Position numbers and translations under genes: made by a program | The notes under the pieces: model-generated | Database searches by the model: none | What the model was told of the DNA's origin: nothing | Seen by the model: only the letters and a program-made list of their open reading frames with translations | DNA from: Shewanella mesophila | GTDB taxonomy: Bacteria; Pseudomonadota; Gammaproteobacteria; Enterobacterales; Shewanellaceae | Reading direction: 5' to 3' | Assembly: GCF_019457515.1 (NCBI RefSeq) | Contig: NZ_CP080421.1 | Coordinates: forward strand, 2,480,001 to 2,544,000 | Length of the DNA: 64,000 nucleotides | Shown: positions 1-64,000 of the stretch, one piece after another | Layout of the letters: the number at the start of each line of letters is the position of its first letter | Position numbering within the stretch: position 1 is the first letter of the stretch

Positions 1-854
1 CCCTCGATCGCGCTCCAACTATTGCTGGCAACCACGGCAACGCCGCCTAAGGGTTGAAAACTTGGCGCGCCTTTAGGCACTGGCAATGTGATAACATCGA
101 CAACGCCAGCCACCTTTCGTGCGTCAGCATCATCTAGCTGAGTCAGCTGGCTACCCAATACCGCAGGGCGTGAAATACTGGCATATAACATCCCCTCGAG
201 GCGCACATCATAACCATACTGAGCGGATCCAGTTAAGATATCGTCCATATCAACAATACGGTGAGACTTACCAATATGAGTAAATGCCTTGGGGGACTTC
301 AGTTTCAATGTCGCTGCATCAGGTAAGGGTAATTTAGCGGCGGCCATCGCCAACTCACCAAAGGTTATACTGCGTCCCGATGATGAATGGATCACTTTGT
401 TATCGCTGGTTTTTAACTCATTCAATGGCACTTTGAGCCGCTCGCTTGCGGCTTGTTCGAGCATAGTGCGCGCCATTGCCCCCATCTCTCGCATCTTGTC
501 AAAACCACGACGAATGCTGCGTGAGCCGTCGGTGTTCTGACTACCATAACGCTTATCAGCTAATCCTTGAATGACCACCACATTTTCCCAACTGGCACCA
601 AGTTCATCGGCTAACACCTGAGGGATCCCCGTTCTGATCCCCTGCCCCATCTCTGAGCGATGGCAGGTTAAATACACCTTATTATCTTCGCCAATAGCCA
701 CAAACAGGTTCAGGCGCGACTCCTCTTGCTGCGCGATTGCCATAGGGCTCCAGCTCAAACCACTGGCACCGAGGGCCAATCCGCCACCAGCCGCACCAAA
801 AAGCTTTAATACATCTCGGCGGCTAAAGTTTTGTACAGCAGTAAATGTACTCAT
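1..854 (-). CDS. Molybdopterin-binding subunit of a xanthine dehydrogenase/isoquinoline oxidoreductase-type enzyme (IorB-like), partial, N-terminal part
   Basis: Only the first 284 codons are inside the window; the gene runs off the left edge. The product looks like the large molybdenum-cofactor subunit of an IorB/CoxL-type hydroxylase. The N-terminus carries a twin-arginine motif ([10 protein letters not shown], residues 10-19) before a glycine/alanine-rich hydrophobic stretch, so export through Tat to the periplasm is likely. Family-typical text such as [22 protein letters not shown] follows in short runs. The start ATG shares the ATGA overlap with the stop of the upstream 2Fe-2S subunit and has a strong AGGAGG site seven bases before it, so the two are translationally coupled. 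The substrate cannot be told from this fragment. Confidence 0.85.
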
Positions 855-1363
855 ACTTCAACCTCCTGTTGAATACGTGCGTCAGAGCTAGTGCCGGTAA
901 TCGCACTAGCCGTTTGACCAGATGCACTCTGGATCGCGGATTTTATGCGAGTATAAGTGCCACAGCGACAGATATTACCTACCATAGCATCATCTATCTG
1001 CGCCTCTGTAGGTTGAGGGAATTTAGTTAACAAGGCCGCCGCCGACATCAATTGACCCGCCTGACAATAGCCGCACTGAGGCACATTATGTTGCTGCCAT
1101 GCCTGTTTGAGATCATCTTGTACTAACCCTTCTATGGTCGTGATCTGTTTACCTTGAATCTGCTTTAAACTGGTTAGGCACGCCCTTGCTGGCTCGCCGT
1201 CGATGTGAATGGTACAAGCGCCACATAAGCCTGCACCACAACCAAACTTGGTTCCTGTTAAGCCAACAATATCTCGTATCGCCCAGAGCACGGGCATATT
1301 GGGGTCGGCATCCAAACTGTAATCTTTGCCGTTAATCTTCAGTCCTAGTGTGTTATCGGACAT
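851..1363 (-). CDS. (2Fe-2S)-binding subunit of the molybdenum hydroxylase (IorA-like)
   Basis: A 170-residue small subunit that passes electrons from the Mo site. It has the two cluster motifs of the family: a plant-ferredoxin-like set (Cys42, Cys47, Cys50, Cys62 in [10 protein letters not shown] and ARAC) and a C-terminal helical-domain set (Cys97, Cys100, Cys132, Cys134 in CGYC and ICRCG). Length is usual for the family. AAGGAG stands six bases before the ATG. The gene sits between the MocA-like gene and the Mo subunit, with its stop overlapping the Mo subunit start. There is no signal peptide, so it probably travels with a Tat-exported partner. The last 20 residues are low-complexity and Ser/Thr-rich. 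Confidence 0.92.
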
Positions 1364-1432
1364 CTTGTTCTCCTTGATAACCCTTGCAACGACAGGGATA
1401 GCGATTAAATAAATGAGTAGAGCGCTTAGTTT

Positions 1433-2086
1433 TTAGATCTCATCAGAGTTGAGAAAACGCTCAAGTTCCTCCGGGGTATCGATATCGACTTCGCCCCTAG
1501 GTATAAACGCAGCGATGATTTTCCCCTCCTGATAACGCTGCTTGAGTAACGGCTTAGCGCCTCTATCCCCCTTTAAGCTTAATAAGTCATCAAAATCATC
1601 TTGATGGAATATAGCAGGCACGCCTAAAGAGTGCCCATAATAAGCACAAACCCGAGTATCGGACTGTGTTTGAGCTAAATATAGTGTGAGATAATCATCG
1701 ACTGTTAACGCCAACTGATCCCCTAGTGCGATCATTAAGGATGATGCTTGCTGACGCTGAGCAAACTTGGCCGCAGCGCTAATAGAACAGCCTATCCCTC
1801 GTTGCCAATCGGGATTAATAATAAATTCTGCATTAGCGGGTAAACATGAAGTGACTTTCTCTAAATGACCACCAACGACAACGATTAAACGAGCACCGAC
1901 GCGCCGAGCAACAAGCAGCAAACGAGCGTAAACCTCGCCAATTAAGGTCGATTCATTACAAGAACCAAGCCGTTCTCCCAAATCAAACTTTGTCTTGTGG
2001 AGTCGCTGAGCCAACTTTGCGTCGCCAAACCGTCGGCTCTCGCCTGCTGCCAACAACGCAATGATGTTAACACTAGGCTTATTCAC
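1433..2086 (-). CDS. MocA-like nucleotidyltransferase, molybdenum cofactor maturation
   Basis: A 217-residue protein of the MobA/MocA fold. The N-terminal nucleotide-binding motif LAAGESRRFGDAKL (residues 12-25) fits the LAAGxSxRxGxxK signature. This family transfers CMP (or GMP) to molybdopterin, making the dinucleotide form used by xanthine dehydrogenase-type enzymes. Its place between xdhC and the hydroxylase structural genes supports a cytidylyltransferase role in loading this enzyme. The start codon overlaps the stop of xdhC by four bases (ATGA), so the two are coupled. Cofactor specificity (CTP against GTP) is inferred from context, not from residues. Confidence 0.85.
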   Translation of the reverse strand: MNKPSVNIIALLAAGESRRFGDAKLAQRLHKTKFDLGERLGSCNESTLIGEVYARLLLVARRVGARLIVVVGGHLEKVTSCLPANAEFIINPDWQRGIGCSISAAAKFAQRQQASSLMIALGDQLALTVDDYLTLYLAQTQSDTRVCAYYGHSLGVPAIFHQDDFDDLLSLKGDRGAKPLLKQRYQEGKIIAAFIPRGEVDIDTPEELERFLNSDEI

Positions 2087-3120
2087 CTCATCACCTCTTT
2101 GAGTGCGCCCAGCTTAGCTCCATGCAGTATCCCATGACACTCAGATAAAATACTCAATGCGATGGACTGCGGCAATTCACCGCCCAAGGCTAAACCAGCG
2201 GGCGCAGAGAAAAACGGAGTGATATCGGAGAGTTGTAATTGAGCTAACGCCAACACCTTGTCACGTCGATGACCTGGGCCTAATAAGGCTAAGTAAGCCA
2301 TATCACCGCTATTTTGCTGTACTAAAGAGAGGGCTTTGGCATCAAGTGTAAGATTATGCTGCATGATAATAGCGGCATCTAAGCCTTGCCAGAAGTCATC
2401 CTCAAGACTCTCTAGTGGCTGCCTGAACACCCTCGCCCCAACAAAGTCATGTGCGCGAGCATAGCTAGTTCGTTCATCCACGACATCAACTTGCCAGCCG
2501 AGTTCTTGACTAATTCGACTTACAGGCTGCGCATCCAATCCGCCACCCAATATGGCAATGCGATATCGACGCCTAAGCGGGATGATTAATGACGGACAAT
2601 CAGTTTGATGAATTCCTGCCGTTGTAAAGTCACTCAAACGCAGCTTGCTCACCACGTTATCAGCATCGGACTGCTGACAAAACACCGCACTTTGAATAAC
2701 TTCCTGAGGCGCGCTTTGCTGGCAAAGGCTCAGTTGATAAAAACAGTGACTTGAATGCTTTAATGCCTCACATAACGCAGCAAAATGCAGATGATGATTT
2801 TCTTTACACAGCGGAACCAACATCAGCTTAACGATTCCACCACAGCCGAGTTGATAACTGGCATCCGACTCATCGCTGGCATCATAACATACAGAGATAG
2901 CCTTACCTGTCTGCAACGCCTTCTGGCCATGGCGTCTCAAATCGGCTTCTAAACAACCACCACTCACTAAGCCAATACTCTTGCCCATGGAATGAATAAG
3001 CATCATGGCGCCCACCTTGCGGTAAGCAGATCCTTTGACATCGGTGATCACGGCCAGCACCCATTCATCATTGGGGGCGGCCATCCAGGCAGAGAGGAGG
3101 TCTTCTATATGATGTGACAT
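2083..3120 (-). CDS. XdhC/CoxI-family molybdenum hydroxylase maturation factor
   Basis: A 345-residue XdhC/CoxI family protein. The N-terminal domain shows GSAYRKVGAMMLI and SGGCLEADLRRHG, and a C-terminal Rossmann-like domain begins near IAILGGGLDAQPV. XdhC proteins bind sulfurated molybdenum cofactor and insert it into the partner enzyme. It is the first gene of a four-gene operon with the MocA-like, 2Fe-2S and Mo subunits. The ATG start is chosen because homologues begin near SHHIEDLLSAW. An in-frame TTG seven codons upstream, with a weak GAG before it, cannot be excluded. Confidence 0.85.
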   Translation of the reverse strand: MSHHIEDLLSAWMAAPNDEWVLAVITDVKGSAYRKVGAMMLIHSMGKSIGLVSGGCLEADLRRHGQKALQTGKAISVCYDASDESDASYQLGCGGIVKLMLVPLCKENHHLHFAALCEALKHSSHCFYQLSLCQQSAPQEVIQSAVFCQQSDADNVVSKLRLSDFTTAGIHQTDCPSLIIPLRRRYRIAILGGGLDAQPVSRISQELGWQVDVVDERTSYARAHDFVGARVFRQPLESLEDDFWQGLDAAIIMQHNLTLDAKALSLVQQNSGDMAYLALLGPGHRRDKVLALAQLQLSDITPFFSAPAGLALGGELPQSIALSILSECHGILHGAKLGALKEVMR

Positions 3121-3243
3121 ATCCGTGTGCTTTATATCCAAGTTAACTCTATGTTAAGTCACTAACCTAACAAAGCTTAGCAAAGGAAAACAACTCAAAT
3201 ACGTTGCAAAAGGTGTCAAACGGGCAGGAAAAATGAATCAAGG

Positions 3244-3274
3244 CATTTAGCGCGCAAATTCTACGCGCCAAATG
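3244..3274 (-). terminator. Hairpin downstream of the metallo-hydrolase gene
   Basis: An inverted repeat of 11 bases with one mismatch (CATTTAGCGCG against CGCGCCAAATG) and a nine-base loop, 23 bases beyond the stop of the minus-strand hydrolase. On the minus strand it is followed some bases later by a short T run (ATTTTTCC). It could terminate that transcript, but the T run is displaced, so this is tentative. Confidence 0.4.
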
Positions 3275-3296
3275 TCTGGTCATTTAGCGATTGAAA

Positions 3297-3941
3297 CTAA
3301 CTAAACAATTGATCGGCGACAAACGGATTTTGCTCCCGTTCAATACCAAAGCTTGAAATGGGTCCATGACCGGGAATAAAGTTAACATCACGACCCAGCG
3401 GCCAGAGAACCTGAGTGATAGAAGCAATCAAATCGGTATGGCTAGACAGAGGAAAGTCAGTTCGTCCAATCGAGCCTTTAAATATTACATCTCCCACCCA
3501 TGCCAATTTATCATTTTCACTGTAAAAAACGATATGTCCTGGAGTATGTCCGGGGCAATGTAACACTTGAAGACTCTGCTCTCCCACGGTAACAATGTCA
3601 CCCGCTTGCAAATACTGATGTGGCGTAAAGGGCGCGACGGGTAAAAAGCCAAAATGTTTACTCTGATCTGCCAAAGAGTTGAGCCAAAACTCATCATCTT
3701 TATGAGGCCCAATAATAGGGACATTTGTGGCTTCGCTCAGTAATTTAGCACCACCAACATGATCGATATGACCGTGAGTTAACAAAATTTTCTCAATTGT
3801 TAATCCCTGATTATCAAGCTGCTGTTGAATGCGCTTTATATCCCCACCAGGATCAACAACAGCCGCAAGCTTAGTCTTCTCGCACCAAATAATACTGCAG
3901 TTCTGCTGAAAAGGCGTGACTGGCACAATTTGATATTTCAT
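3297..3941 (-). CDS. MBL-fold metallo-hydrolase (YcbL/glyoxalase II-like)
   Basis: A 214-residue metallo-beta-lactamase fold hydrolase. The zinc motif THGHIDHVGG (His-x-His-x-Asp-His) lies near residues 55-64; later ligands appear in CPGHTPGH and GHGPIS, with an aspartate in WVGDVIFKGSIGRTDFP. This pattern is that of the short, single-domain glyoxalase II/YcbL group, which lacks the C-terminal substrate-binding domain of true GloB. Thioester hydrolysis is therefore possible but not shown. The ATG is preceded by GGAAG. It is divergent from the S33-type hydrolase gene. Confidence 0.85.
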   Translation of the reverse strand: MKYQIVPVTPFQQNCSIIWCEKTKLAAVVDPGGDIKRIQQQLDNQGLTIEKILLTHGHIDHVGGAKLLSEATNVPIIGPHKDDEFWLNSLADQSKHFGFLPVAPFTPHQYLQAGDIVTVGEQSLQVLHCPGHTPGHIVFYSENDKLAWVGDVIFKGSIGRTDFPLSSHTDLIASITQVLWPLGRDVNFIPGHGPISSFGIEREQNPFVADQLFS

Positions 3942-4018
3942 CTTCTACTTCCGGTTTTTACAGGCTTGCCATAGGTTACGATAAGCCGAGTCATTTCACT
4001 AACGACTCTTACAAAAAT

Positions 4019-4048
4019 ATTGATCTAGGATAACCTATCCTGAGCAAT
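4019..4048. promoter_or_regulatory. Palindrome in the divergent region between two hydrolase genes
   Basis: A near-perfect inverted repeat centred on AGGATA-ACC-TATCCT, with outer arms ATTG and CAAT; the full arms pair over about 13 bases with one single-base slip. It lies 77 bases from the minus-strand hydrolase start and about 70 bases from the plus-strand start. The shape suits a dimeric repressor operator or a transcript hairpin. I do not recognise the regulator. Confidence 0.4.
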
Positions 4049-4116
4049 ATTTTTTGTATACAATCTGGCAAAAGAAAGTCGCCAAAACAATAAAAACCAA
4101 CCGCAAAAGGTTTCAA

Positions 4117-5406
4117 ATGATCAACTCTCAGACGCTATCAGGCATCCAAGCCATCAAACACACCTTTGTTCTGCCTTTAGACCACGCACTTCCTCAAGGT
4201 GAAAAAATAACCGTCTTTGCTCGCGAGTTAGTCTCACCTGAAAATGCCAATAACGAACTTCCTTATTTAGTCTTCTTCCAAGGTGGACCAGGATTTGGCG
4301 CCGTTAGGCCTGCGGCAAATAGTGGCTGGATAAAACGCGCCTTACGAGAGTTTCGTGTACTACTCCTAGATCAGCGTGGTACTGGACTTTCATCACCGAT
4401 TAACTACGTATCACTCAGTCATTTAGATTCTGCTCAGCAAGCAGAGTATTTAAGCCACTTCCGCGCCGATAGCATAATTAAAGATGCCGAAGCCATTCGT
4501 CAGCAATTAACAGGCGGGCGCAAATGGAGCATTCTAGGCCAGAGTTTTGGTGGTTTCTGCGTCCTGAAATACCTTAACGATGCTCCCCAAGGCCTGCAAG
4601 AAGCCTATATCACTGGCGGTATTCCATCACTCACTCGCCCCGCGGATGAAGTCTACCAAGCCACCTACAAACGCGTCTTGGCTAAGAATCAAGATTTCTT
4701 TAGTCGTTTTTCCGATGCGCAGCAACTCGTTAAACAACTTGCCCGCTATATCCGCGAAAATGAGGTGCGGATCGCGACAGGTGAACGCCTGACCGTCGAA
4801 ATGCTACAACTGCTTGGCATTAACATTGGAATGGAACAGGGACCCGAATCTGTCTACTACTTGCTAGAACAAGCGTTAGTAGAAACCGAACAGGGCACAC
4901 AGATCAACCCCTTATTCTTAGGCCATTTCTGTCAACTTTTAGACTTTAATACCAACCCTATTTTTGCCTTGCTGCACGAGAGTATCTATTGCCAACAAAA
5001 TGGTTCCCAATGGGCAGCGCAAAGAGTACGTAACCAATATGATGAGTTTAATTATGACGAACATAAGCCCTTCTTGTTCACAGGCGAAATGGTCTATCCT
5101 TGGTTTTTTGATCAATTTACCAACTTAAAACCACTAAAACACGCCGCTCATCTTATCGCTGAGAACACTGACTGGCCAATGCTTTACGATGTGAACAAAT
5201 TAAATAAAAATCAAGTACCTGTCGCTGCCGCAATTTATAGCGAAGATATGTTTGTCGAGATGCGCTACAGCCTTGAAACCGCTACTCAGGTAAACAATCT
5301 CAAATACTGGCTCACATCAGAATATGAGCACAACGGTATCCGGATGGATGGTGAACATATTTTAGATAAACTTATCGCTCTTAATCGTGGTGAGATATTG
5401 AGATAA
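4117..5406 (+). CDS. Alpha/beta hydrolase, proline iminopeptidase-like (peptidase S33 family)
   Basis: A 429-residue alpha/beta-fold hydrolase. FFQGGPGFGA gives the oxyanion region, DQRGTGLS is the motif typical of prolyl aminopeptidases, and GQSFGGF holds the nucleophile serine in the GxSxGG elbow. A C-terminal histidine in DGEHILDK could complete the triad. Length and motifs fit the larger S33 aminopeptidases that release N-terminal residues, often proline, from peptides; the actual substrate is unknown. The ATG is chosen over an upstream in-frame TTG at 4054 because AAAAGG sits six bases before it and the extra 21 residues are basic and not family-like. Confidence 0.88.
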   Translation: MINSQTLSGIQAIKHTFVLPLDHALPQGEKITVFARELVSPENANNELPYLVFFQGGPGFGAVRPAANSGWIKRALREFRVLLLDQRGTGLSSPINYVSLSHLDSAQQAEYLSHFRADSIIKDAEAIRQQLTGGRKWSILGQSFGGFCVLKYLNDAPQGLQEAYITGGIPSLTRPADEVYQATYKRVLAKNQDFFSRFSDAQQLVKQLARYIRENEVRIATGERLTVEMLQLLGINIGMEQGPESVYYLLEQALVETEQGTQINPLFLGHFCQLLDFNTNPIFALLHESIYCQQNGSQWAAQRVRNQYDEFNYDEHKPFLFTGEMVYPWFFDQFTNLKPLKHAAHLIAENTDWPMLYDVNKLNKNQVPVAAAIYSEDMFVEMRYSLETATQVNNLKYWLTSEYEHNGIRMDGEHILDKLIALNRGEILR

Positions 5407-5590
5407 GTTTATCTCCTGGCCTAATTGATAGCGGTGAGATTCTGCGCCCATCAATAATGCCTGCCAGTAAAAGCATCGAGTACGGCAAGTTGACTCGCTA
5501 TCTCGATGCCATCTTAACAATCAAATATTGGAAACACTCACGGATCTGCGCTAAACCTAAATGAAATAGTGATTACCTAGGGTAAATTTA

Positions 5591-5785
5591 ATGGATTACC
5601 AACTCACTCGATTGAGCGGCGATATCCTCGTAGGCATAGTCAATGAGCAGCTTCGCCTAAACTGTAATGATAGGCAGGCACTGTTTTATCAACTCGATAT
5701 TCCAAGCAAAGTATTAGAACAGAAACTCAGTGCAGCAGGATTTCGATATGATCCGTTAAGCAATCAATATCGAGACATAAAATAG
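5591..5785 (+). CDS. DUF4250-like small protein
   Basis: A 64-residue protein of unknown function. The text DILVGIVNEQLRLN followed by AAGFRYDPLSNQY is like the DUF4250 family as I remember it, whose members are 55-65 residues and have a short helix-turn-helix look (KVLEQKLSAAGF). No membrane segment or signal peptide is visible. The start ATG has a weak AGGG nine bases upstream. The gene stands alone between the S33 hydrolase and the repeat element. Family assignment is by memory of motif, not by search. Confidence 0.7.
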   Translation: MDYQLTRLSGDILVGIVNEQLRLNCNDRQALFYQLDIPSKVLEQKLSAAGFRYDPLSNQYRDIK

Positions 5786-5890
5786 CCTAGTTGTCGGTTA
5801 AAATCCCCCCACACGCTTTGATGCTGCATCTCAATATAACAGTCAAAAAAGTGGTTAACGGATCACACTGATTATTAACTTTAATCATTT

Positions 5891-6155
5891 ATACCAATCA
5901 GTATAAGAAAGTGATCTACTCAGCGTGTTTTTTGGCAACTAATTCAAGGCGAATGGACGATGGAATGGTTGCTCCCTTGTGAGGCCATTCAACGCAGAAG
6001 TAGGAAGCCAAAAACACGCCTAACAGGCGAGTTTTAGCGCTTTCGATGCTGTGTTAACGAGTTTGACCGTAGAACAACTATGCTCTTCACTCGTTGCCTT
6101 GCCTCATAAGCGCTAAATTCTCGCTGAGCGATCATATCTTTATACTGATTGGTAT
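5891..6155. repeat. Palindromic interspersed repeat (MITE-like), full copy
   Basis: A 265-bp element bounded by inverted ends that share 16 identical bases (ATACCAATCAGTATAA) and stay similar for about 35. Inside are nested inverted repeats: GCGTGTTTTTTGGC (5923-5936) with GCCAAAAACACGC (6007-6019); GCGAG (6027-6031) with CTCGC (6120-6124); TTTAGCGCTT (6033-6042) with AAGCGCTAAA (6108-6117); and AACGAGT (6056-6062) with ACTCGTT (6089-6095). It has no gene. A diverged, shortened relative lies near 13.5 kb. It ends three bases from the topB stop codon. It is probably a non-autonomous mobile or folded repeat that could also end transcripts. Confidence 0.8.
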
Positions 6156-6158
6156 TAG

Positions 6159-8108
6159 CTATTTTTTTGTCGATTTAGTCACCTTCTTCTTTTGCGAATA
6201 GCGACGCTTCTTAAATTGCCCTTGTGGTGCCTTAATCCCTTGCAATGAGGTGGGCAGCTGAGATCCCGCTTGGATAATCAACTCGCCTAATGACTCGATT
6301 AATGGCTGCATAAAACTCTGATATTTAGCTTCCTTACGACAAATGGCATCTAAATGACTCTCCCATAACGCAGTCATATCAGGCGTCGTCGCCGATTCGG
6401 GCAAACTATTAATCAGCCCCTTGCCTACCTCCGTCGACACGATAGCTTTATCTTGACGAACTAAGAAACCTCGTTTGAACAACAGCTCGATGATGCCAGC
6501 TCGAGTGGCCTCAGTGCCTAAGCCATCGGTATCTTTAAGGATCTTACGAATATCAGGATTAGAAACGTAACGGTTAATGCCCGTCATCGCGGCAAGCAAG
6601 GTCGCATCGGTAAACGCTTTTGGCGGCTGAGTATGCTTCTCAAGCAATTCACCTTGACCCGAGTGCAAGGTTTGCCCCTCTATCAGTCGTGGAAGCAACT
6701 GTAAATCGTCGCTGTCATTATCTCTTTGTGAAGGCTTGTTAGCTGATTTAGGAAACAGCTGTTTCCAGCCTAGAGACTTCTCCTGCTTAGCTTTGGTCTT
6801 AAATCGTCCCTTTTCTATTTCAATTTCCACTTCGGTTTCATGGTACCGATATACAGGATAAAACTGCGCGAGGTATTGCCTGGCGACATGCAGATAGATC
6901 TGTTTCTCAGCTTGGGTTAAACCCGATAAGTTTGCCACCTTTTCGGTGGGAACGATGGCATGGTGTGCATCCACTTTTTTGTCATTCCATGCCTTAGATT
7001 TTATCTTAGGATCGGGGCTATCAATACCTTCGACTAATTCACTCGCCCCTTTTAACACCGCAGCAATAACACTTGGGGCAAGCACAAACTGCTCCTTAGG
7101 AAGGTATCGGCTATCCGACCTAGGATAGGTAATTAACTTATGTTTTTCATAGAGTGACTGGCACGTATCGAGCACAGCCTTTGCGCTCATACTAAATCGC
7201 TTCGCCGCATCAATCTGCAGCGCCGAAAGACTATAGGGTAAAGGTGGGCTTTGTTGTTTATCGCTGCTTTGAAGTGATGTCACCTGAGCGCTTTTATCTG
7301 TGATCCGTCCAACCACGTTCAGGGCTAATCCTCTAGACAAAACTCGCCCATCTTCGTCCATGTAGGGGCGACATGCATCACTGGGCAGCCATTTCGCTTT
7401 GAATGTTTCTTGCTTATCGGTGTAAAGATTTGCAAGCACTTCATAGAAAGGTTTGCTAACAAAGCCAGCAATTGCCTCATCACGACGCACCACAAGTCCC
7501 AGCAGTGGTGTCTGTACCCGACCAACAGATAACACGCCTTGGTAACCCACCTTGCGACCTTGCAAGGTATAGGCGCGAGTCATATTCATGCCGTAAAGCC
7601 AATCAGCCCTTGACCGCGCTAATGCCGATGTCGATAACGGGATAAATTCACGGTTAGATCTAAGTTGCCCCAAGGCTCGCTTCACCGCTGGCGGATTTAA
7701 GTCGCTCACCAACAAGCGCCGAGTTTGATTAAGTTTATTACCTTTAACGCCAAGATGAGCGATGACTTCATCGACGAGCAACTGTCCCTCACGATCGGGA
7801 TCTCCAGCGTTGACCAGCTGAGTCGCCTGCTTCACTAAGCCTCGCAATACCGTCAACTGGCTGCGAGTTTTTGGTTTAGGTTTCATCTTCCACTCTTGTG
7901 GAACGATGGGCAAGTGTTCAAACTTCCATGATTTGAACGCGGCATCATAGCTGTCTGGCTCAGCTTGCTCTAACAAGTGACCAATACACCAAGAAACGCA
8001 ATCGCCATTTGCAGCCGTAATAAACCCCTCCCCCTTTTTCAATGGTTTAGGTAATACATCGGCAATAGCCCTGCCTAGACTCGGTTTCTCTGCGATATAT
8101 AAAATCAT
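6159..8108 (-). CDS. topB: DNA topoisomerase III
   Basis: A 649-residue type IA topoisomerase that decatenates DNA. The N-terminal TOPRIM domain begins MILYIAEKPSLGRAIADVLP and contains the metal-binding AGDPDREGQ (residues 101-109). The catalytic tyrosine is Tyr328 in LITYPRSDSRYL, the same position as in E. coli TopB. The C-terminal tail is lysine-rich (GQFKKRRYSQKKK), suited to DNA binding, and there are no zinc-finger cysteines, which separates it from TopA. Its 3' end abuts the palindromic repeat. The Fur-like box upstream lies about 108 bases from its start, but is nearer the divergent gene. Confidence 0.96.
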   Translation of the reverse strand: MILYIAEKPSLGRAIADVLPKPLKKGEGFITAANGDCVSWCIGHLLEQAEPDSYDAAFKSWKFEHLPIVPQEWKMKPKPKTRSQLTVLRGLVKQATQLVNAGDPDREGQLLVDEVIAHLGVKGNKLNQTRRLLVSDLNPPAVKRALGQLRSNREFIPLSTSALARSRADWLYGMNMTRAYTLQGRKVGYQGVLSVGRVQTPLLGLVVRRDEAIAGFVSKPFYEVLANLYTDKQETFKAKWLPSDACRPYMDEDGRVLSRGLALNVVGRITDKSAQVTSLQSSDKQQSPPLPYSLSALQIDAAKRFSMSAKAVLDTCQSLYEKHKLITYPRSDSRYLPKEQFVLAPSVIAAVLKGASELVEGIDSPDPKIKSKAWNDKKVDAHHAIVPTEKVANLSGLTQAEKQIYLHVARQYLAQFYPVYRYHETEVEIEIEKGRFKTKAKQEKSLGWKQLFPKSANKPSQRDNDSDDLQLLPRLIEGQTLHSGQGELLEKHTQPPKAFTDATLLAAMTGINRYVSNPDIRKILKDTDGLGTEATRAGIIELLFKRGFLVRQDKAIVSTEVGKGLINSLPESATTPDMTALWESHLDAICRKEAKYQSFMQPLIESLGELIIQAGSQLPTSLQGIKAPQGQFKKRRYSQKKKVTKSTKK

Positions 8109-8215
8109 AACCCAACAAATACTGTATAAATTAACAGTAACTTTAACTCAGCAAAGTGAATGGCGCAAACTCAAAATACTTTTGCTGCTTACAACACGTA
8201 CTTTGTAAATTCAAT

Positions 8216-8230
8216 TGAGAATGATTCTCA
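8216..8230. promoter_or_regulatory. Fur box
   Basis: The sequence TGAGAATGATTCTCA is a perfect 7-1-7 palindrome matching the known Fur operator core. It lies between divergent topB and the small membrane protein gene, 82 bases before the latter's ATG. Fur with iron would repress a promoter here, so the downstream gene is probably induced by iron shortage. Confidence 0.8.
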
Positions 8231-8239
8231 TCTAAAGCT

Positions 8240-8278
8240 AATATCTTTAGTTAATACCTTTAGTTAATATCTATCGTT
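8240..8278 (+). repeat. Three 13-bp tandem repeats in the leader of the Fur-linked gene
   Basis: Three adjoining 13-base units: AATATCTTTAGTT, AATACCTTTAGTT and AATATCTATCGTT, then a partial GATATAGTC. The first two differ by one base and the third by two from the first. They lie between the Fur box and the ribosome binding site of the small membrane protein gene. They may be a slippage product or regulator sites. Confidence 0.6.
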
Positions 8279-8311
8279 GATATAGTCACAACCCATTTTG
8301 GGAGTCTAAAA

Positions 8312-8575
8312 ATGAATACCATCACAGCGACTAACAATCGATTGGACCAAGTGCTCATCTATCAATTTTTGTTAGTAGCAGCCGTACTTTTATTAGTAGC
8401 GCCGCTCGCTACAAAAGGCGCTGCGCCAGAGATAGAATTGATGTTTAGCCTACAAATCATACTGACGAGCATAGCTACTTTAGTCGCCATTTTTATTAAG
8501 CAAGCGATTAACCGCACCTCCATCTCGATACTTTTTGGCATTTGGTTACTCGTTTGGGTGACGCATTTGTCCTAG
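8312..8575 (+). CDS. Small three-helix membrane protein, probably iron-regulated
   Basis: An 87-residue protein I do not recognise. Three hydrophobic segments are visible at about residues 15-33, 44-62 and 70-86, so nearly the whole chain is in the inner membrane. There is no cysteine or histidine cluster that would mark a metal site. The start is supported by GGGAG seven bases upstream. A perfect Fur box lies in its promoter region, which makes an iron-starvation role likely. It stands alone, and about 320 bases without a gene follow. Confidence 0.8.
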   Translation: MNTITATNNRLDQVLIYQFLLVAAVLLLVAPLATKGAAPEIELMFSLQIILTSIATLVAIFIKQAINRTSISILFGIWLLVWVTHLS

Positions 8576-8901
8576 TTCTGATTGGTCAGTTAATAATGAG
8601 GTCCTAAATATCCTAAGGTCAAGGCTCGCACTGCCACTGATAGACAGCTCATCTTTGATTGAATTACCCCCAAAAGCCCATAGAGTGACTCATTAAGTGA
8701 GCGGGTGAAAGCACAGACCTCAAAGAGACATAGCTCGAAGGTAAACATAAGATTGAAGTTGAAACTCTAAGGTAGTAGTAAAAATCATTGAAATAGAAGC
8801 AATATAAGAAAAAGAATTAACGGTAAAAAAAAACTGTGATTTAAAAAATCATTGATGACCAAGACGCAATTAATGCTCTTGGCCACCAAAGTAAACTCGG
8901 A
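8576..8901. other. Intergenic stretch, one hairpin
   Basis: No gene is seen. An inverted repeat at 8857-8884 (GACCAAGA with TCTTGGCC) lies 18 bases beyond the chemoreceptor stop on the minus strand, and could be a weak terminator; the T run that should follow is displaced. Nothing else stands out. Confidence 0.5.
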
Positions 8902-11019
8902 TTAGGTTTTCAGCTTACCTAACTGTTGATGTTGCTGGGCAACTAAATCGGCGAGGCTCATACTACTTTGCTGCGCTTCATCTGCCAGACGCGCTAACTC
9001 TGAAGCAGAGTCAGAGATCCCGGTAATGTTCCGGTTGACCTCTTCGGTGACAGCACTTTGCTCCTCCGCTGCTGTCGCAATGTGGGTAACCTGACTAGAG
9101 ACCTCTTCGATTTGACTCACAATAGTGTTAAGTGAATTTAAAGCCGACTCAGTTTGCTCTACCGCACGCTGCGCGCCATTTACACCTTGGTCAATGATGT
9201 TTGAGGCACTGTTAACCTCTTTTTGTAATGACTCAATTAGCTTACTAATCTCATCGGTCGAGCTTTGAGTTTTCGATGCCAACGCCCTAACCTCGTCAGC
9301 CACCACCGCAAAGCCTCGTCCTTGCTCACCAGCACGCGCCGCTTCAATTGCAGCATTTAAAGCCAGCAAATTAGTTTGTTCGGCAATCGCACTGATCACT
9401 TCTAAAATTTTACTGATGTTGGTACTGCTATCTGCGACCTTACTGACCGCTTCTTTCGCCAACAATGATTCCTGAGACATATTGGTCACAAAATCCATCG
9501 CCTTGCTCAAGCTATCCTCGCCCGCTTTAACATTCGCCGTCATGGCTTCTGTTTCTGCTGCGGTTTGCTCGGATGCTTTGGCGACCTCAAGGGCTGTAGC
9601 ACTCATCTCATTAACGGCCGTGACCACGCTTTCTATCTCACTGTACTGACGGTTTACACTGTCTCGAGTCTGCTGCGCAATACCCGCCGCGGTTTGGCTT
9701 TCATCTTGCGAACGAGAAGCTAACTCTTTGAGTTCACTGATTAACAGCCTTAACTTAGTAATGAAGCCATTAATACCACCGCCCAGCGCAATAAGTTCGG
9801 CATGGGACTCAACCGTTATAGATTGAGTTAAATCACCCTCGGCACTTGCTAAGTTCTCTACTCGGCTTTGAATCACCTTCAAGGGCGCAATAATGGAGCG
9901 GATCACTAGACTAATCGTTATCACTGCAATGACAGACACGATACTGCCGACAATCAGCAATAAACTACCAAGAGAACTGGCCATCGCAGACATTGCATTG
10001 TCCATCTCTAGCGCCGCCTTATAAGCATCGGCTTTATTTACTTCTATGACTAACGACCACTGAGCACCTGCTACGGCAATATCGATAGGATAAGCCACAA
10101 CAATATTATCTGCTTGCTCTAAATATCCGCCATTGTTGTTTAGCTTTTGATACTGAGATGCGAGATTGGGATCAATTGATTCTGACAAGGGCCGAGCTTT
10201 CTTATCATAATGACTGGCCGCTACCACTAAGCCTTTTTGGCTAAGTAAGGTCACTTTTGCTTTACCTTGATAAAGGCTGTTTGAAAGCTCATCGATCAGC
10301 TTTTGAAATATCGGTAAATTAAGGTCGACGCCAATAAGCCCCCTAAACTGGTTATCCACTACCACAGGTACGGTTAACGATGTCATTAACTCGTTATTTC
10401 CAGGGGTTATTTCATATAAATAGGGTTCCATTAAGCAAGGCTTTTTCGTATCCTTTGCACACAGATACCACTCCGCTTCTCGAATACCAAACTCATTTAA
10501 TGTGGCAACATACTTTTCAGCCGCATCATCCACTTGTTGATGCTCTACGGTGCCATCGCTGTTACGCGTGTAATAGATCTCTAATGTTCCAGCACCGGCA
10601 ACGCTATGTGGAGAATCAATGGTAAATTCACTGTCGCGTCCATCGTAACCATTAGGTTCGAACTGCGCGTACATTGATGATATTTGGCTGTTTTTTCGCA
10701 GTACTCCCGCAACAGCTATCTGAACGCTTTCTCTAGGGAGTGGCGCATCTTTTGACGTCGTCTCAACCATACCGGCAAAAGAATAGGGAATTCGATAGGC
10801 TTCATTAATAAATCCTGCGACCTGCTCACCATACTCCCCTGCTTTTGCACTTAAGCGTTGCTGAATTTCTTGCTGCAGTGTCTGTTGAACTTGATCCGCG
10901 AGTTGCTCATTTTTATCGCTTAATGACCACCATAAACTGAATGACAAAATAGCAACAATAATCAAAAACAGCGCAGAAGTGATCCACAGTAATTTGGTAC
11001 TAATGGACAGTTGCTTCAT
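8902..11019 (-). CDS. Methyl-accepting chemotaxis protein with periplasmic Cache sensor
   Basis: A 705-residue chemoreceptor. One membrane helix lies at about residues 10-30. A long periplasmic domain of the double-Cache type follows ([26 protein letters not shown]), then a second helix near 350-375 and a HAMP segment. The cytoplasmic domain includes the conserved hairpin tip [20 protein letters not shown]. It signals through CheA/CheW to the flagellar motor. Double-Cache sensors often bind small organic acids or amino acids; the ligand is unknown here. It has no chemotaxis neighbours and appears to be transcribed alone. No CheR-binding pentapeptide is visible at its end. Confidence 0.93.
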
Positions 11020-11140
11020 TGAGTTCTCCTAAGTATATCGACAATGTTAACCTTTCGTTAAATAACTATAGTATAAAAGTCGGATTCGCAGTGTAGATCA
11101 CTAAAGGGATCAGCTGTTTATATATGGCATTTTGGGACAT

Positions 11141-11172
11141 AAAAAAACCGACTTACTCGAAGTCGGCTTTTT
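11141..11172. terminator. Bidirectional terminator after purF
   Basis: A stem CCGACTT/AAGTCGG with loop ACTCG, flanked by an A run on the left and a T run on the right. It lies just past the purF stop on the minus strand, and can work in both directions. Confidence 0.85.
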
Positions 11173-11228
11173 CAAGAGAACTAATCTAAACATGATGTAA
11201 GGTTAGTTTTGCACGAAATAAAGAGGTC

Positions 11229-12743
11229 CTATGGATGACAAACGTTATGCATCTCTAAGTTCATCCCTATATCCTTGATGCGATTTGCTTTGGCATCATC
11301 GTTACGTAACTGTGTCAAATGATCTAAATAAGCCTGATCGACATCGTTGGTAATGTACTTACCATCGAAGACAGAGGTTTCAAAACGCTTAATTTCTGGA
11401 TTTTGCTGACGGACCGCTTCGATAAGATCATTAAGATCTTGGAAAATAATCCCGTCGGCACCAATGAGCTTACAGATCTCTTCCGCGTCACGACCGTGAG
11501 CTATTAACTCACTAGTGGTGGGCATATCGATACCATAGACATTAGGGAAGCGAATTTCAGGTGCGGCTGAGGCAAAATAAACCTTCTTGGCACCAGCCTC
11601 GCGAGCCATCTCGATGATCTGCTCTGATGTCGTTCCACGAACGATAGAATCGTCGACAAGAAGTACATTTTTACCCTTAAACTCAGCATCAATCGCGTTA
11701 AGTTTACGACGTACCGATTTCTTACGCTCCTGTTGACCAGGCATGATAAAAGTACGGCCAATATAACGATTTTTCACAAACCCTTGGCGATATGGCAAAT
11801 CCATATTACGCGCGATTTCCAATGCGATATCACATGATGTTTCCGGAATAGGAATAACCACATCGATATCATGATCCTCCCATTCCTTCTTGATCTTCTC
11901 ACCTAGCATAACGCCCATGTTCACTCGACTGCCATAGACTGACACTTTATCGATAGTCGAGTCTGGACGAGCAAAATAAACGTATTCAAAAATACAAGGA
12001 GAATAGCTAGGAGATGCCGCGCACTGACGCGTATATAGCTGACCGTCAAGAGAGATATAAATAGCTTCGCCAGGTGCTACGTCACGAACCGTCTCAAAAC
12101 CAACGGCGTCGAGTGCGACGCTTTCAGAGGCTACCATATATTCGGTGCCCTGCTCAGTCTCATGTTTACCTAGTACTAACGGACGAATACCGAACGGATC
12201 TCTAAAGGCCACTAAACCTTGGCCAATGATCATAGCCGCTACGGCGTAGGCTCCCCGAGTCAGCTTATGTACATTGCTGATTGCCTCAAACACCTCATCG
12301 GCAGTCAGGAACTGGCTTTGGGTATGTTGTAACTCATCAGCCAACAGGTTAAGCAAGACTTCAGAATCTGAGGTGGTGTTAACGTGACGACGTTGCTTAA
12401 GTAAGCGCTCATGCAGCTCAACGGTATTAGTTAAATTACCGTTATGGGCGAGTGAGATACCAAATGGGGAATTAACGTAAAAAGGTTGTGCTTCTGACGC
12501 ACTAGAGCTACCCGCAGTTGGATAACGCACATGGCCGATACCTGCATTACCTTGTAAACGTTGCATATGCTTAGGCTCAAATACGTCTTTTACCAGACCA
12601 TTAGCCTTACGCAATCTAAATGCATTACCATCGACAGTTACAATCCCTGCGGCATCTTGACCACGGTGTTGTAATACGGTTAGTGCATCATAAATTGTCT
12701 GATTAACCGATGTCCGGCCAACTATTCCGACGATACCACACAT
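11229..12743 (-). CDS. purF: Amidophosphoribosyltransferase
   Basis: A 504-residue enzyme of the first committed step of purine synthesis: it makes phosphoribosylamine from PRPP and glutamine. The N-terminus MCGIVGIVG supplies the Cys2 nucleophile (Cys1 after Met removal) of the class II glutaminase domain. The PRPP-binding motif [15 protein letters not shown] lies near residue 365. It ends the conserved block folC-dedD-cvpA-purF and lies 101 bases after cvpA. I see no clear purine repressor site in the short gap before it. Confidence 0.97.
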
Positions 12744-12844
12744 GGGTAGGTTTCCTCATTTTAAGATGTTCTGATAATAATTATTATTGTTGATATTACA
12801 CTCGGCAATAACCCTAGTGCTCATCAAATATGCTCTAGGCATTG

Positions 12845-13333
12845 TTATATTTTGGGTACAAAGCTTGAGGTGTTTTCCACGTAGTCAAAAAACCACTGAA
12901 TAACCACTCCAAATTCTGGGACAAGCTGCGAACTATGCCACCAATCGGTCTTGGGTGCTCCGGTAAAAGCATCCATAAAAAACAGTATCGCGCTGACAAT
13001 GAGGGCGCCTCTTAAGGCACCAAAACATAGACCTAACACCCGATCGGTGCCAGATAAGCCTGTTTTAGCCACTAATTGACTGATGAGATAATTGACTAGC
13101 GCCCCAAGGATCAAGGTAGAAATAAACAGTATTGCAATAGCGACACCGTTACGAACAAATTCATCTTGCATCTGGGTGAGATAAACGGCGAGATCTTGAT
13201 AGAACTGACTCGCGACGAAAAAAGCTGCAAACCATACCACAAGTGACATAGCTTCTTTAACGAAACCACGGAGCAAACTAATTAAAGTTGATATTCCGAT
13301 GACAGCGATAATGGCGTAATCGATCCAAACCAT
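12845..13333 (-). CDS. cvpA: CvpA-family inner-membrane protein
   Basis: A 162-residue CvpA family protein with four hydrophobic segments (about residues 5-22, 28-47, 63-88 and 102-122). It begins MVWIDYAIIAVIGISTLISL, close to other CvpA N-termini, and has the family run LRGFVKEAMSL. In E. coli it is needed for colicin V production and tolerance of some envelope stresses; the molecular role is unknown. It precedes purF, as in E. coli. Confidence 0.93.
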   Translation of the reverse strand: MVWIDYAIIAVIGISTLISLLRGFVKEAMSLVVWFAAFFVASQFYQDLAVYLTQMQDEFVRNGVAIAILFISTLILGALVNYLISQLVAKTGLSGTDRVLGLCFGALRGALIVSAILFFMDAFTGAPKTDWWHSSQLVPEFGVVIQWFFDYVENTSSFVPKI

Positions 13334-13469
13334 TGAATAAGGTGATCCAGCATTAGCATTAAGACGGCGCGATCTTACCAGAGACGGAAGACATTCTCAC
13401 CCCCTAGTCTCATTTAAAATCAATTAAGTTTATTCTGAATTATGGACACTGAATTTGTATATTGGACTA

Positions 13470-13606
13470 ATACCAATCAGCAGAACGCAGTAATCGCCTC
13501 AGTGTTTGTTTTAGCCGCCAATTCAACGCAAAAGGATGAAGGAACGCTTGCTCCCTTGTGAGGCCATTAAACGCAGAAGTTGGCAGGAACCGTAAGTAAA
13601 CAGTAA
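13470..13606. repeat. Diverged partial copy of the palindromic repeat
   Basis: It starts with ATACCAATCAG, as the copy near 5.9 kb does, and shares the block TTGCTCCCTTGTGAGGCCAT followed by an ACGCAGAAGT run. The right half with the nested palindromes is missing. It sits in the 326-base gap between dedD and cvpA, which holds no gene. A trace of the right end (TATACTGATT) may survive inside the adjoining terminator. Confidence 0.7.
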
Positions 13607-13640
13607 CAAAAAGGCCTTATATATACTGATTCAGGCCTTA
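13607..13640 (-). terminator. Terminator downstream of dedD
   Basis: On the minus strand, AAGGCCT and AGGCCTT form a stem around a 15-base loop, followed by TTTTTG. It starts about 20 bases past the dedD stop. The loop contains TATACTGATT-like sequence resembling the right end of the repeat element, so the terminator may be partly repeat-derived. Confidence 0.6.
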
Positions 13641-13659
13641 GTTTTAACAGGGTGTTTCT

Positions 13660-14283
13660 CTAATCTACAGGATTAAAGCTCACCACGGCAGATTTCAGCC
13701 CCGTTAATTTATCGATCTCTTTTTGCAGCTTCTGCAATTTAGACATAGACACATCTGGACCCACAAAGACTTTCGTTAACTCACCATCTTTAGGCGTTTT
13801 AGGTAGGGTGTATGCTCTAAAACCTTTGCTTCTAAGACGTTTTACTAAGGCATTTACATTGGCCGCATTTTTAAAGCTGCCTAACTGCAAGGTATAAGCC
13901 GAACTCGGCACTATGGCTTCTACTGCCGCGTTATCAGCGTCATCGACCGTCTTCGATGCTTCAACCTCTTTAACCGTTTGCTCTGGCGCTGAAATCGAAT
14001 CATTGTTGCTGCCCGACTCTTCTTCAGAAACAAACTGAGATTCCGCATTGGAAAGATCAATAGTCTCAAATTCAGCGCTAGTATCAAACGAACTATCGAT
14101 ACTGGGGCGCAATGGGATCTCTGCAAACTGCTCCTCTTGATGCTGTTTTTTGCCATCAAGAATATCGGGAAGAAAAATTACGCCTAACGCCACCAACACA
14201 ATCACTCCAACGAGACGATTCTGAAACTGGCTTGATAACTTTTGACTAGATAATTTTGTTCGTTTGACTTCGACTTCGTCCAC
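13660..14283 (-). CDS. dedD: SPOR-domain cell division protein (DedD-like)
   Basis: A 207-residue bitopic protein. A membrane helix is at about residues 24-42 (LVGVIVLVALGVIFLPDIL), followed by an acidic, low-complexity periplasmic linker and a C-terminal SPOR domain (about 128-204, starting AYTLQLGSFKNAANVNALV). SPOR domains bind denuded septal peptidoglycan, and DedD helps septation in E. coli. Its place between folC and cvpA matches E. coli dedD. It starts seven bases after the folC stop, so the two are likely co-transcribed. Confidence 0.9.
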   Translation of the reverse strand: MDEVEVKRTKLSSQKLSSQFQNRLVGVIVLVALGVIFLPDILDGKKQHQEEQFAEIPLRPSIDSSFDTSAEFETIDLSNAESQFVSEEESGSNNDSISAPEQTVKEVEASKTVDDADNAAVEAIVPSSAYTLQLGSFKNAANVNALVKRLRSKGFRAYTLPKTPKDGELTKVFVGPDVSMSKLQKLQKEIDKLTGLKSAVVSFNPVD

Positions 14284-14289
14284 GTTGAT

Positions 14290-15543
14290 TCACCCAAGAT
14301 TTAGATTTTTAAACTCTGCCACAGTGTAAAAGGAGCCAAACACAATTACCATATCCCCATCGCAGATATTATTTGTTAACGCTCGATAAGCTAAGGCTAT
14401 CGATTCAAATGGATAGCCGATACTTCCTTGTGGCAGGCAAGCGACTAACCGCTCAGCGCTAGCGCTTCGCTCACAATCCAGATCGGAAAAATACCAGGTA
14501 TCGACAACCTCATCTAATGTCGATATTACCGTCTGATAGTCTTTATCTTTCAACATACCACAAAGGGCCACCACTCGGCGGCCAGAGTAAGCCCCTAGGC
14601 GCTGCTTTAAGTAACGCGCGGCATGGGGATTATGGGCAACATCGAGCAGTATCAATGGCTCGTCAGAAAACCGCTCTAAGCGACCAGTCAATTTAGCTTG
14701 CAAGAGCCCTTGCTGAACAACATCCTGTGAAATCGAGGGGATCAGCAGCTCAACAACCGCCAGTGCGGTTGCCGCATTCGGCAGCGGCAACTGCGGGACG
14801 GGTAAGCCTGATAGTGACAGCGATGCACCGTTAAAATCCCAACTGTCACCATGCAGTGTATAATCAAAAGCCTCACCGACCACCGATAATTGCGCGCCAG
14901 TATCATTTGCGACTTCGATAACTGACGGCGGAAGATCGCTATCTCCCACAATAGCAGGACGGCCCGATCTAAAAATACCCGCCTTTTCTCTCCCGACGAG
15001 TTCACGTGTATCCCCCAAATACTCCTGATGGTCTATATCGATGGATGTCACCACACTGATGTCGGCATCGATAATATTAGTGGCGTCAAGGCGGCCACCT
15101 AAACCCACTTCAAGCAGTACGATATCCAGCTTTGATTGTTTAAAAATCATTAACCCCGCTAACGTCGCGTACTCAAAAAAGGTCAGAGATATCTGGCCGC
15201 GTGCCTGGTCTATTGCACAAAACGCATCAATTAAGGCTTGGTCACTGGCATTCGTACCCGCGACTCGTACTCGCTCATTATACTTGAGCATATGGGGTGA
15301 GCTATAGACACCGACCCTATAACCTGCCAGAGTCATGATCTGCTCTATCATGGCACAGGTTGTTCCCTTGCCATTGGTACCGCCCACAGTAATGACTTTG
15401 GTATTACCAAGATCGGTCAACCCCATCGATTTCGCCACAGATGACACACGGTCTAAACCCATATCAATATCTGTGGGGTGAATAGACATCAAGTGATCAA
15501 GCCAAGTTGTTAAACTAGATTGATGATTAGGTACAGTTTGCAT
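14290..15543 (-). CDS. folC: Dihydrofolate synthase/folylpolyglutamate synthase
   Basis: A 417-residue Mur-ligase-like enzyme that adds glutamate to dihydropteroate and folates. The ATP P-loop TVGGTNGKGTT lies near residues 47-57, and the family motifs SSPHMLKYNERVRV, GLGGRLDATN and LLDVAHNPHAA are all present. In E. coli accD stands directly before folC; here only 91 bases separate folC from truA and no accD is present. The gene reads into dedD with a seven-base gap. Confidence 0.96.
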   Translation of the reverse strand: MQTVPNHQSSLTTWLDHLMSIHPTDIDMGLDRVSSVAKSMGLTDLGNTKVITVGGTNGKGTTCAMIEQIMTLAGYRVGVYSSPHMLKYNERVRVAGTNASDQALIDAFCAIDQARGQISLTFFEYATLAGLMIFKQSKLDIVLLEVGLGGRLDATNIIDADISVVTSIDIDHQEYLGDTRELVGREKAGIFRSGRPAIVGDSDLPPSVIEVANDTGAQLSVVGEAFDYTLHGDSWDFNGASLSLSGLPVPQLPLPNAATALAVVELLIPSISQDVVQQGLLQAKLTGRLERFSDEPLILLDVAHNPHAARYLKQRLGAYSGRRVVALCGMLKDKDYQTVISTLDEVVDTWYFSDLDCERSASAERLVACLPQGSIGYPFESIALAYRALTNNICDGDMVIVFGSFYTVAEFKNLNLG

Positions 15544-15634
15544 AAAACACTCTTACAGGTGGTAAAAAGCGATGGTGTAATGATTAAAGATCATAAAAAA
15601 TAAGACAATGTCAGCGGCTTACCCAAGATAATAG

Positions 15635-16420
15635 TTAGTCCAACATAAATAGTGGACCAAGAGCTAATTTAGGTAACTGATAAGATTCTGGATAAGTCAC
15701 ATCCACCAAATATAATCCATTAGGTTTGGCAGTGGCAGCGGCTTGCGTTCGGTCTTTAACAGCCAACAAATCCTTAATCCAACTCATCTCTTGGCGACCG
15801 TAACCCACTTCTAGCAGCGAACCGACAATATTACGAACCATATGATGTAAAAATGCATTAGCCTTAATGTCGACACAAATATACATCCCCTGACGGGTCA
15901 CATTGACTTCATGAACACAACGAAAAGGCGTATTCGACTGACATTGAATCGCTCTAAAGCTGGTGAAATCCTGTTCACCGAGAAGGTACTGCGCCGCTTG
16001 ATGCATCTTGCGCTCGTCTATGTCACCTGGATAATGGCTCACCCCTGAGCGCAAAATGCCAGGTCTAAGCTGATGGTTATAGATCATGTAGCGATAGCGG
16101 CGCGCCGTGGCACTAAAGCGGGCATGGAATTCATCATCAACCTCTTTCGCCCACCGAACGGCTATATCATCAGGTAAATTAACATTCACACCTAAGGTCC
16201 AGGCACTCTCTTTGCGTATCGCATTCGTTTCAAAGTGCACCACTTGACCAGTTGCATGCACCCCGGCATCGGTTCGCCCCGCGCATTGAATGGCAATAGG
16301 TTCGTTGGCCACTTTAGAAAGCGCCTTTTCTAGTTGGGCTTGAACCGAGTCAACTTCGGCCTGACGTTGCCACCCAAAATAACGACTACCATCATATTCA
16401 ATACCTAATGCAACGCGCAT
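15635..16420 (-). CDS. truA: tRNA pseudouridine(38-40) synthase
   Basis: A 261-residue TruA. It makes pseudouridine at tRNA positions 38-40. The N-terminus [19 protein letters not shown] is family-typical, and the catalytic aspartate is Asp51 in [10 protein letters not shown]. The ATG at 16420 is preferred to an in-frame TTG nine bases earlier, because AAGGG is ten bases before the ATG and the extra residues (MYY) are not conserved. It follows fimV after a strong terminator, so it likely has its own promoter. Confidence 0.95.
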
Positions 16421-16536
16421 GTAATACAAACCCTTATTTTAAAAAACTCATTTTGAGCGCGAGATTTTAGCATATCGCAGCCCTGATCATGACAACTAAG
16501 TCAGCAAAAAACCGCTCAAATTGCGCTATATTGAGT

Positions 16537-16560
16537 AAAAAAAACGGCGCCGAAGCGCCG
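16537..16560 (-). terminator. Strong terminator downstream of fimV
   Basis: On the minus strand the stem CGGCGC/GCGCCG closes a TTCG loop, an unusually stable UUCG tetraloop in RNA, and eight Ts follow. It lies 18 bases past the fimV stop and separates fimV from truA. Confidence 0.92.
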
Positions 16561-16578
16561 TATCGATAAACAGAAGGG

Positions 16579-19266
16579 TTATAACTCTTTAAGCAGCCCT
16601 AGTGCTTCCTCTTGTTGACGGTCATTACCGTCTAATTCAACCTCTTTTAGCAATGCTTTGGCACTATCGATATCATCAATTTCGATATAGGCACGAGCCA
16701 AATCTAATTTTGCATTCACTGCATTCTCTTCGTCATCCACATCGACCATAGATGCATTGCTCATTAGATCATCCAACTCACCCATATCAACATCGAGTTC
16801 TTTATATTGATCGACATCGGTATCTTCTTCATCGGCTTCATTTAAAAGACGATCGATATCAATGAAACCGTTATCTTGCTGGAATGCACTAAGATCATGC
16901 TCATTAACAGTGCGAGCAGGCTTCTTTTTCGACTCTGCAGCATCTAATGCGGCCAAGGCTTCATCGACTGTTAAGCTATCATCATCTTCAATATCCAGTG
17001 ATAACTCATCATCTAAGTCGTCAGTTTCCTTAGTATCATCGAGATCTGAATCTGCAAGAGCGCTATCCCAATCTAGACTATGCTCGTCAGTACGCTTATG
17101 ACCTTTTAGATCATTGAAAAAACCAGACTCGGCTTTGTCTTCTTTTTTATCAACAGCTTCAAGGTCTGCAAGCAATGCATCGAGTGCGACATCGTCAGAT
17201 GAACCTTCAAGGTTAACTTCTGCAATAATCTCTTCAAGCTCAGAGTTTGCCGCATCATCGATAGCAAAAGATTCAAATTCAAGCGCTGGCTTAGCCTCGG
17301 TGGTGTTGTCTGTTACTAGCGGCTCTACATCACTATCGGCTTCACCACTTTCGCTACTCGTCATAACGTCGTCGTTATTATCGCTATCGTCAACTCCACG
17401 ACTGTCACCATGCTCTTTTGCGACGTCCGCTGCAGACAACTCATCTTCCGGTGCGATATCTGCTGTCGGTTCTGTCGCTAATCCAGCAAGTAACTCATCG
17501 ATATCATCAACAGCTGGAGATTCATTGTCATCAGACTCTAATTCAGCCGCAATTTGCGCTGCTACATCGTCACTGTTGTCAACATTAGGCTCGGTAACTT
17601 CTTCAATCAACGCATCTTCTGATTGTGCAGCTTGAGTCGATGTATCAAATTCGGCGAGTAGACTATCTAAATCCGCCTCATCAACCTCTGCATCAACGGC
17701 ATCTAACTCTGCGGCAATAGCCTCGGTTAAATCAACACTTTCATCGCTTGTTTGCTCTTCTGCCCCCATTTGAGGCAAATCAAACTCAGCTAACAGCGCA
17801 TCCAAATCTTCCTCTTCAACTTGGGGCTCTGGATCTTCTGTTTCGGCTGGCAAATCGAAATCGGTCATCATGGCGTCGAAATCAGTTTCTTCTGCCGGCG
17901 TAGTCTGCTCCTCATCTAACGAAGCCATCAAGTCATCTAAATCATTAGCCTCATCGCTCGGTGATTTGGGGGCGTCTAAATCGGCAAGTAATGAATCAAG
18001 ATCATCTTCTTGTGAGCTCTCTGCTGAATTTAGCTCCTCATCTTGCTCACCCATGGCTTCGGCCCACAGATCGTCTAGCGACTGGCCTTCTTCCTCTTCA
18101 AATGAATCCTTTTGTTGACTGTCCCCCGTATCAACAAACACATCATCAACCATATCTAGCTTATCTGAATCATCTGACAGATCGGCCTCAGGTTTTAGCT
18201 CACTGGTATCGACGCTCATTAAAGAGTCTAATGAATCGGATTCATCATCGGTATCAAGATGAACAGCAATCATCTCTTCTTCTGTAGGGGCACTAGCGCC
18301 AAGATCGGGTGTTGGATTCGTTTCAGGTGCCAGCGCTTTGCTATCTTCAACGCCCGCACCCTCTGCAGAGTGACTGCGGCGCTTAAGCGCAAGCCAAACA
18401 ATGGCCAGAAGTAGAATTGCAGGAATAGCGACCGCAAACGCTAGATATAATGGGCTATTCATTAGCGTACGCCAGTAATCACTCGGCGCTTCTTCCGTAG
18501 CAGGTTGAGTCGCCGTCGTTAGCTGCTCACGTAACAACTTAGCCTCATTTGACAGTTCGGCATTCTGCTCCTTTTGTACTAACAGTGCTTCTTCAAGTTC
18601 AGTGATGCGCCCATTTAACTCATCAATCTTGCCTTGTAACATATCAGAGTCATTTGACCCCAAATTTAACTTATCTTGTGCTCGCGCTAATTCATCGGTT
18701 AACGACAAGTTGCGCGCTTGCTGTGCTTCTAACTTGACAGTTAACTCTTCCAGCTGTTTTTGAGTTTCAACACCGACAAGAACTGGCGCGTTATCAACCT
18801 TTGCTGGCGGTTGGTTCGTGGTGGCTTGCTCGGCTTTTGTGGGAGTCTCTTTCTCTGCTGCGGCAACATTCTTAGCTTGTTGCCAGCCTTTATCATTACG
18901 CTGAGCTTGCTGCTTTGCAAGACTATTGGGGATCGCCGCCATCACCTCTTTAGAGGGAATAAGCAATATCATGCCCCTCTCAAGACTATTGTAATTATCA
19001 CTGGTAAAGGCGTGTGGATTGGCATCATAAATAGCTGCCATCACTTGATAAATAGTGACACTGGCATCGGGTCTCATTTTCTGAGCGATACTCCAGAAGG
19101 TATCGGCTGAAGTCGTCGGCCCATACTGGCGCAACGTTTGACGACTTTCGCCATCTGGTCCTGTAATTTTAAGCGGCTCAGCCGCAGATAAAATTCCCGA
19201 TGTTGATGCAAGGATCACGAGTGCGCTGGCTAAGAGACCAACAAGATGCGATGTGCGAAAGTTCAT
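16579..19266 (-). CDS. fimV: FimV/HubP-family polar organiser protein
   Basis: An 895-residue envelope protein. A signal peptide (about residues 1-28) is followed by a periplasmic LysM-like domain (DTFWSIAQKMRP to LERGMILLIPSKE), a coiled-coil segment, a membrane helix near 285 (YLAFAVAIPAILLLAIVWLAL) and a very acidic cytoplasmic part with repeated DLDSLLAEFD-like blocks. The C-terminal FimV domain (LDLARAYIEIDDIDSAKALL) is TPR-like. Relatives act as polar landmarks for type IV pili, flagella and chemoreceptors (FimV in Pseudomonas, HubP in Vibrio and Shewanella). The start with AAAGGGAAG eight bases upstream is preferred to an ATG 15 codons earlier because it places the signal peptide first. 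Confidence 0.92.
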   Translation of the reverse strand: MNFRTSHLVGLLASALVILASTSGILSAAEPLKITGPDGESRQTLRQYGPTTSADTFWSIAQKMRPDASVTIYQVMAAIYDANPHAFTSDNYNSLERGMILLIPSKEVMAAIPNSLAKQQAQRNDKGWQQAKNVAAAEKETPTKAEQATTNQPPAKVDNAPVLVGVETQKQLEELTVKLEAQQARNLSLTDELARAQDKLNLGSNDSDMLQGKIDELNGRITELEEALLVQKEQNAELSNEAKLLREQLTTATQPATEEAPSDYWRTLMNSPLYLAFAVAIPAILLLAIVWLALKRRSHSAEGAGVEDSKALAPETNPTPDLGASAPTEEEMIAVHLDTDDESDSLDSLMSVDTSELKPEADLSDDSDKLDMVDDVFVDTGDSQQKDSFEEEEGQSLDDLWAEAMGEQDEELNSAESSQEDDLDSLLADLDAPKSPSDEANDLDDLMASLDEEQTTPAEETDFDAMMTDFDLPAETEDPEPQVEEEDLDALLAEFDLPQMGAEEQTSDESVDLTEAIAAELDAVDAEVDEADLDSLLAEFDTSTQAAQSEDALIEEVTEPNVDNSDDVAAQIAAELESDDNESPAVDDIDELLAGLATEPTADIAPEDELSAADVAKEHGDSRGVDDSDNNDDVMTSSESGEADSDVEPLVTDNTTEAKPALEFESFAIDDAANSELEEIIAEVNLEGSSDDVALDALLADLEAVDKKEDKAESGFFNDLKGHKRTDEHSLDWDSALADSDLDDTKETDDLDDELSLDIEDDDSLTVDEALAALDAAESKKKPARTVNEHDLSAFQQDNGFIDIDRLLNEADEEDTDVDQYKELDVDMGELDDLMSNASMVDVDDEENAVNAKLDLARAYIEIDDIDSAKALLKEVELDGNDRQQEEALGLLKEL

Positions 19267-19400
19267 CAATTCTTCCCTTTCAAGCGGTGTAATGCTGCCA
19301 TTTGACAGCATGCTTTAGGCAATTGTATTTATTGAGATTACTATAAACTAGAATTTACCGCCCTGCTACTATTCACAATTCAAAAACAAGTGATAACACA

Positions 19401-19428
19401 AAAAAAGCCTGCAAAGTGCAGGCTTTTT
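19401..19428. terminator. Bidirectional terminator between asd and fimV
   Basis: A stem AGCCTGC/GCAGGCT with loop AAAGT, with an A run on the left and TTTTT on the right. It lies about 30 bases past the asd stop on the minus strand. Confidence 0.88.
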
Positions 19429-19456
19429 CAACTAAGGCTTTAATATCGACCCAATA

Positions 19457-20473
19457 CTAATAGTAGTCTCTAATCAATACTTCGGCGATCTGCACACTAT
19501 TCAGTGCAGCACCTTTTCTAATATTATCAGAGACTACCCACAAGTTGATGCCGTTGGGATGAGAGATATCTTTACGTACACGACCGACATATACCGGATC
19601 TGTGCCTGCAGAATCGGTTACCGCAGTAGGGTACTCCTCATCAGACTCAAACAACTCAACCCCTTCAGCTCCGCGCAACACAGCTTTAACATCATCCGCA
19701 TCGACAGCTTGTACTGTTTCAATATGCACAGCCTCAGAGTGGCCATAGAACACTGGAACGCGAACCGCCGTTGGGTTAACCACGATTTGATCGTCGCCAA
19801 AAATCTTCTGGGTTTCCCACACCATCTTCATCTCTTCTTTGGTGTAGCCGTTATCCATAAAGACATCAATTTGTGGCAATACGTTAAACGCGATTTGCTT
19901 AGGGTAAACCTGAGGTTCAACGGGTAAGCCTTGTAGCAACTTAGCACATTGGCTCGCCAACTCTTCAATTGCTTCTTTGCCCGAACCAGATACCGATTGG
20001 TAAGTTGCGACGTTGATACGCGAAATACCAAACGCATCATAAATTGGCTTCAGTGCAACCAACATCTGAATCGTTGAACAATTGGGGTTAGCAATAATAT
20101 TACGATTACGGAAATCAGCAATCGCTTGTGGATTCACTTCAGGCACGACAAGGGGGACATCGATGTCATATCTAAAGTGAGAGGTATTATCGATAACGAC
20201 ACAACCATGCTCAGCGGCAATCGGAGCCCATTTAGCCGATACATCTCCACCAGCAGAGAAGAAACCAATTTGAGCTTGAGACCAGTCAAAGGTATCAACG
20301 TCCAAAATTTCGACCTGTTTACCGTGGAACGTGACTGTATCGCCAGCGCTGCGGCTGCTGGCCAGTGGGTACAAATTCGCGACGGGGAAGTTACGCTCTT
20401 CGAGGATCTCAATCATTGTTTGACCCACGGCTCCCGATGCACCTAATACGACTACGTTATATTCCTGCGACAT
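19457..20473 (-). CDS. asd: Aspartate-semialdehyde dehydrogenase
   Basis: A 338-residue enzyme that makes aspartate semialdehyde for lysine, threonine, methionine and diaminopimelate. The N-terminal NADP-binding loop VVLGASGAVGQTM and the active-site cysteine in NPNCSTIQ are present, as is SAGGDVSAKWAP. The start two bases after the pdxB stop is chosen because MSQEYNVVVLGASG fits the family; an upstream start would add 14 residues encoded inside pdxB. In E. coli this position holds usg, an Asd-like paralogue without known activity. Here the catalytic Cys is present, so an active enzyme is likely. Confidence 0.92.
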   Translation of the reverse strand: MSQEYNVVVLGASGAVGQTMIEILEERNFPVANLYPLASSRSAGDTVTFHGKQVEILDVDTFDWSQAQIGFFSAGGDVSAKWAPIAAEHGCVVIDNTSHFRYDIDVPLVVPEVNPQAIADFRNRNIIANPNCSTIQMLVALKPIYDAFGISRINVATYQSVSGSGKEAIEELASQCAKLLQGLPVEPQVYPKQIAFNVLPQIDVFMDNGYTKEEMKMVWETQKIFGDDQIVVNPTAVRVPVFYGHSEAVHIETVQAVDADDVKAVLRGAEGVELFESDEEYPTAVTDSAGTDPVYVGRVRKDISHPNGINLWVVSDNIRKGAALNSVQIAEVLIRDYY

Positions 20474-20475
20474 AA

Positions 20476-21606
20476 TTACAGACCGACTCCTGAAAAACCT
20501 AATTTGAACAACCAATCTACATCAGAACCAGCGTTATTGGCTAGCCTTAACGCACTAAATTCACGTCTGTGTTTGTGATTTTTTCTCATAAGGTCAAACC
20601 CGTTGTTATTTAGGAAGCGTTTACGGAAAACTTCATCGTCATCGCGAAGGTCATAAACCAGCCTCACTAAGCTTAATAACGCCTTTTCATCTGGCACATC
20701 AATAGGCGAAAGCTGATGACTCCATAACGCTGGTAATAAGTTATCCATCGACTTGTCGGGGGTCTTACCTAGCTTATGCATCAAAGATTGATAAAGCATG
20801 AAGGTACCGCGCGCCTTACCTTCGAGACTATATCCAGCAATATGCGGCGTAGCGATTTCAACATAGGGCACTAACTCAGCGATGGGATTGGGTTCTCCCT
20901 CCCAAACGTCAAGCACCACTTTGATATCTTCACGATATTGCTTAACCGCGATCAATGCGCGATTATCTATCACCTCTCCGCGACAGCAGTTAAGTAGCCA
21001 ACACCCTGGCATCAGACTCGCCAATCGCTTTTCGTCAAATAGATACCACGTCGGGTAATCGCCTGTTTTCGTCAGCGGTACATGCAATGAAATCACATCA
21101 CAGCGAGCAATTAGTTCATCCAAATTGACAAAATCACGCTTATCATTACTCTGTGCTAACAAGGGATCATGTAGCAATGTCTTAACACCATAGGCCTCAA
21201 GGCATTTTTGCAATGCTGAACCCGTATTTCCCGCACCAACAATACCGACTGTTTTATCGATTAAGGCTTGTTCAAATCGACGAGCCAACTCTAACATTGC
21301 AATGAAGGCATATTCCCCCACTGCCTTAGCATTACAACCTGGAGCATTGGTATAGGTGATATTGCGCTGAGTTAAATAATCTTGATCCAGATGATCTAAA
21401 CCGATTGTGGCACTGCCCACAAAGAGCAGTTTATTGTTTAGACTTAAAAGTTGCTGATTAACCTTAGTAACAGAACGCACCAGTAACACGTCGGCATCAC
21501 TGACCTGCTTTGCAGATAAGCTACGACCATCGATTAGTTCAACCTCCCCCATATCGGCAAAAAGGGCTTCAACATAAGGCATGTTCTCATCAGCTAGAAT
21601 TTTCAT
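20476..21606 (-). CDS. pdxB: Erythronate-4-phosphate dehydrogenase
   Basis: A 376-residue D-2-hydroxyacid dehydrogenase of the pyridoxal phosphate pathway. It begins [16 protein letters not shown], as PdxB does. The NAD-binding [19 protein letters not shown], the catalytic region DVWEGEPNP and ATPHIAGYS are all seen, and the C-terminal PdxB dimerisation domain is present. The second ATG is chosen because GAG stands six bases upstream and the homologues begin MKIL. It reads into asd with a two-base gap, so these two are an operon. Confidence 0.95.
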
Positions 21607-21662
21607 CAACATCTCAAATATATAGAAAGGGCTAATGCTATTTTGCCTGAAAACCCAGAGAC

Positions 21663-21691
21663 AAAAAAGGAGCCCTGAAGGCTCCTTTTTT
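21663..21691. terminator. Bidirectional terminator downstream of ndk
   Basis: A perfect six-base stem GGAGCC/GGCTCC with loop CTGAA, between six As and six Ts. It lies past the ndk stop and before pdxB, both on the minus strand. Confidence 0.92.
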
Positions 21692-21714
21692 ATATTAACT
21701 GCGACACGCTCAAA

Positions 21715-22146
21715 TTAACGAGTACGTGGGCAAAGCTCTTCAGTGCTGAAGAAGTACGCAATTTCACGTTCAGCAGACGCTACAGAGTCTGAACCGTGAG
21801 CAGCGTTTTCATCGATGCTTTGCGCGAAATCGGCGCGGATTGTACCAGGAGCAGCTTCGGCTGGGTTAGTTGCACCAAGGATATCACGGTGAGCTAGAAC
21901 TGCGTTTTCGCCTTCTAACACTTGAACCATGATTGGACCTGAAGTCATGAACTCAACAAGTGCACCAAAGAAAGGACGCTCGCTGTGCTCTGCGTAGAAA
22001 CCTTCAGCTTGCTCTTGGCTTAGGTGAACCATTTTAGAAGCGATGATTTTAAGGCCAGCTGTTTCAAAACGGTTGTAGATAGCACCAATGTTGTTTTTAG
22101 CAACTGCATCAGGCTTGATGATAGAAAAAGTACGTTCGATAGCCAT
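21715..22146 (-). CDS. ndk: Nucleoside diphosphate kinase
   Basis: A 143-residue enzyme that balances NTP pools by phosphate transfer through a histidine. It begins [18 protein letters not shown], and the phospho-acceptor histidine is in NAAHGSDS near residue 117. Length equals that of E. coli Ndk. It lies downstream of the ISC operon on the same strand but about 170 bases away, with its own terminator. Confidence 0.97.
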
Positions 22147-22319
22147 GTTCTAGCTTCCTTTAATAAACAGGTTTTTAAAAATTCGCGCGGATTATACGAA
22201 ATAAAATGATAAAAACCTACCTTTAAAGCATGACGAATGAGAGATTAGTCTCACAGAGACCATTTCCTATGGCGAACCAACTCATACTTTTAGCGTAAAA
22301 ACATCTATTGAAGTGCTTG

Positions 22320-22514
22320 CTAATCGTACTCATTAATCCAACAGAGCTGAATGGCCTCCAAAATTCGCTCATTACAATGGCCAAGATCGTCATCAAACTC
22401 CTCAAGTGCGACAATCCAATCATACAAATCGGTAAATCGAACCTGGCTTGGATCGACATCTGGATGCGCTTCTAATAGCGATAACGCAATATCGAGAGAA
22501 TCTATCCACTTCAT
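22320..22514 (-). CDS. iscX: IscX (YfhJ), iron-sulfur cluster assembly modulator
   Basis: A 64-residue acidic protein matching IscX: KWIDSLDIALSLLEAHPDVDPSQVRFTDL in short runs, then EEFDDDLGHCNERILEAI. IscX binds IscS and iron and tunes cluster assembly. It is the last ISC gene here. The gene has two adjacent ATGs; the second is chosen because GGAG is six bases before it and only three before the first. A fdx terminator separates it from ferredoxin, so part of its expression may be independent. Confidence 0.93.
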   Translation of the reverse strand: MKWIDSLDIALSLLEAHPDVDPSQVRFTDLYDWIVALEEFDDDLGHCNERILEAIQLCWINEYD

Positions 22515-22594
22515 CATCTACTCCGTAAAACAACCATGCCATAGTCTTGAGCATAGTCCCTTCATTATTTCTGCGCACAAAAAAGTATCACATA

Positions 22595-22620
22595 CAAAAA
22601 AGCCAGTCGTCATGACTGGC
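22595..22620 (-). terminator. Terminator downstream of fdx
   Basis: On the minus strand, GCCAGTC/GACTGGC form a seven-base stem with a five-base loop, followed by TTTTTTG. It lies between fdx and iscX, so iscX transcription from the ISC promoter would need read-through. Confidence 0.85.
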
Positions 22621-22648
22621 GTTAATTTAACCCTTAGTGGCGGCGCTT

Positions 22649-22984
22649 TTATCCTTCACTCACCATATTGATGGTGTATTTAGGAATATCAACCACCAAA
22701 TCACAATCAGGCACACGAGACTGACATGATAATCGACTCTCAGGCTCTAAGCCCCAGGCCTTATCAAGCATATCATCTTCGAGCTCGTCACTCTCTTCTA
22801 GCTCGTCGAACCCTTCACGGATAATCACATGACAAGTCGTACAAGCACATGACTTTTCACATGCATGCTCAATATGAATACCGTTGCGCAGCGCTACATC
22901 TAAAACCGTTTCGCCTTGCTGTGCTTCTACTACCGCCCCATCTGGACACAACTCTTCGTGGGGTAAAAAAACTATTTGCGGCAT
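22649..22984 (-). CDS. fdx: ISC-system [2Fe-2S] ferredoxin
   Basis: A 111-residue adrenodoxin-type ferredoxin. The cluster cysteines lie in EHACEKSCACTTCHVI and again in RLSCQSRVPDC. It gives electrons to cluster assembly on IscU. It starts nine bases after hscA, within the operon iscRSUA-hscBA-fdx. Acidic stretch ELEESDELEDD is typical of the family. Length equals that of E. coli Fdx. Confidence 0.97.
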   Translation of the reverse strand: MPQIVFLPHEELCPDGAVVEAQQGETVLDVALRNGIHIEHACEKSCACTTCHVIIREGFDELEESDELEDDMLDKAWGLEPESRLSCQSRVPDCDLVVDIPKYTINMVSEG

Positions 22985-22992
22985 ATCGTTAC

Positions 22993-24855
22993 CTATATAT
23001 TGTCAACCGACTGGCCTTTAAGAGCCAACCGAATAGAATTATCCATACGTTTTGCAGCGAAGGTTTGACTCGCGTCATCGAGTGCTTCAATCGCTTTTTC
23101 AATTGCATTAACATCACTCTGCGCCGCTGTTTGCGCAAGATGAGCCATGCCTTGTTCAATCGCTAGCGCTTCACTAGGCGTCAAAAGTTCGCTGTCTTTA
23201 GTTAATGCAGCAGACAATGACTCTAAGACTCGCGCCGCTTCTACTTGCTGCTCGGCAAGCATACGACGCTCAATATCTTCTTTAGCGTTAGCCATTGAAT
23301 CTTTCAGCATAGTACCAATCTCTTGATCGGTAAGACCAAAAGATGGTTTCACCTGAATTGTCGACTGTACACCTGAAGATTTTTCCATCGCGGTAACGCT
23401 AAGCAAGCCATCGGCGTCAACCTGAAAAGTCACCCGAATATGCGCAGCACCTGCCGCCATTGGAGGGATACCTTTTAAGGTAAAACGAGCCAGCGAGCGA
23501 CAATCGGCGACTAACTCACGTTCACCTTGGACGACATGGAATGCCATCGCAGTTTGACCATCTTTGAAAGTCGTAAACTCTTGCGCTCTGGCCACCGGTA
23601 TTGTCGTGTTACGAGACACGACTTTCTCAACTAACCCACCCATGGTTTCGATACCCAAAGAGAGCGGAATAACATCAAGCAGCAACAGATCTGACTCAGG
23701 CTTGTTACCCACTAAAATATCAGCTTGAACCGCCGCGCCAATGGCAACGACGCGATCAGGATCGATTGAAGTCAGCGGCTTTTTACCGAAAAAAGCTTCC
23801 ACTTTTTCACGCACCAAAGGTACCCGAGTAGAACCACCCACCATCACGGTTTCTAGCACTTCGTCTGACTTAATGCCCGCGTCACGCAGCGCACGACGGC
23901 AGCTGGCTATGGTCTTTTTAACCAAGGGCTCGATAATTTCATCAAACTGCGCCTTAGTCACCTCTAACTCAAACGGCTTTCCACCAGTAAGTACAAGCTT
24001 AGCGACGACACTATCATTTGATGTTAGCTGCTCTTTAACGCGGCGACTTTCAATCAACAAGGCGCGGCGCTCTTGGGAAGTTAAACTGTCTAAGTTCCAG
24101 CTCTGTTGTAGATGCTTTGCTAACTCATAATCAAAATCATCGCCACCAAGGGCAGAATCTCCGCCCGTTGCCATCACTTCAAATACACCTTTGTTCAGAC
24201 GCAAGATAGAGATATCAAATGTACCCCCACCTAAGTCATAGATGGCGATGATCCCTTCTTGACCAGAATCGAGTCCATAGGCAATCGCGGCGGCGGTGGG
24301 CTCGTTGAGTAAACGCAGCACCTTAATGCCTAACAGGCCCGCGGCATCCTTGGTTCCTTGACGCTGAGCATCATCAAAATAGGCTGGCACTGTGATCACT
24401 ATGCCTTCAAGCGAACCGCCTAAGGTTTTTTCTGCTCGCTCTACTAGAGGTTTTAAAATCTCTGCAGAAATTTGCACCGGATTAAACTGACCACCTGCGG
24501 TGTTAAAAAGCGGTAATCCATTTTCACTGGCAGAGAACTCATAAGGCAATGAGGTTTCTTGAGCTTGGATGTCATTCAGACTACGACCCATAAAACGCTT
24601 GACCGACACCACGGTATTTAACGGATCTTGAGCGGAATAACGCTCAGCCTCAACACCCACTTGCACGCCATTCTCAGTAAAGCGCACAACCGATGCTAAT
24701 GCGTGTTTATCGGTTTCATCAGGCAGGGTATCGGCCACACCGCTACGCACTGCGGCCACTAAAGAGTTGGTGGTACCTAAATCGATACCGACAGCTAACC
24801 TGTGTTGATGGGGCGCTGCGCTTTGTCCGGGTTCAGCAATCTGCAAAAGTGCCAT
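22993..24855 (-). CDS. hscA: Fe-S assembly chaperone HscA (Hsp70 family)
   Basis: A 620-residue specialised Hsp70. The N-terminal ATPase domain shows [26 protein letters not shown] and [13 protein letters not shown]; a substrate-binding domain follows. HscA with HscB binds the LPPVK loop of IscU and drives cluster release using ATP. The start [17 protein letters not shown] matches E. coli HscA and has GGA five bases upstream; an in-frame start 15 codons earlier is not family-like. Confidence 0.97.
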
Positions 24856-24917
24856 ATCTATCCAACTTAAAAAATAAAGGCTCAATAAATATTGAGCCAA
24901 TCAACAATTAATCGCAC

Positions 24918-25439
24918 CTAAAAAAGGGCATCTTCGGCTCTAGCAAGTTCATCTTGTAATTTTGCCATAAATTTCATCTTACGTATAAGATCCGCTGCAT
25001 CTTGCAACTCGCTAGGCTGGTCACTACCAATCAGTTGACTCATTTGTACGGTTATCTGAGCTTGATAGTCAGAAAAAGAGTGGTGTAATTGATCGATTAA
25101 TTCGTCAGGATCATCTGAGTGCTTTATATCTTCAAGAGACTCACGCCATTCCATCTGTTGCATTAAAAACTGGGTGTCTTTAACCGTAGTGGACTCGTCT
25201 CTCAGATCAATGCCCTTCAGGCTGAGCATATGTTCAGCACGTGAAATAGGATGTTTCAGCGTGTTATATCCATCATTGACCTGCGCAGTTCGCTGCACCG
25301 CAATACGCTTATCTTGCGCACTGGCATTGGCAAACTTATCTGGATGAACTGTCCTTTGCAGATCGCGGTAGCGTTCTGACAACAGGACAGTATCGATATC
25401 ATATACTGGCGCTAAACTAAACAACTCAAAGTAGTTCAT
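24918..25439 (-). CDS. hscB: Fe-S assembly co-chaperone HscB
   Basis: A 173-residue J-protein. The N-terminal J domain begins [16 protein letters not shown] and has the HPDKF motif near residue 32 that stimulates HscA ATPase. The C-terminal three-helix domain binds IscU. The start is chosen from homology with E. coli HscB (MDYFTLFGL); a longer reading frame would extend into iscA. It lies between iscA and hscA. Confidence 0.96.
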
Positions 25440-25456
25440 GTATTTAGATTCGGTAG

Positions 25457-25780
25457 TTAGACTGTGAAGCTTTCGCCGCAGCCACACTCCCCTTTTGCGT
25501 TAGGATTATTGAACTGAAACCCTTCGTTAAGGCCTTCTTTAACGAAGTCCAACTCAATACCTTGGAGGTAAATAAAGCTTTTAGCATCGATAATGATTTT
25601 AACATCATCAATATCAAACACTTCATCATCGGCATTCAGATCATCAACAAACTCAAGTACGTAAGCCATACCTGAACATCCAGAGGTCTTTAGACCCAAA
25701 CGTAATCCAACACCTTTTCCACGGCTAGCTAAAAAGCTTTTTACCCTTTCAGCCGCCGCAGGAGTCATCGTTATTGCCAT
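25457..25780 (-). CDS. iscA: A-type iron-sulfur carrier IscA
   Basis: A 107-residue HesB/IscA protein. The three conserved cysteines are in LKTSGCSGM and the C-terminal GECGCGESF. It carries iron or [4Fe-4S] clusters to target enzymes. It begins [17 protein letters not shown] and lies 14 bases after iscU in the operon. Confidence 0.97.
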
Positions 25781-25794
25781 TTTAACTCCGAATA

Positions 25795-26178
25795 TTACTG
25801 CTCGTGCTTAGACTTATAGTCTTCTAACGCTGCTTTAATCGCATCTTCTGCCAAAATAGAGCAGTGGATCTTCACAGGCGGTAATGCAAGCTCTTCAGCA
25901 ATATCCGTATTTTTAATCGCTCGCGCTTCGTCGACAGTTTTGCCTTTAACCCATTCAGTAACCAGCGAACTTGACGCTATCGCGCTACCACAACCATAAG
26001 TTTTAAACTTAGCATCTTCGATAATACCGTTTTCGTCGATTTTAAGTTGTAACTTCATCACGTCGCCACACGCAGGTGCGCCAACCATACCTGTCACTAC
26101 TGATGGGTCATTTTTATCAAATGAACCTACGTTACGTGGGTTCTCATAATGATCTATTACTTTTTCACTGTAAGCCAT
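25795..26178 (-). CDS. iscU: Iron-sulfur cluster scaffold IscU
   Basis: A 127-residue scaffold on which clusters form. The three ligand cysteines appear in [18 protein letters not shown] and KIHCSILA. The LPPVK motif recognised by HscA stands just before the last cysteine. Length and sequence are close to E. coli IscU. It is 38 bases after iscS. Confidence 0.98.
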
Positions 26179-26216
26179 GATTATGCTCCATTCGCTCTAT
26201 TCGTTTATTAGTCGGA

Positions 26217-27431
26217 TTAATGATGTGCCCATTGCACTTTCGATAGGTCGACACCATCTTTGAACATCTCCCAAAGTGGAGACATCTCCCTTAAGTGACC
26301 AATAGACTTAGTAATGGTCTCTATCGCATGGTCAATCTCTTCTTCGGTTGTAAAACGGCCGATTGAGAAACGGATTGAACTGTGCGCCATTTCGTCATTC
26401 AATCCTAATGCTCGAAGCACGTAACTTGGCTCCAAACTCGCTGACGTACAGGCCGAACCTGAAGAAACAGCAAGATCTTTAAGGGCCATCATTAATGATT
26501 CACCCTCAACAAAGTTGAAGCTGACATTCAGGCTACCGCAATATCTTTGCTCTGCATCACCATTGATATAGGTTTCTTCAATATGCTTGATACCATCCCA
26601 CAATCTGTCACGTAAGCGACGAATACGGGCGTTATCGGTTTCCATATCTGATTTTGCTATCGCTGCAGCTTCCCCCATACCAACAATTTGGTGTGTCGCT
26701 AGGGTACCACTGCGCATTCCGCGTTCGTGTCCACCACCGTGCATGGTCGCTTCTAAGCGAATACGAGGCTTGCGGCTAACATAAAGTGCGCCAATTCCTT
26801 TAGGCCCATACATCTTATGGGCTGAAATTGACATCAAATCGACTTTAGTTTTTTGCAAATCGATAGGTAACTTACCGACACTTTGTGCACCATCGACGTG
26901 GAAAATCACTTTCTTTGCGCGGCAAAGTTCACCAATCGCATCGATATCGTGGATCACACCAATCTCGTTATTCACATGCATAAGACTCAATAAAATTGTA
27001 TCTTCACGCATTGCTGCTTCAATCTTCTCGAGCGGGATAATACCGTTTGCAGCTGGCTCAAGATAGGTCACTTCATAACCTTCACGCTCCAATTGGCGGC
27101 AGGTATCAAGCACAGCTTTATGCTCAGTCTTACTCGTGATGATGTGCTTGCCCTTTTTATGATAAAAATGAGCAACGCCTTTGATCGCTAGGTTATCAGA
27201 CTCAGTCGCACCCGATGTAAATACGATCTCTCTTGGATCGGCGTTAATGAGTTCTGCAACCTGATTACGGGCTATATCAACAGCCTCTTCAGCCTGCCAG
27301 CCATAACGGTGCGAACGCGATGCTGGGTTACCAAAAATGCCGTCCATTGTTAAACATTGCATCATTTTCTCTGCAACACGAGGATCAACTGGCGTTGTTG
27401 CAGCATAATCTAAATAGATAGGAAGCTTCAT
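26217..27431 (-). CDS. iscS: Cysteine desulfurase IscS
   Basis: A 404-residue PLP enzyme that takes sulfur from cysteine for Fe-S clusters, tRNA thiolation and cofactors. The PLP lysine is in [10 protein letters not shown], and the active-site cysteine is in [17 protein letters not shown] on the mobile loop. The start [18 protein letters not shown] matches E. coli IscS; the longer reading frame begins inside the iscR-iscS gap. It is second in the ISC operon. Confidence 0.98.
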
Positions 27432-27506
27432 CTCACACTCCGTACTTTGGGTCACATAGCGACCGCTTACCACGTACAAATAAAAAATATAAATAACAAA
27501 GTTAAC

Positions 27507-27968
27507 TTATGCCGTTACTCTTTGTTCCTGTTGGATCTTGTCTTGTTTGATTGAGATAAATTGAACGTCACGCTTGTTCATCAATCCTGCTAAGCTGATC
27601 CCATTCAAAAAATCTGAAATCTGCTTGCTTAAATCCCCCCAAAGTGAGTGCGTAAGACAGCGCGTACCACTTTGACAATTGCCTAAACCTTGACAGCGCG
27701 TCGCATCAACTGACTCATCGACGGCACGAACCACCATGCCAACAGAGATGTCACAAGCATCAAAGCCTAGGCGATATCCACCACCAGGGCCTCTAACACT
27801 TGACACCAATCCATGTTTTCTTAATTTTGCAAAGAGTTGCTCAAGATAGGACAGAGAAATTCCCTGACGCTCGGAGATATCAGCTAATGGCACAGGGCCT
27901 GATGTAGAATGCATTGCAACGTCTAACATTGCAGTTACCGCATACCGACCTTTTGAAGTTAGTTTCAT
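27507..27968 (-). CDS. iscR: Iron-sulfur cluster regulator IscR
   Basis: A 153-residue Rrf2-family regulator. The winged helix is at the N-terminus ([18 protein letters not shown]), and three cluster cysteines are in [14 protein letters not shown]. As holo-IscR it represses the isc operon when clusters are plentiful; apo-IscR acts at type 2 sites. The ATG is preferred to a GTG three codons earlier, in line with E. coli IscR ([14 protein letters not shown]). Two IscR-type sites lie in front of it. Confidence 0.96.
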
Positions 27969-28008
27969 CGCTACCACTGCTCTCTAAAATGCTTAGGTCA
28001 ATTCAAAC

Positions 28009-28058
28009 ATACTTGAGTAATTCAGTCAAGTATTAACCCAAGTAAACCAGTCAAGTAT
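28009..28058 (-). promoter_or_regulatory. Two abutting IscR type 1 operators over the isc promoter
   Basis: Two 25-base sites, 28009-28033 and 28034-28058, each begin ATACTTGACT on the minus strand. The gene-proximal one is nearly palindromic (ends CTCAAGTAT) and fits the known type 1 consensus but for one base. It also holds a -35-like TTGACT with a 17-base gap to TTGAAT, so IscR bound there would cover the promoter. It lies 41 bases before the iscR start. Confidence 0.8.
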
Positions 28059-28079
28059 TCTAGTCGATAATAAAGCAGT

Positions 28080-28108
28080 AAATACCCTGCTTCTTTGGTG
28101 GGGTATTT
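28080..28108 (-). terminator. Hairpin downstream of cysE
   Basis: A perfect eight-base stem AAATACCC/GGGTATTT with a 13-base loop, about 55 bases past the cysE stop. There is no clean T run after it, so terminator function is uncertain. It separates cysE from the IscR operators. Confidence 0.45.
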
Positions 28109-28162
28109 AACCCGTTTCACTCACAAGATTCAACGCTGAAATGCAATTAATCTCACTATTGG

Positions 28163-28984
28163 TTAAATAATGGGATCAAACTCATCAATTGCACCTTGGC
28201 GTTTTTCAGCAGCAGCTTGTTCGACATCACTAAATTCACCGACTTCAAGTTCAGGCAGACGCTCTGTACAAACGCTTCCGCCCATGCCTCTTACCGCCTG
28301 ACATACTTCCTGAACTTTAGAGTCCATCAAATGCATATGATCCAGCATCTGGCCAATAGCGTTGGCAACCGGATCTGGGTTATCGGGCGAAACTGCGTAC
28401 GCATCAAAGCCATATTTCTTGGCCATTTCAGTACGCCGTTGAGCATGCTCTTTGGATTTTTCGGTAGGTTTAGCGACCACTCTTGCAGGAATACCGACAA
28501 CCGTGGTGTCTTTAGGTACTTCTTTAACTACCACAGAATTGGAGCCCACTCGAGCACCATCGTGCATGGTGATCGGTCCCAATATCTGCGCGCCAGCACC
28601 AACAACAACGTTATTACCAAGCGTTGGATGACGTTTGCCCGCTTGCCAAGTGGTTCCACCAAGCGTGACGCCATGATACAAGGTACAGTCGTTGCCAATC
28701 TCGGCCGTTTCACCAATGACTACGCCCATGCCGTGATCGATAAAAAATCGATCACCTATTGTTGCACCGGGATGAATTTCCACTCCCGTTAACCAACGGG
28801 AAAAAGTTGAAATACACCTTGCGGTTAAACACCATTTGCGTATCCACAATTTATGACTAACCCGGTGGATCCAAATGGCTTGCATCCCCGGATAATTCAG
28901 CAAAATCTCCAAGGTACCATTTGCCGCAGGATCTCGGTGGTAAATTGATTCTATGTCATCTTTAATTCTGGATATCACACCCAT
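28163..28984 (-). CDS. cysE: Serine O-acetyltransferase
   Basis: A 273-residue enzyme that makes O-acetylserine for cysteine synthesis. The hexapeptide-repeat domain ([25 protein letters not shown] in part) has the catalytic HGMGV and [13 protein letters not shown] motifs. The N-terminal helical domain is short, as in the compact bacterial form, and the C-terminal tail of about 90 residues is long, so total length equals E. coli CysE by a different build. It is four bases after trmJ and next to the ISC operon, where cysteine is the sulfur source. Confidence 0.94.
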
Positions 28985-28988
28985 GGCG

Positions 28989-29756
28989 TTAATCTTCCTT
29001 CTTTACCGCGTCAGTAACTGTGTCTTGAGCCGACTTGTCCGCTATCGCCACCTTCTTATCAACTGAAGTCAAAATACCGCGTAAAATATTCATCTCTTGG
29101 CTTTCAATTCTGGCGCGACTAAATAAGCGACGTAGCTTAGTCATTACCTGTCCAGGATGCTGTTTAACGATAAAACTGGTCGACAATAAGGTCTGCTCTA
29201 GGTGATTAAAAAAGTTCTCTTGCTCTTTTGCCAGCGGATATTCAACCTCTTCTACCATCTCGGGTGCCTGATTTAAAAAAGCAACACGAGCTTCATAACA
29301 GATAATTTGTACCGCTTGAGCCAAATTAAGCGAGGTATACTCAGGGTTAGCTGGTATCGCGACATGGTAATTACACTTTTGCAGCTCTTCGTTGGATAGG
29401 CCATTGTTTTCTCGACCAAATACGATAGCTACAGGGCCATTAACTGCTGAGCCAACCAGTTTTTCACCCGCCTGGCGAGGGTCAAGCATTGGCCAGTCGA
29501 GCGTGCGACTGCGAGCGCTGGTTGCGATCACTAAACTACAATCTGCAATCGCATCGGCTAGCGAGTCAACCGTTACCGCATGTTTCAATATGTCTGACGC
29601 GCCCGCTGCTAATGCAACAGAGTGACCATCGGGTGCCACTTTAGGTTCAGCCAAATATAATGTTGATAATCCCATGGTTTTCATCGCTCGAGCGGTTGAG
29701 CCTATGTTACCGGGATGGGAGGTTCCTACAAGAACTACACGTATATTGCTAAGCAT
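28989..29756 (-). CDS. trmJ: tRNA (cytidine/uridine-2'-O-)-methyltransferase TrmJ
   Basis: A 255-residue SPOUT methyltransferase that methylates the ribose at tRNA position 32. It begins [29 protein letters not shown] (motif 1 in parts: [19 protein letters not shown]), and the trefoil-knot SAM site is in [15 protein letters not shown] and [12 protein letters not shown]. The C-terminal extension of about 90 residues is typical of TrmJ and separates it from TrmL. It is first in the trmJ-cysE pair and is divergent from suhB, as in many gammaproteobacteria. Confidence 0.95.
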
Positions 29757-29839
29757 GAAAAGACTTTAATTTATTTCGATAGAACAGTGGCGTTGATGGT
29801 ATCACAGGGGATAGAGATTCTTTATATAAAAATCTCTAT

Positions 29840-29867
29840 TTGATATAACCAGAAAATTTCGTATAAT
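29840..29867 (+). promoter_or_regulatory. Sigma-70 promoter of suhB
   Basis: A -35-like TTGATA and a perfect -10 TATAAT with a 16-base spacer. The start would be about 40 bases before the suhB ATG. It lies in the gap between suhB and divergent trmJ. Confidence 0.75.
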
Positions 29868-29913
29868 ACGCGCCGATTATTTATATCTGTTCTTTAACAT
29901 CCAGGGGATTGTA

Positions 29914-30717
29914 ATGCATCCGATGCAGACTATTGCTGTGCGCGCCGCTCGCGCTGCCGGCCAAACGATTATGCGTGCCTACACAGAGCTTGACCGTGTA
30001 GAAGTTACCGCTAAAGGTATCAATGACTACGTAACCAACGTAGACAAAGAAGCTGAAGCTGCCATTACATATCAAATTCGCAAGTCTTACCCAGATCACA
30101 CAATCGTTGCCGAAGAAGGTGGCGAGAACAAGGGTGACAATAAAGACTATATGTGGATTGTTGATCCCTTGGATGGCACTAACAACTTTGTTAGAGGCAT
30201 CCCACACTTTGCTGTTTCTATCGCAGTTCAATACAAAGGCAAAACTGAAGTTGCAGTTGTTTACGATCCTGTTCGTGACGAGCTATTTACTGCTGTCCGC
30301 GGTAAAGGCGCTAAATTAAATGATTTCCGTGTTCGCGTGACCAAAGCAAATGATTTAAACGAAGCGATTGTTGGCACAGGTTTCCCTTTCAAAGCTAAAC
30401 AACACACTGAAACTTACATGAAGCTCTTTGCTTCAACCTTCGCCAATTGCGCCGACGTTCGCCGTGCGGGTTCTGCAGCACTCGACTTAGCTTACGTTGC
30501 AGCAGGCCGTATGGATGCCTTCTTTGAAATTGGTCTAAAACCATGGGATATCGCAGCAGGCGAGCTTATTGTTCGTGAAGCTGGCGGTACTGTAACTGAT
30601 TTTACCGGTAACCATGGCTACATGAGTTCTGGCAATATCATTGCTGGTACGCCAAAAGCAACCGTATCGTTAGTGAAGAATTTCCGTCCATTATTAAGCG
30701 AAGCATTAAAACGCTAA
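29914..30717 (+). CDS. suhB: Inositol-1-monophosphatase family protein SuhB
   Basis: A 267-residue Mg-dependent phosphatase-fold protein. It begins MHPMQTIAVRAARAAGQTI and has the metal motifs VAEEGGE, WIVDPLDGTNNFV and LKPWDIAAGELI. In E. coli SuhB acts on inositol monophosphate and also binds NusA and takes part in ribosomal RNA antitermination. GGGG about 8 bases upstream serves as the ribosome site. It is monocistronic: its own promoter lies before it and a strong terminator after it. Confidence 0.96.
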   Translation: MHPMQTIAVRAARAAGQTIMRAYTELDRVEVTAKGINDYVTNVDKEAEAAITYQIRKSYPDHTIVAEEGGENKGDNKDYMWIVDPLDGTNNFVRGIPHFAVSIAVQYKGKTEVAVVYDPVRDELFTAVRGKGAKLNDFRVRVTKANDLNEAIVGTGFPFKAKQHTETYMKLFASTFANCADVRRAGSAALDLAYVAAGRMDAFFEIGLKPWDIAAGELIVREAGGTVTDFTGNHGYMSSGNIIAGTPKATVSLVKNFRPLLSEALKR

Positions 30718-30736
30718 GCGGATAGGCCACTATTTT

Positions 30737-30771
30737 AAAACCGCCAACATTATAAACGTGGCGGTTTTTTT
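30737..30771 (+). terminator. Terminator downstream of suhB
   Basis: A stem CCGCCA/TGGCGG with a 12-base loop, preceded by four As and followed by seven Ts, 20 bases beyond the suhB stop. The rest of the 309-base gap to psiE holds only the CRP site described separately. Confidence 0.88.
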
Positions 30772-30943
30772 ATGTCCAAAAGTCACTAAATACCCGGCAG
30801 TATAAAACCTTATGTTAAAATGACTTACTATGTAATCTGGTTCATTCAAATACTATTTCCGCTCCTCATTCCAGCGCTCAACCACCTTAAAACAGCCTGG
30901 TTTAATAAGCTTTATAGCAAACATCTCTCTCATTAAGTCATTA

Positions 30944-30959
30944 TGTGAATGAAATCACA
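30944..30959 (+). promoter_or_regulatory. Perfect CRP site upstream of psiE
   Basis: TGTGA-ATGAAA-TCACA is an exact match to the CRP core TGTGA-N6-TCACA. It ends 67 bases before the psiE start. In E. coli, psiE is known to be controlled by cAMP-CRP as well as PhoB, which supports this site. I looked for a Pho box in the same gap and did not see one. Confidence 0.8.
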
Positions 30960-31026
30960 CACATCGGCTAGCGCGAAGCGCAATTGTTGTTACCATCTAT
31001 AAAAACACTAACTAACGAGACTGATT

Positions 31027-31431
31027 ATGGGAAAGCTTTATAGTCGATACGGCTCGAAAAGCCTAAAAACGGTTGAACATTTTGTATTAATCATTATTGC
31101 GATAGCGACGATCGTTGCTATTGGTCAAGAGGTTGTCCACATTATTCAGATGCGCGAAGTGGCATTAGCGGATCTACTGCTATTATTTATCTACCTTGAA
31201 GTACTTGCCATGGTTGCGAACTATGCAGAATCGGGGAAATTACCGGTTCGAATGCCGCTTTATATTGCGATTGTGGCGTTAGCTCGATATTTAATCCTCG
31301 ATATGAAAGGCATGGATGATTGGCGTATCTTTGCGATTTCGATATCAACCATAGTATTAGCTGGCACTGTCATCGTCATTCGCTGGGGACAACTAAAACT
31401 TCCCTACCCTAGGAAAGAGGACGATCATTAA
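31027..31431 (+). CDS. psiE: PsiE family membrane protein
   Basis: A 134-residue inner-membrane protein with four hydrophobic segments (about residues 17-38, 46-66, 77-95 and 99-120). The family motifs LLLLFIYLEVLAMV and LPVRMPLYIAIVALARYLILD are present. In E. coli PsiE is induced by phosphate starvation; its molecular role is unknown. CGAG stands about seven bases before the ATG. A perfect CRP site lies upstream, so carbon control is more likely than phosphate control here. Confidence 0.9.
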   Translation: MGKLYSRYGSKSLKTVEHFVLIIIAIATIVAIGQEVVHIIQMREVALADLLLLFIYLEVLAMVANYAESGKLPVRMPLYIAIVALARYLILDMKGMDDWRIFAISISTIVLAGTVIVIRWGQLKLPYPRKEDDH

Positions 31432-31745
31432 CCCCATGGGTACGGCGCTGATAAAGCGCCGTATTACTATATACAGCTTACTAATTGAATCTTACTACGT
31501 GTGATCTCTAATTACTTTTAATTACTCCCCCCTCTCTTAAAACCGAGTTAACCCACAGCCCCCTAGTTTTAGACAAATCCTAGTGTTAGCACTAAGCCAA
31601 ACTCCCCTTCATTAACATTTATACAATCAAGAATAAGCACGAAAATTTATTACTTCAGGGCTTATCAAAGGATATTGTTTCGATGTAAAACTGTGCTAAG
31701 TTTAAAAGGTTACGTGTACCTAAATTTATACCAAGGAATAATCTG
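31432..31745. other. Intergenic stretch between psiE and the PilZ gene
   Basis: It holds one strong hairpin (ACGGCGCT at 31442-31449 with AGCGCCGT at 31455-31462, loop GATAA) just after psiE, without a T run. The rest is AT-rich and must include the promoter of the PilZ gene, which I cannot place with confidence. No reading frame of worth is seen. Confidence 0.5.
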
Positions 31746-32048
31746 ATGGACCAACACCAAGAAGAATTTGATGAGCGCCGTAATTCACTCCGAGTAGATA
31801 TGGAGGCAGAAAGAATCCAAGTGTCTTGGGTCGACAGCAGCGGTAACAGTCAAACAGATGAAGGCATTTGTATCGATTTAGCACGTCGTGGGGTACTGAT
31901 CGAATACAAAAATCCCTTTACGATAGGTGAACTACTTGAAATCACCTTCAATCCGGGTAGCGATAAACAAAATCGCATTAAAGCTCAAGTATGCCGCTGT
32001 CACGAATATAAGCAGCAAAGTTATCATATAGCAGCACAAATTATTTAA
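31746..32048 (+). CDS. PilZ-domain protein
   Basis: A 100-residue single-domain PilZ protein, so a likely cyclic-di-GMP receptor. The N-terminal arginine motif is RNSLR (residues 12-16), fitting RxxxR. The second motif, normally D/NxSxxG, reads DLARRG (residues 44-49): the serine is replaced by alanine, which may weaken binding. AAGGA is eight bases before the ATG. It is 112 bases before the ParA-like gene on the same strand. The target it would act on is unknown. Confidence 0.85.
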   Translation: MDQHQEEFDERRNSLRVDMEAERIQVSWVDSSGNSQTDEGICIDLARRGVLIEYKNPFTIGELLEITFNPGSDKQNRIKAQVCRCHEYKQQSYHIAAQII

Positions 32049-32160
32049 TCATTTCAGGTGACTAAATTATACGAGTTTAAGCAGTATCTGTAACTCTGTT
32101 CTATACTGATTAGCACTTATCTAGCTCAGCGTAGTGCACATGTTCGAGGGAGAAAAATGT

Positions 32161-32829
32161 ATGATTCTGCTTGTAGGTGGTGAAAAAGGAGGAGCGGGGA
32201 AAAGCTGTATGGCGCAAAATATTGCTGTCCATATTACCCAAAAACATAACGCGAATGTGCTAATGGTCGACTGTGATCCGCAACGCACTACATCTGATTG
32301 GATCCAAGCACGTAATGAAGATCCTAACCTTCCTGCAATTAACTGTATTCAACTCTATGGTAAAATACGTAACGATTTATTGGGTTTAGACGAGCGCTTT
32401 GATTATGTCATTGTCGACTGTGGTGGCCAAGATAACCTAGCGATGCGGGCAGCTATGTCTGTAGCAACCTATGTCGTATTGCCACTTCGCCCCAAAAGAC
32501 GGGATTTAAAAACACTTCCCCATATGGAAGATATGCTCAGCACCTGCAAAATGGTTAACCCCAAAATGGTCGCCACCATTGTTATGACCCAATGCCCGTC
32601 GCTCCCGAGCCAATATAAGCGCATATTAGAAGCAAAAGAGGTCGTAGAGTCTTTTGGATTAAGAGTGTTAGACCATGTCACCTTCAGCCGAAATATCTAT
32701 GATGATAGTGAGGAGCAAGGGTCATCGGTACTCGAAATAGAACCTGACGGTAAAGCCGCCATGGAAATACGCGCTATTGCTGACGAACTATTTGCAATAC
32801 CACCAGAAAATTCTTATGAGCTTAACTGA
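32161..32829 (+). CDS. Orphan ParA-like ATPase
   Basis: A 222-residue deviant-Walker ATPase of the ParA/MinD group. The Walker A motif GGEKGGAGKS has the signature lysine, the A' motif is VDCDPQRTTSDW, and Walker B is YVIVDCGGQ. There is no N-terminal DNA-binding domain, as in small (type Ib) plasmid ParAs. It is not beside gidAB-parAB and is not a MinD. Its stop overlaps the start of a ribbon-helix-helix protein by 14 bases, which is the usual form of ParA with a small centromere binder. GGGAG is eight bases before the chosen ATG; a start nine codons earlier is less good. Confidence 0.88.
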   Translation: MILLVGGEKGGAGKSCMAQNIAVHITQKHNANVLMVDCDPQRTTSDWIQARNEDPNLPAINCIQLYGKIRNDLLGLDERFDYVIVDCGGQDNLAMRAAMSVATYVVLPLRPKRRDLKTLPHMEDMLSTCKMVNPKMVATIVMTQCPSLPSQYKRILEAKEVVESFGLRVLDHVTFSRNIYDDSEEQGSSVLEIEPDGKAAMEIRAIADELFAIPPENSYELN

Positions 32830-33160
32830 TCTTAAACGGCGCAAACCTAAGCCTCGAAAAAAACTCACCATCGAAGAGTTTATAGAAGATGCCAATAACT
32901 ACGCATTTGGTCAGCCAAGCCTTGCTGGGCGAACCAAGAAAAAGCGCAAAGTTAACGAAACCCTAGGCTTAAAAAAGCAATCGACCAAAATTTTCAAACA
33001 CGCAACCTTTACCCTGACTGAAAGCAGCATCACAGAACTCAATCAGTTAGCAAAAAGTAACAAGGTGGCTAAATCTCGCCTGATCCGTATGATGATCACC
33101 GAATTCGCCAAGATGTCTGAGGCCGATCTACAACAACTTATTGAAAACAGTCATGACTGA
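32816..33160 (+). CDS. Ribbon-helix-helix partner of the ParA-like ATPase
   Basis: A 114-residue basic protein. The N-terminal half is rich in Lys and Arg (KRRKPKPRKK; RTKKKRKV). The C-terminal half fits a ribbon-helix-helix fold: a strand KHATFTLT (residues 61-68), helix ESSITELNQLAKSN, and helix KSRLIRMMITEFAKM (86-100). Small RHH proteins paired with type Ib ParAs bind centromere DNA and stimulate the ATPase through a basic N-terminus. The 14-base overlap with the ParA gene shows coupling. The stop is three bases from the stop of the convergent YecH-like gene. DNA target unknown. Confidence 0.82.
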   Translation: MSLTDLKRRKPKPRKKLTIEEFIEDANNYAFGQPSLAGRTKKKRKVNETLGLKKQSTKIFKHATFTLTESSITELNQLAKSNKVAKSRLIRMMITEFAKMSEADLQQLIENSHD

Positions 33161-33163
33161 CGA

Positions 33164-33406
33164 CTAATGGTTGCAGATCTTATCTGCAGCCGTTGCTATT
33201 CCATCCGATGATTCAATAAATTTACCTCTGGCTTCTAAAAAGCTAATCAGCTCTTGTGCGTCCATCTCACTTGCTGAACAGGTGTGATAACGTGCTTGCT
33301 CACCAAAATGACTTGCCATAAGCTGTTCTAGCTCTTGCTTGGAGATTGACCGACCAAGAGAGAGCATTAATTCCATCACTTGATGACCATGAATTGAATC
33401 AGACAT
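33164..33406 (-). CDS. YecH-like small protein (DUF2492)
   Basis: An 80-residue protein resembling E. coli YecH: SIHGHQVMELML at the N-terminus, ARYHTCSASEMDAQELI in the middle and KICNH at the end. The conserved HGH, HTC and CNH groups could bind a metal, though function is unknown. AAGGGG is five bases before the ATG. It converges on the RHH gene with only three bases between stops. Confidence 0.85.
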   Translation of the reverse strand: MSDSIHGHQVMELMLSLGRSISKQELEQLMASHFGEQARYHTCSASEMDAQELISFLEARGKFIESSDGIATAADKICNH

Positions 33407-33565
33407 ACATCCCCTTTTTAAAGATATAATTTATTTGAGTCTTTATATCGTAAAATTGGCACTGAAACTTTGACCTAATCCGCATTGCGAAACTGTTGTT
33501 CTCAATTCTGTGCCAGTGCTATGCTCAAGCCATCACGCATTATGCTTTTAGGATGCTAACTCTCA

Positions 33566-35257
33566 ATGCCACTCATATTATTGCTTACTCAACAGATGTG
33601 TTTATATCTGGTTATTGTCTATCTACTGAGTAAAACCCCACTGTTTAAACTGTTTGCCGAGACAGCCACTCGTCTACCACACAAGATCTATATCTATCTG
33701 ATCTTTTCTGGCTTTTGCATTATGGCAACCTATTTTGGCGAGCAAACTAATGATGCTATTGCCAATACCCGTGCCATGGGGGCTGTGCTTGGCGGTCTTC
33801 TTGGTGGCCCCGTCACAGGTCTTTTAGTTGGACTGACAGGGGGATTACATCGCTACAGCATGGGCGGTTTTACCGATCTAGCCTGTGCAATATCAACCAC
33901 TTTAGAGGGTCTCTCTGCAGGTATTGTTGGTTTATATCTACGGAGAATAAACAAGAGTGAGCTTGTCTATTCTCCGCTACTCGTCTGTCTTCTCACCTTT
34001 TCAGCCGAAATGCTGCAGATGGGCGTCATTCTCGCGGTCGCAAAACCTTATTCTGATGCAGTAGAGCTAGTGAAACAAATTGCCTTGCCAATGCTACTCG
34101 TTAACTCTATAGGAGCGGCGCTATTTATGAGCATGGTAAGAGATCAAAAAACCATGTTCGATAAACTTTCGTCAGCGTTTTCGACTAAGGCGCTCAAAAT
34201 TGCAGAACGCAGTGTTGGCGTGTTATCAAAAGGCTTCGATCAAGAAAGCAGTACCAAGGTTGCGCAAATAATTATTGAAGAGACCAACGTTGGCGCCGTT
34301 GCGATCACTGATAAAGAGAAGCTACTCGCCTTTATCGGCATAGGTGACGATCATCATATTCCTGGCACGCCTATCTCCTCACAGATCACTCAAGATGCGA
34401 TTGAGCAAAACTGTGTCATGTTTGCCGATGGTGTTGAAACCAGTTATGCCTGCTCGATTTCAAACCAATGCCGTTTAGGTTCGAGTTTGGTCATTCCCCT
34501 CAGATGTGAGTCAGAAGTGATTGGCACCATTAAGCTTTACGAGCCCAAAAATAAGCTTTTTTTAAATATCAACAAAACACTAGGCGAAGGGATTGCCAGG
34601 TTGATGTCAAACCAGATTCTTTACGGCCGTTATGAACAACAACAGAGTCTACTAACTCAATCTGAACTCAAATTACTGCAAGCTCAAGTCAATCCCCACT
34701 TCTTGTTCAATGCGCTTAACACCATTGCCGCCATTATTGGTCGTGACCCATTAATGGCCCGTAAGCTTATTCAACATTTAGCCCAGTTTTTACGGATCAA
34801 CTTAAAACGCACAACTGGACTGGTCACCCTCGCCGATGAGTTAGAACATATTGATGCCTATCTCACCATTGAAAAAGCGAGGTTCATTGATAGGCTAAGC
34901 GTCACAATTAATATTCCTGAGTCATTACATCACTATAAGCTACCAGCGTTTACGCTACAGCCAATCATCGAAAATGCGGTTAAGCATGGCACTTCACATC
35001 TATTAGAACCCGGCGAGATCAAGGTCACTGGTAGGCTGAAACAAGAATCACTAATATTAGAGGTGACTGATAACGCAGGACTTTACCAAACCGCTTCAAA
35101 TAAAGATAAATCAGGCTTGGGAATGTCCATCGTAGATAAAAGAATTAAAAACCTTTTTGGTAATGGATATGGTGTCGCAGTATCATGTGAGCAAGACAGC
35201 TATACTCTAGTAACCATAACATTACCGTTATCAACCACTGCCCATTCGGAAGATTAG
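33566..35257 (+). CDS. btsS: Sensor histidine kinase, LytS/BtsS family
   Basis: A 563-residue kinase very close in text to E. coli BtsS (YehU). A multi-helix 5TM-LytS domain fills about residues 1-195 (SKTPLFKLF, GGLLGGPVTGLLVGLTGG). A GAF domain follows (AITDKEKLLAFIGIGDDHH), then the His_kinase domain with QVNPHFLFNALNTI (the phospho-acceptor histidine) and the ATP-binding IIENAVKHGTSHLL. E. coli BtsS senses external pyruvate with high affinity. It is one base before the regulator gene, and a CstA-family transporter follows, which supports the same role. Confidence 0.9.
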   Translation: MPLILLLTQQMCLYLVIVYLLSKTPLFKLFAETATRLPHKIYIYLIFSGFCIMATYFGEQTNDAIANTRAMGAVLGGLLGGPVTGLLVGLTGGLHRYSMGGFTDLACAISTTLEGLSAGIVGLYLRRINKSELVYSPLLVCLLTFSAEMLQMGVILAVAKPYSDAVELVKQIALPMLLVNSIGAALFMSMVRDQKTMFDKLSSAFSTKALKIAERSVGVLSKGFDQESSTKVAQIIIEETNVGAVAITDKEKLLAFIGIGDDHHIPGTPISSQITQDAIEQNCVMFADGVETSYACSISNQCRLGSSLVIPLRCESEVIGTIKLYEPKNKLFLNINKTLGEGIARLMSNQILYGRYEQQQSLLTQSELKLLQAQVNPHFLFNALNTIAAIIGRDPLMARKLIQHLAQFLRINLKRTTGLVTLADELEHIDAYLTIEKARFIDRLSVTINIPESLHHYKLPAFTLQPIIENAVKHGTSHLLEPGEIKVTGRLKQESLILEVTDNAGLYQTASNKDKSGLGMSIVDKRIKNLFGNGYGVAVSCEQDSYTLVTITLPLSTTAHSED

Positions 35258-35258
35258 T

Positions 35259-35969
35259 GTGATCACTTGCTTAATTATTGATGATGAACCCTTTGCTAGA
35301 GAGTCACTAAGTGACCTACTGTCTGTTCATCAAGACATTGATGTGATTGACCATTGCTGCAACGCCATCGAGGCGATGCAATCTATTGCTAAATATAAAC
35401 CCGAGTTGATTTTTGTTGATATTCAAATGCCAAAAATTAGCGGGCTAGAGATGGTTGCCATGCTCGATCCAGATACTATGCCTAAAGTGGTGTTTGTTAC
35501 GGCTTACGATGAGTATGCGATTAAGGCATTCGATAACCACGCCTTTGATTACCTGTTAAAGCCAATCGATGAAGCGAGATTGCAAACGACAATAGAGCGC
35601 ATCCGCAAAGAACAAGTACAACGCTCCCTTGCTGCCGTATTACCCACACAATTGGAGCATGTTCCCTGTTATTGCGGTAACCGACTAAAAGTGATCAACG
35701 TCGATGATGTTGAATTCGCCTTTAGCGATCTGACCGGTATTCATGTGACAACAAGCCAAGAACAAGTGCATACCCATTTAACATTAAAAGTGTTAGAGGA
35801 AAAAACCGAACTGGTGCGTTGTCATAAGCAATATCTCGTCGCGCCACACGCTATAAGCGAGATCATAGTGCAAGAAAATGGTGCGGAAATCGTCACCCAT
35901 TCAGGCAAGCAGATCCCTGTATCGCGCCGTTTCCTTAAGCCGCTTAAGCAGATTTTCGGATTCAGCTAA
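35259..35969 (+). CDS. btsR: LytTR response regulator, BtsR family
   Basis: A 236-residue regulator with an N-terminal receiver domain (acceptor Asp54 in LIFVDIQMP) and a C-terminal LytTR DNA-binding domain (about residues 135-236, RCHKQYLVAPHAI). E. coli BtsR activates the pyruvate transporter btsT. The start is GTG, one base after the btsS stop, so the genes are coupled. A direct repeat fitting the BtsR site lies just past this gene. Confidence 0.9.
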   Translation: MITCLIIDDEPFARESLSDLLSVHQDIDVIDHCCNAIEAMQSIAKYKPELIFVDIQMPKISGLEMVAMLDPDTMPKVVFVTAYDEYAIKAFDNHAFDYLLKPIDEARLQTTIERIRKEQVQRSLAAVLPTQLEHVPCYCGNRLKVINVDDVEFAFSDLTGIHVTTSQEQVHTHLTLKVLEEKTELVRCHKQYLVAPHAISEIIVQENGAEIVTHSGKQIPVSRRFLKPLKQIFGFS

Positions 35970-35990
35970 AACCATTAGTCCCCTCAAATA

Positions 35991-36017
35991 ACCGCTTAAC
36001 CACCTTATACGACCACT
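35991..36017 (+). promoter_or_regulatory. Putative BtsR direct repeat
   Basis: ACCGCT (35991-35996) and ACCACT (36012-36017) are separated by 15 bases, so the half-sites stand 21 bases apart, two helical turns. The E. coli BtsR (YehT) motif, as I recall it, is a direct repeat of ACC(G/A)CT. It lies 72 bases before the CstA-family start. Confidence 0.6.
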
Positions 36018-36088
36018 TACTAAAATGACGGTTTTCTTCTGCTATCGTAGCGTTACACTCTTGTTAACTTTAACAAGGGGTAATAATT

Positions 36089-37537
36089 ATGATGTGGTTT
36101 CTACTTTGTGTCGGCCTGCTACTCGGCGGATATTTCATCTACGGTAAATTTGTTGAAAAAGTGTTTGGCATAAATAAAGCTCGCCAAACACCCGCCTTTA
36201 CTAAAACCGATGGCGTTGACTTTGTGCCAATGTCAAAAGGTAAAGTATATCTAATCCAATTACTCAACATCGCTGGTGTCGGGCCAATCTTTGGTCCTAT
36301 CTTAGGAGCGCTATACGGCCCAGCAGCCATGCTTTGGATCGTACTAGGTTGTATCTTTGCAGGTGCTGTACATGACTACTTCTCGGGTATGCTCTCTGTT
36401 CGAAATAATGGTCAATCAGTGCCAAACCTTGCGGGTAAATACCTAGGCAAGAGCGCTAAACACTTTATGAATGTCTTCGCCATTATTCTGTTGCTCTTAG
36501 TTGGTGTAGTGTTTATTTCGGCGCCAGCGGGCCTACTCGGTAAATTAACAGGCTGGGATGTCAGTATCTTCCTTGGCGTCATCTTTACTTACTACCTTAT
36601 CGCTACCATTGTGCCTGTCGACAAAATCATCGGTAGACTCTATCCCTTCTTCGGCGCTTTGCTACTGTTTATGTCTGTTGGTTTGACGATCGCACTTGTC
36701 GTATCGAGCGAGCACACATTGATGCCTGGGTTTGAAATGGGCGATTTCTTCAGCAACTTAAACCCAAATGATATGCCACTATGGCCTGCGCTATTTATCA
36801 CCATTGCTTGCGGCGCGGTGTCAGGTTTTCATGCTACCCAATCACCATTAATGGCGCGTTGTGTTGAGAACGAATCAAATGGCCGTTTCGTATTCTACGG
36901 CGCTATGATAGGTGAAGGCGTTATTGCACTCATTTGGTGTGCAATTGCATTGTCATTCTTTGGCGGCGTTGAAGGGCTAAACGCTGGTATGGCTGGTAAC
37001 CCTGCAAACGTAGTATATGAAGCGTCAACTGGCTTACTTGGTGCAGTTGGTGGCTTTATGGCTATCTTAGGCGTGATCATTCTGCCGATTACCTCTGGTG
37101 ATACCGCCTTCCGCTCTGCACGTTTGATATTGGCTGAATTTTTCAAAATGCCACAAACCGCATTGCCAAAGCGTTTGTTACTCGCTATTCCACTATTTAT
37201 CATGGGCGCGATTCTGACTCAGGTTGATTTCGGTGTGATTTGGCGCTACTTCGGTGTCGCAAACCAAACGACCGCAGTCATGATGCTATGGACAGCTTCA
37301 GCCTACTTGTTACGTCATAACAAGTTCCATTGGATATGTACTGTTCCAGCTATGTTTATGACAACGGTAGTAATAAGCTTCCTGCTAAACTCTGCCACCT
37401 TAGGTGCGGGTCTACCTATGACCTTATCGACTGTTGCCGGTGTGGTTTCAACACTGGTCATTGCAGGTCTCATCATAGTCAAAACCAAAGGCAAAGGCAA
37501 AGGCGAAGATGAAGACGCATTAGTTGAGAAAGCGTAA
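36089..37537 (+). CDS. CstA-family carbon starvation transporter, probable pyruvate carrier
   Basis: A 482-residue multi-helix transporter of the CstA family. Typical text includes GPIFGPILGALYGP, GAVHDYFSGMLSVRN and SGFHATQSPLMARC. It is about 230 residues shorter than E. coli CstA or BtsT (around 700), ending soon after the core; several related genes are of this compact type. In E. coli, CstA and BtsT carry peptides or pyruvate with protons. Position next to btsSR and the BtsR-like repeat point to pyruvate uptake. AAGGGG is nine bases before the ATG. Confidence 0.88.
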   Translation: MMWFLLCVGLLLGGYFIYGKFVEKVFGINKARQTPAFTKTDGVDFVPMSKGKVYLIQLLNIAGVGPIFGPILGALYGPAAMLWIVLGCIFAGAVHDYFSGMLSVRNNGQSVPNLAGKYLGKSAKHFMNVFAIILLLLVGVVFISAPAGLLGKLTGWDVSIFLGVIFTYYLIATIVPVDKIIGRLYPFFGALLLFMSVGLTIALVVSSEHTLMPGFEMGDFFSNLNPNDMPLWPALFITIACGAVSGFHATQSPLMARCVENESNGRFVFYGAMIGEGVIALIWCAIALSFFGGVEGLNAGMAGNPANVVYEASTGLLGAVGGFMAILGVIILPITSGDTAFRSARLILAEFFKMPQTALPKRLLLAIPLFIMGAILTQVDFGVIWRYFGVANQTTAVMMLWTASAYLLRHNKFHWICTVPAMFMTTVVISFLLNSATLGAGLPMTLSTVAGVVSTLVIAGLIIVKTKGKGKGEDEDALVEKA

Positions 37538-37568
37538 TACAACTAAATAGTCATTATTTTCAAACATT

Positions 37569-37602
37569 GAGAAGCCAGTCATTAGACTGGCTTCTCTTTT
37601 TT
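37569..37602 (+). terminator. Strong terminator downstream of the CstA-family gene
   Basis: A perfect 12-base stem (GAGAAGCCAGTC with GACTGGCTTCTC) with loop ATTA and six Ts. It lies between the transporter and the convergent yaeQ stop. Confidence 0.93.
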
Positions 37603-37608
37603 AAAAGA

Positions 37609-38148
37609 TTATTCTTTTAACACTTCAGGGATGATCTGCACGCTGCCTTGATCATTGGACATCCAGATCTCTCCTTCACTAATATTAAACTGCACTATCA
37701 TACTGCGGCTAACCAACTCTCCCATTGCCTTAACGGCCTCTTCAGGGATATTCCATACCTTTAAATTAGCATAGCGACTAAAGGCTTGCTGATTCTGCTG
37801 CCACCAGATAGGCACGCTTCTACCACCGTAAGCAAAAAGTTGCACCTGCTTAGATCGGCCGCATGCTTTTCTTACCCACTTTTCATCACTTTGGCCAAAT
37901 TCGACCCAGAGTTCGATCTCATCGCTTAACGACTTTTGCCAAAGTTCAGGCTCATCATCGACGCACAACCCTTTGCTGAACTGTAAGCTATCGCTCGCAT
38001 TTAATGCGAATGCAAGTAAACGCAGCATCATACGGGCATCGGTTTCAGATGGGTGTTGAGCGAGGGTGAGGTTATGATCATGATAGTAGCCGCGATCCAT
38101 ATCGGCTATTTGTAATTGTGCTTTATAAACAGTTGCTTTAGGTGCCAT
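37609..38148 (-). CDS. yaeQ: YaeQ family protein
   Basis: A 179-residue protein matching YaeQ: PKATVYKAQLQIADMDR, AQHPSETDARMMLRLLAFAL, GLCVDDEPELWQKSL and WWQQNQ. The fold is nuclease-like (PD-(D/E)xK) by known structure; the cellular role is not settled. The ATG fits E. coli YaeQ (MALKATIYKA); a TTG three codons upstream would add residues not shared. It appears to be transcribed alone. Confidence 0.92.
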   Translation of the reverse strand: MAPKATVYKAQLQIADMDRGYYHDHNLTLAQHPSETDARMMLRLLAFALNASDSLQFSKGLCVDDEPELWQKSLSDEIELWVEFGQSDEKWVRKACGRSKQVQLFAYGGRSVPIWWQQNQQAFSRYANLKVWNIPEEAVKAMGELVSRSMIVQFNISEGEIWMSNDQGSVQIIPEVLKE

Positions 38149-38233
38149 ATCAATCAAGGTTACGAAAATTTGGCTTAGTCTACCTCAATTCCTAGCAAGA
38201 AAGCACAGCATCGCAGATGATTAAGTCGATATC

Positions 38234-39145
38234 TTATAAGGAGCCAGCTCGTAAGCGCTTAGCAATAGGGAAATGAGCAGCCAATTTGTTGATCGCGCCA
38301 ACATCTGCGTAAATCAGCAATCGCTCACCTTTGTCGATGCGATCGGTAATTTGACTCAATGAAAGAAGTGCCCCTCTTGAAGCATCTCGACGACAAAGCT
38401 CGAGTAGTTCGCTCGGTAGGCATAAGTCACTGCAAACAAGATCTAATCGTTGCAATAAAGGCATTACGGCAATCGGCAGTAAAGAGAGCGGCGTCTCATC
38501 GTCGATGAGTAATATCTCACCATCGCTAATGAGTTGGTTAAACGCATTGTCATAATGCTTTGAAGTGTGGCCATCAAAACGGTCACCATTGGCTCTCAAA
38601 AACTGTTCCCAAAACAGCTTACGTTGACTAAAAATCGGCAATCGCTGCTGCACTTCGACTCTACGCTGCGCAATAAAATCAAACAGAGGCGCTAGGGAGT
38701 TTGGTAATAAAGTCTCTATTTTCGACCTTAACTCTCTGGCAAAAACGGGGGCGGCTCCTGCAGTACTGATAGCCACTTGCAGTCTGCCTCTATCGACGAT
38801 GGACGGTGTGATAAATTGACACAATGATGGCGAATCGACCACATTTACCCAGATCCCCTGCGCCTTAGCATACATCGCCATTTCATAATTGAGCGCATCA
38901 TCCGCCGTCGCGAGATATAGGAGATCAATATCAGCAATATCATCGATACTCACTTTCCGTTGCAATAGGCTGATCCTACCGCACTGGGCATAAGCTAAAA
39001 CTTCCTCGCACACATCTGGAGCAATAACCGATAACTGAGCTTCTGTGCGACTGAGTAGATCCAATTTGCGGCTAGCCACTTCACCGGCACCAACGATCAA
39101 CACACGCAGCGATTGGGTGTTAACAAACAGGGGGAAATATTGCAT
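38234..39145 (-). CDS. CysG-type precorrin-2 dehydrogenase/ferrochelatase with a decayed methyltransferase relic
   Basis: A 303-residue protein. Residues 1-200 match the N-terminal half of CysG: NAD-binding LRVLIVGAGEVASRKLDLL, the catalytic Asp104 in NVVDSPSLCQF, and a helical dimer domain. It should turn precorrin-2 into sirohydrochlorin and siroheme. Residues 209-282 can be lined up with the start of the CysG uroporphyrinogen methyltransferase domain: GEILLI at the place of GEVVLVGAGPGD, and LCRRDASR at the place of LVRRDADR. The SAM-binding glycine-rich loop is lost and the chain stops early, so a separate methyltransferase is needed. Confidence 0.85.
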   Translation of the reverse strand: MQYFPLFVNTQSLRVLIVGAGEVASRKLDLLSRTEAQLSVIAPDVCEEVLAYAQCGRISLLQRKVSIDDIADIDLLYLATADDALNYEMAMYAKAQGIWVNVVDSPSLCQFITPSIVDRGRLQVAISTAGAAPVFARELRSKIETLLPNSLAPLFDFIAQRRVEVQQRLPIFSQRKLFWEQFLRANGDRFDGHTSKHYDNAFNQLISDGEILLIDDETPLSLLPIAVMPLLQRLDLVCSDLCLPSELLELCRRDASRGALLSLSQITDRIDKGERLLIYADVGAINKLAAHFPIAKRLRAGSL

Positions 39146-39296
39146 AACGGACTTTTCTCTTAATACGCTTATCAAGTATCACGGGGCTTGTTCGCTGTCA
39201 TATCCTTATGAATAGGACCTGATGATCGAGATTCAAAAGCATCTATTTGCATCGGCGAAATCTAATAAAATTATCAGCAAAAATAATACGTTTGAG

Positions 39297-39614
39297 CTAA
39301 CTTAAAAGTTCACTTCTTTCTGCGCCGCATTGCCAACAAAGTTCAAAGTTGCCCTCATTAGTTTCATGACACTTAACACATTGCCATTTAGGGCTTTCAC
39401 TATTAAGCGTATCGAGTTGTGCTCTAGCCTGCTCGTACTGTGACTCTGCAACCCAAAGTTCGACATCTAACAGATCGGCAGGTAACTCACCAATGCCGCC
39501 TAATAATGCTTCGCCACGCAGTTCGACAGCGATACCGCACGCTTCTAACATTCCCTTCCAACTATGGGCTTGTAATAGGTTGCCACCAGCAACTAATCGA
39601 CTTCTCTCTTCCAT
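39297..39614 (-). CDS. DUF2007 protein with C-terminal zinc ribbon
   Basis: A 105-residue protein. The N-terminal part (HSWKGMLEACGIAVELRGE, LWVAESQYEQARAQL) fits DUF2007, a small ferredoxin-like domain whose role is unknown, sometimes called a putative signal transducer. The C-terminus has CVKC and CWQC, a four-cysteine zinc ribbon of the RanBP2-like kind. It has no operon partner. GAGAG-like sequence lies at the start codon; no better start is seen. Confidence 0.8.
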   Translation of the reverse strand: MEERSRLVAGGNLLQAHSWKGMLEACGIAVELRGEALLGGIGELPADLLDVELWVAESQYEQARAQLDTLNSESPKWQCVKCHETNEGNFELCWQCGAERSELLS

Positions 39615-39950
39615 GTTTATTATCCCCGACTGCTATTGCTCTTCTGGCAAATTATTAAGGTAGTACCTGCAAATTAATACTTAGATCCATTTATTGCTCC
39701 GACTAAGGAGTCTATACCCATCATAAAACGTTAAAAGTCGTCATTCGATCCTTAAAAATTATAGCACCTTAACGACAACATTAAGCGATATAGAAAGCGC
39801 ACTTAAATAATGCGATTGATATAACCGCCAAACATCCTATCTTCAAAGCAACCAAGATGTCGAGTATGAATATGGCCAATTTGGTCTATTTGAACAATAA
39901 AAAAAGCCACATAAAGTGGCTTTTTTTATCATATTGCTGAACCAATACGC
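39615..39950. other. Intergenic stretch holding the secF terminator
   Basis: At 39899-39927 a stem GCCAC/GTGGC with loop ATAAA, between an A run and seven Ts, forms a terminator that works for minus-strand secF. The remaining 280 bases are AT-rich and should hold the promoter of the DUF2007 gene; nothing else is recognised. Confidence 0.75.
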
Positions 39951-40898
39951 TTAAGGCATTAAGGCGTCTTGATCAGCGCCTTCTTTTTCAATCTCTACCG
40001 GCATCATATGCTCGCGATTAATACCAAGCTTAATCGCTAAGAAACTCGCCACATAGATAGAGGAAAACGTACCCACAAAAATCCCCATAAGTAACGCTGT
40101 CGCGAACCCATGGATCATTGTGCCACCTTTAAGGAACAAGGCCACCACCACAACTAGCGTTGTACCAGTAGTAATAATGGTACGGCTCATGGTTTGGGTG
40201 ATCGACGTATTTACAACTTCTTCAGGTGTCGCTTTACGCATCTTAAGGAAGTTTTCACGTATACGGTCAAATACTACAATCGTATCGTTAAGTGAGTAAC
40301 CAACAACCGTTAATACGCCCGCAAGTACTGTCAAATCGAATTCCAATTGAAATACAGAAAACACACCTAAGGTCACAATCACATCGTGCGCCAGCGCCGC
40401 TACAGACCCCATAGCTAAACGCCACTCAAAGCGGAAAGAGACATAGATAAGGATACAGATCAGCGCAACAAGTACCGCTAAACCGCCCTGCTCTGCGAGC
40501 TCTTTACCAACCTGTGGTCCAACAAACTCAACCCGCTTTTGCATCACACTAGGATCAACCGCTGAAGCGGCTTCCATTACGTGCTCAACTTGAAGGTCGC
40601 TTTTAACCCCTTCTTTAACAGGCAAACGAATTAGCACATCGCGGCTCGAACCGAAATTCTGTACCAAAGCGCCATCGGTTTCATCAGAGGTTAACACGCT
40701 GCGCAGCTTATTAAGGTCAACCGCTTGGGTAAACTCCATCTCAACGACGGTACCGCCGGTGAAATCGAGCCCCCAGTTAATGCCCTTAACAGCCAACGAG
40801 CTTAAAGATCCGATCACTAAAATAAGCGATAAGATACTAATCGGCACAGCATGGCGTAAGAAGTTGATCGTGCCTTTAATTGATAAAATTTGGAACAT
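39951..40898 (-). CDS. secF: Protein translocase subunit SecF
   Basis: A 315-residue membrane protein with six helices, one near the N-terminus and five in the C-terminal half, and a periplasmic P1-like loop. GINWGLDFTGGTVVEMEF and VGYSLNDTIVVFDRIRENF are family motifs. With SecD it uses the proton gradient to help release and pull exported proteins. It lies 13 bases after secD. The ATG with GGGGAAG upstream is chosen over a TTG two codons earlier. Confidence 0.97.
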   Translation of the reverse strand: MFQILSIKGTINFLRHAVPISILSLILVIGSLSSLAVKGINWGLDFTGGTVVEMEFTQAVDLNKLRSVLTSDETDGALVQNFGSSRDVLIRLPVKEGVKSDLQVEHVMEAASAVDPSVMQKRVEFVGPQVGKELAEQGGLAVLVALICILIYVSFRFEWRLAMGSVAALAHDVIVTLGVFSVFQLEFDLTVLAGVLTVVGYSLNDTIVVFDRIRENFLKMRKATPEEVVNTSITQTMSRTIITTGTTLVVVVALFLKGGTMIHGFATALLMGIFVGTFSSIYVASFLAIKLGINREHMMPVEIEKEGADQDALMP

Positions 40899-40911
40899 TG
40901 TCAACTTCCCC

Positions 40912-42762
40912 TTAAATAGACAGTTTCTTCACGCGTTTACCACCCCATATCGCGTTCACGATCGAACGTGTACCCACAATGGCAGTAAACATAGACGTTG
41001 CAATACCTATCATCAGAGTGACCGCAAAGCCTTTAACGGCACCTGTGCCCACTGCAAATAGAATTAACGCTGTCATAAAGGTGGTAATGTTAGCATCGGC
41101 AATGGTTGAAAATGCATTGCCATAACCTTCGTGTATTGCTTGCTGAACGCTTCTACCAGCGCGTAACTCTTCTCGAATACGCTCGTAAATCAGTACGTTG
41201 CCATCAACAGCCATACCCACAGTCAGTACCATACCGGCAATACCTGGCAAGGTCAGAACCGCCCCAGGGATCATCGACATTACACCAACAACCATCACTA
41301 AGTTAGCGGTTAATGCAAGATTTGCGATTAAGCCAAAGCCACGGTAGTAGACCAACATGAAGATAAGTACGACAGCCATACCCCAGATCATCGCCTGCAC
41401 GCCGTTTTCAATGTTTTCAGCACCCAGACTTGGACCAATGGTACGTTCTTCAACGATTGAAACAGGAGCAATCAAGGCACCGGCGCGTAGTAGCAAAGCT
41501 AAGTTTTGCGCTTCAGAGTGATCGAGTCCGGTAATAACAAAGTTACGACCTAGACGCGCTTGAATGGTCGCCACTGAGATAACTTCCTCAATTTTGTCCA
41601 TCTTAACGCTGCCATCAGGGTTTTTCGCGCCGTTATCTTTATACTCGATGAACAAAGTCGCCATCGGCTTACCGATATTGTCTTTGGTCACGTTTGAAAA
41701 GATAGAGCCACCTTTTGAATCTAAATTAATTGATACTTGTGGACGGCTATATTCATCAAAACTGGGTTGTGCACCTTGAATATGATCACCCGTTAGCATC
41801 ACTGCTTTTTGCAAAGCCACTTGGCCGCCTTGGCGACGCTCATAGATTTGCGAGCTGGCAGCGATGCGGCCACTTGCAATAGCGGCGGCATCGGCTTTTT
41901 CATCCACCATATGGAATTCAATCGATGCTGTAGCGCCTAGGATATCTTTAGCGCGGGCAGTATCTTGAACACCGGGTAACTCAACGATGATACGCTCTGC
42001 ACCTTGGCGTTGTACCACGGGCTCAGCAACACCCAATTCGTTAACACGATTACGCAATGTAGTGATGTTTTGCTGCAGTGCCTCTTCCTTAATCTGTTTA
42101 AGGTAGACTTCGCTCATGCTCGCGAGTAACTGATAATCGTCACCCGACGTGATGTCGGTAAACACCATATCGTTGCTACGCGTTCTGAGGAACTGCTCAG
42201 CTTTAGCTAGGTTGTCTGCATCACGAAACTTAATCTCAATACCTTTAGGCGTATTACGAATACCCGCATAACGGATTTTTTCGCTACGAAGATCGCTTCT
42301 AAAATCAGAAATTTTAGCTTCGGTCATCTTACGTATCGCTTCGCTCATGTCCACTTCCATCAAGAAGTGCACACCACCACGTAAATCGAGACCCAGTTTC
42401 ATTGGACTACCGCCCATAGACTCCAACCATTGTGGAGTTGCTGGTGCTAAGTTCAACGCGACTATGTACTTATCACCGAGTGAATCGGCAATTGTCTCTT
42501 TAGCAAGCAACTGCTGTTCAGCATTTGCTACACGCACTAACAACTGACCATTTTCAAGTTCAGAACGTTTAACGGCGATGCCCTTAGCTGACAATATCTC
42601 ATTGACTTGCGTCTGAGTTGATACGTTAACTTCGGCACCACGAGTCGCTACAATCTGTACAGCATGGTCTTCACCAAATAAATTTGGTATTGCGTAGAAA
42701 GCACCTACGGCGATAATAATTATCACCATTAGGTTTTTCCACATTGGGTATTTATTTAACAC
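40912..42762 (-). CDS. secD: Protein translocase subunit SecD
   Basis: A 616-residue partner of SecF. It begins [17 protein letters not shown] with a first membrane helix. A large periplasmic P1 domain follows ([42 protein letters not shown] in parts), and five C-terminal helices include [21 protein letters not shown]. Length equals the gammaproteobacterial norm. It is in the order yajC-secD-secF. Confidence 0.97.
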
Positions 42763-42800
42763 ACCATCGCCCTCTTGGCTTAAAGTGACTTAGCTAAAAC

Positions 42801-43133
42801 TTAAAGTGACTTAATCGACCCTTTAGGCAACACAGCCGCAATGTAATCCTTTTTAATTGTGATTTCGCTCGTTTCGTTGATAGTCAACAATACGTAGTCA
42901 TTCTCATCGCTGATCTTAGCGATCTTACCTAAGATACCACCACTGGTTAAGACTTCATCACCCTTGCTCAAAGAGCTCATAAGGTTCTTATGCTCTTTAA
43001 CACGCTTGGATTGCGGACGGAAAATCATGAAGTAAAAGATCAGGCCAAAGATGACCAGCATGAAAACTAATTCCATAGTACCGCCAGCACCACTTACTGG
43101 AGCATCGGCTGCGTATGCATTTGAAATGAACAT
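42801..43133 (-). CDS. yajC: Preprotein translocase subunit YajC
   Basis: A 110-residue small subunit of the SecDF-YajC complex. One membrane helix (about residues 20-40) is followed by IFRPQSKRVKEHKNLMSSLSKGDEV in part, the YajC family core. It lies 27 bases after tgt and 38 before secD on the same strand, as in E. coli. Confidence 0.96.
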   Translation of the reverse strand: MFISNAYAADAPVSGAGGTMELVFMLVIFGLIFYFMIFRPQSKRVKEHKNLMSSLSKGDEVLTSGGILGKIAKISDENDYVLLTINETSEITIKKDYIAAVLPKGSIKSL

Positions 43134-43160
43134 ATTTCTCTCTTCTTATTAGCAGTAAAA

Positions 43161-44288
<1,128 letters not shown>

Positions 44289-44402
44289 TTACCTCGCCAG
44301 AGAAACAGTCTGACTCTATTCACGCTAAAATCTTTTAGCACTAATGATCAATAGAGATAAGGGCAAACAATCGAGTATCAACCCTGAATCTAAAAAAACT
44401 GT

Positions 44403-44439
44403 AAAAAAATACCCACCGCAATTGTGGGGTGGGTATTTT
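44403..44439 (-). terminator. Terminator downstream of queA
   Basis: A ten-base stem AATACCCACC/GGTGGGTATT closes a loop of about 11 bases. On the minus strand it is followed by a T run (the As at 44403-44409). It lies just past the queA stop, and the plus-strand T run is short. Confidence 0.85.
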
Positions 44440-44455
44440 AAAACAAAATCACTTC

Positions 44456-45493
44456 TTAGTTCGCTTTTTTAGTCACAAACATGGCATCGCCATAGCTAAA
44501 AAAGCGGTATTTTTGAGCAATCGCATGCTGATAGGCGTTTTTTACCTCATCAAAACCGGCAAAGGCGCTAATGAGCATAATGAGTGTCGATTCTGGTAAA
44601 TGAAAATTGGTCACCAGCGCATCAACCACTTTGAACTCATAACCGGGATAGATAAAGATATCGGTATCGCTGCTAAATGGCTTTAATTCACCCTCATTAG
44701 CCTTAGCTGCACTTTCTAAAGAGCGAACCGATGTGGTGCCAACGGCAATGACACGATGACCCGAATCTTTTGTCGCTTTAATCTGATCGACAACCTCTTG
44801 AGGAACTTCAGCCCACTCTGAGTGCATCTTATGCTCGAGGATATTATCGACACGCACGGGTTGGAAGGTGCCAGCGCCCACATGCAAAGTGACAAAAGCG
44901 GTATTAACGCCTTTCTCTTTTAATGCGGCAAACAAGGCATCATCAAAATGTAAACCCGCCGTTGGCGCTGCAACCGCACCTGGGTTCTGATTATAAACGG
45001 TTTGATAACGCTCTTTATCCGCATCTTCATCAGGGCGATCGATATAGGGAGGAAGTGGCATATGCCCCACTTCTTCGAGTACTTCTAGAATGGTTTTATC
45101 GCTATTGAGCCCAAGTTCAAATAGGGTGTCATGACGCTCAATCATGGTCATTTCATAACCACCATCTAAGCAAACAATGCTGCCAGGCTTAGGAGACTTC
45201 GAACTTCTCACATGGGCCAAAATACGCTTATCATCGAGCATGCGCTCAACCAAAATCTCGAGCTTACCGCCGGTTTGTTTTTGACCAAACAGCCGAGCAG
45301 GGATAACACGGGTATTATTAAATACCATCAGATCACCAGGAGTCACCATATCGAGAATGTCGGTAAACTGTTTATCGGCTAAAGCGCCTGTTATACCGTC
45401 AAGAGTCAAGAGTCTAGACGCGGTTCGCTCAGGCATAGGATATCTGGCGATCAGTTCATCTGGAAGATCGAAAGAAAAATCGGCAACACGCAT
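44456..45493 (-). CDS. queA: S-adenosylmethionine:tRNA ribosyltransferase-isomerase
   Basis: A 345-residue enzyme that adds epoxyqueuosine's cyclopentane ring to tRNA, from SAM. It begins [19 protein letters not shown], and has [20 protein letters not shown] and [11 protein letters not shown]. Length is typical. It stands next to tgt in the same pathway, with a terminator and about 170 bases between them. Confidence 0.97.
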
Positions 45494-45569
45494 AATGGGT
45501 CTCTGCTTAGCATAAATCGGCCGCTAGTCTATTTGCAGAAACACAGAAGATCAACCCGAATTAAGCTTA

Positions 45570-45725
45570 CTAACTGCTTTTATCTTCATCATTGGAAGCG
45601 TTTCGAGGTAAATCGAAATGAACCTTACGGTAAGTGTGCTGTTCTATAGGTATCTCAACCTGCACTCGGCGACGCTGAGGTTGTGCCTTTTTAGTCATTA
45701 GCTTAGACAACCAGTTCCATATCAT
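45570..45725 (-). CDS. Small basic protein, 51 codons, upstream of queA
   Basis: A 51-residue reading frame starting MIWNWLSKLMTKKAQPQRRR and ending in an acidic tail (NDEDKSS). AAGGATCAAGG stands directly before the ATG with good spacing. The chain is amphipathic at the start, then very basic. It is on the same strand as queA, 76 bases before it. I know no family for it. It fills most of a gap of about 370 bases that otherwise holds only promoters. Confidence 0.5.
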   Translation of the reverse strand: MIWNWLSKLMTKKAQPQRRRVQVEIPIEQHTYRKVHFDLPRNASNDEDKSS

Positions 45726-45890
45726 CCTTGATCCTTAAAACCGATAGGTTAGTGATTAATTGCAATGTGCACTCCTTAAGGCAACCTACTTGATACCATT
45801 GGCGCGATAATGGAAATAAAGGTTCCTTAGCACAGAGGAGCATGATAACGTGAAAATAATGCTTTGATAAAGAAAAATAAACACAACCTC

Positions 45891-46484
45891 ATGAACTTTC
45901 TTGCACACCTTCACCTCGCAGATAATAGCAAAACCAACCTGGCAGCAAATTTAGCCGGCGACTTTGCTAAGGGCAATATAGCTGACCATCCCAAAGCGCT
46001 ACAACAAGGCATTTGGCTGCACAGACAAATAGATTCGTTAACCGATAGTCATGAACTCACTAAAGAGTTACGTGCGGCTTTTCCCTCCTCTTTACAACGT
46101 GCCGCCCCCATACTCATCGATTTGGCCTTCGACCATATGTTGGCGAAATATTGGGATGAATACCACAATCATTCATTGGCTGAATTTGCCCAAAGGGCTT
46201 ATTCAGACATAGAAAATACCCAACAGCTGCCAATTAAACTTATCGATATTGTGCCTAAAATGAAGCAAGAGAACTGGCTTTTGGCCTATGAGAGCCCGAG
46301 TGGTTTACATAAAGCTATCGAATCTGTGGCTAAGCGTGTATCAAAACCTGAGATTTTTAATGGCGCAGTAAAAACCGTTGAAAGAATGGATATTGAAATT
46401 GAGATAGCCTTTCGCACCTTCTACCCACAATTAATGGCTTACAGCCGAATCTGGACCCGACAAACTCCGAGTGAATATTTATAG
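45891..46484 (+). CDS. acpH: Acyl carrier protein phosphodiesterase
   Basis: A 197-residue AcpH family protein of the HD-like hydrolase kind. It removes 4'-phosphopantetheine from acyl carrier protein. It begins MNFLAHLHLADNSKTNLAANL and has IWLHRQIDSLTDSH and PILIDLAFDHMLAKYW, close to E. coli AcpH (193 residues). The ATG is preferred to an upstream TTG on homology. It is 13 bases before the thioredoxin-like gene on the same strand. Confidence 0.9.
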   Translation: MNFLAHLHLADNSKTNLAANLAGDFAKGNIADHPKALQQGIWLHRQIDSLTDSHELTKELRAAFPSSLQRAAPILIDLAFDHMLAKYWDEYHNHSLAEFAQRAYSDIENTQQLPIKLIDIVPKMKQENWLLAYESPSGLHKAIESVAKRVSKPEIFNGAVKTVERMDIEIEIAFRTFYPQLMAYSRIWTRQTPSEYL

Positions 46485-46497
46485 GCGCTAGTCAAAA

Positions 46498-47052
46498 ATG
46501 ACGGCAAGTAACGGATCAAGTCAACACAAAAACAGAACCTTTTGGAACAAGCTACTATTTCCCCAAACAAGGTTACGACGCTGGCTTAGAGATCTGCTGC
46601 TGTTTGGTATCATCGCTTTTTTAGCGCTTTCTTATCAGCAACGTCACATGATTAATGGTCACGCACCAAGACTCTCGAGCCTAACCATTGCTGGCGCACC
46701 TATTTCTCTATCAGAAACAGAGCCGACACTGGTGTACTTTTGGGGTACTTGGTGCCCAGTTTGCCGTGTCACCTCACCTATGGTGAACACGCTTGTCGAT
46801 GATCATCATGTGGTCACGATTGCGGTTGGATCAGGCTCTGATAAAGAGATTGCACAGTTTATGCGTGAGCATGATTATCAATTTGAGGTCATTAATGACG
46901 ATAAAAACATACACCAACAATGGGGGGCGATGGCTTTTCCGGCGATCTATATTATCGATCCCCAAGGTGACATACGCTTTGTCACTTCAGGCGTTACCAG
47001 TAACATAGGTCTAAAGCTGCGGCTACTTATCGCGAGCGTCTACACTAATTGA
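46498..47052 (+). CDS. Membrane-anchored thioredoxin-like disulfide protein (ScsD/TlpA-like)
   Basis: A 184-residue protein with an N-terminal basic region, one membrane helix (about residues 32-50) and a periplasmic thioredoxin fold with the active site GTWCPVC (residues about 83-89). CPVC and the short chain fit ScsD-like or TlpA-like proteins that reduce or oxidise envelope thiols. The cis-proline-like stretch AFPAIYIIDPQG is present. Its 3' end overlaps the convergent response regulator by 13 bases. Partner unknown. Confidence 0.85.
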   Translation: MTASNGSSQHKNRTFWNKLLFPQTRLRRWLRDLLLFGIIAFLALSYQQRHMINGHAPRLSSLTIAGAPISLSETEPTLVYFWGTWCPVCRVTSPMVNTLVDDHHVVTIAVGSGSDKEIAQFMREHDYQFEVINDDKNIHQQWGAMAFPAIYIIDPQGDIRFVTSGVTSNIGLKLRLLIASVYTN

Positions 47053-48392
47053 TGCTTTTCCAAGCGATATAAAAACGCCTTGTAACTGAGGCCTAAAAAC
47101 TTTGAAGCCTTAGTGCGATTGCCATCATGTCTCGACATCGCCTGCTGCAAACAATCTCGCTCAAAAATTTCCCACTCTAATCCTTCATTGGGTAAAACAA
47201 AATTCGATGAGCTAATGGTCCGCACCTCACTGGCGAGCTCATTGACCATCTCATCCTCATCACCTAACAGCACAAAGCGCTCGATACGATTAGCGAGCTC
47301 TCGAACATTACCCGGCCATGAATAGTCCAATAGTTGTTTCATTGCCAAGGGGGTTAGTTTGGGTTGCTGCATTGCATATTGCTTACTATGCAGCTGTAAA
47401 AAATGCTCTACCAAACGCCCAATATCTTCACGGCGATCTCTTAATGCAGGCATATGAATAGGCACCACATTTAGACGATAATAGAGATCTTCACGGAACC
47501 GCCCTTCAGCGACTTCAAGCTGTAAGTCTCTGTGAGTGGCAGCAATCACCCTAACATCAAGTTTTAACTCACCATTCTGCCCAAGTCGAGAGATGACGCC
47601 CTCTTGCAAGAAACGCAGTAAATTCGTTTGCTGTAATAAAGGCAACTCGCCGATCTCATCGAGAAAAACAGTGCCACCATCGGCAGCTTCAAGTTTACCA
47701 ATCTTTAAGCTGTTCGCGCCGGTATAAGCCCCTTTTTCGGCCCCAAACAACTCAGCTTCAGCCAGAGTCTCTGGAATTGCGCCGCAGTTGATGGCAATAA
47801 AGGGTTTATGACTTCGCGTCGATAGTTGATAAAGCGCGCGAGCAGCGAGTTCTTTACCTGTACCACTTTCCCCGCCAATGAGCACGGTAGCATCGGTGGC
47901 ACTCACCCGCTCAACCCTTTGATACACCTTTTGCATCACGGCCGATTTACCCACTAAGCCCACCAGCTGTTGTTGCTGAGACAGTTCAGAGGTGAGTCGC
48001 CGATTTTGCTGTTTAAGCGCCATCGACTTAGCGACTTTTTCAATGGCCAGCAGTAAGCTCTGTCGCTGATAAGGCTTAGCTAAATAGTCGTCCGCGCCAG
48101 CCTGCATGGCATCAACGGCATGGGTTATCGTGCCGTATGCGGTGGCGATAATAAACCCCATATCAGGATGCTCTCGGCGAACATAGTTAAGCAGGTCCAT
48201 GCCAGTTAGCTGACCGAGTTTCCAGTCTGAAAATACTAAGTCTGGTGGTGAGTCCTTAATCTTTACGATCGCCTGCTCCACACTATCGGCGCTGTCGAGT
48301 TGATAATTTGCCGCACTGAGCATCTGTACGATGAGATGGCGTTGATCGGGTTCATCTTCGACTACTAAAATGGTTAACTTAGGCAATTCCAT
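47040..48392 (-). CDS. NtrC-family sigma-54-dependent response regulator
   Basis: A 450-residue activator. The receiver domain (1-120) has acceptor Asp56 in VFSDWKLG. The AAA+ domain has Walker A GGESGTGKE and the sigma-54 contact loop GAYTGA, a tyrosine form of GAFTGA. A Fis-type helix-turn-helix lies at the end (GNRTKASKFLGLSYKAFLYRL). It forms an operon with the kinase upstream, sharing one base. A likely target is the divergent secreted-protein gene near 50.4 kb, which has a sigma-54-like promoter. The signal is unknown. Confidence 0.93.
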   Translation of the reverse strand: MELPKLTILVVEDEPDQRHLIVQMLSAANYQLDSADSVEQAIVKIKDSPPDLVFSDWKLGQLTGMDLLNYVRREHPDMGFIIATAYGTITHAVDAMQAGADDYLAKPYQRQSLLLAIEKVAKSMALKQQNRRLTSELSQQQQLVGLVGKSAVMQKVYQRVERVSATDATVLIGGESGTGKELAARALYQLSTRSHKPFIAINCGAIPETLAEAELFGAEKGAYTGANSLKIGKLEAADGGTVFLDEIGELPLLQQTNLLRFLQEGVISRLGQNGELKLDVRVIAATHRDLQLEVAEGRFREDLYYRLNVVPIHMPALRDRREDIGRLVEHFLQLHSKQYAMQQPKLTPLAMKQLLDYSWPGNVRELANRIERFVLLGDEDEMVNELASEVRTISSSNFVLPNEGLEWEIFERDCLQQAMSRHDGNRTKASKFLGLSYKAFLYRLEKHQLV

Positions 48393-49993
48393 TAATCGGC
48401 CTCACTCTGTATGTCTTTAGAGATAGCAAAGGTTAGCGTCACTACCGTTCCGCCACCGGGGTTATCATTAAACTCAATTTTGCCACCATAATGTCCCTCA
48501 ATTAACCGCTCTGCAATGTAGATCCCCATCCCTGTGCCCTCCGCTTTTGTGGTCACATGAGGTTTAGCCAATTTGTCACGAATATCGGCATCTATCCCTT
48601 TGCCCGTATCGGCAACGACTATCTGGTAATACTCCGCCTTTTTATCCAGCCCAACATTAATAGTACCCGAGTCAGGAGTCGCTTCAACCGCGTTAATTAA
48701 CACCGCGTGCACGATACTGCGTACTTCCGATTCCGCCCCCAAAATAACCGAATTATCTGCGCTACATTCAAAGGTGATTTTCGGTTTACTGCCATTCACT
48801 GAAAGCTCAAGTAAAATATCTTGAATCATCGCCGCTAATGGCACCGATGTTTGTCGATTAACGTGATTACTCGATAACGTCAACAAGGACTGAATACTCT
48901 TATCCATCATAGTGATTTTTTGCTGGATCTGATCCAGTAGTGGATTCGCTTCCTCTTTCGTACCAGCGTGAGAAGCGGCTTCAGATAATAAGCCCACGGT
49001 ATGTAACGGATTGCGTAGGCTATGAGCTATGCCTCTTGTGACTTCGCCTAACTCGGCTAGCTGCTTATGTTGCGCCATTAAATGCGCTTGCTCACTTAAG
49101 CTTTTAAGTTGGCTACTCATCTTGTTAAAGCCGCCAATAATCGTTTTTAGCTCCTTAACTCCTTGTTCTTCAACTTGATAGCCTAGCTCGCCCTCGCCCA
49201 GTTTTTTGTGGCCTTTTGCCAGTTGCGATAGCGGACTACTGATCACGTGACTAAGTATGTAGGCAAGCAACAGACCACCAATAGAGCTCAATAGAATAAG
49301 AACAAACATCGACTCGCTAAAACGCTCCAACTGATTATTGGTATCCACACTCGGCACTTCAATATCATGAGTAAACTCAAATGACATCTCTCCATCGGCA
49401 TTGATATTAGGCGTTTCAATAATGGCAACCTTGCCCTTTTCTAGCCAACTATTAGCATCTATCTGGATCTGGCTTACAGCCTGATGAAGACGCTCTTTAT
49501 AGGCGTTAGCGGCTTCACGCTTGGCTTCGGCGATATTCGCTCGCTGTAGATGTTGTATTTCACGCTCATGGGTTGCCATCTCTTCAAGATATGCACGAAG
49601 CTCCTGCTGCTTTGCCTGCAATAACGCGCTAATCTTACGCTCTTGTTGCTGATCATTGGTTGGCTCTTGTGTCTCTTGACGCACCATCTCTTCACTAAGG
49701 CGGGTTATCTCAGCACTCACCTCTTCGATGTCACGCTCAAAATCAGCGCGAACCTCTTCGATGCCGCTCAGTTTTTCCTGCACGTTTTGATCATCAAACT
49801 CAACAAAGAACTGCCGCTCACTATCAACATTGTCGATTAATACTTTCACCAGATTTTGCGACAAAGTACGCGAACTTTCACTGAGTTCATTTTGCAATTG
49901 GGCTTTATAATATTGCGAAATCAATAGCTGGCTTACGCCAAGCAATATGATCAAAGCACCAAAGAGCATGAACAAATAACGTTTAATCGACAT
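48392..49993 (-). CDS. Sensor histidine kinase with a coiled-coil periplasmic domain
   Basis: A 533-residue kinase. Membrane helices lie near residues 7-27 and 228-250. The periplasmic part is long, charged and alpha-helical, with coiled-coil text (EITRLSEEMVRQETQEPT, LLQAKQQELRAYLEEMA). A HAMP-like segment is followed by the H-box GIAHSLRNPLH (His324) and a HATPase domain with ADTGKGID and GTGMGIYIAERL. The coiled-coil sensor shape suggests it reads an envelope state or a helical partner. It is coupled to the sigma-54 regulator by a one-base overlap. Confidence 0.9.
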   Translation of the reverse strand: MSIKRYLFMLFGALIILLGVSQLLISQYYKAQLQNELSESSRTLSQNLVKVLIDNVDSERQFFVEFDDQNVQEKLSGIEEVRADFERDIEEVSAEITRLSEEMVRQETQEPTNDQQQERKISALLQAKQQELRAYLEEMATHEREIQHLQRANIAEAKREAANAYKERLHQAVSQIQIDANSWLEKGKVAIIETPNINADGEMSFEFTHDIEVPSVDTNNQLERFSESMFVLILLSSIGGLLLAYILSHVISSPLSQLAKGHKKLGEGELGYQVEEQGVKELKTIIGGFNKMSSQLKSLSEQAHLMAQHKQLAELGEVTRGIAHSLRNPLHTVGLLSEAASHAGTKEEANPLLDQIQQKITMMDKSIQSLLTLSSNHVNRQTSVPLAAMIQDILLELSVNGSKPKITFECSADNSVILGAESEVRSIVHAVLINAVEATPDSGTINVGLDKKAEYYQIVVADTGKGIDADIRDKLAKPHVTTKAEGTGMGIYIAERLIEGHYGGKIEFNDNPGGGTVVTLTFAISKDIQSEAD

Positions 49994-50353
49994 ATTTTCT
50001 CCGTACTAGCGATAAACCTTGGGCGATCTGCGCCTTACTAAACAAAACAGATACGCCCTACATACCGACATTGCTACACAAGAACAGTACCAAGTTAAAA
50101 CAGATTAATATTAGTCATTTACGGTAACACAGTTTGATAAAACTTCCTTATATGAGGAAATCCCTACCGCAAATCAGGCATAACACCGAACCTGCTAACG
50201 GAAAAAACATCCCTAACCCTATGAAAAAAAACGCTTAGATAAACATGGCACATTCCTCGCTAACCCCTCTTAGCAATAAAGTTAATCCGGCCTTAGAACG
50301 GCATAACTTAACACTTGCCAACTTAGAACTTATCGACTTAAAAAGGATGTACC
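49994..50353. other. Divergent regulatory region of the sigma-54 module
   Basis: This 360-base gap lies between the kinase gene (minus) and the secreted coiled-coil protein gene (plus). It holds the sigma-54-like promoter at 50246-50261. I looked for a clear upstream activator palindrome and did not find one by eye. Confidence 0.5.
50246..50261 (+). promoter_or_regulatory. Sigma-54-like promoter
   Basis: TGGCAC-ATTCC-TCGCT has GG and GC spaced by ten bases, the required -24/-12 distance, and matches TGGCAC-N5-TTGCW except for one base in the second half. It lies about 93 bases before the start of the secreted coiled-coil protein, and an NtrC-type activator is encoded next door. Confidence 0.6.
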
Positions 50354-51115
50354 ATGAAAATTAAACAAATCTCGGCTCTGATCGCCTGCTCCGCGCTACT
50401 TTCTTTTTCACTGTGGGCGGTGCCAAACGATCTACACACCATCGAGTTAAATGACAGGACGAGTCATACTCTCATCACTCAAGATGAAAATGAGTTGACG
50501 AAAATCGTTTTTACAAACAATGGTGAAGAGCATCAACTGACCTTGACCCCACAAGAGATAAGCGATCGCTCCCAGTTAAAAGAACGCTTATCGGAACTGC
50601 CTGAATCGACCCAAAATAAACTGTTCAAACTCATCAGCCGCCTCTACGATCAAGATAGTGGCAAAATCCGTGTATTCCATTCACAGCTATCAGAGGCGGA
50701 TAAGGCGAAACTGGCCAAGCTAACCGAAAAGATGACCCATAAACATGCCGAGTTCGCAAAACACAGTGCAAAATTTGAGGCAAAAAGTGCCGAAATGGAA
50801 GCTAAAGCTGCCGAACTAGAAGCAAAAGCCCGTGAGTTTGAAATCATCTTCGAAAAAAACGGCGGCGAATTTGAACGAGAAATGGAGCGACTCGCAATTG
50901 AGATCACCAAACTGACTGAAGGCATGAATGATATCGACTTTGACATCGATGTTGATCTTGAAATGAGTGACATTGACGATAAACATTTTGTTGTTATAAA
51001 TGAAGACTCAGTGATCGAGACCGAACAGCTGATCAAGTTAATCAAGAGTACAAAGTTAAGCCCTCAACAAGCAGAGCAAGTACAACGCGCCCTTGAGACG
51101 GCAACGGTGAAATAA
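50354..51115 (+). CDS. Secreted coiled-coil protein of unknown function
   Basis: A 253-residue protein with a signal peptide (MKIKQISALIACSALLSFSLWA, about residues 1-22 in the precursor, in parts). The middle is a strong coiled coil with AKSAEMEAKAAELEAKARE-like heptads (about 130-175), followed by a very acidic stretch (DIDFDIDVDLEMSDIDD). There are no cysteines in the mature part and no known domain. AAAAGGA stands eight bases before the ATG. It lies divergent to the sigma-54 kinase/regulator pair and behind a sigma-54-like promoter, so it is likely their target. Confidence 0.8.
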   Translation: MKIKQISALIACSALLSFSLWAVPNDLHTIELNDRTSHTLITQDENELTKIVFTNNGEEHQLTLTPQEISDRSQLKERLSELPESTQNKLFKLISRLYDQDSGKIRVFHSQLSEADKAKLAKLTEKMTHKHAEFAKHSAKFEAKSAEMEAKAAELEAKAREFEIIFEKNGGEFEREMERLAIEITKLTEGMNDIDFDIDVDLEMSDIDDKHFVVINEDSVIETEQLIKLIKSTKLSPQQAEQVQRALETATVK

Positions 51116-51244
51116 TTGACGAAAGCGATACTTACGACAGAAAAAGGGGCGCGCTGCTAGCATCAAACTTAAACACAGGTTACTCTCGGCTCAAAATCTT
51201 AGGCCTTAATACCTTTGGCCTTAACACCTTTGCGGGAGATAACT

Positions 51245-51583
51245 ATGTGGTGGCGCGTTTTCATTATTTTCTTGGCATTTGCGCTAATTGGCGCGCATTT
51301 TTTACGTTATGGACAAACGCTTTGGAGCCTAGTGTTTATTAGCGCTCCCCTGCTACTGTTTATCCGTCATCGCTATAGCGCGAGAATATTACAAATAAGC
51401 TTAATTTTTTGCGCCTTTGGGGTATGGGGCATCAGTGGTTATGATGCTGTGCAGATGAGGATGTCTATGGATGCACCATGGTTAAGATTAGCCATCATTA
51501 TGTCAGCAGTCACTTTATTTACCTTAGTAGCCGCATTTTGCTGCCAAGGCATTATCAAGCACCGAGCTAAAGCCTCGCACTAA
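51245..51583 (+). CDS. Small membrane protein, unknown
   Basis: A 112-residue protein with about four hydrophobic segments (residues 2-20, 24-40, 47-65 and 80-102). The text MWWRVFIIFLAFALIGAHFL opens it. GGGAG stands seven bases before the chosen ATG; an earlier start would add ten residues without a ribosome site. It follows the secreted coiled-coil gene by about 130 bases on the same strand and may be co-transcribed. I do not recognise the family. Confidence 0.7.
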   Translation: MWWRVFIIFLAFALIGAHFLRYGQTLWSLVFISAPLLLFIRHRYSARILQISLIFCAFGVWGISGYDAVQMRMSMDAPWLRLAIIMSAVTLFTLVAAFCCQGIIKHRAKASH

Positions 51584-51596
51584 TCAGCAATAAAGG

Positions 51597-53117
51597 CTAA
51601 GCAACACAGGAAGCTTGCCCAAGCACCACGCCTTGAGGCAATCGTTTGGCTAATAATCGACGAGCTATAATATCGACAATTACATTTAACAGGGCTGTCG
51701 TCAGCAATAAATACAGTGCATTGCTATAACGGATTTCAGCAAATGCACTGTCAATATAAAAACCTAAGGTCGCTATTCCCAATACGCCGAAAATGGCTGT
51801 TTCACGCAAAATAATCTCAAAGCGATAAAATAGCAGCGAGATTAAATTTGGGTAGATCCGCGGCAGAATCTCGTAAGAAAAATGGTCAAATCGCGGACAA
51901 TACAATTCACTGGGTTTTATTGCACCGTCCTGTCTCGAGACCAAATACGCGATTAATGCGCCATTATGAAGTGCTAGCGCCGCTATGGCGGGTAACATAG
52001 ATGGCCCAAGCAACATCATAAAAATAAAGGCCAGCAAGTATTCAGGTATCGACCTTAATATCAGCAGCAACAGCTGACCAGCGTTAGCTGCTAATCGGCC
52101 ACGCAGATGTCGACTCGCTGCTAGGTATCCCCACATTGCCAGTAGATGTGTTGCACCTAATGCGCATAGCGCCAAAACCAATGTCGCCAGCATCCCAGGT
52201 AAAGCTTGCTCAAAGGTCAGTTGCTGCCACCAATTAATAAACTGATCTATCCCCTGACTCAGCTCAATCTGGCCATAAGCGATGCCATTGATCCCTGGAG
52301 GTAGCAAATCATGACTAATAAATTGCCACACTAATAAACCATCAACGGCACCGATGGGGGGCAAGGTCACAAGAGATAACAACAGATAAACCGGGATCAG
52401 CTTTGCCTTTACCCACCAAGAGATAGTGCCAATAAGTAGCACCAATAAGATCAATAATGCCGCCCCTTCATGATAGTTTCCTTGACGAAAGGCGGTCTCA
52501 AGATAAAAGCCTATGGTAGGCATACCAATAAAACCAAGCACTGCGCTGCTGCGAAGTGCACACTCAAACCGATAGCGAATATAAGCCAAGACCAAGGGAT
52601 AAACATGCCCTAACTTGCCATAGGTATAACGACTGATCCTGTCCACACCGCGAGGCATGGTGTGGGTTGTTGTGTTAGGAGACTGCAGCAAAATATCATG
52701 GAAAACTCGGGCAAATGTCGCACCATAGGGTAAAGCGATCGCTAAAATCCCCGTAATAGGCGATAAACCAAATAGTTGTAAGAATAGCAACGCCCAAAAT
52801 ATCTCGTGAATGCCACGCACCATGGCGCAGAGCCCAGAAACAAATTTTGATTGATAAATCAACGAAAGCGGTGCGCCAATCAGTAGACCTAAGGCGACAC
52901 CTAACAGCGCAAAACTGACGGTTAACCATAGCGCATTGATGAGAGATTCAGTGGCAAAAAAATCGGGCGTGATGAAGCCTAGCGCCATGCGAGAGAGTTC
53001 ACTCCATGGTTCTAACGAAATAATGGCAATATCAGCAAAATACGCCGACATAACAGCAACAAACCAAATGGCAAGCGTTAGCCGTTGCCAAGAGCCGACA
53101 AAACCAAATCTAGTCAC
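51597..53117 (-). CDS. Fused double permease of a PhnE-like ABC transporter
   Basis: A 506-residue inner-membrane protein made of two similar halves, each a PhnE-like permease. The repeated cytoplasmic motif reads RSSAVLGFIGMPTIGFYLETA in the first half and RETAIFGVLGIATLGFYIDSA in the second (both given in part elsewhere as SAVLGFIG and TAIFGVLG). A fused pair replaces the usual homodimer. It lies five bases after the ATPase gene. Together with the neighbours it forms a complete importer for an oxyanion-like substrate. Confidence 0.88.
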   Translation of the reverse strand: MTRFGFVGSWQRLTLAIWFVAVMSAYFADIAIISLEPWSELSRMALGFITPDFFATESLINALWLTVSFALLGVALGLLIGAPLSLIYQSKFVSGLCAMVRGIHEIFWALLFLQLFGLSPITGILAIALPYGATFARVFHDILLQSPNTTTHTMPRGVDRISRYTYGKLGHVYPLVLAYIRYRFECALRSSAVLGFIGMPTIGFYLETAFRQGNYHEGAALLILLVLLIGTISWWVKAKLIPVYLLLSLVTLPPIGAVDGLLVWQFISHDLLPPGINGIAYGQIELSQGIDQFINWWQQLTFEQALPGMLATLVLALCALGATHLLAMWGYLAASRHLRGRLAANAGQLLLLILRSIPEYLLAFIFMMLLGPSMLPAIAALALHNGALIAYLVSRQDGAIKPSELYCPRFDHFSYEILPRIYPNLISLLFYRFEIILRETAIFGVLGIATLGFYIDSAFAEIRYSNALYLLLTTALLNVIVDIIARRLLAKRLPQGVVLGQASCVA

Positions 53118-53122
53118 GCTTA

Positions 53123-53791
53123 TTACACTGCAATCTTTGGCGCATTATCGAAAAAGTCACTAAGCTGCTGCGCACTCAGTTGTTTAGCTGGTTTGTCTAA
53201 TGCTATCTTGCCTTGTTGCAAGCCAATGACTCTATCGAAATGCGCTAAGGCCAAAGCACAATCATGCAATACCATGATAACCGTCTCATGCTTAGCCAGC
53301 ACCAGCTCAACCAAACGCCTGGCCATAATAGGATCCAGTGCAGAAAAAGCCTCATCTCCAATAAAGACTGGCTGATGTTGATAAATGGCTCGAGCAAGAG
53401 CAACTCGCTGACGCTGTCCACCAGACAAGGAGGACACCTTAGTATCGAGTGAAACATCAAGAAACAGTGAATCACAAAGTAATTTTACATCACTAAGATG
53501 CCGCTTAAACGGCCACGCTAGGTTAGCCAAATTATAGAGCCAATGGTGTCGGCTTAACGCCCCCATAAATACATTGTGATAAACGCTTAATGCATCCACG
53601 AGGCCTTGAGACTGAGAGCACAATGCCGCATTACACTGAAGTTGCTGATAGATATGGCTAAGCAAGGTTGACTTACCCGCGCCTGAAGCCCCCACTATAG
53701 CCAACTTTTCACCGTGGGCGATAGATAGCGACAGCTCATCGATCACACGTTTATCGTGATAATGCAGCGATATTGACTCTAGCGCTAACAC
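53123..53791 (-). CDS. PhnC-like ABC transporter ATPase
   Basis: A 222-residue nucleotide-binding subunit. Walker A is GASGAGKST, the signature motif is LSGGQRQRVALARA and Walker B is PVFIGDEAFSALD. Chain length is slightly short for PhnC but all motifs are intact. In the Walker B region the usual LLADEP reads FIGDEA: the catalytic glutamate is kept but the proline is not. It lies between the binding protein and permease, with gaps of four and five bases. Confidence 0.88.
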   Translation of the reverse strand: MLALESISLHYHDKRVIDELSLSIAHGEKLAIVGASGAGKSTLLSHIYQQLQCNAALCSQSQGLVDALSVYHNVFMGALSRHHWLYNLANLAWPFKRHLSDVKLLCDSLFLDVSLDTKVSSLSGGQRQRVALARAIYQHQPVFIGDEAFSALDPIMARRLVELVLAKHETVIMVLHDCALALAHFDRVIGLQQGKIALDKPAKQLSAQQLSDFFDNAPKIAV

Positions 53792-53795
53792 GAAA

Positions 53796-54650
53796 TTAAT
53801 CTAACAAACCAATCGTTTGAGCCACAGACTCTATCGGTTCATAAGCCTGATTAGTGGCCTCTACAAAAGACTGGCGAGGAAAACTGGCTAATAGGTCCGG
53901 ATCTTTCATATTGATTAGCACGCTCTTTAGTTTGTCGCTAAAACCCGCGCCGTACACTTGATCCACTCCAGCTCTAACGGTCCACTGATAATCAGGATAA
54001 GCAGGACTCTCCCAAATCACTTTCACTTTATTGGTATCGACCTCACCTTTCTCAACCATTGATTCCCATACTTTATAATTTACCGCACCAACTTGATAAG
54101 CCCCGGCCTCCACCTGCGCAATCGTGCGGCTGTGATCACCCGAAAACCCAGTACGAGGGAAAATATCTTCAATCTTCTTGCCCATGTTACGTTCGATATA
54201 AAACTGCGGCATTAATCGACCAGAAGTTGACCCTTTCGAACCAAACGTAAAAGTATAACCATTGAGGTTAGGAAAATTAGTTGATTGAACTAATGGCGTG
54301 GAGTGATGAGCGATAAAATAGCTTTTAAAATATTGATCCTCATATCCTTGTGCAATGGCATTTGACCCCGGCACCAGACGTCTAGCCTGCACGCCAGAAA
54401 GGCCACCAAACCAAGCTAATTGCACTTGATTATTACGAAAGGCCGTAACCGCCGCTGCGTAAGATTTTACAGGGACATAAGCGACTTCAACTCCAAGCTC
54501 TGCTTCCAAATATCGAGCAACCTTATCAAAACGTGTTTTAAGCTGACTCTCATTCTCGTCAGGAATAGCGGTAAACGTGAAGGTTTGAGCCCAAGCAGCA
54601 GGCATAACTAAACATGCAAGCAGTAGAGAAACCGTTTTAACTAACGACAT
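53796..54650 (-). CDS. PhnD-like periplasmic binding protein, possibly for selenate
   Basis: A 284-residue binding protein with a signal peptide (MSLVKTVSLLLACLVMPAAWA in part, cut near residue 21). The body has the PhnD-type motifs VPVKSYAAAVTAFRNNQV, WFGGLSGVQARRLVPG, TFGSKGSTSGRLMPQF and GAVNYKVWESMV. I recall this subgroup being annotated as a putative selenate-binding protein rather than a phosphonate one, but that name is weakly founded. It heads the operon, with ATPase and fused permease following. No phosphonate-breaking genes are near. Confidence 0.85.
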   Translation of the reverse strand: MSLVKTVSLLLACLVMPAAWAQTFTFTAIPDENESQLKTRFDKVARYLEAELGVEVAYVPVKSYAAAVTAFRNNQVQLAWFGGLSGVQARRLVPGSNAIAQGYEDQYFKSYFIAHHSTPLVQSTNFPNLNGYTFTFGSKGSTSGRLMPQFYIERNMGKKIEDIFPRTGFSGDHSRTIAQVEAGAYQVGAVNYKVWESMVEKGEVDTNKVKVIWESPAYPDYQWTVRAGVDQVYGAGFSDKLKSVLINMKDPDLLASFPRQSFVEATNQAYEPIESVAQTIGLLD

Positions 54651-54879
54651 GAGGTATTTCCATCAATTTAAAAGAGAGCCGATTTTAACCATTAGTCGAC
54701 CAAATTCCTAGACGATACTAATTCTTTTTCCTTATCATCAATAATTTACTCACTAATAGGCTGGATGTCAGCCCCTGTTAAGCTAAACCGCGCTAAAATT
54801 CCCCTTCAAGTTACTGGCTCAGTTGGCATCATAAATAGAAATCGTTAAACTGCACTAAATAATTAAATAGGCAAAATAA

Positions 54880-55554
54880 ATGAGAATATTGGTTGTTGAA
54901 GACGATCCTATTTTATCGCACCATCTAAAAGTCCAATTAAGTGAATTAGGTAATCAAGTTCAGGTCGCATTGACTGCCAAAGAGGGCTTTTATCAAGCAA
55001 CCAATTATCCTATTGATGTTGCCATTGTTGATTTAGGTCTACCCGATCAAGATGGCATAAGCCTTATTCAAAGTTTAAGAGATGCAGAGCTTAAAGCCCC
55101 TGTTTTAATCCTCACCGCCCGCGTTAATTGGCAAGATAAAGTCGAAGGCCTAAATGCGGGCGCCGATGATTACCTCGTCAAACCGTTTCAAAAAGAGGAG
55201 TTAGTCGCTAGGCTTGACGCGCTCGTTCGTCGCAGCGCAGGCTTTGTAAAACCTATCATTACCAGTGGCCCTTTAGCGTTAGATCTTGCCGCTAAACAAG
55301 TTTCACTAAACGACGAGCCAATGGAGGTTACCGCATTTGAATACCTGATTTTGGAATACCTCATGCGCCATTGTCACGAAGTCGTGGCGAAACAACGTCT
55401 CTTAGATGTCATTTATGGTGATAAAGAGGGCGACCCAAACACGATAGAAGTCATGGTAAGCCGATTACGTAAAAAACTCTCAAACGGTGGGTTAGATAAT
55501 CCAATTGCCACTATTCGTGGTCAAGGCTACAAGTTTAATCTTCCATGCAGCTAA
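54880..55554 (+). CDS. phoP: OmpR-family response regulator PhoP
   Basis: A 224-residue regulator like E. coli PhoP. It begins MRILVVEDDPILSHHLKVQL; the acceptor aspartate is in AIVDLGLPDQDG (Asp51), and ADDYLVKPF holds the conserved lysine. A winged-helix domain ends TIRGQGYKFNLP. It controls envelope and magnesium stress genes in enteric relatives. Its stop overlaps the phoQ start by ten bases. I did not see a convincing PhoP box before it. Confidence 0.93.
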   Translation: MRILVVEDDPILSHHLKVQLSELGNQVQVALTAKEGFYQATNYPIDVAIVDLGLPDQDGISLIQSLRDAELKAPVLILTARVNWQDKVEGLNAGADDYLVKPFQKEELVARLDALVRRSAGFVKPIITSGPLALDLAAKQVSLNDEPMEVTAFEYLILEYLMRHCHEVVAKQRLLDVIYGDKEGDPNTIEVMVSRLRKKLSNGGLDNPIATIRGQGYKFNLPCS

Positions 55555-56894
55555 AACTTAAATTGAAACGCCGCCTACTCACCCGCATGTTTGTCACCTC
55601 ATTGTCAATCATTGCCCTAGTAGGCTTTGGCTTAGCTTGGCTAGTGAATATTCTTTATGCTCAGAACAATTACAATGAGGAAACCGCTAAACTGATCGCT
55701 GAGATCCCTAAAGTGGCTGCAGAGCTAAAAGAGCATAATCTGATCCCAGAAAATACCAACTGGTTGGAAGAAAATACCACGCCAGAAAAGTATATTCTGG
55801 CAAGCTGCGATAAAAGCTACAAACAAGTATGGACCTCTTCGCTTGCCGTAGACCGTGGTTTATTTGATGCATGCGAGCGATTTAACGATATTCGTTTAGA
55901 TGCGCCTCCTTATTATCTCAACCTGTCCGATAACAAAAATTACTTTGTTTATCTACTCTCTGTAGAGTTGGCGAACCAGCAATACAACTTATTGGTCATG
56001 AAAGATGCCCATAACTTAGAGCAAGAGTTAAATAAATTCAGTCGCCGTACCTACTGGCGCTTAGGAATGCTATTCGCACTCGCACTCGTGCTACTCATTA
56101 GCGCTGGCTATTGGGGAATGCGGCCATTAGTACGTATGCGAAATGAGTTACAGCAAGTCAGTAGTGGCAAAGCCAAGTCCCTTTCTCAAGATTACCCGGT
56201 TGAATTAGAAGGCGTCACTCAAGCGCTTAACCAGTTATTGGTACAATCAAGCGCGCAGCAAGAGCGGTATCAAAACGCAATGAACGACTTGGCTCATAGC
56301 CTTAAAACACGTTTAGCCGCAGTACACGCCATTACCGACGATACAAGTTTAGATAAGGATGCCGCGAGTGAGAAAGTAATGGAACAGGTCAGTCAAATGG
56401 ATCAACTGGTCAAATATCAATTGAAACGCGCAATGCTAGGTCGAAAAGGACTCAAGCAGGAACAGACACCAGTTAGCCCACTAGTAGAGCAGCTTACACA
56501 GATGTTATTTAAGGTTTATCGAGACAAGCAAGTAAATTTCAGCGCAGATATTGCTAAAGAGCAAGCTTTCCCTGGTGATAAAGGCGATTTAATGGAGCTT
56601 TGTGGCAACCTTATGGAAAACGCATTCAAAATGTGCATTAGCCAAGTCGTCGTCAGCTCATATTACAATGACAACAGCGAGTTTGTGTTAATCGTAGAAG
56701 ATGATGGCCCAGGCATACCCGAAAAAATCAGGCAAGATATCCTAGAGCGAGGTGCTAGAGCCGATACACAAAAAGCAGGCCAAGGAATTGGCCTAGCTGT
56801 CTGTAATGAGATCGTCACTAGCTACAATGGAACGCTTGCAATAGAAACTTCACAGCTTGAAGGAGCGAAGTTTACTATCACCATCCCCATCTAG
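55545..56894 (+). CDS. phoQ: Sensor histidine kinase PhoQ
   Basis: A 449-residue kinase: membrane helices near residues 15-37 and 172-192, a periplasmic sensor of about 130 residues, then HAMP, H-box and HATPase. The H-box is NDLAHSLKTRLAAV with His251; E. coli has HSLKTPLAV at this place, so the usual proline two after the lysine is arginine. The ATP domain shows ENAFKM, EDDGPGIP and GQGIGLAV. The sensor lacks the run of consecutive acidic residues that binds magnesium in E. coli PhoQ, so the signal may differ. It is coupled to phoP. Confidence 0.92.
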   Translation: MQLKLKLKRRLLTRMFVTSLSIIALVGFGLAWLVNILYAQNNYNEETAKLIAEIPKVAAELKEHNLIPENTNWLEENTTPEKYILASCDKSYKQVWTSSLAVDRGLFDACERFNDIRLDAPPYYLNLSDNKNYFVYLLSVELANQQYNLLVMKDAHNLEQELNKFSRRTYWRLGMLFALALVLLISAGYWGMRPLVRMRNELQQVSSGKAKSLSQDYPVELEGVTQALNQLLVQSSAQQERYQNAMNDLAHSLKTRLAAVHAITDDTSLDKDAASEKVMEQVSQMDQLVKYQLKRAMLGRKGLKQEQTPVSPLVEQLTQMLFKVYRDKQVNFSADIAKEQAFPGDKGDLMELCGNLMENAFKMCISQVVVSSYYNDNSEFVLIVEDDGPGIPEKIRQDILERGARADTQKAGQGIGLAVCNEIVTSYNGTLAIETSQLEGAKFTITIPI

Positions 56895-56901
56895 TCATAG
56901 A

Positions 56902-57597
56902 TTAACCCACAGGGGTATATAGCTTTTCAGCTCGATTAAACATTATCCATGAGGTGGCAATATATTTGTCACCACTAATGGGCATGTTTCCCCTATGGCT
57001 ATGGGTGAACCCCGCGGGGGCGATAACCATAGTGCCCTTTTTCGGTTGAACTTTGCGTTGCTGATAATAGAATTCGGTTTCGCCACCCTCTTCTACATCG
57101 TTAAGGTAATACATATACAATACCACTCGATGCAAGGCTTCATTGTGTCCCAATTGTGGAAACTGTTCAGAGTGCCAATGGGGGTAACCGCCCTTGCCTT
57201 GAATATACTTCTGAATATTAATCGCCCCGCTACGATAGAGGTATTGCACCAAAGGTTGAACTCGATGGCGACCTAATCGTTCAAAATTCTCTGGCGTCAA
57301 GGTTGTAGGCTTGCCCTGCTCATCGGCAACTTTCACCGCAACACCACCCATTAGGGCCATAGAATACTTATCAAAATAATTTGCTGCATTTTTTAGCGTA
57401 TAATTAAGTAATTCATTTTTTAGTGGTGTAAGCTCTTGAAAATTATCCATGGTGATATCACGGCTCACTTTCTTCTCAAGATCAACTCCGTGACCCGTTT
57501 GTCCATCGATCACTCCAGGATGAGAGTCAAAGGCCGCCATCAAGCGATCACATAACTCTTCGGGTATCGCATCAGGATAAACTTCAATAAAATCCAT
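56902..57597 (-). CDS. 2-oxoglutarate/Fe(II)-dependent dioxygenase (prolyl 4-hydroxylase-like)
   Basis: A 231-residue double-stranded beta-helix oxygenase. The iron site is seen as His-x-Glu in PHWHSEQFP (about residues 155-160) and the distal histidine in THSHRG, with the arginine of the following turn placed to hold 2-oxoglutarate. The family usually has His-x-Asp, so the glutamate is a less common ligand. It likely hydroxylates a protein or small molecule, substrate unknown. It is convergent with phoQ, with seven bases between the stops. Confidence 0.8.
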   Translation of the reverse strand: MDFIEVYPDAIPEELCDRLMAAFDSHPGVIDGQTGHGVDLEKKVSRDITMDNFQELTPLKNELLNYTLKNAANYFDKYSMALMGGVAVKVADEQGKPTTLTPENFERLGRHRVQPLVQYLYRSGAINIQKYIQGKGGYPHWHSEQFPQLGHNEALHRVVLYMYYLNDVEEGGETEFYYQQRKVQPKKGTMVIAPAGFTHSHRGNMPISGDKYIATSWIMFNRAEKLYTPVG

Positions 57598-57716
57598 GAC
57601 TCAATCTCTAACTTAGGCTATTTTTATTGCATCTATGCTGACACAGAGCTTAAGTAATTGTAAAGCTGGCAAGTTGAGATAGAATAAACGTCACATAAAG
57701 GTAAACTAAAAATCAC

Positions 57717-58982
57717 ATGAGCAAAAGCTGTAAGGTAAAAGCGAGTCAACTTCAAGTCGGCAATTTTGTAAGATTACCAGTCTCATGGAAAGAGCATCCA
57801 TTTTTATTTAATTCATTCCGTCTTAAAGAAGAAGCCCAAATTGAGTTAATTAAAAAACTCGGTATCGATTATGTATTTGTTGATCTTAGCAAAAGTACAG
57901 TTCCTCCGTTAAGCAAGGAAGTCACAAACGAAAAGACGATAAAGCAGTCCGATGCCGAAATGGATGCATTGCAAGCGGAGATGGACAAAAACAAGCTCGA
58001 CAGAATTGAACACCTTAAAAAGATGAGGCGAGATTTACAAAAAACAGAGCAACAGTTCGACCGATCTGTTGCCATGATGCGTAACCTGATATCTAAACTA
58101 CGAAATCGTCCACTCAACGCCATCAGTGATGCAAAAGAGCTAATCTCTGACATTACAGAGCAACTCATCAACTCGGAAAATCTTGTATTACACTTAATGA
58201 GCGACGCCAAAGACAGTGAAGGGATCTACTATCATTCTCTTAACGTCGCCGTGCTATCAATGATGGTCGCAAAAGAGCTGGAATGGTCGCGAGAAGAGAT
58301 CGAAGCTGTCGGTATTGGAGCGCTATTTCATGACACTGGTAAATTAAAAATTCCATCTCAGTTGACGCGTAAAAAGACACCGCTCACAACACCAGAGATT
58401 AACTTCATCAAACAACACCCTGCAATGGGAGTTGAATTACTCAAGCTGGCTGATAACTTCCCTGAAACTGCGCTTCCCATCGTCAGAGATCACCATGAAT
58501 ACCTCGACGGAACGGGTTACCCCAAAGGCTTAAAAGGGGAACAGATAACCCTACCGACACAGCTTGTTGCTGCAGTCAATCTTTATGACCAACTGTGCCA
58601 TCCAGAGGGTCAAAAAAAGGCGAAGACGCCTTACGCCGCATTGGGTTTTCTTTATAAAAATTATAAAGAAAAACTCAACCATGAGACCATAGGTAAACTA
58701 ATAAAAATGCTTGGAATCTATCCACCAGGCAGCGTAGTAGAACTCTCTAGTGGGCAATTTGCAATGGTCATGGCGGTTAATTTGGAAAAACTATTGTTTC
58801 CAAGAATTTTAGTTTATGACCCATTAGTCCCCAAAGATCAGGCTCCGATCGTCGATTTGGAAAGCGAAGGATTGACCATTGTAAAATGTATAGCCCCATC
58901 GGCGTTACCAGAGAAGATCCATAAGTATCTAAGCCCTAGAGAGCGCGTCAGTTACTATTTTGGCGATAGCACTAAGCCTTAA
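57717..58982 (+). CDS. HD-GYP domain cyclic-di-GMP phosphodiesterase
   Basis: A 421-residue protein. The N-terminal part fits DUF3391 (KASQLQVGNFVRLPVSW, LGIDYVFVDLSKS), followed by a coiled linker and an HD-GYP domain. The metal and signature motifs are intact: YYHSLNVAV, FHDTGKLKIP and DHHEYLDGTGYPKGL. It should break c-di-GMP, lowering the signal that the PilZ protein near 31.8 kb may read. It stands alone on its strand. No receiver or membrane domain is present. Confidence 0.92.
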   Translation: MSKSCKVKASQLQVGNFVRLPVSWKEHPFLFNSFRLKEEAQIELIKKLGIDYVFVDLSKSTVPPLSKEVTNEKTIKQSDAEMDALQAEMDKNKLDRIEHLKKMRRDLQKTEQQFDRSVAMMRNLISKLRNRPLNAISDAKELISDITEQLINSENLVLHLMSDAKDSEGIYYHSLNVAVLSMMVAKELEWSREEIEAVGIGALFHDTGKLKIPSQLTRKKTPLTTPEINFIKQHPAMGVELLKLADNFPETALPIVRDHHEYLDGTGYPKGLKGEQITLPTQLVAAVNLYDQLCHPEGQKKAKTPYAALGFLYKNYKEKLNHETIGKLIKMLGIYPPGSVVELSSGQFAMVMAVNLEKLLFPRILVYDPLVPKDQAPIVDLESEGLTIVKCIAPSALPEKIHKYLSPRERVSYYFGDSTKP

Positions 58983-59266
58983 ACTAGCGAACCTGAGTCC
59001 GAGTTAAGAGATTGGATAACTCTGGTTCAATTCGTCGCTCTACTCCTGTTTTATCTCAAACAGTTCTTTTTTCTAACAAGGTGCATTTAGGGGGCAAGAG
59101 CCCTTTGCCGTTAGAGGAATAGTGGACTGTTTAAGATACATTTATTGTCCTAAATTCAAGCTATTTATGCTTTCTATTTCAGGTTAGCTACCCTTATCCT
59201 TGATCAGTAACTAAAATAGTAGTAGGAGTGCTTGGGCTTTTGGGCTCAACTAACATCGGGAGTAAT

Positions 59267-59584
59267 ATGGTTGAATTACCTGACTTCGATAGTTTGCAGT
59301 GGTTAGCCCAACATGCGCCACAACAATTAACAAACTTACAAAACAATCTCAGCCAAGAAGTGATCAATGAAGCTGCTGAACGAAATCGTCCTCAACTAGA
59401 ATCGATTTGTCATCATCTAAAGCTGCAGATGTCCCGTTGTAGCAACCCTTATGCTAGGTGTTACTTGTCGTTAAAACTGATGAACGACAAATTTTTATCC
59501 CTTAATGAAGTAATAACCAATCCCAAAACCTATAAAGAAAATAAGGCAGCGATCCTGCCTTACCCAAGTAAAAAAGCCTTATAG
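59267..59584 (+). CDS. DUF3135 family protein
   Basis: A 105-residue soluble protein. VELPDFDSLQWLAQHAPQQL at the start and the central CSNPYARCYLSLKLMND fit DUF3135 as I remember it; function is unknown. GGGAG stands four bases before the chosen ATG, while an upstream start would add 13 residues. Its stop overlaps that of convergent corA by six bases. Confidence 0.75.
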   Translation: MVELPDFDSLQWLAQHAPQQLTNLQNNLSQEVINEAAERNRPQLESICHHLKLQMSRCSNPYARCYLSLKLMNDKFLSLNEVITNPKTYKENKAAILPYPSKKAL

Positions 59585-60526
59585 CCATCCCTTACGTTTA
59601 AAGAAAAAGTAAGTCGATGCTGCGCTACCGAACATCATTAAAATCGCCATGGGATAACCCCATTGCCACTCGAGTTCAGGCATATTGGCAAAGTTCATGC
59701 CGTAGGCACTTGCTATCACGGTAGGTGGCAGGAAAATAACCGCAGCAACCGAAAATATCTTAATAATTTTATTCTGCTGTAATCCACTAAAACCCATTGC
59801 AGCATCAAGTAAAAAGTTGAGCTTATCGAAAATAAACTGACTATGAGGCATCAAAGATTCAATATCAGACAACATCTCACGTAAGTCTTTTAAATCCTCA
59901 TCACTCAATTGACCACGATAATAACGCTGCATATAACGCAAGGATCTTTGGGTATCGAGCAAACTTAAACGGATCTTTCCGTTAGAATCTTCTTGTAAGG
60001 TAATGAGTTTAAATACATCATCGAGTTCATCGCTTTCAAAAACTTGCTCGCCCACATTTTCAAGGACCGAGTAAACGTCTTCAATCAGATCCGATAGGTA
60101 ATCAACTTTAAGGTTAAATAACTCTAAGAAAAGTGCTTGCGGTGTTTTCACCTCTAACCGCCCCAAACGTAAATAGTTCCTAAGCAGTCGGATCAGACCA
60201 ACATCATCTTCGCGTAAGGTCACTAGAAATTGAGAACGTAAATTAAACGAGATGTTGACGCCCTTTACATCTTGGCCAACACGCTGAGGGAAAAGCGAAT
60301 TAATATGTAAACCATCTTTGTTTTGATAAAAACGAGCAGAAGCCTCAATCTCATTGATATCTTCCTCTTCAGGCAACTCCTCTACTGAATAGCCTCTTAG
60401 CCACTCACGCTCATCCTCTTCGGGTTTAAACAGATCTAACCATAATGTACCCGATGGGACGCTATCTTGAACATTTAATTCGACGATAGATAACTTACTA
60501 TCTTCATAGACATAAGCAGTGATCAT
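59579..60526 (-). CDS. corA: Magnesium/cobalt transporter CorA
   Basis: A 315-residue CorA, one residue shorter than that of E. coli. It forms a pentameric Mg channel. The N-terminal cytoplasmic domain has EEEDINEIEASARFYQ, the long stalk helix ends in FLLDAAMGFSGLQQNKIIKIF, and two C-terminal helices are joined by the YGMNFANMPEL loop, which holds the GMN selectivity motif. The tail FKRKGWL fits. Divergent or upstream elements were not recognised. Confidence 0.95.
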   Translation of the reverse strand: MITAYVYEDSKLSIVELNVQDSVPSGTLWLDLFKPEEDEREWLRGYSVEELPEEEDINEIEASARFYQNKDGLHINSLFPQRVGQDVKGVNISFNLRSQFLVTLREDDVGLIRLLRNYLRLGRLEVKTPQALFLELFNLKVDYLSDLIEDVYSVLENVGEQVFESDELDDVFKLITLQEDSNGKIRLSLLDTQRSLRYMQRYYRGQLSDEDLKDLREMLSDIESLMPHSQFIFDKLNFLLDAAMGFSGLQQNKIIKIFSVAAVIFLPPTVIASAYGMNFANMPELEWQWGYPMAILMMFGSAASTYFFFKRKGWL

Positions 60527-60717
60527 AGGGCCTCCTGAAAAAACACTAAGATGAAAAGTAAACCCATCTCAGCGCAGGGTAAAATATCGCTTTATTCTAC
60601 CCAATAACGCGCCATTGACCAGCTTTTACGATCATACTGGGTGGAATATAAACAACGAACAATAAAATATTCCACCGAGCTGCTTTGCCCGATCAAAAAT
60701 GTGAGCAACTGAACTCG

Positions 60718-61083
60718 CTACTGGGTTACTTTAGGTGCAATGATAATACGCTCTTGATTAGATAAACGTACTTTAACCCCTTCTATGGTAGTGAGCTCAT
60801 TAATGCCTATATCACGCTTATGCACTCGATAAATCGTGGTCTTTTCTTGCACAGGGGAGACAATGGTGACACTGACGACCTCATTCCCCTCTTCCCATGA
60901 CCAATACCAATAGGCCCCACTGCCAATGATAGCCAGAACAACAATAGCGAAGGCAACATAACGAAATAATATCCGTTGCCCTAATTGGCCCGCCGTTTCC
61001 GTGCGGCTGACCTTGGCGGGCCTGCGGATGTAGAACAATGCACCAGCAATAACCAGTAATGTTATTAATATTTTGGTTAACAC
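60718..61083 (-). CDS. Small membrane protein with C-terminal soluble part
   Basis: A 121-residue protein I do not recognise. Hydrophobic segments lie at about residues 2-18 and 41-61, joined by a basic loop. The last 55 residues (VSVTIVSPVQEKTTIYRVHK onward) look like a small beta-rich domain outside the membrane. The start is GTG with GGAGAG four bases before it. No neighbour on the same strand shares a close gap. Confidence 0.75.
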   Translation of the reverse strand: MLTKILITLLVIAGALFYIRRPAKVSRTETAGQLGQRILFRYVAFAIVVLAIIGSGAYWYWSWEEGNEVVSVTIVSPVQEKTTIYRVHKRDIGINELTTIEGVKVRLSNQERIIIAPKVTQ

Positions 61084-61262
61084 GCGACTCTCCGACTACA
61101 AAACTCATGGCAGTATAACGCTCATCCAAATCAATTACTGTTATTCTCCCCGCATCCAACAGATAAACATCTGGATTCTCGGTCTAATCATCAGTGTTAG
61201 TCATTTGCAAACCCATCACTGAATGCTATAAACCTAATACAGATCCATTTACCAATCCTACT

Positions 61263-61901
61263 ATGAAAAAATCATTACCTATGTCGCTGGTAAGCTCATT
61301 TTTGCTATTACCTACCGCACAAGCCGCTATCACAATTAACTTGCCCAATAATACTGAGCCACTGCTACTTAATGCTGAAGAGATAGAAGACAGGTCGTTA
61401 ACTGCCGATAATGGTACTCAACAAATTGTATTCAAGTATCAATCAAACTACAGACAACAAGGTCAACGACAACGTTTCACGTCAGACCCTGTCATCCTGA
61501 CTTTTACTGGTGAAGATAGTGTCTACACAATAGAGTTGTCGTCGATTAATTCATCAAAAGATGCAATTAAATTTAATCACGCGCCTAACGTCACCATCAC
61601 CAATAACCATGGAGAATCTATCTCCTACCACATAGATACACTAACTAAAGAGGGGATCCAACTCGGACGAAACTACCAGCAAGAACTCAAAGCGTACAAC
61701 CTGACATCGGCTCCTGCAGCCCTATTGCCCACTAATACTTCCAAACCGATATCAATCGAGACACAAGTAATGAAAAGTGATAGTAAAACAGATGACACTG
61801 AGCAAATCGATGTCGGAAAGATGCTGGATTTTTGGTATCAGCAAGCAGATCAAGAGACCAAGAAAGCATTCAAGAAACGAATAAATGCACAAAAAGAGTA
61901 A
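61263..61901 (+). CDS. YccT/DUF2057-like secreted protein
   Basis: A 212-residue exported protein. A signal peptide (MKKSLPMSLVSSFLLLPTAQA, given here in part; cut near residue 21) precedes ITINLPNNTEPLLLNAEE, then IVFKYQSNYR and FTSDPVILTF, the pattern of the DUF2057 (YccT) family. E. coli YccT (CsgI) is linked to curli, but no curli gene is near. The ATG is chosen because it puts the signal peptide first, though no good ribosome site is seen. Confidence 0.8.
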   Translation: MKKSLPMSLVSSFLLLPTAQAAITINLPNNTEPLLLNAEEIEDRSLTADNGTQQIVFKYQSNYRQQGQRQRFTSDPVILTFTGEDSVYTIELSSINSSKDAIKFNHAPNVTITNNHGESISYHIDTLTKEGIQLGRNYQQELKAYNLTSAPAALLPTNTSKPISIETQVMKSDSKTDDTEQIDVGKMLDFWYQQADQETKKAFKKRINAQKE

Positions 61902-62106
61902 AACTTGAGATTATGTATGTCATGCCAAGTCAGTATAAATAGTATATTACTGGCTTTTAATGACACGCTTGAACTAATGCTCTCGCTTAAATCATCTTTA
62001 TTTCACGTAGAGCTAGGATCAAAAATGAATGCCAGAAAAGTGGATAGAGCGGCGTAATTAACGAATGTAAATGGCATTAATTGGAGGGTTTGAGAATTTT
62101 TAATAC

Positions 62107-62135
62107 AAAAAAAGAGCCACGATAAATCGTAGCCC
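62107..62135 (-). terminator. Terminator downstream of the cold-shock gene
   Basis: On the minus strand, GGGCTACGA and TCGTGGCTC form a nine-base stem (with a G-T pair) around TTTA, followed by seven Ts. It lies 41 bases past the stop of the cold-shock gene. Confidence 0.85.
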
Positions 62136-62175
62136 TTATTAATATTTTTAGTAGCGTTAGCTACTAAAGGTCAGC

Positions 62176-62382
62176 TTAAAGAACAGTTACGTTCTCAGCT
62201 TGTGGACCTTTTTGACCTTGAGTCACAGTGAACTGCACTTTCTGACCTTCGTCAAGAGTTTTGAAACCGTCAGAGTTGATCGCACGGAAGTGTACGAAAA
62301 CGTCTGGGCCAGACTCTTGCTCGATAAAACCAAAACCTTTGTCAGAGTTGAACCACTTAACAACGCCAGTAACTTGAGACAT
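62176..62382 (-). CDS. CspA-family cold-shock protein
   Basis: A 68-residue cold-shock domain protein, a nucleic-acid chaperone. It starts [20 protein letters not shown]; the RNA-binding motifs KGFGFI and VFVHF are intact. It could be any of the CspA/C/D/E group; the exact paralogue cannot be named. AGGA is eight bases before the ATG. A leader of about 130 bases and a strong promoter precede it. Confidence 0.95.
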
Positions 62383-62518
62383 GATATAAATCCTGTAACT
62401 AAATAAAATAAAGCCTTAAACGGCAGTAGAGCTGGAAAATGCCGGTATTACTTATGTTAACAGGACGAACTGGTCGTATTGAACACATAAAGTTAAGCCC
62501 AACCTTCAAGCTCCAATT
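62383..62518 (-). other. Long 5' leader of the cold-shock gene
   Basis: From the promoter at 62519-62546 the transcript would run about 130 bases before the start codon. Long structured leaders are the known means by which cspA-type genes sense cold. I did not resolve a fold by eye. Confidence 0.55.
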
Positions 62519-62546
62519 ACTATAAATCATTCTGGCAGTATGTCAA
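62519..62546 (-). promoter_or_regulatory. Sigma-70 promoter of the cold-shock gene
   Basis: On the minus strand TTGACA and TATAGT are separated by 16 bases, an almost perfect consensus. It lies about 137 bases before the start codon of the cold-shock protein. Confidence 0.8.
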
Positions 62547-62685
62547 CAACCATTGAACGTCGTAATTCCGATTTTTTACTTAAATTTCTGTCAGTTGTTC
62601 CAAATCAATCAAGATAAAATTTGTATAAAAACACTAACTCCCAATCACACTGTAAAAATAGATAGCTTAAACAACAGCTAACAAG

Positions 62686-63498
62686 CTAGTTGGCTCGAAA
62701 AACTTCAATCTTAAAATCTAACTCACACTCAAAGGCCTGTTTTGTTAATTCCTGCTTTTGTTCAGCAGTAAACTTCCAATTATAAGGAGTCATGGCTAAA
62801 AAATGTTGAATATCGACAGCATCAGATAACTGTAAAACCTGTTCAACTCGCTCACTATGGATCAGCTCAAATCCCTCTATCTCACTCACTATATCAGGAT
62901 GAGGCCTTGGATTATCATAAATCAACTCTTTTAGCGCGAAGTGATGCTGTGGCCCTGCCGAAACAGTGATCAAAATAGCACCGTCTTTCGCTACTCGCCT
63001 AAGTTCAACGTCAAGAGACGGAGCGTATATTCTCAACATAAAATCAAAACAGTTATCATCAAAAGGCATTTCAAAACTACTTGCGACACAAAAATCGATA
63101 TCTCTATAGCGTTTTGCCGCATATTTAAGTGCCGATTTAGAGATATCGACACCGTTGAGTGCAAACTCACCTCGTGACACCATCTGTTGCTGCAATCGAT
63201 GAGAGTAGTAGCCTTCGCCGCAACCTATATCTAGCCCTCGTACAGCACTCAGTGCAAACTGGACAGCCAACTGATTAACTCTATCGCTCATCGCTTGATA
63301 GTATCCCTTGTTTAAAAACTCTCTGCGAGCAAACATCATCTCCTTATTATCACCAGGATCTTTTGAACGTTTCTTCTGAACAGGCAGGAGGTTGACATAG
63401 CCCTCTTTTGCACAATCGAATCGATGATTGTTACTACAAGACCAAGTCATTTGATTAAGATTTAAAGGTTGCAGACAGATTGGGCAACGATAATTCAT
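62686..63498 (-). CDS. rlmA: 23S rRNA (guanine(745)-N(1))-methyltransferase
   Basis: A 270-residue methyltransferase that modifies G745 of 23S rRNA. The N-terminal zinc finger has CPIC then CSNNHRFDCAKEGYVNLL in parts, with HRFDCAKEGY family-typical. The SAM site is GLDIGCGEGYYS near residue 90, followed by GVDISKSALKYAAKRY. Length matches E. coli RlmA. It lies about 140 bases before the cold-shock promoter, on the same strand. Confidence 0.94.
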   Translation of the reverse strand: MNYRCPICLQPLNLNQMTWSCSNNHRFDCAKEGYVNLLPVQKKRSKDPGDNKEMMFARREFLNKGYYQAMSDRVNQLAVQFALSAVRGLDIGCGEGYYSHRLQQQMVSRGEFALNGVDISKSALKYAAKRYRDIDFCVASSFEMPFDDNCFDFMLRIYAPSLDVELRRVAKDGAILITVSAGPQHHFALKELIYDNPRPHPDIVSEIEGFELIHSERVEQVLQLSDAVDIQHFLAMTPYNWKFTAEQKQELTKQAFECELDFKIEVFRAN

Positions 63499-63673
63499 GG
63501 TATTTTCCGAAAATATTTAAACAATATTAAGGCCTGTTGACGTTTCAGTAATGCTATTACCGTGTTATGAGCTTTTCAGATTAACCCGTTAAGTCCTGTC
63601 GCTCTCGGTTGCCACTAACATCATTGAATTAGAATAAAAATTAAGCTCAAAAGATTAACAGCCCTGAAGAATA

Positions 63674-64000
63674 TTACTCACTATCATCAACAAATAGCTG
63701 CTCAACCATCGCATTAAGTTCAGGCGGAGCGAGTAACTGATAAGACTCAATTTTACGTTGCAACACCTCAAAACTATCCACATGATTGGCCGCATGCTGC
63801 CAATTGACCCGCTCTAACGATTGGTGATATTGCCGTGAAATTAACTGTTTTCGGCGCTGTAACTGGGTATCAAGATTAGATATGTCGTTCAGAAGTGTGC
63901 GATGCTCATGAATTTGACGCTTATCGACAAAAGATCGCAATTCACCTCTAACTATTTCAATCTCGCTAATCTCAAGTAATAATTTTTCCGGGGTTAATTG
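63674..64000 (-). CDS. Partial helical protein of unknown function, C-terminal part
   Basis: The frame is open through the right edge of the window, so the start is not seen; 108 codons are visible, ending DSE. The visible part is charged and probably alpha-helical (EKLLLEISEIEIVRGELRSF, LDTQLQRRKQLISRQYHQS), with a coiled-coil look. I do not recognise it. A TTG 88 codons before the stop would be a possible but poor start, since the frame continues upstream with similar composition. Confidence 0.55.
   Translation of the reverse strand, partial: QLTPEKLLLEISEIEIVRGELRSFVDKRQIHEHRTLLNDISNLDTQLQRRKQLISRQYHQSLERVNWQHAANHVDSFEVLQRKIESYQLLAPPELNAMVEQLFVDDSE

Follow-up and report, generated by a model that had tools for sequence, protein, structure and literature searches.

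A predicted Fur-repressed gene for a small, three-helix membrane protein in Shewanella

The stretch of DNA analyzed here (64,000 nucleotides of the Shewanella mesophila genome, hereafter the window) carries a Fur-type box ahead of an open reading frame (ORF) for an 87-residue protein. An earlier note on this DNA had predicted a Fur-controlled iron-starvation gene at this position, and both the presence of the box in all 68 Shewanella genomes found to carry the gene and published data for the neighbor of its MR-1 ortholog, SO_3063, fit that prediction. Fur repression of the locus, as judged from sequence comparison and published expression at the MR-1 locus, is well supported, and we hold it with high confidence. 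That the product acts as an accessory or regulatory subunit in iron acquisition or in adaptation to iron starvation is a tentative proposal. In the explanation as a whole, namely a Fur-repressed unit with an accessory inner-membrane protein for iron starvation, we have moderate confidence. The features of the locus are listed in Table 1.

Table 1. Features of the locus and their positions in the window.
Feature	Position	Strand	Basis
topB, DNA topoisomerase III, divergent neighbor marking the orthologous locus	6159-8108	-	Pfam/NCBIfam, locus comparison
LexA-like box CTGTATAAATTAACAG of topB	8122-8137	-	pattern upstream of topB in 129/129 genomes
TGTAAA element	8204-8209	+	97-100% per column, 68 carriers
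19-mer Fur-type box around the palindrome core	8214-8232	+	sequence
Predicted -35 hexamer TTGAGA, within the Fur box	8215-8220	+	promoter prediction, column conservation
Fur-box core, perfect 7-1-7 palindrome TGAGAATGATTCTCA	8216-8230	+	68/68 carrier genomes with box
Predicted -10 hexamer TAATAT, spacer 18	8239-8244	+	promoter prediction; spacer 18 best in 39/68 carriers
13-bp tandem repeat, 3.5 copies	8239-8283	+	Tandem Repeats Finder, 84% matches, period 13
Shine-Dalgarno-like GGGAG	8300-8304	+	sequence
Predicted three-helix inner-membrane protein of 87 residues, SO_3062 ortholog group	8312-8575	+	ORF, family searches, AlphaFold2, alignment, dN/dS

The palindrome that had been described ahead of the ORF is perfect, as stated, and TGAGAATGATTCTCA occurs once in the window. 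With up to three mismatches, it gave seven strand-matches at four places in the window, compared with a mean of 2.66 in shuffled sequences, and at least seven were reached in two of 100 shuffles. Other box-like places in the window lie at 6628 within topB, at 46866 within a coding frame, and, with three mismatches, at 17516. In a scan of the whole genome (4.32 Mb), the palindrome is one of two exact matches to TTGNGAATNATTNTCA; by arithmetic, chance would place any given 15-mer about 0.008 times on the two strands of the genome together. With up to two mismatches, there were 173 matches versus 135 for the reversed control, and only near-exact matches to TTGNGAATNATTNTCA are therefore meaningful. 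Scored against a degenerate 19-mer consensus that we wrote ourselves, the window box reaches 17/19.

The predicted -35 hexamer falls inside the Fur box, and the -10 hexamer follows 18 nt on. Promoter-type sites of this kind numbered five versus 2.7 expected by chance, that is, about twice the expectation, such that promoter prediction alone is near chance; the predicted promoter gains weight from the conservation of the hexamer columns across the carriers. TGTAAA ends 5 bases before the -35 hexamer, is as conserved as the Fur core over the 68 carriers, and also occurs upstream of some other Fur-type boxes. The 13-bp repeat begins exactly at the predicted -10 hexamer and thereby multiplies -10-like hexamers. 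In the closest carrier, S. algidipiscicola (L023, dropped from the carrier table as a duplicate of genome G065 in protein and promoter), whose protein is 74% identical, the distance from box to start is 58 nt, compared with 98 nt in the window. The difference corresponds to approximately three repeat units, which for this reason look like a lineage-specific expansion. The 13-base tandem repeats reported earlier are thus real, but they are neither conserved nor a general feature of the locus; by this comparison, the repeat seems confined to the lineage of the window, and a general importance of the repeats for regulation was rejected on the same ground.

By sequence and profile searches, 63 of the 129 Shewanella genomes examined have a copy of the gene; 58 copies are strong matches, four are weak, and one (G144) is broken by stops. 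A shorter version, of 73 to 94 residues as listed, occurs in another five genomes, again behind a box in the corresponding position; the longest listed frame begins within its own box and is probably shorter. This brings the carriers to 68 of 129, the gene being absent from about half of the genomes. Compared with the family profile by hhalign, one of the four weak copies scored a probability of 93.3% (E = 2.7e-7) and one of the five short versions 79.8% (E = 1.5e-5). Matches in G094 and G120 were excluded (E near 0.01, with a stop), and four chance matches with a stop inside each match (L080 to L083) were dropped from the carrier table. All 58 strong copies, and the broken one as well, are neighbors of topB and diverge from it. 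Outside Shewanella, nothing convincing was found in the samples searched. A search of 394 genomes from the order, Shewanella among them, with at most 13 candidates scored per genome, yielded five matches of marginal strength (E = 4e-4 to 7e-3); internal stops interrupt four of these, and the fifth covers 36 residues of a 426-residue frame. A search of 60 genomes gave one further match (G053, E = 0.008, in a 57-residue frame), and a scan of a contig collection picked up a single true relative, along with a Clostridiales contig bearing a frame that we read as PlsY. The non-Shewanella matches were taken as chance and rejected as family members.

The small size of the ORF and its lack of a family match invite the suspicion that it is not a real gene and that the box controls a regulatory RNA, if anything. 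We consider this scarcely credible. The frame is open in 67 of the 68 carriers, and in a run on 15 chosen pairs, with G144 and the five short versions left out, dN/dS was 0.04 to 0.27 in 13. The other two pairs, with values of 0 and 0.36 at low divergence, are uninformative or higher and are the part of these data that would fit a spurious frame. The helix-3 motif LF..W...W shows no variation across 20 aligned members, and Rfam gave no match in the window or in two further loci, L074 and L062. The dN/dS values indicate that the ORF is under purifying selection, and a spurious ORF was rejected on these values.

Comparison across genomes shows that the box is genuine. All 68 carriers have TGTAAA-N5-TTGnGAA-N3-TTnTnA, or a close variant, upstream of the gene, with 26 to 29 of the 29 positions matched (all 29 in 58 carriers). 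This 29-position score was written from the carrier sequences, so the separation that it gives is partly by construction. In a fairer, held-out test, a matrix was trained on 19 carriers and tested on the other 49, training and test carriers being relatives. All 49 scored at least 22.1, with the broken copy G144 lowest. The matrix was also run on 63 gene-less stretches upstream of topB, from the 61 non-carrier genomes and from the topB regions of G030 and G075, which have the gene elsewhere; these stretches are about 1,500 bases long, except for that of G064 (357 in total), and the first 405 bases at most were used. Two of them scored 22.1 or more (42.2 and 26.6), and the next reached 7.3. The two high-scoring stretches, one with a good box (G072) and one with a decayed box (G013), have no ORF, and the box is thus found upstream of topB in two of the 61 non-carriers. 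The topB of G013 is 97% identical to that of the window over 200 residues, and both boxes look like remnants after gene loss.

Separation was less clean without TGTAAA. With a box-only matrix, one further gene-less stretch, L158, reached the weakest carrier. With the plain, self-written 19-mer consensus over 840 bases, carriers (14 to 18) and gene-less stretches (11 to 17) overlapped, six of the 63 gene-less stretches scoring 15 to 17, one of which is the G072 remnant. TGTAAA is therefore needed for a clean separation. A close relative that retains the gene but has lost the box would, according to the earlier note, speak against its reading; among the 68 carriers, there is none without the box.

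The box lies 107 nt from the start of topB, in the shared intergenic region, and one may ask whether it serves topB, with the small ORF as a bystander. We regard this as very improbable, and ownership by topB is already largely refuted. topB is present in all 129 genomes. The small gene is missing from 61, and in 59 of those no box occurs in the scanned stretch upstream of topB. In G030 and G075, where topB and the small gene are on separate contigs, the box accompanies the small gene. Moreover, topB has a box of its own: the LexA-like pattern CTG[GT]A-N8-CAG occurs less than 200 bases upstream of it in 129 of 129 Shewanella genomes. In Vibrio parahaemolyticus, topB is among the LexA targets tested by EMSA, according to the accessible text of PMC3323433. 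The comparison of genomes thus assigns the box to the small gene and not to divergent topB; as a topB element it was rejected, given its absence from the scanned stretch in 59 gene-less genomes and its move with the relocated gene. With a LexA-like and a Fur-type box back to back, the intergenic region carries one switch of the SOS type and one of the iron type.

The genome encodes one FUR-family protein (a single PF01475 match). Its best PDB matches, 2w57 and 8j6w, are named ferric uptake regulation protein, and we take them to be the Fur proteins of V. cholerae and E. coli; by these matches, the sole family member is a true Fur, which leaves no FUR paralog to which the box could belong instead. 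At least 15 matches to TTGNGAATNATTNTCA with at most one mismatch were listed in the same genome, most of them, by reading, within coding frames. Among those listed, one is beside an ORF like bacterioferritin-associated ferredoxin (bfd-like) and one beside an iron-binding-protein-like (fbpA-like) ORF, both named by reading. Another of the listed matches stands upstream of a membrane-like ORF: at L179 (1522-1854), a hydrophobic, 110-residue frame with no Pfam match follows the palindrome TTGATAATCATTATCA and is possibly a second Fur-controlled membrane protein.

In four genomes, the TGTAAA-extended box was found, among other sites, ahead of receptor-like proteins, one porin-like protein, a short ORF, and a PepSY_TM locus. 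Matches to the reversed control amounted to between a third and three fifths of those to the real pattern (2/6, 6/10, 4/11, and 3/5), and the other matches look like chance. The short ORF, at L226 in MR-1, is presumably SO_4740/DUF2061. At the PepSY_TM locus of MR-1 (L168, 1490-3016), two small membrane-like ORFs, neither with a Pfam family over the cut-off, precede the PepSY_TM gene, with TGTAAA and a Fur-type box upstream. L168 and L226 thus likewise have a short membrane-like ORF behind a TGTAAA-like element and a Fur-type box. The first small ORF of L168 differs from the 87-residue protein, with an hhalign probability of 0.3% against the family of the latter, and kinship between them was rejected on this value.

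The ortholog in MR-1 can be named from published sites. Locus L074 of genome G106 contains both upstream sites printed for SO3062 and SO3063 in PMC3127752, which identifies the ortholog as SO_3062; two other loci contain the first site without the second. The palindrome of SO_3062 has one mismatch. SO_3063, an amino-acid carrier gene (TIGR00835), lies approximately 290 bases downstream and has no Fur-type box of its own (best 12/19). In the accessible parts of the respective studies, SO_3063 is up 4.16-fold in a fur mutant (PMC2386053), and its value, with the columns as we read them, climbs to 4.68 under iron depletion and drops on repletion (PMC2667191). Read-through from the SO_3062 promoter is the simplest reading of this response; alternatively, the 290-nt gap could contain a promoter that escaped notice. 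The leader of the symporter gene, about 290 to 360 bases long in L074 and L062, has a 3' half that looks well conserved by eye in five loci. SO_3062 itself is unnamed in the main texts, supplements aside, of four papers with lists of Fur-responsive or iron-responsive genes (PMC2386053, PMC2667191, PMC7732582, and PMC12442407). The accessible passages of the MR-1 literature that name SO3062, as found by full-text search, call it hypothetical and give no function.

The conserved TGTAAA raises the matter of a second input, that is, Fur repression combined with an activator (e.g., SsoR/SO2426) at TGTAAA. The element stands at a fixed distance, and expression of SO_3062 as well as SO_3063 drops in the SO2426 mutant; according to the accessible text of PMC2535785, SO3062 under chromate was at 0.48, 0.15, 0.16, 0.14, and 0.21 of wild type at five time points and at 1.21, starred, at the sixth. 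Against this stand the published SO2426 motif CAAAANCAGCAAAA (PMC3127752), which is unlike TGTAAA, and the simpler option of an AT-rich UP element, and we consider such dual control possible but doubtful. The SO2426-binding site ATAAATCAGGAGAA predicted before SO3062 in PMC3127752 (L074, 1944-1957) may be an artefact of motif search, since it includes the apparent Shine-Dalgarno sequence of SO3062.

The ORF in the window has an ATG preceded by GGGAG. AlphaFold2, run with two input sequences, gave helices at residues 3 to 34, 39 to 63, and 68 to 86, in a model of moderate quality (mean pLDDT 75.6, pTM 0.49), and the modeled helices agree with the three-helix membrane protein described earlier. 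The description of a protein without a known family also held: Pfam gave no match up to E = 1, and the sole NCBIfam match had E = 0.19 and 10.1 bits, against a cut-off of 993. With 20 family members as queries, Pfam returned nine weak families, one member each, none of which fits, and a sequence search of the PDB with the family found nothing. Foldseek with the AlphaFold model gave no significant structural match (best E-value 2.3), and a second-look structural search gave unrelated helical proteins with a best Z of 8.0, within the stated noise of the tool.

In the 20 aligned members, L20, L74, F75, W78, and W82 are invariant, the last four forming the helix-3 motif LF..W...W, which by reading is looser in the weak and short versions. 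Positive charge at the N-terminus and in the loop between helices 2 and 3 suggests, by the positive-inside rule, a predicted topology with these parts inside and the helix 1-2 loop and the C-terminus outside. In no column is an acidic residue or a cysteine shared by as many as 15 of the 20 members. With an invariant LF..W...W and no such residue, the protein is probably neither an enzyme nor a transporter by itself. A histidine in helix 1, present in 16 of the 20 members and replaced by Q in the window protein, may have a role as a ligand.

Possible partners were sought by counting neighbors at 63 loci (flanks of 1.5 to 3 kb, ORFs of at least 90 residues, clustered by BLAST). A symporter gene follows on the same strand at 11 loci and a TonB-dependent receptor gene at 4, so that hints of a partner come from 11 and 4 genomes, respectively. 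The receptor gene begins 26 bases past the small ORF, within a base, at two loci with a fixed start. One of the four receptors was scanned and scored over the TIGR01783 siderophore-receptor cut-off, with RhtA best but below its cut-off. Of the remaining 48 loci, 47 continue with an ORF on the opposite strand and one (G107) with a transposase-like ORF. The small gene is present in 27 of 39 genomes with an NIS siderophore synthetase (PF04183), versus 41 of 90 without (Fisher p = 0.02, ignoring phylogeny). The genome of the window has no PF04183 match, from which it follows that the small gene is independent of that pathway.

We also considered that the protein could be an iron-sparing helper of a respiratory complex, similar to a small oxidase subunit, which would retune electron transport when heme and Fe-S proteins are short. 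Its three-helix shape of about 90 residues and the helix-1 histidine would suit such a role, the second-look search listed cytochrome bo3 chains (7n9z_I and 7cub_D) with a Z of 5.4, in the noise range, and S. oneidensis grows by respiration only and depends on hemoproteins (PMC12442407, accessible text). The absence of a significant Foldseek match speaks against it, as do the replacement of the histidine in the window protein and the neighbors: co-directional genes encode a siderophore-receptor-like protein and a symporter, and no respiratory gene was recognized in the 1.5- to 3-kb flanks, judged by reading with few genes named by search. We therefore regard a respiratory helper as unlikely and favor an accessory role in uptake.

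Under the preferred reading, the locus would be a Fur-repressed unit, of one gene in the window. With iron present, Fe2+-Fur would occupy the 7-1-7 palindrome over the -35 hexamer and spacer and block RNA polymerase; on iron starvation, as sequence, comparison, and the published expression at the MR-1 locus suggest, the gene would be derepressed. Its product, a predicted inner-membrane protein of 87 residues with three helices, N-terminus in and C-terminus out, may then pack against a larger inner-membrane protein of iron acquisition or iron-starvation adaptation. A broader version is a conjecture that we rate as rather unlikely: this family of 70- to 95-residue membrane proteins, to date found only in Shewanella, would be a dedicated iron-starvation subunit that retunes an inner-membrane complex of iron uptake or energy coupling. 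Its control would lie with a composite of TGTAAA and Fur box, and promoters bearing that composite would make up a sub-class of Shewanella Fur promoters that receive a second input. The iron-starvation responses of metal-respiring bacteria are known mostly through large proteins, and the candidate here is a small one, of an unnamed family in about half of the genus, with a Fur-type box in all carriers found. The locus also points to an unrecognized conserved element beside some Shewanella Fur boxes.

The arrangement shares with the Fur regulon of S. oneidensis a 7-1-7 palindrome over the predicted -35 hexamer, a single Fur in the genome, and, for the MR-1 neighbor SO_3063, a published response to iron and fur. 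It differs in the product of the predicted target, which belongs to no known family of receptors, transporters, or siderophore enzymes. Small accessory subunits of membrane proteins include CydX, AcrZ, MgtS, KdpF, and CyoD. Like these, the 87-residue protein is predicted to be a short, hydrophobic inner-membrane protein without evident catalytic residues; unlike them, it has no sequence match in the libraries searched, and its partnership with a larger protein is putative.

Follow-up and report, generated by a model that had tools for sequence, protein, structure and literature searches.

What a ParA-type ATPase and its DNA-binding partner do on a bacterial chromosome, directly behind a gene for a PilZ-domain protein, is the question raised by a locus of Shewanella mesophila. 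Many ParA ATPases lack a known cargo, and little is known of how second messengers regulate them. In the ParF/ParG system, ATP-bound ParA binds the nucleoid, and ATP hydrolysis by ParA is stimulated by the basic tail of the ribbon-helix-helix (RHH) protein ParG, as it is by the tails of other partner proteins. The locus was analysed within a stretch of 64,000 nucleotides, here called the window, to which the positions below refer. With confidence a little short of even, we read its three genes as a single functional unit, in which a chromosomal ParA-RHH pair of the ParF/ParG kind recruited a c-di-GMP receptor and acts on the nucleoid; both its cargo and its control by c-di-GMP we infer.

The PilZ, ParA and RHH genes form a cluster on the forward strand at 31746-33160, flanked by psiE/suhB on one side and yecH/btsSR/cstA on the other. 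The first gene (31746-32048, +) encodes a PilZ-domain protein of 100 amino acids, a candidate c-di-GMP receptor, and is followed after 112 nt by the gene for a 222-aa ParA-family ATPase of the small ParF-like type (ParA1; 32161-32829, +), the 3' end of which overlaps the start of the gene for a 114-aa RHH protein (32816-33160, +) by 14 nt (32816-32829, +), an overlap seen in most relatives from several families. The sequence-only reading had described a ParA with deviant Walker A overlapping a basic RHH protein, with PilZ 112 nt upstream on the same strand, and all of this was found where it had been placed. We set the ParA start at ATG 32161 and not at GTG 32134 of the mechanical open reading frame, because the former is preceded by a Shine-Dalgarno-like GAGGGAG and gives the N-terminus common to the relatives; the RHH start codon is ATG 32816. 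Upstream of PilZ, a small membrane protein of the PsiE family (PF06146) is encoded at 31027-31431, with a score far under the NCBI PsiE equivalog cut-offs.

The ATPase carries the motifs of the ParA/ParF-like superfamily, namely a deviant Walker A (GGEKGGAGKS), Walker A' (MVDCDPQ) and Walker B (VIVDCGG), matches PF13614 with 55 bits, and resembles the ParF structure 4dzz with an E-value of 1.3e-12. Its score of 135.4 bits on NF041546 (ParA_partition) lies under the NCBI equivalog cut-off of 180, as do those of its plasmid, paralogue and Colwellia relatives (136-144 bits). The third protein belongs to the RHH (MetJ/Arc/CopG) class, judging from its profile and from weak fold matches: the single sequence scores 18.3 bits on PF12651, which is sub-threshold (cut-off 21.6), the family profile matches CopG with an E-value of 5e-4, and the predicted model, with pLDDT above 90 within the RHH helices, has CopG, Arc, ParG and CdbA as its nearest folds, all of them weak (best Foldseek E 0.9). 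Conservation scored over 142 relatives revealed an invariant basic start M-S-L-x-D-L-K, a FIxDAxxYAxG motif, a variable basic linker and the C-terminal RHH domain.

The PilZ assignment rests on PF07238 (32.1 bits, cut-off 22.5), and the c-di-GMP signature is almost complete. RxxxR is present in all 137 ParA-linked PilZ relatives and [DN]x[SA]xxG in 136 of them; in the window the first reads RNSLR and the second DLARRG, with alanine at the serine position of DxSxxG, a replacement shared by 64 of the 137 linked proteins, the window copy included. The AlphaFold model (pLDDT 84) is a six-stranded beta-barrel without a C-terminal helix, and its nearest folds are mostly PilZ structures, several with c-di-GMP, none of them below an E-value of 0.001. 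The genome search with PF07238 missed the window's own PilZ, and the number of PilZ genes that it returns is a lower bound.

The central observation is how firmly PilZ is tied to this ParA. ParA1 occurs in 85 of 117 Shewanella genomes (83 with at least 81% identity, a partial match in genome G097 and a divergent copy in G007), and a match to the window PilZ in 101 of the 117. All 85 ParA1 orthologues, the two atypical ones included, have PilZ upstream on the same strand at a distance of 48-226 nt, and the comparison over Shewanella genomes that had been proposed as a check thus found PilZ never missing where ParA1 is kept. Orthologues with 70-80% identity are present in four further families of the order, again with PilZ before and RHH after. 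PilZ is found at 78 of the 80 named loci, mostly from Colwelliaceae and Shewanella; at one exception (L144) the contig starts inside ParA, and the other (L156) is a metagenome-assembled genome without a PilZ open reading frame. The earlier suggestion of a tie to c-di-GMP is therefore borne out as far as gene linkage goes, with a single untruncated locus among the 80 lacking PilZ; the part of it that concerns control by the messenger keeps the tentative standing given above.

The unit is found in some eight genomic contexts that are unrelated to each other and that outside Shewanella include radC/rpmB (Colwelliaceae), ftsN/hslV (family f9), relA, tkt, a rluF-like gene and others. Besides the window there are 136 PilZ-linked ParA loci, a count in which the same species is included from two sources, with 57 in the Shewanella-type context, 67 at radC-rpmB, five at ftsN-hslV and seven in about five more. 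At two loci (L048 and L050) the PilZ and ParA genes overlap by 4 nt. Since the gene order is kept in about eight contexts and the genes even overlap in two loci, inertia of synteny does not explain the linkage. On the maximum-likelihood ParA tree, the PilZ label needs two changes, one gain and the loss at L156, vs 14.4 in shuffles, and ParA2 (see below) and the other ParAs without PilZ fall outside the linked clade, though the joining node has no more than 80/80 support. In Colwellia sp. TT2012, a single contig carries the complete PilZ-ParA-RHH unit twice (L139 and L116), at a distance of about 59 kb, and the second copy adjoins transposase fragments and a radC-like remnant.

The regions before PilZ and between PilZ and ParA hold promoter-like elements. 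The gap between the two genes contains a conserved internal element of the extended -10 type, TGTTCTATACTGATTA (32097-32112, +; exact site G000:C1:2512097), identified from the intergenic alignment, and Shewanella gaps share tGTTCTATACT, running on into TTAA in many species. The sigma-S extended -10 consensus has been given as KCTAYRCTTAA (quoted in PMC5650638). At least nine of its 11 positions are matched in the gap of 51 of 57 Shewanella loci, 15 of them perfectly, vs about seven in shuffles; the 57 loci are related, some being duplicates, and do not amount to 57 independent cases. A possible -10 element of PilZ itself, GCTAAGTTTAA (approximately 31705-31715, +), is sigma-S-like by resemblance and reaches at least nine of 11 positions in 25 of the 57 loci vs about seven expected. 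In Colwelliaceae, a sigma-S-like -10 upstream of PilZ was not seen, and the PilZ-ParA gap has a weaker, more sigma-70-like CTATAAT. The conserved 11-mer TGTTCTATACT occurs in the genome as two exact copies, one of them here and one where a fumarate-hydratase-like gene begins, and we take it for a promoter element and not for a scattered binding site because it has only these two; it was also considered as a dispersed centromere and rejected on the same count and on its fit to a promoter -10. The unit is thus probably expressed under sigma-S in Shewanella, as judged from these motifs, and the internal promoter would allow PilZ and ParA to be expressed separately.

From these elements a working mechanism can be proposed. 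By analogy with ParF/ParG, ATP-bound ParA would coat the nucleoid DNA, and the basic N-terminal MSLxDLKK tail of the RHH protein would trigger ATP hydrolysis by ParA. The near-unbreakable link to PilZ suggests that c-di-GMP modulates the ParA cycle, which PilZ may switch in response to the messenger through contact with ParA or with RHH. The most likely cargo would be DNA to which RHH binds elsewhere on the chromosome, away from the operon, so that nucleoid regions would be organised or placed in dependence on c-di-GMP; in Shewanella, a sigma-S-type promoter would probably induce this in stationary phase. A more specific version, in which c-di-GMP, via the dedicated PilZ, gates a nucleoid gradient of the ParA type and chromosomal or protein cargo is rearranged or anchored at the motile-sessile (or stationary) shift, is somewhat less probable than the general reading.

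We think it unlikely that the unit is a transcriptional module, in which RHH would be a repressor or nucleoid-associated protein with ParA as a co-factor and without positioning, and PilZ would tune expression by c-di-GMP. The CopG repressor is the nearest relative of the RHH profile, a single promoter-like region is conserved ahead of ParA, and there is no centromere-like repeat array, all of which would suit such a module; against it, the space from PilZ to ParA showed no conserved operator besides the -10 element. Purifying selection acts strongly on all three genes, with dN/dS, taken from the nearest relative (L007) because synonymous sites are near saturation in more distant pairs, of about 0.01 for ParA, 0.04 for RHH and 0.16 for PilZ, and a ParA so much more conserved than RHH or PilZ tells against the module too.

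The Shewanella groups in which RHH is gone speak against the transcriptional module as well. When the 4-9 kb around the locus were searched by profile, RHH was not found in at least three groups with PilZ-ParA (L033; L079/L173; L076-L078 and L095), and ParA looks intact there, Walker A included. The E-[FL]-N C-terminus common to ParA1 proteins is a by-product of the overlap with RHH, and the remnant 'EF' at the ParA1 end of some RHH-less genomes suggests that RHH was lost secondarily. RHH2, the paralogue described below, could stand in for it in these Shewanella, or the partner that ParA cannot do without may be PilZ. The PilZ-linked ParA of genome G007 (L055, 3992-5051) is degenerate, with GGERDGSGKS in place of the Walker A, 59% identity and a very long branch; an RHH gene was not found downstream of it, and the protein is probably inactive.

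About equally improbable is that PilZ merely shares a transcript with ParA-RHH and acts elsewhere, e.g., on a flagellar motor or chemotaxis protein. A divergent PilZ (30-49% identity) is present without ParA1 in 16 Shewanella genomes, nearly always in the same spot: in 15 of them it lies near psiE, suhB, yecH or btsS (L056-L070), and the remaining one (L071) adjoins suhB/trmJ. Because these genomes keep a PilZ relative and not ParA1, PilZ can work without the ATPase, and stand-alone PilZ proteins such as MotL and FilZ are known to act on flagella or CheW (PMC8203827, PMC10304486). Mere co-location is hard to reconcile with a PilZ-ParA order that holds through unrelated contexts and is unbroken with ParA1 in Shewanella, and a flagellar gene stands beside the unit only at L175. 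The window PilZ is unlikely to be FilZ or MotL, as both sit in lateral flagellar clusters.

The ancestry of the pair is likely of plasmid type and old, since the plasmid loci nearest to it are ParA-RHH cassettes linked to repM. Close ParAs outside the order were not found in a class-level search of 369 gammaproteobacterial genomes, and the nearest plasmid ParAs, with 54% identity, are those of Acinetobacter plasmids, where they are divergent from repM and preceded by 22-bp repeats. Behind the Acinetobacter parA comes a gene for a 99-aa protein, which the RHH profile matches in the N-terminal LKKK tail as well as in the RHH domain; a search for plasmid homologues with the window RHH gave nothing above a marginal 28% match. 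A domesticated plasmid locus, one of the options of the sequence-only reading, is accordingly plausible as an old origin, and the recent relic that it had also allowed for is contradicted by the distance of the closest plasmid ParA and by the relatives from genome collections, which are on chromosomes or on contigs with housekeeping flanks, the window contig being a single one of 4.3 Mb. That the locus is a domesticated or relic partition system without a c-di-GMP role, harmless or spare, is very improbable and was already disfavoured: its closest relatives found outside the order are indeed plasmid cassettes, but it is under strong selection, sits on chromosomes across about five families with no rep gene, and has neither an array like the 22-bp repeats of the plasmids nor a conserved distance from the origin.

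The genome holds a second ParA-RHH pair, ParA2/RHH2, at G000:C1:2915288-2916416 (L006, 8289-9417) on the same 4.32-Mb chromosome, with the same overlapping arrangement and 68% and 38% identity to ParA1 and RHH, respectively. A match to the window PilZ was not found near ParA2, which differs from the window pair in this and in its separate clade of the ParA tree. Its neighbours we take, by sequence recognition and partly by profile, to be rlmN, a CorC-like gene, a mtfA-like gene, a HDOD gene and aceA; in many Shewanella, ParA2/RHH2 occurs without PilZ near rlmN, the mtfA-like and HDOD genes and aceA. With a conserved RHH partner and a second pair in the genome, the label of an orphan ParA that had been given to ParA1 does not quite fit. 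Neither pair is close to oriC. A weak third hit for ParA (28%), at 4307 kb toward the end of the contig and adjacent to dnaA once the map is closed to a circle, is presumably the usual ParA of the chromosome.

The preferred explanation is at its weakest where it concerns the cargo. Other points against it are the Shewanella groups with PilZ-ParA in which RHH was not found, the PilZ relatives kept without ParA1, the internal promoter, the alanine in the second motif of the window PilZ, and RHH and PilZ fold matches that are weak one by one. A search beside the window genes, where looking for RHH binding repeats had been suggested, found no direct-repeat or tandem array, and no candidate RHH sites were identified. 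Measured along the ori-ter half, the position of the unit is 0.68-0.84 in Shewanella vs 0.08-0.21 in the other families. The missing array and the varying distance from oriC make a cis-acting chromosome centromere unlikely, and a partition locus for the chromosome origin is disfavoured by the same difference between families. Because a centromere beside the operon is unlikely, the cargo of the proposed unit would be elsewhere, at distant RHH sites, through general nucleoid binding as in CdbA, or as a protein.

Each part of the unit has counterparts in known systems. Type Ib partition loci (ParF/ParG of TP228 and the repM-linked ParA-RHH of Acinetobacter) likewise encode a small ParA and, behind it, a small RHH protein whose N-terminal tail is basic and which in the Acinetobacter plasmids is homologous to the window RHH in both parts, whereas the window locus is chromosomal, includes a PilZ gene and has no rep gene or adjoining repeat array. 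In Myxococcus xanthus, the RHH protein CdbA and the stand-alone PilZ protein CdbS, which lacks the C-terminal helix, take part in the control that c-di-GMP exerts on the nucleoid (PMC7156744, PMC10313047), a precedent which indicates that RHH and PilZ proteins can meet in this kind of control. CdbA/CdbB with CdbS resemble our unit in combining RHH with a PilZ of this type, and CdbA turns up as one of the weak fold matches to the RHH model, but they are described without a ParA partner gene, CdbS is not encoded in an operon, and CdbA itself binds c-di-GMP. Positioning systems of the A/D ATPases (McdAB of carboxysomes and others) also pair a ParA-type ATPase with a dedicated partner protein; here, by contrast, the partner is a DNA-binding RHH protein and no cargo gene is nearby, and a survey paper of multiple cargoes is silent on both PilZ and RHH. 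In cellulose synthesis, BcsQ is a ParA/MinD-type ATPase that acts with the PilZ domain of BcsA, but ParA1 is not BcsQ, scoring 29.2 bits on TIGR03371 against a cut-off of 157.85 in a locus without bcs genes (its neighbours being suhB, psiE, yecH and btsSR). A defence system was rejected, with only a marginal, meaningless match to Csx3. In the open-access literature searched for PilZ together with ParA, c-di-GMP, RHH or Shewanella, we found no paper on a PilZ-ParA-RHH linkage; the parts are known, and their conserved combination is not described there.

The conserved linkage, kept with hardly an exception in several families of bacteria that are mostly marine, suggests that a lifestyle signal may control what a ParA motor positions on the chromosome. 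In culturable marine bacteria, the conserved unit names the partner of a ParA, its likely signal and a growth phase. It would possibly be the first case of c-di-GMP control of the ParA-based organisation of the nucleoid or of other cargo, and, if true, would connect c-di-GMP directly with positioning by ParA.
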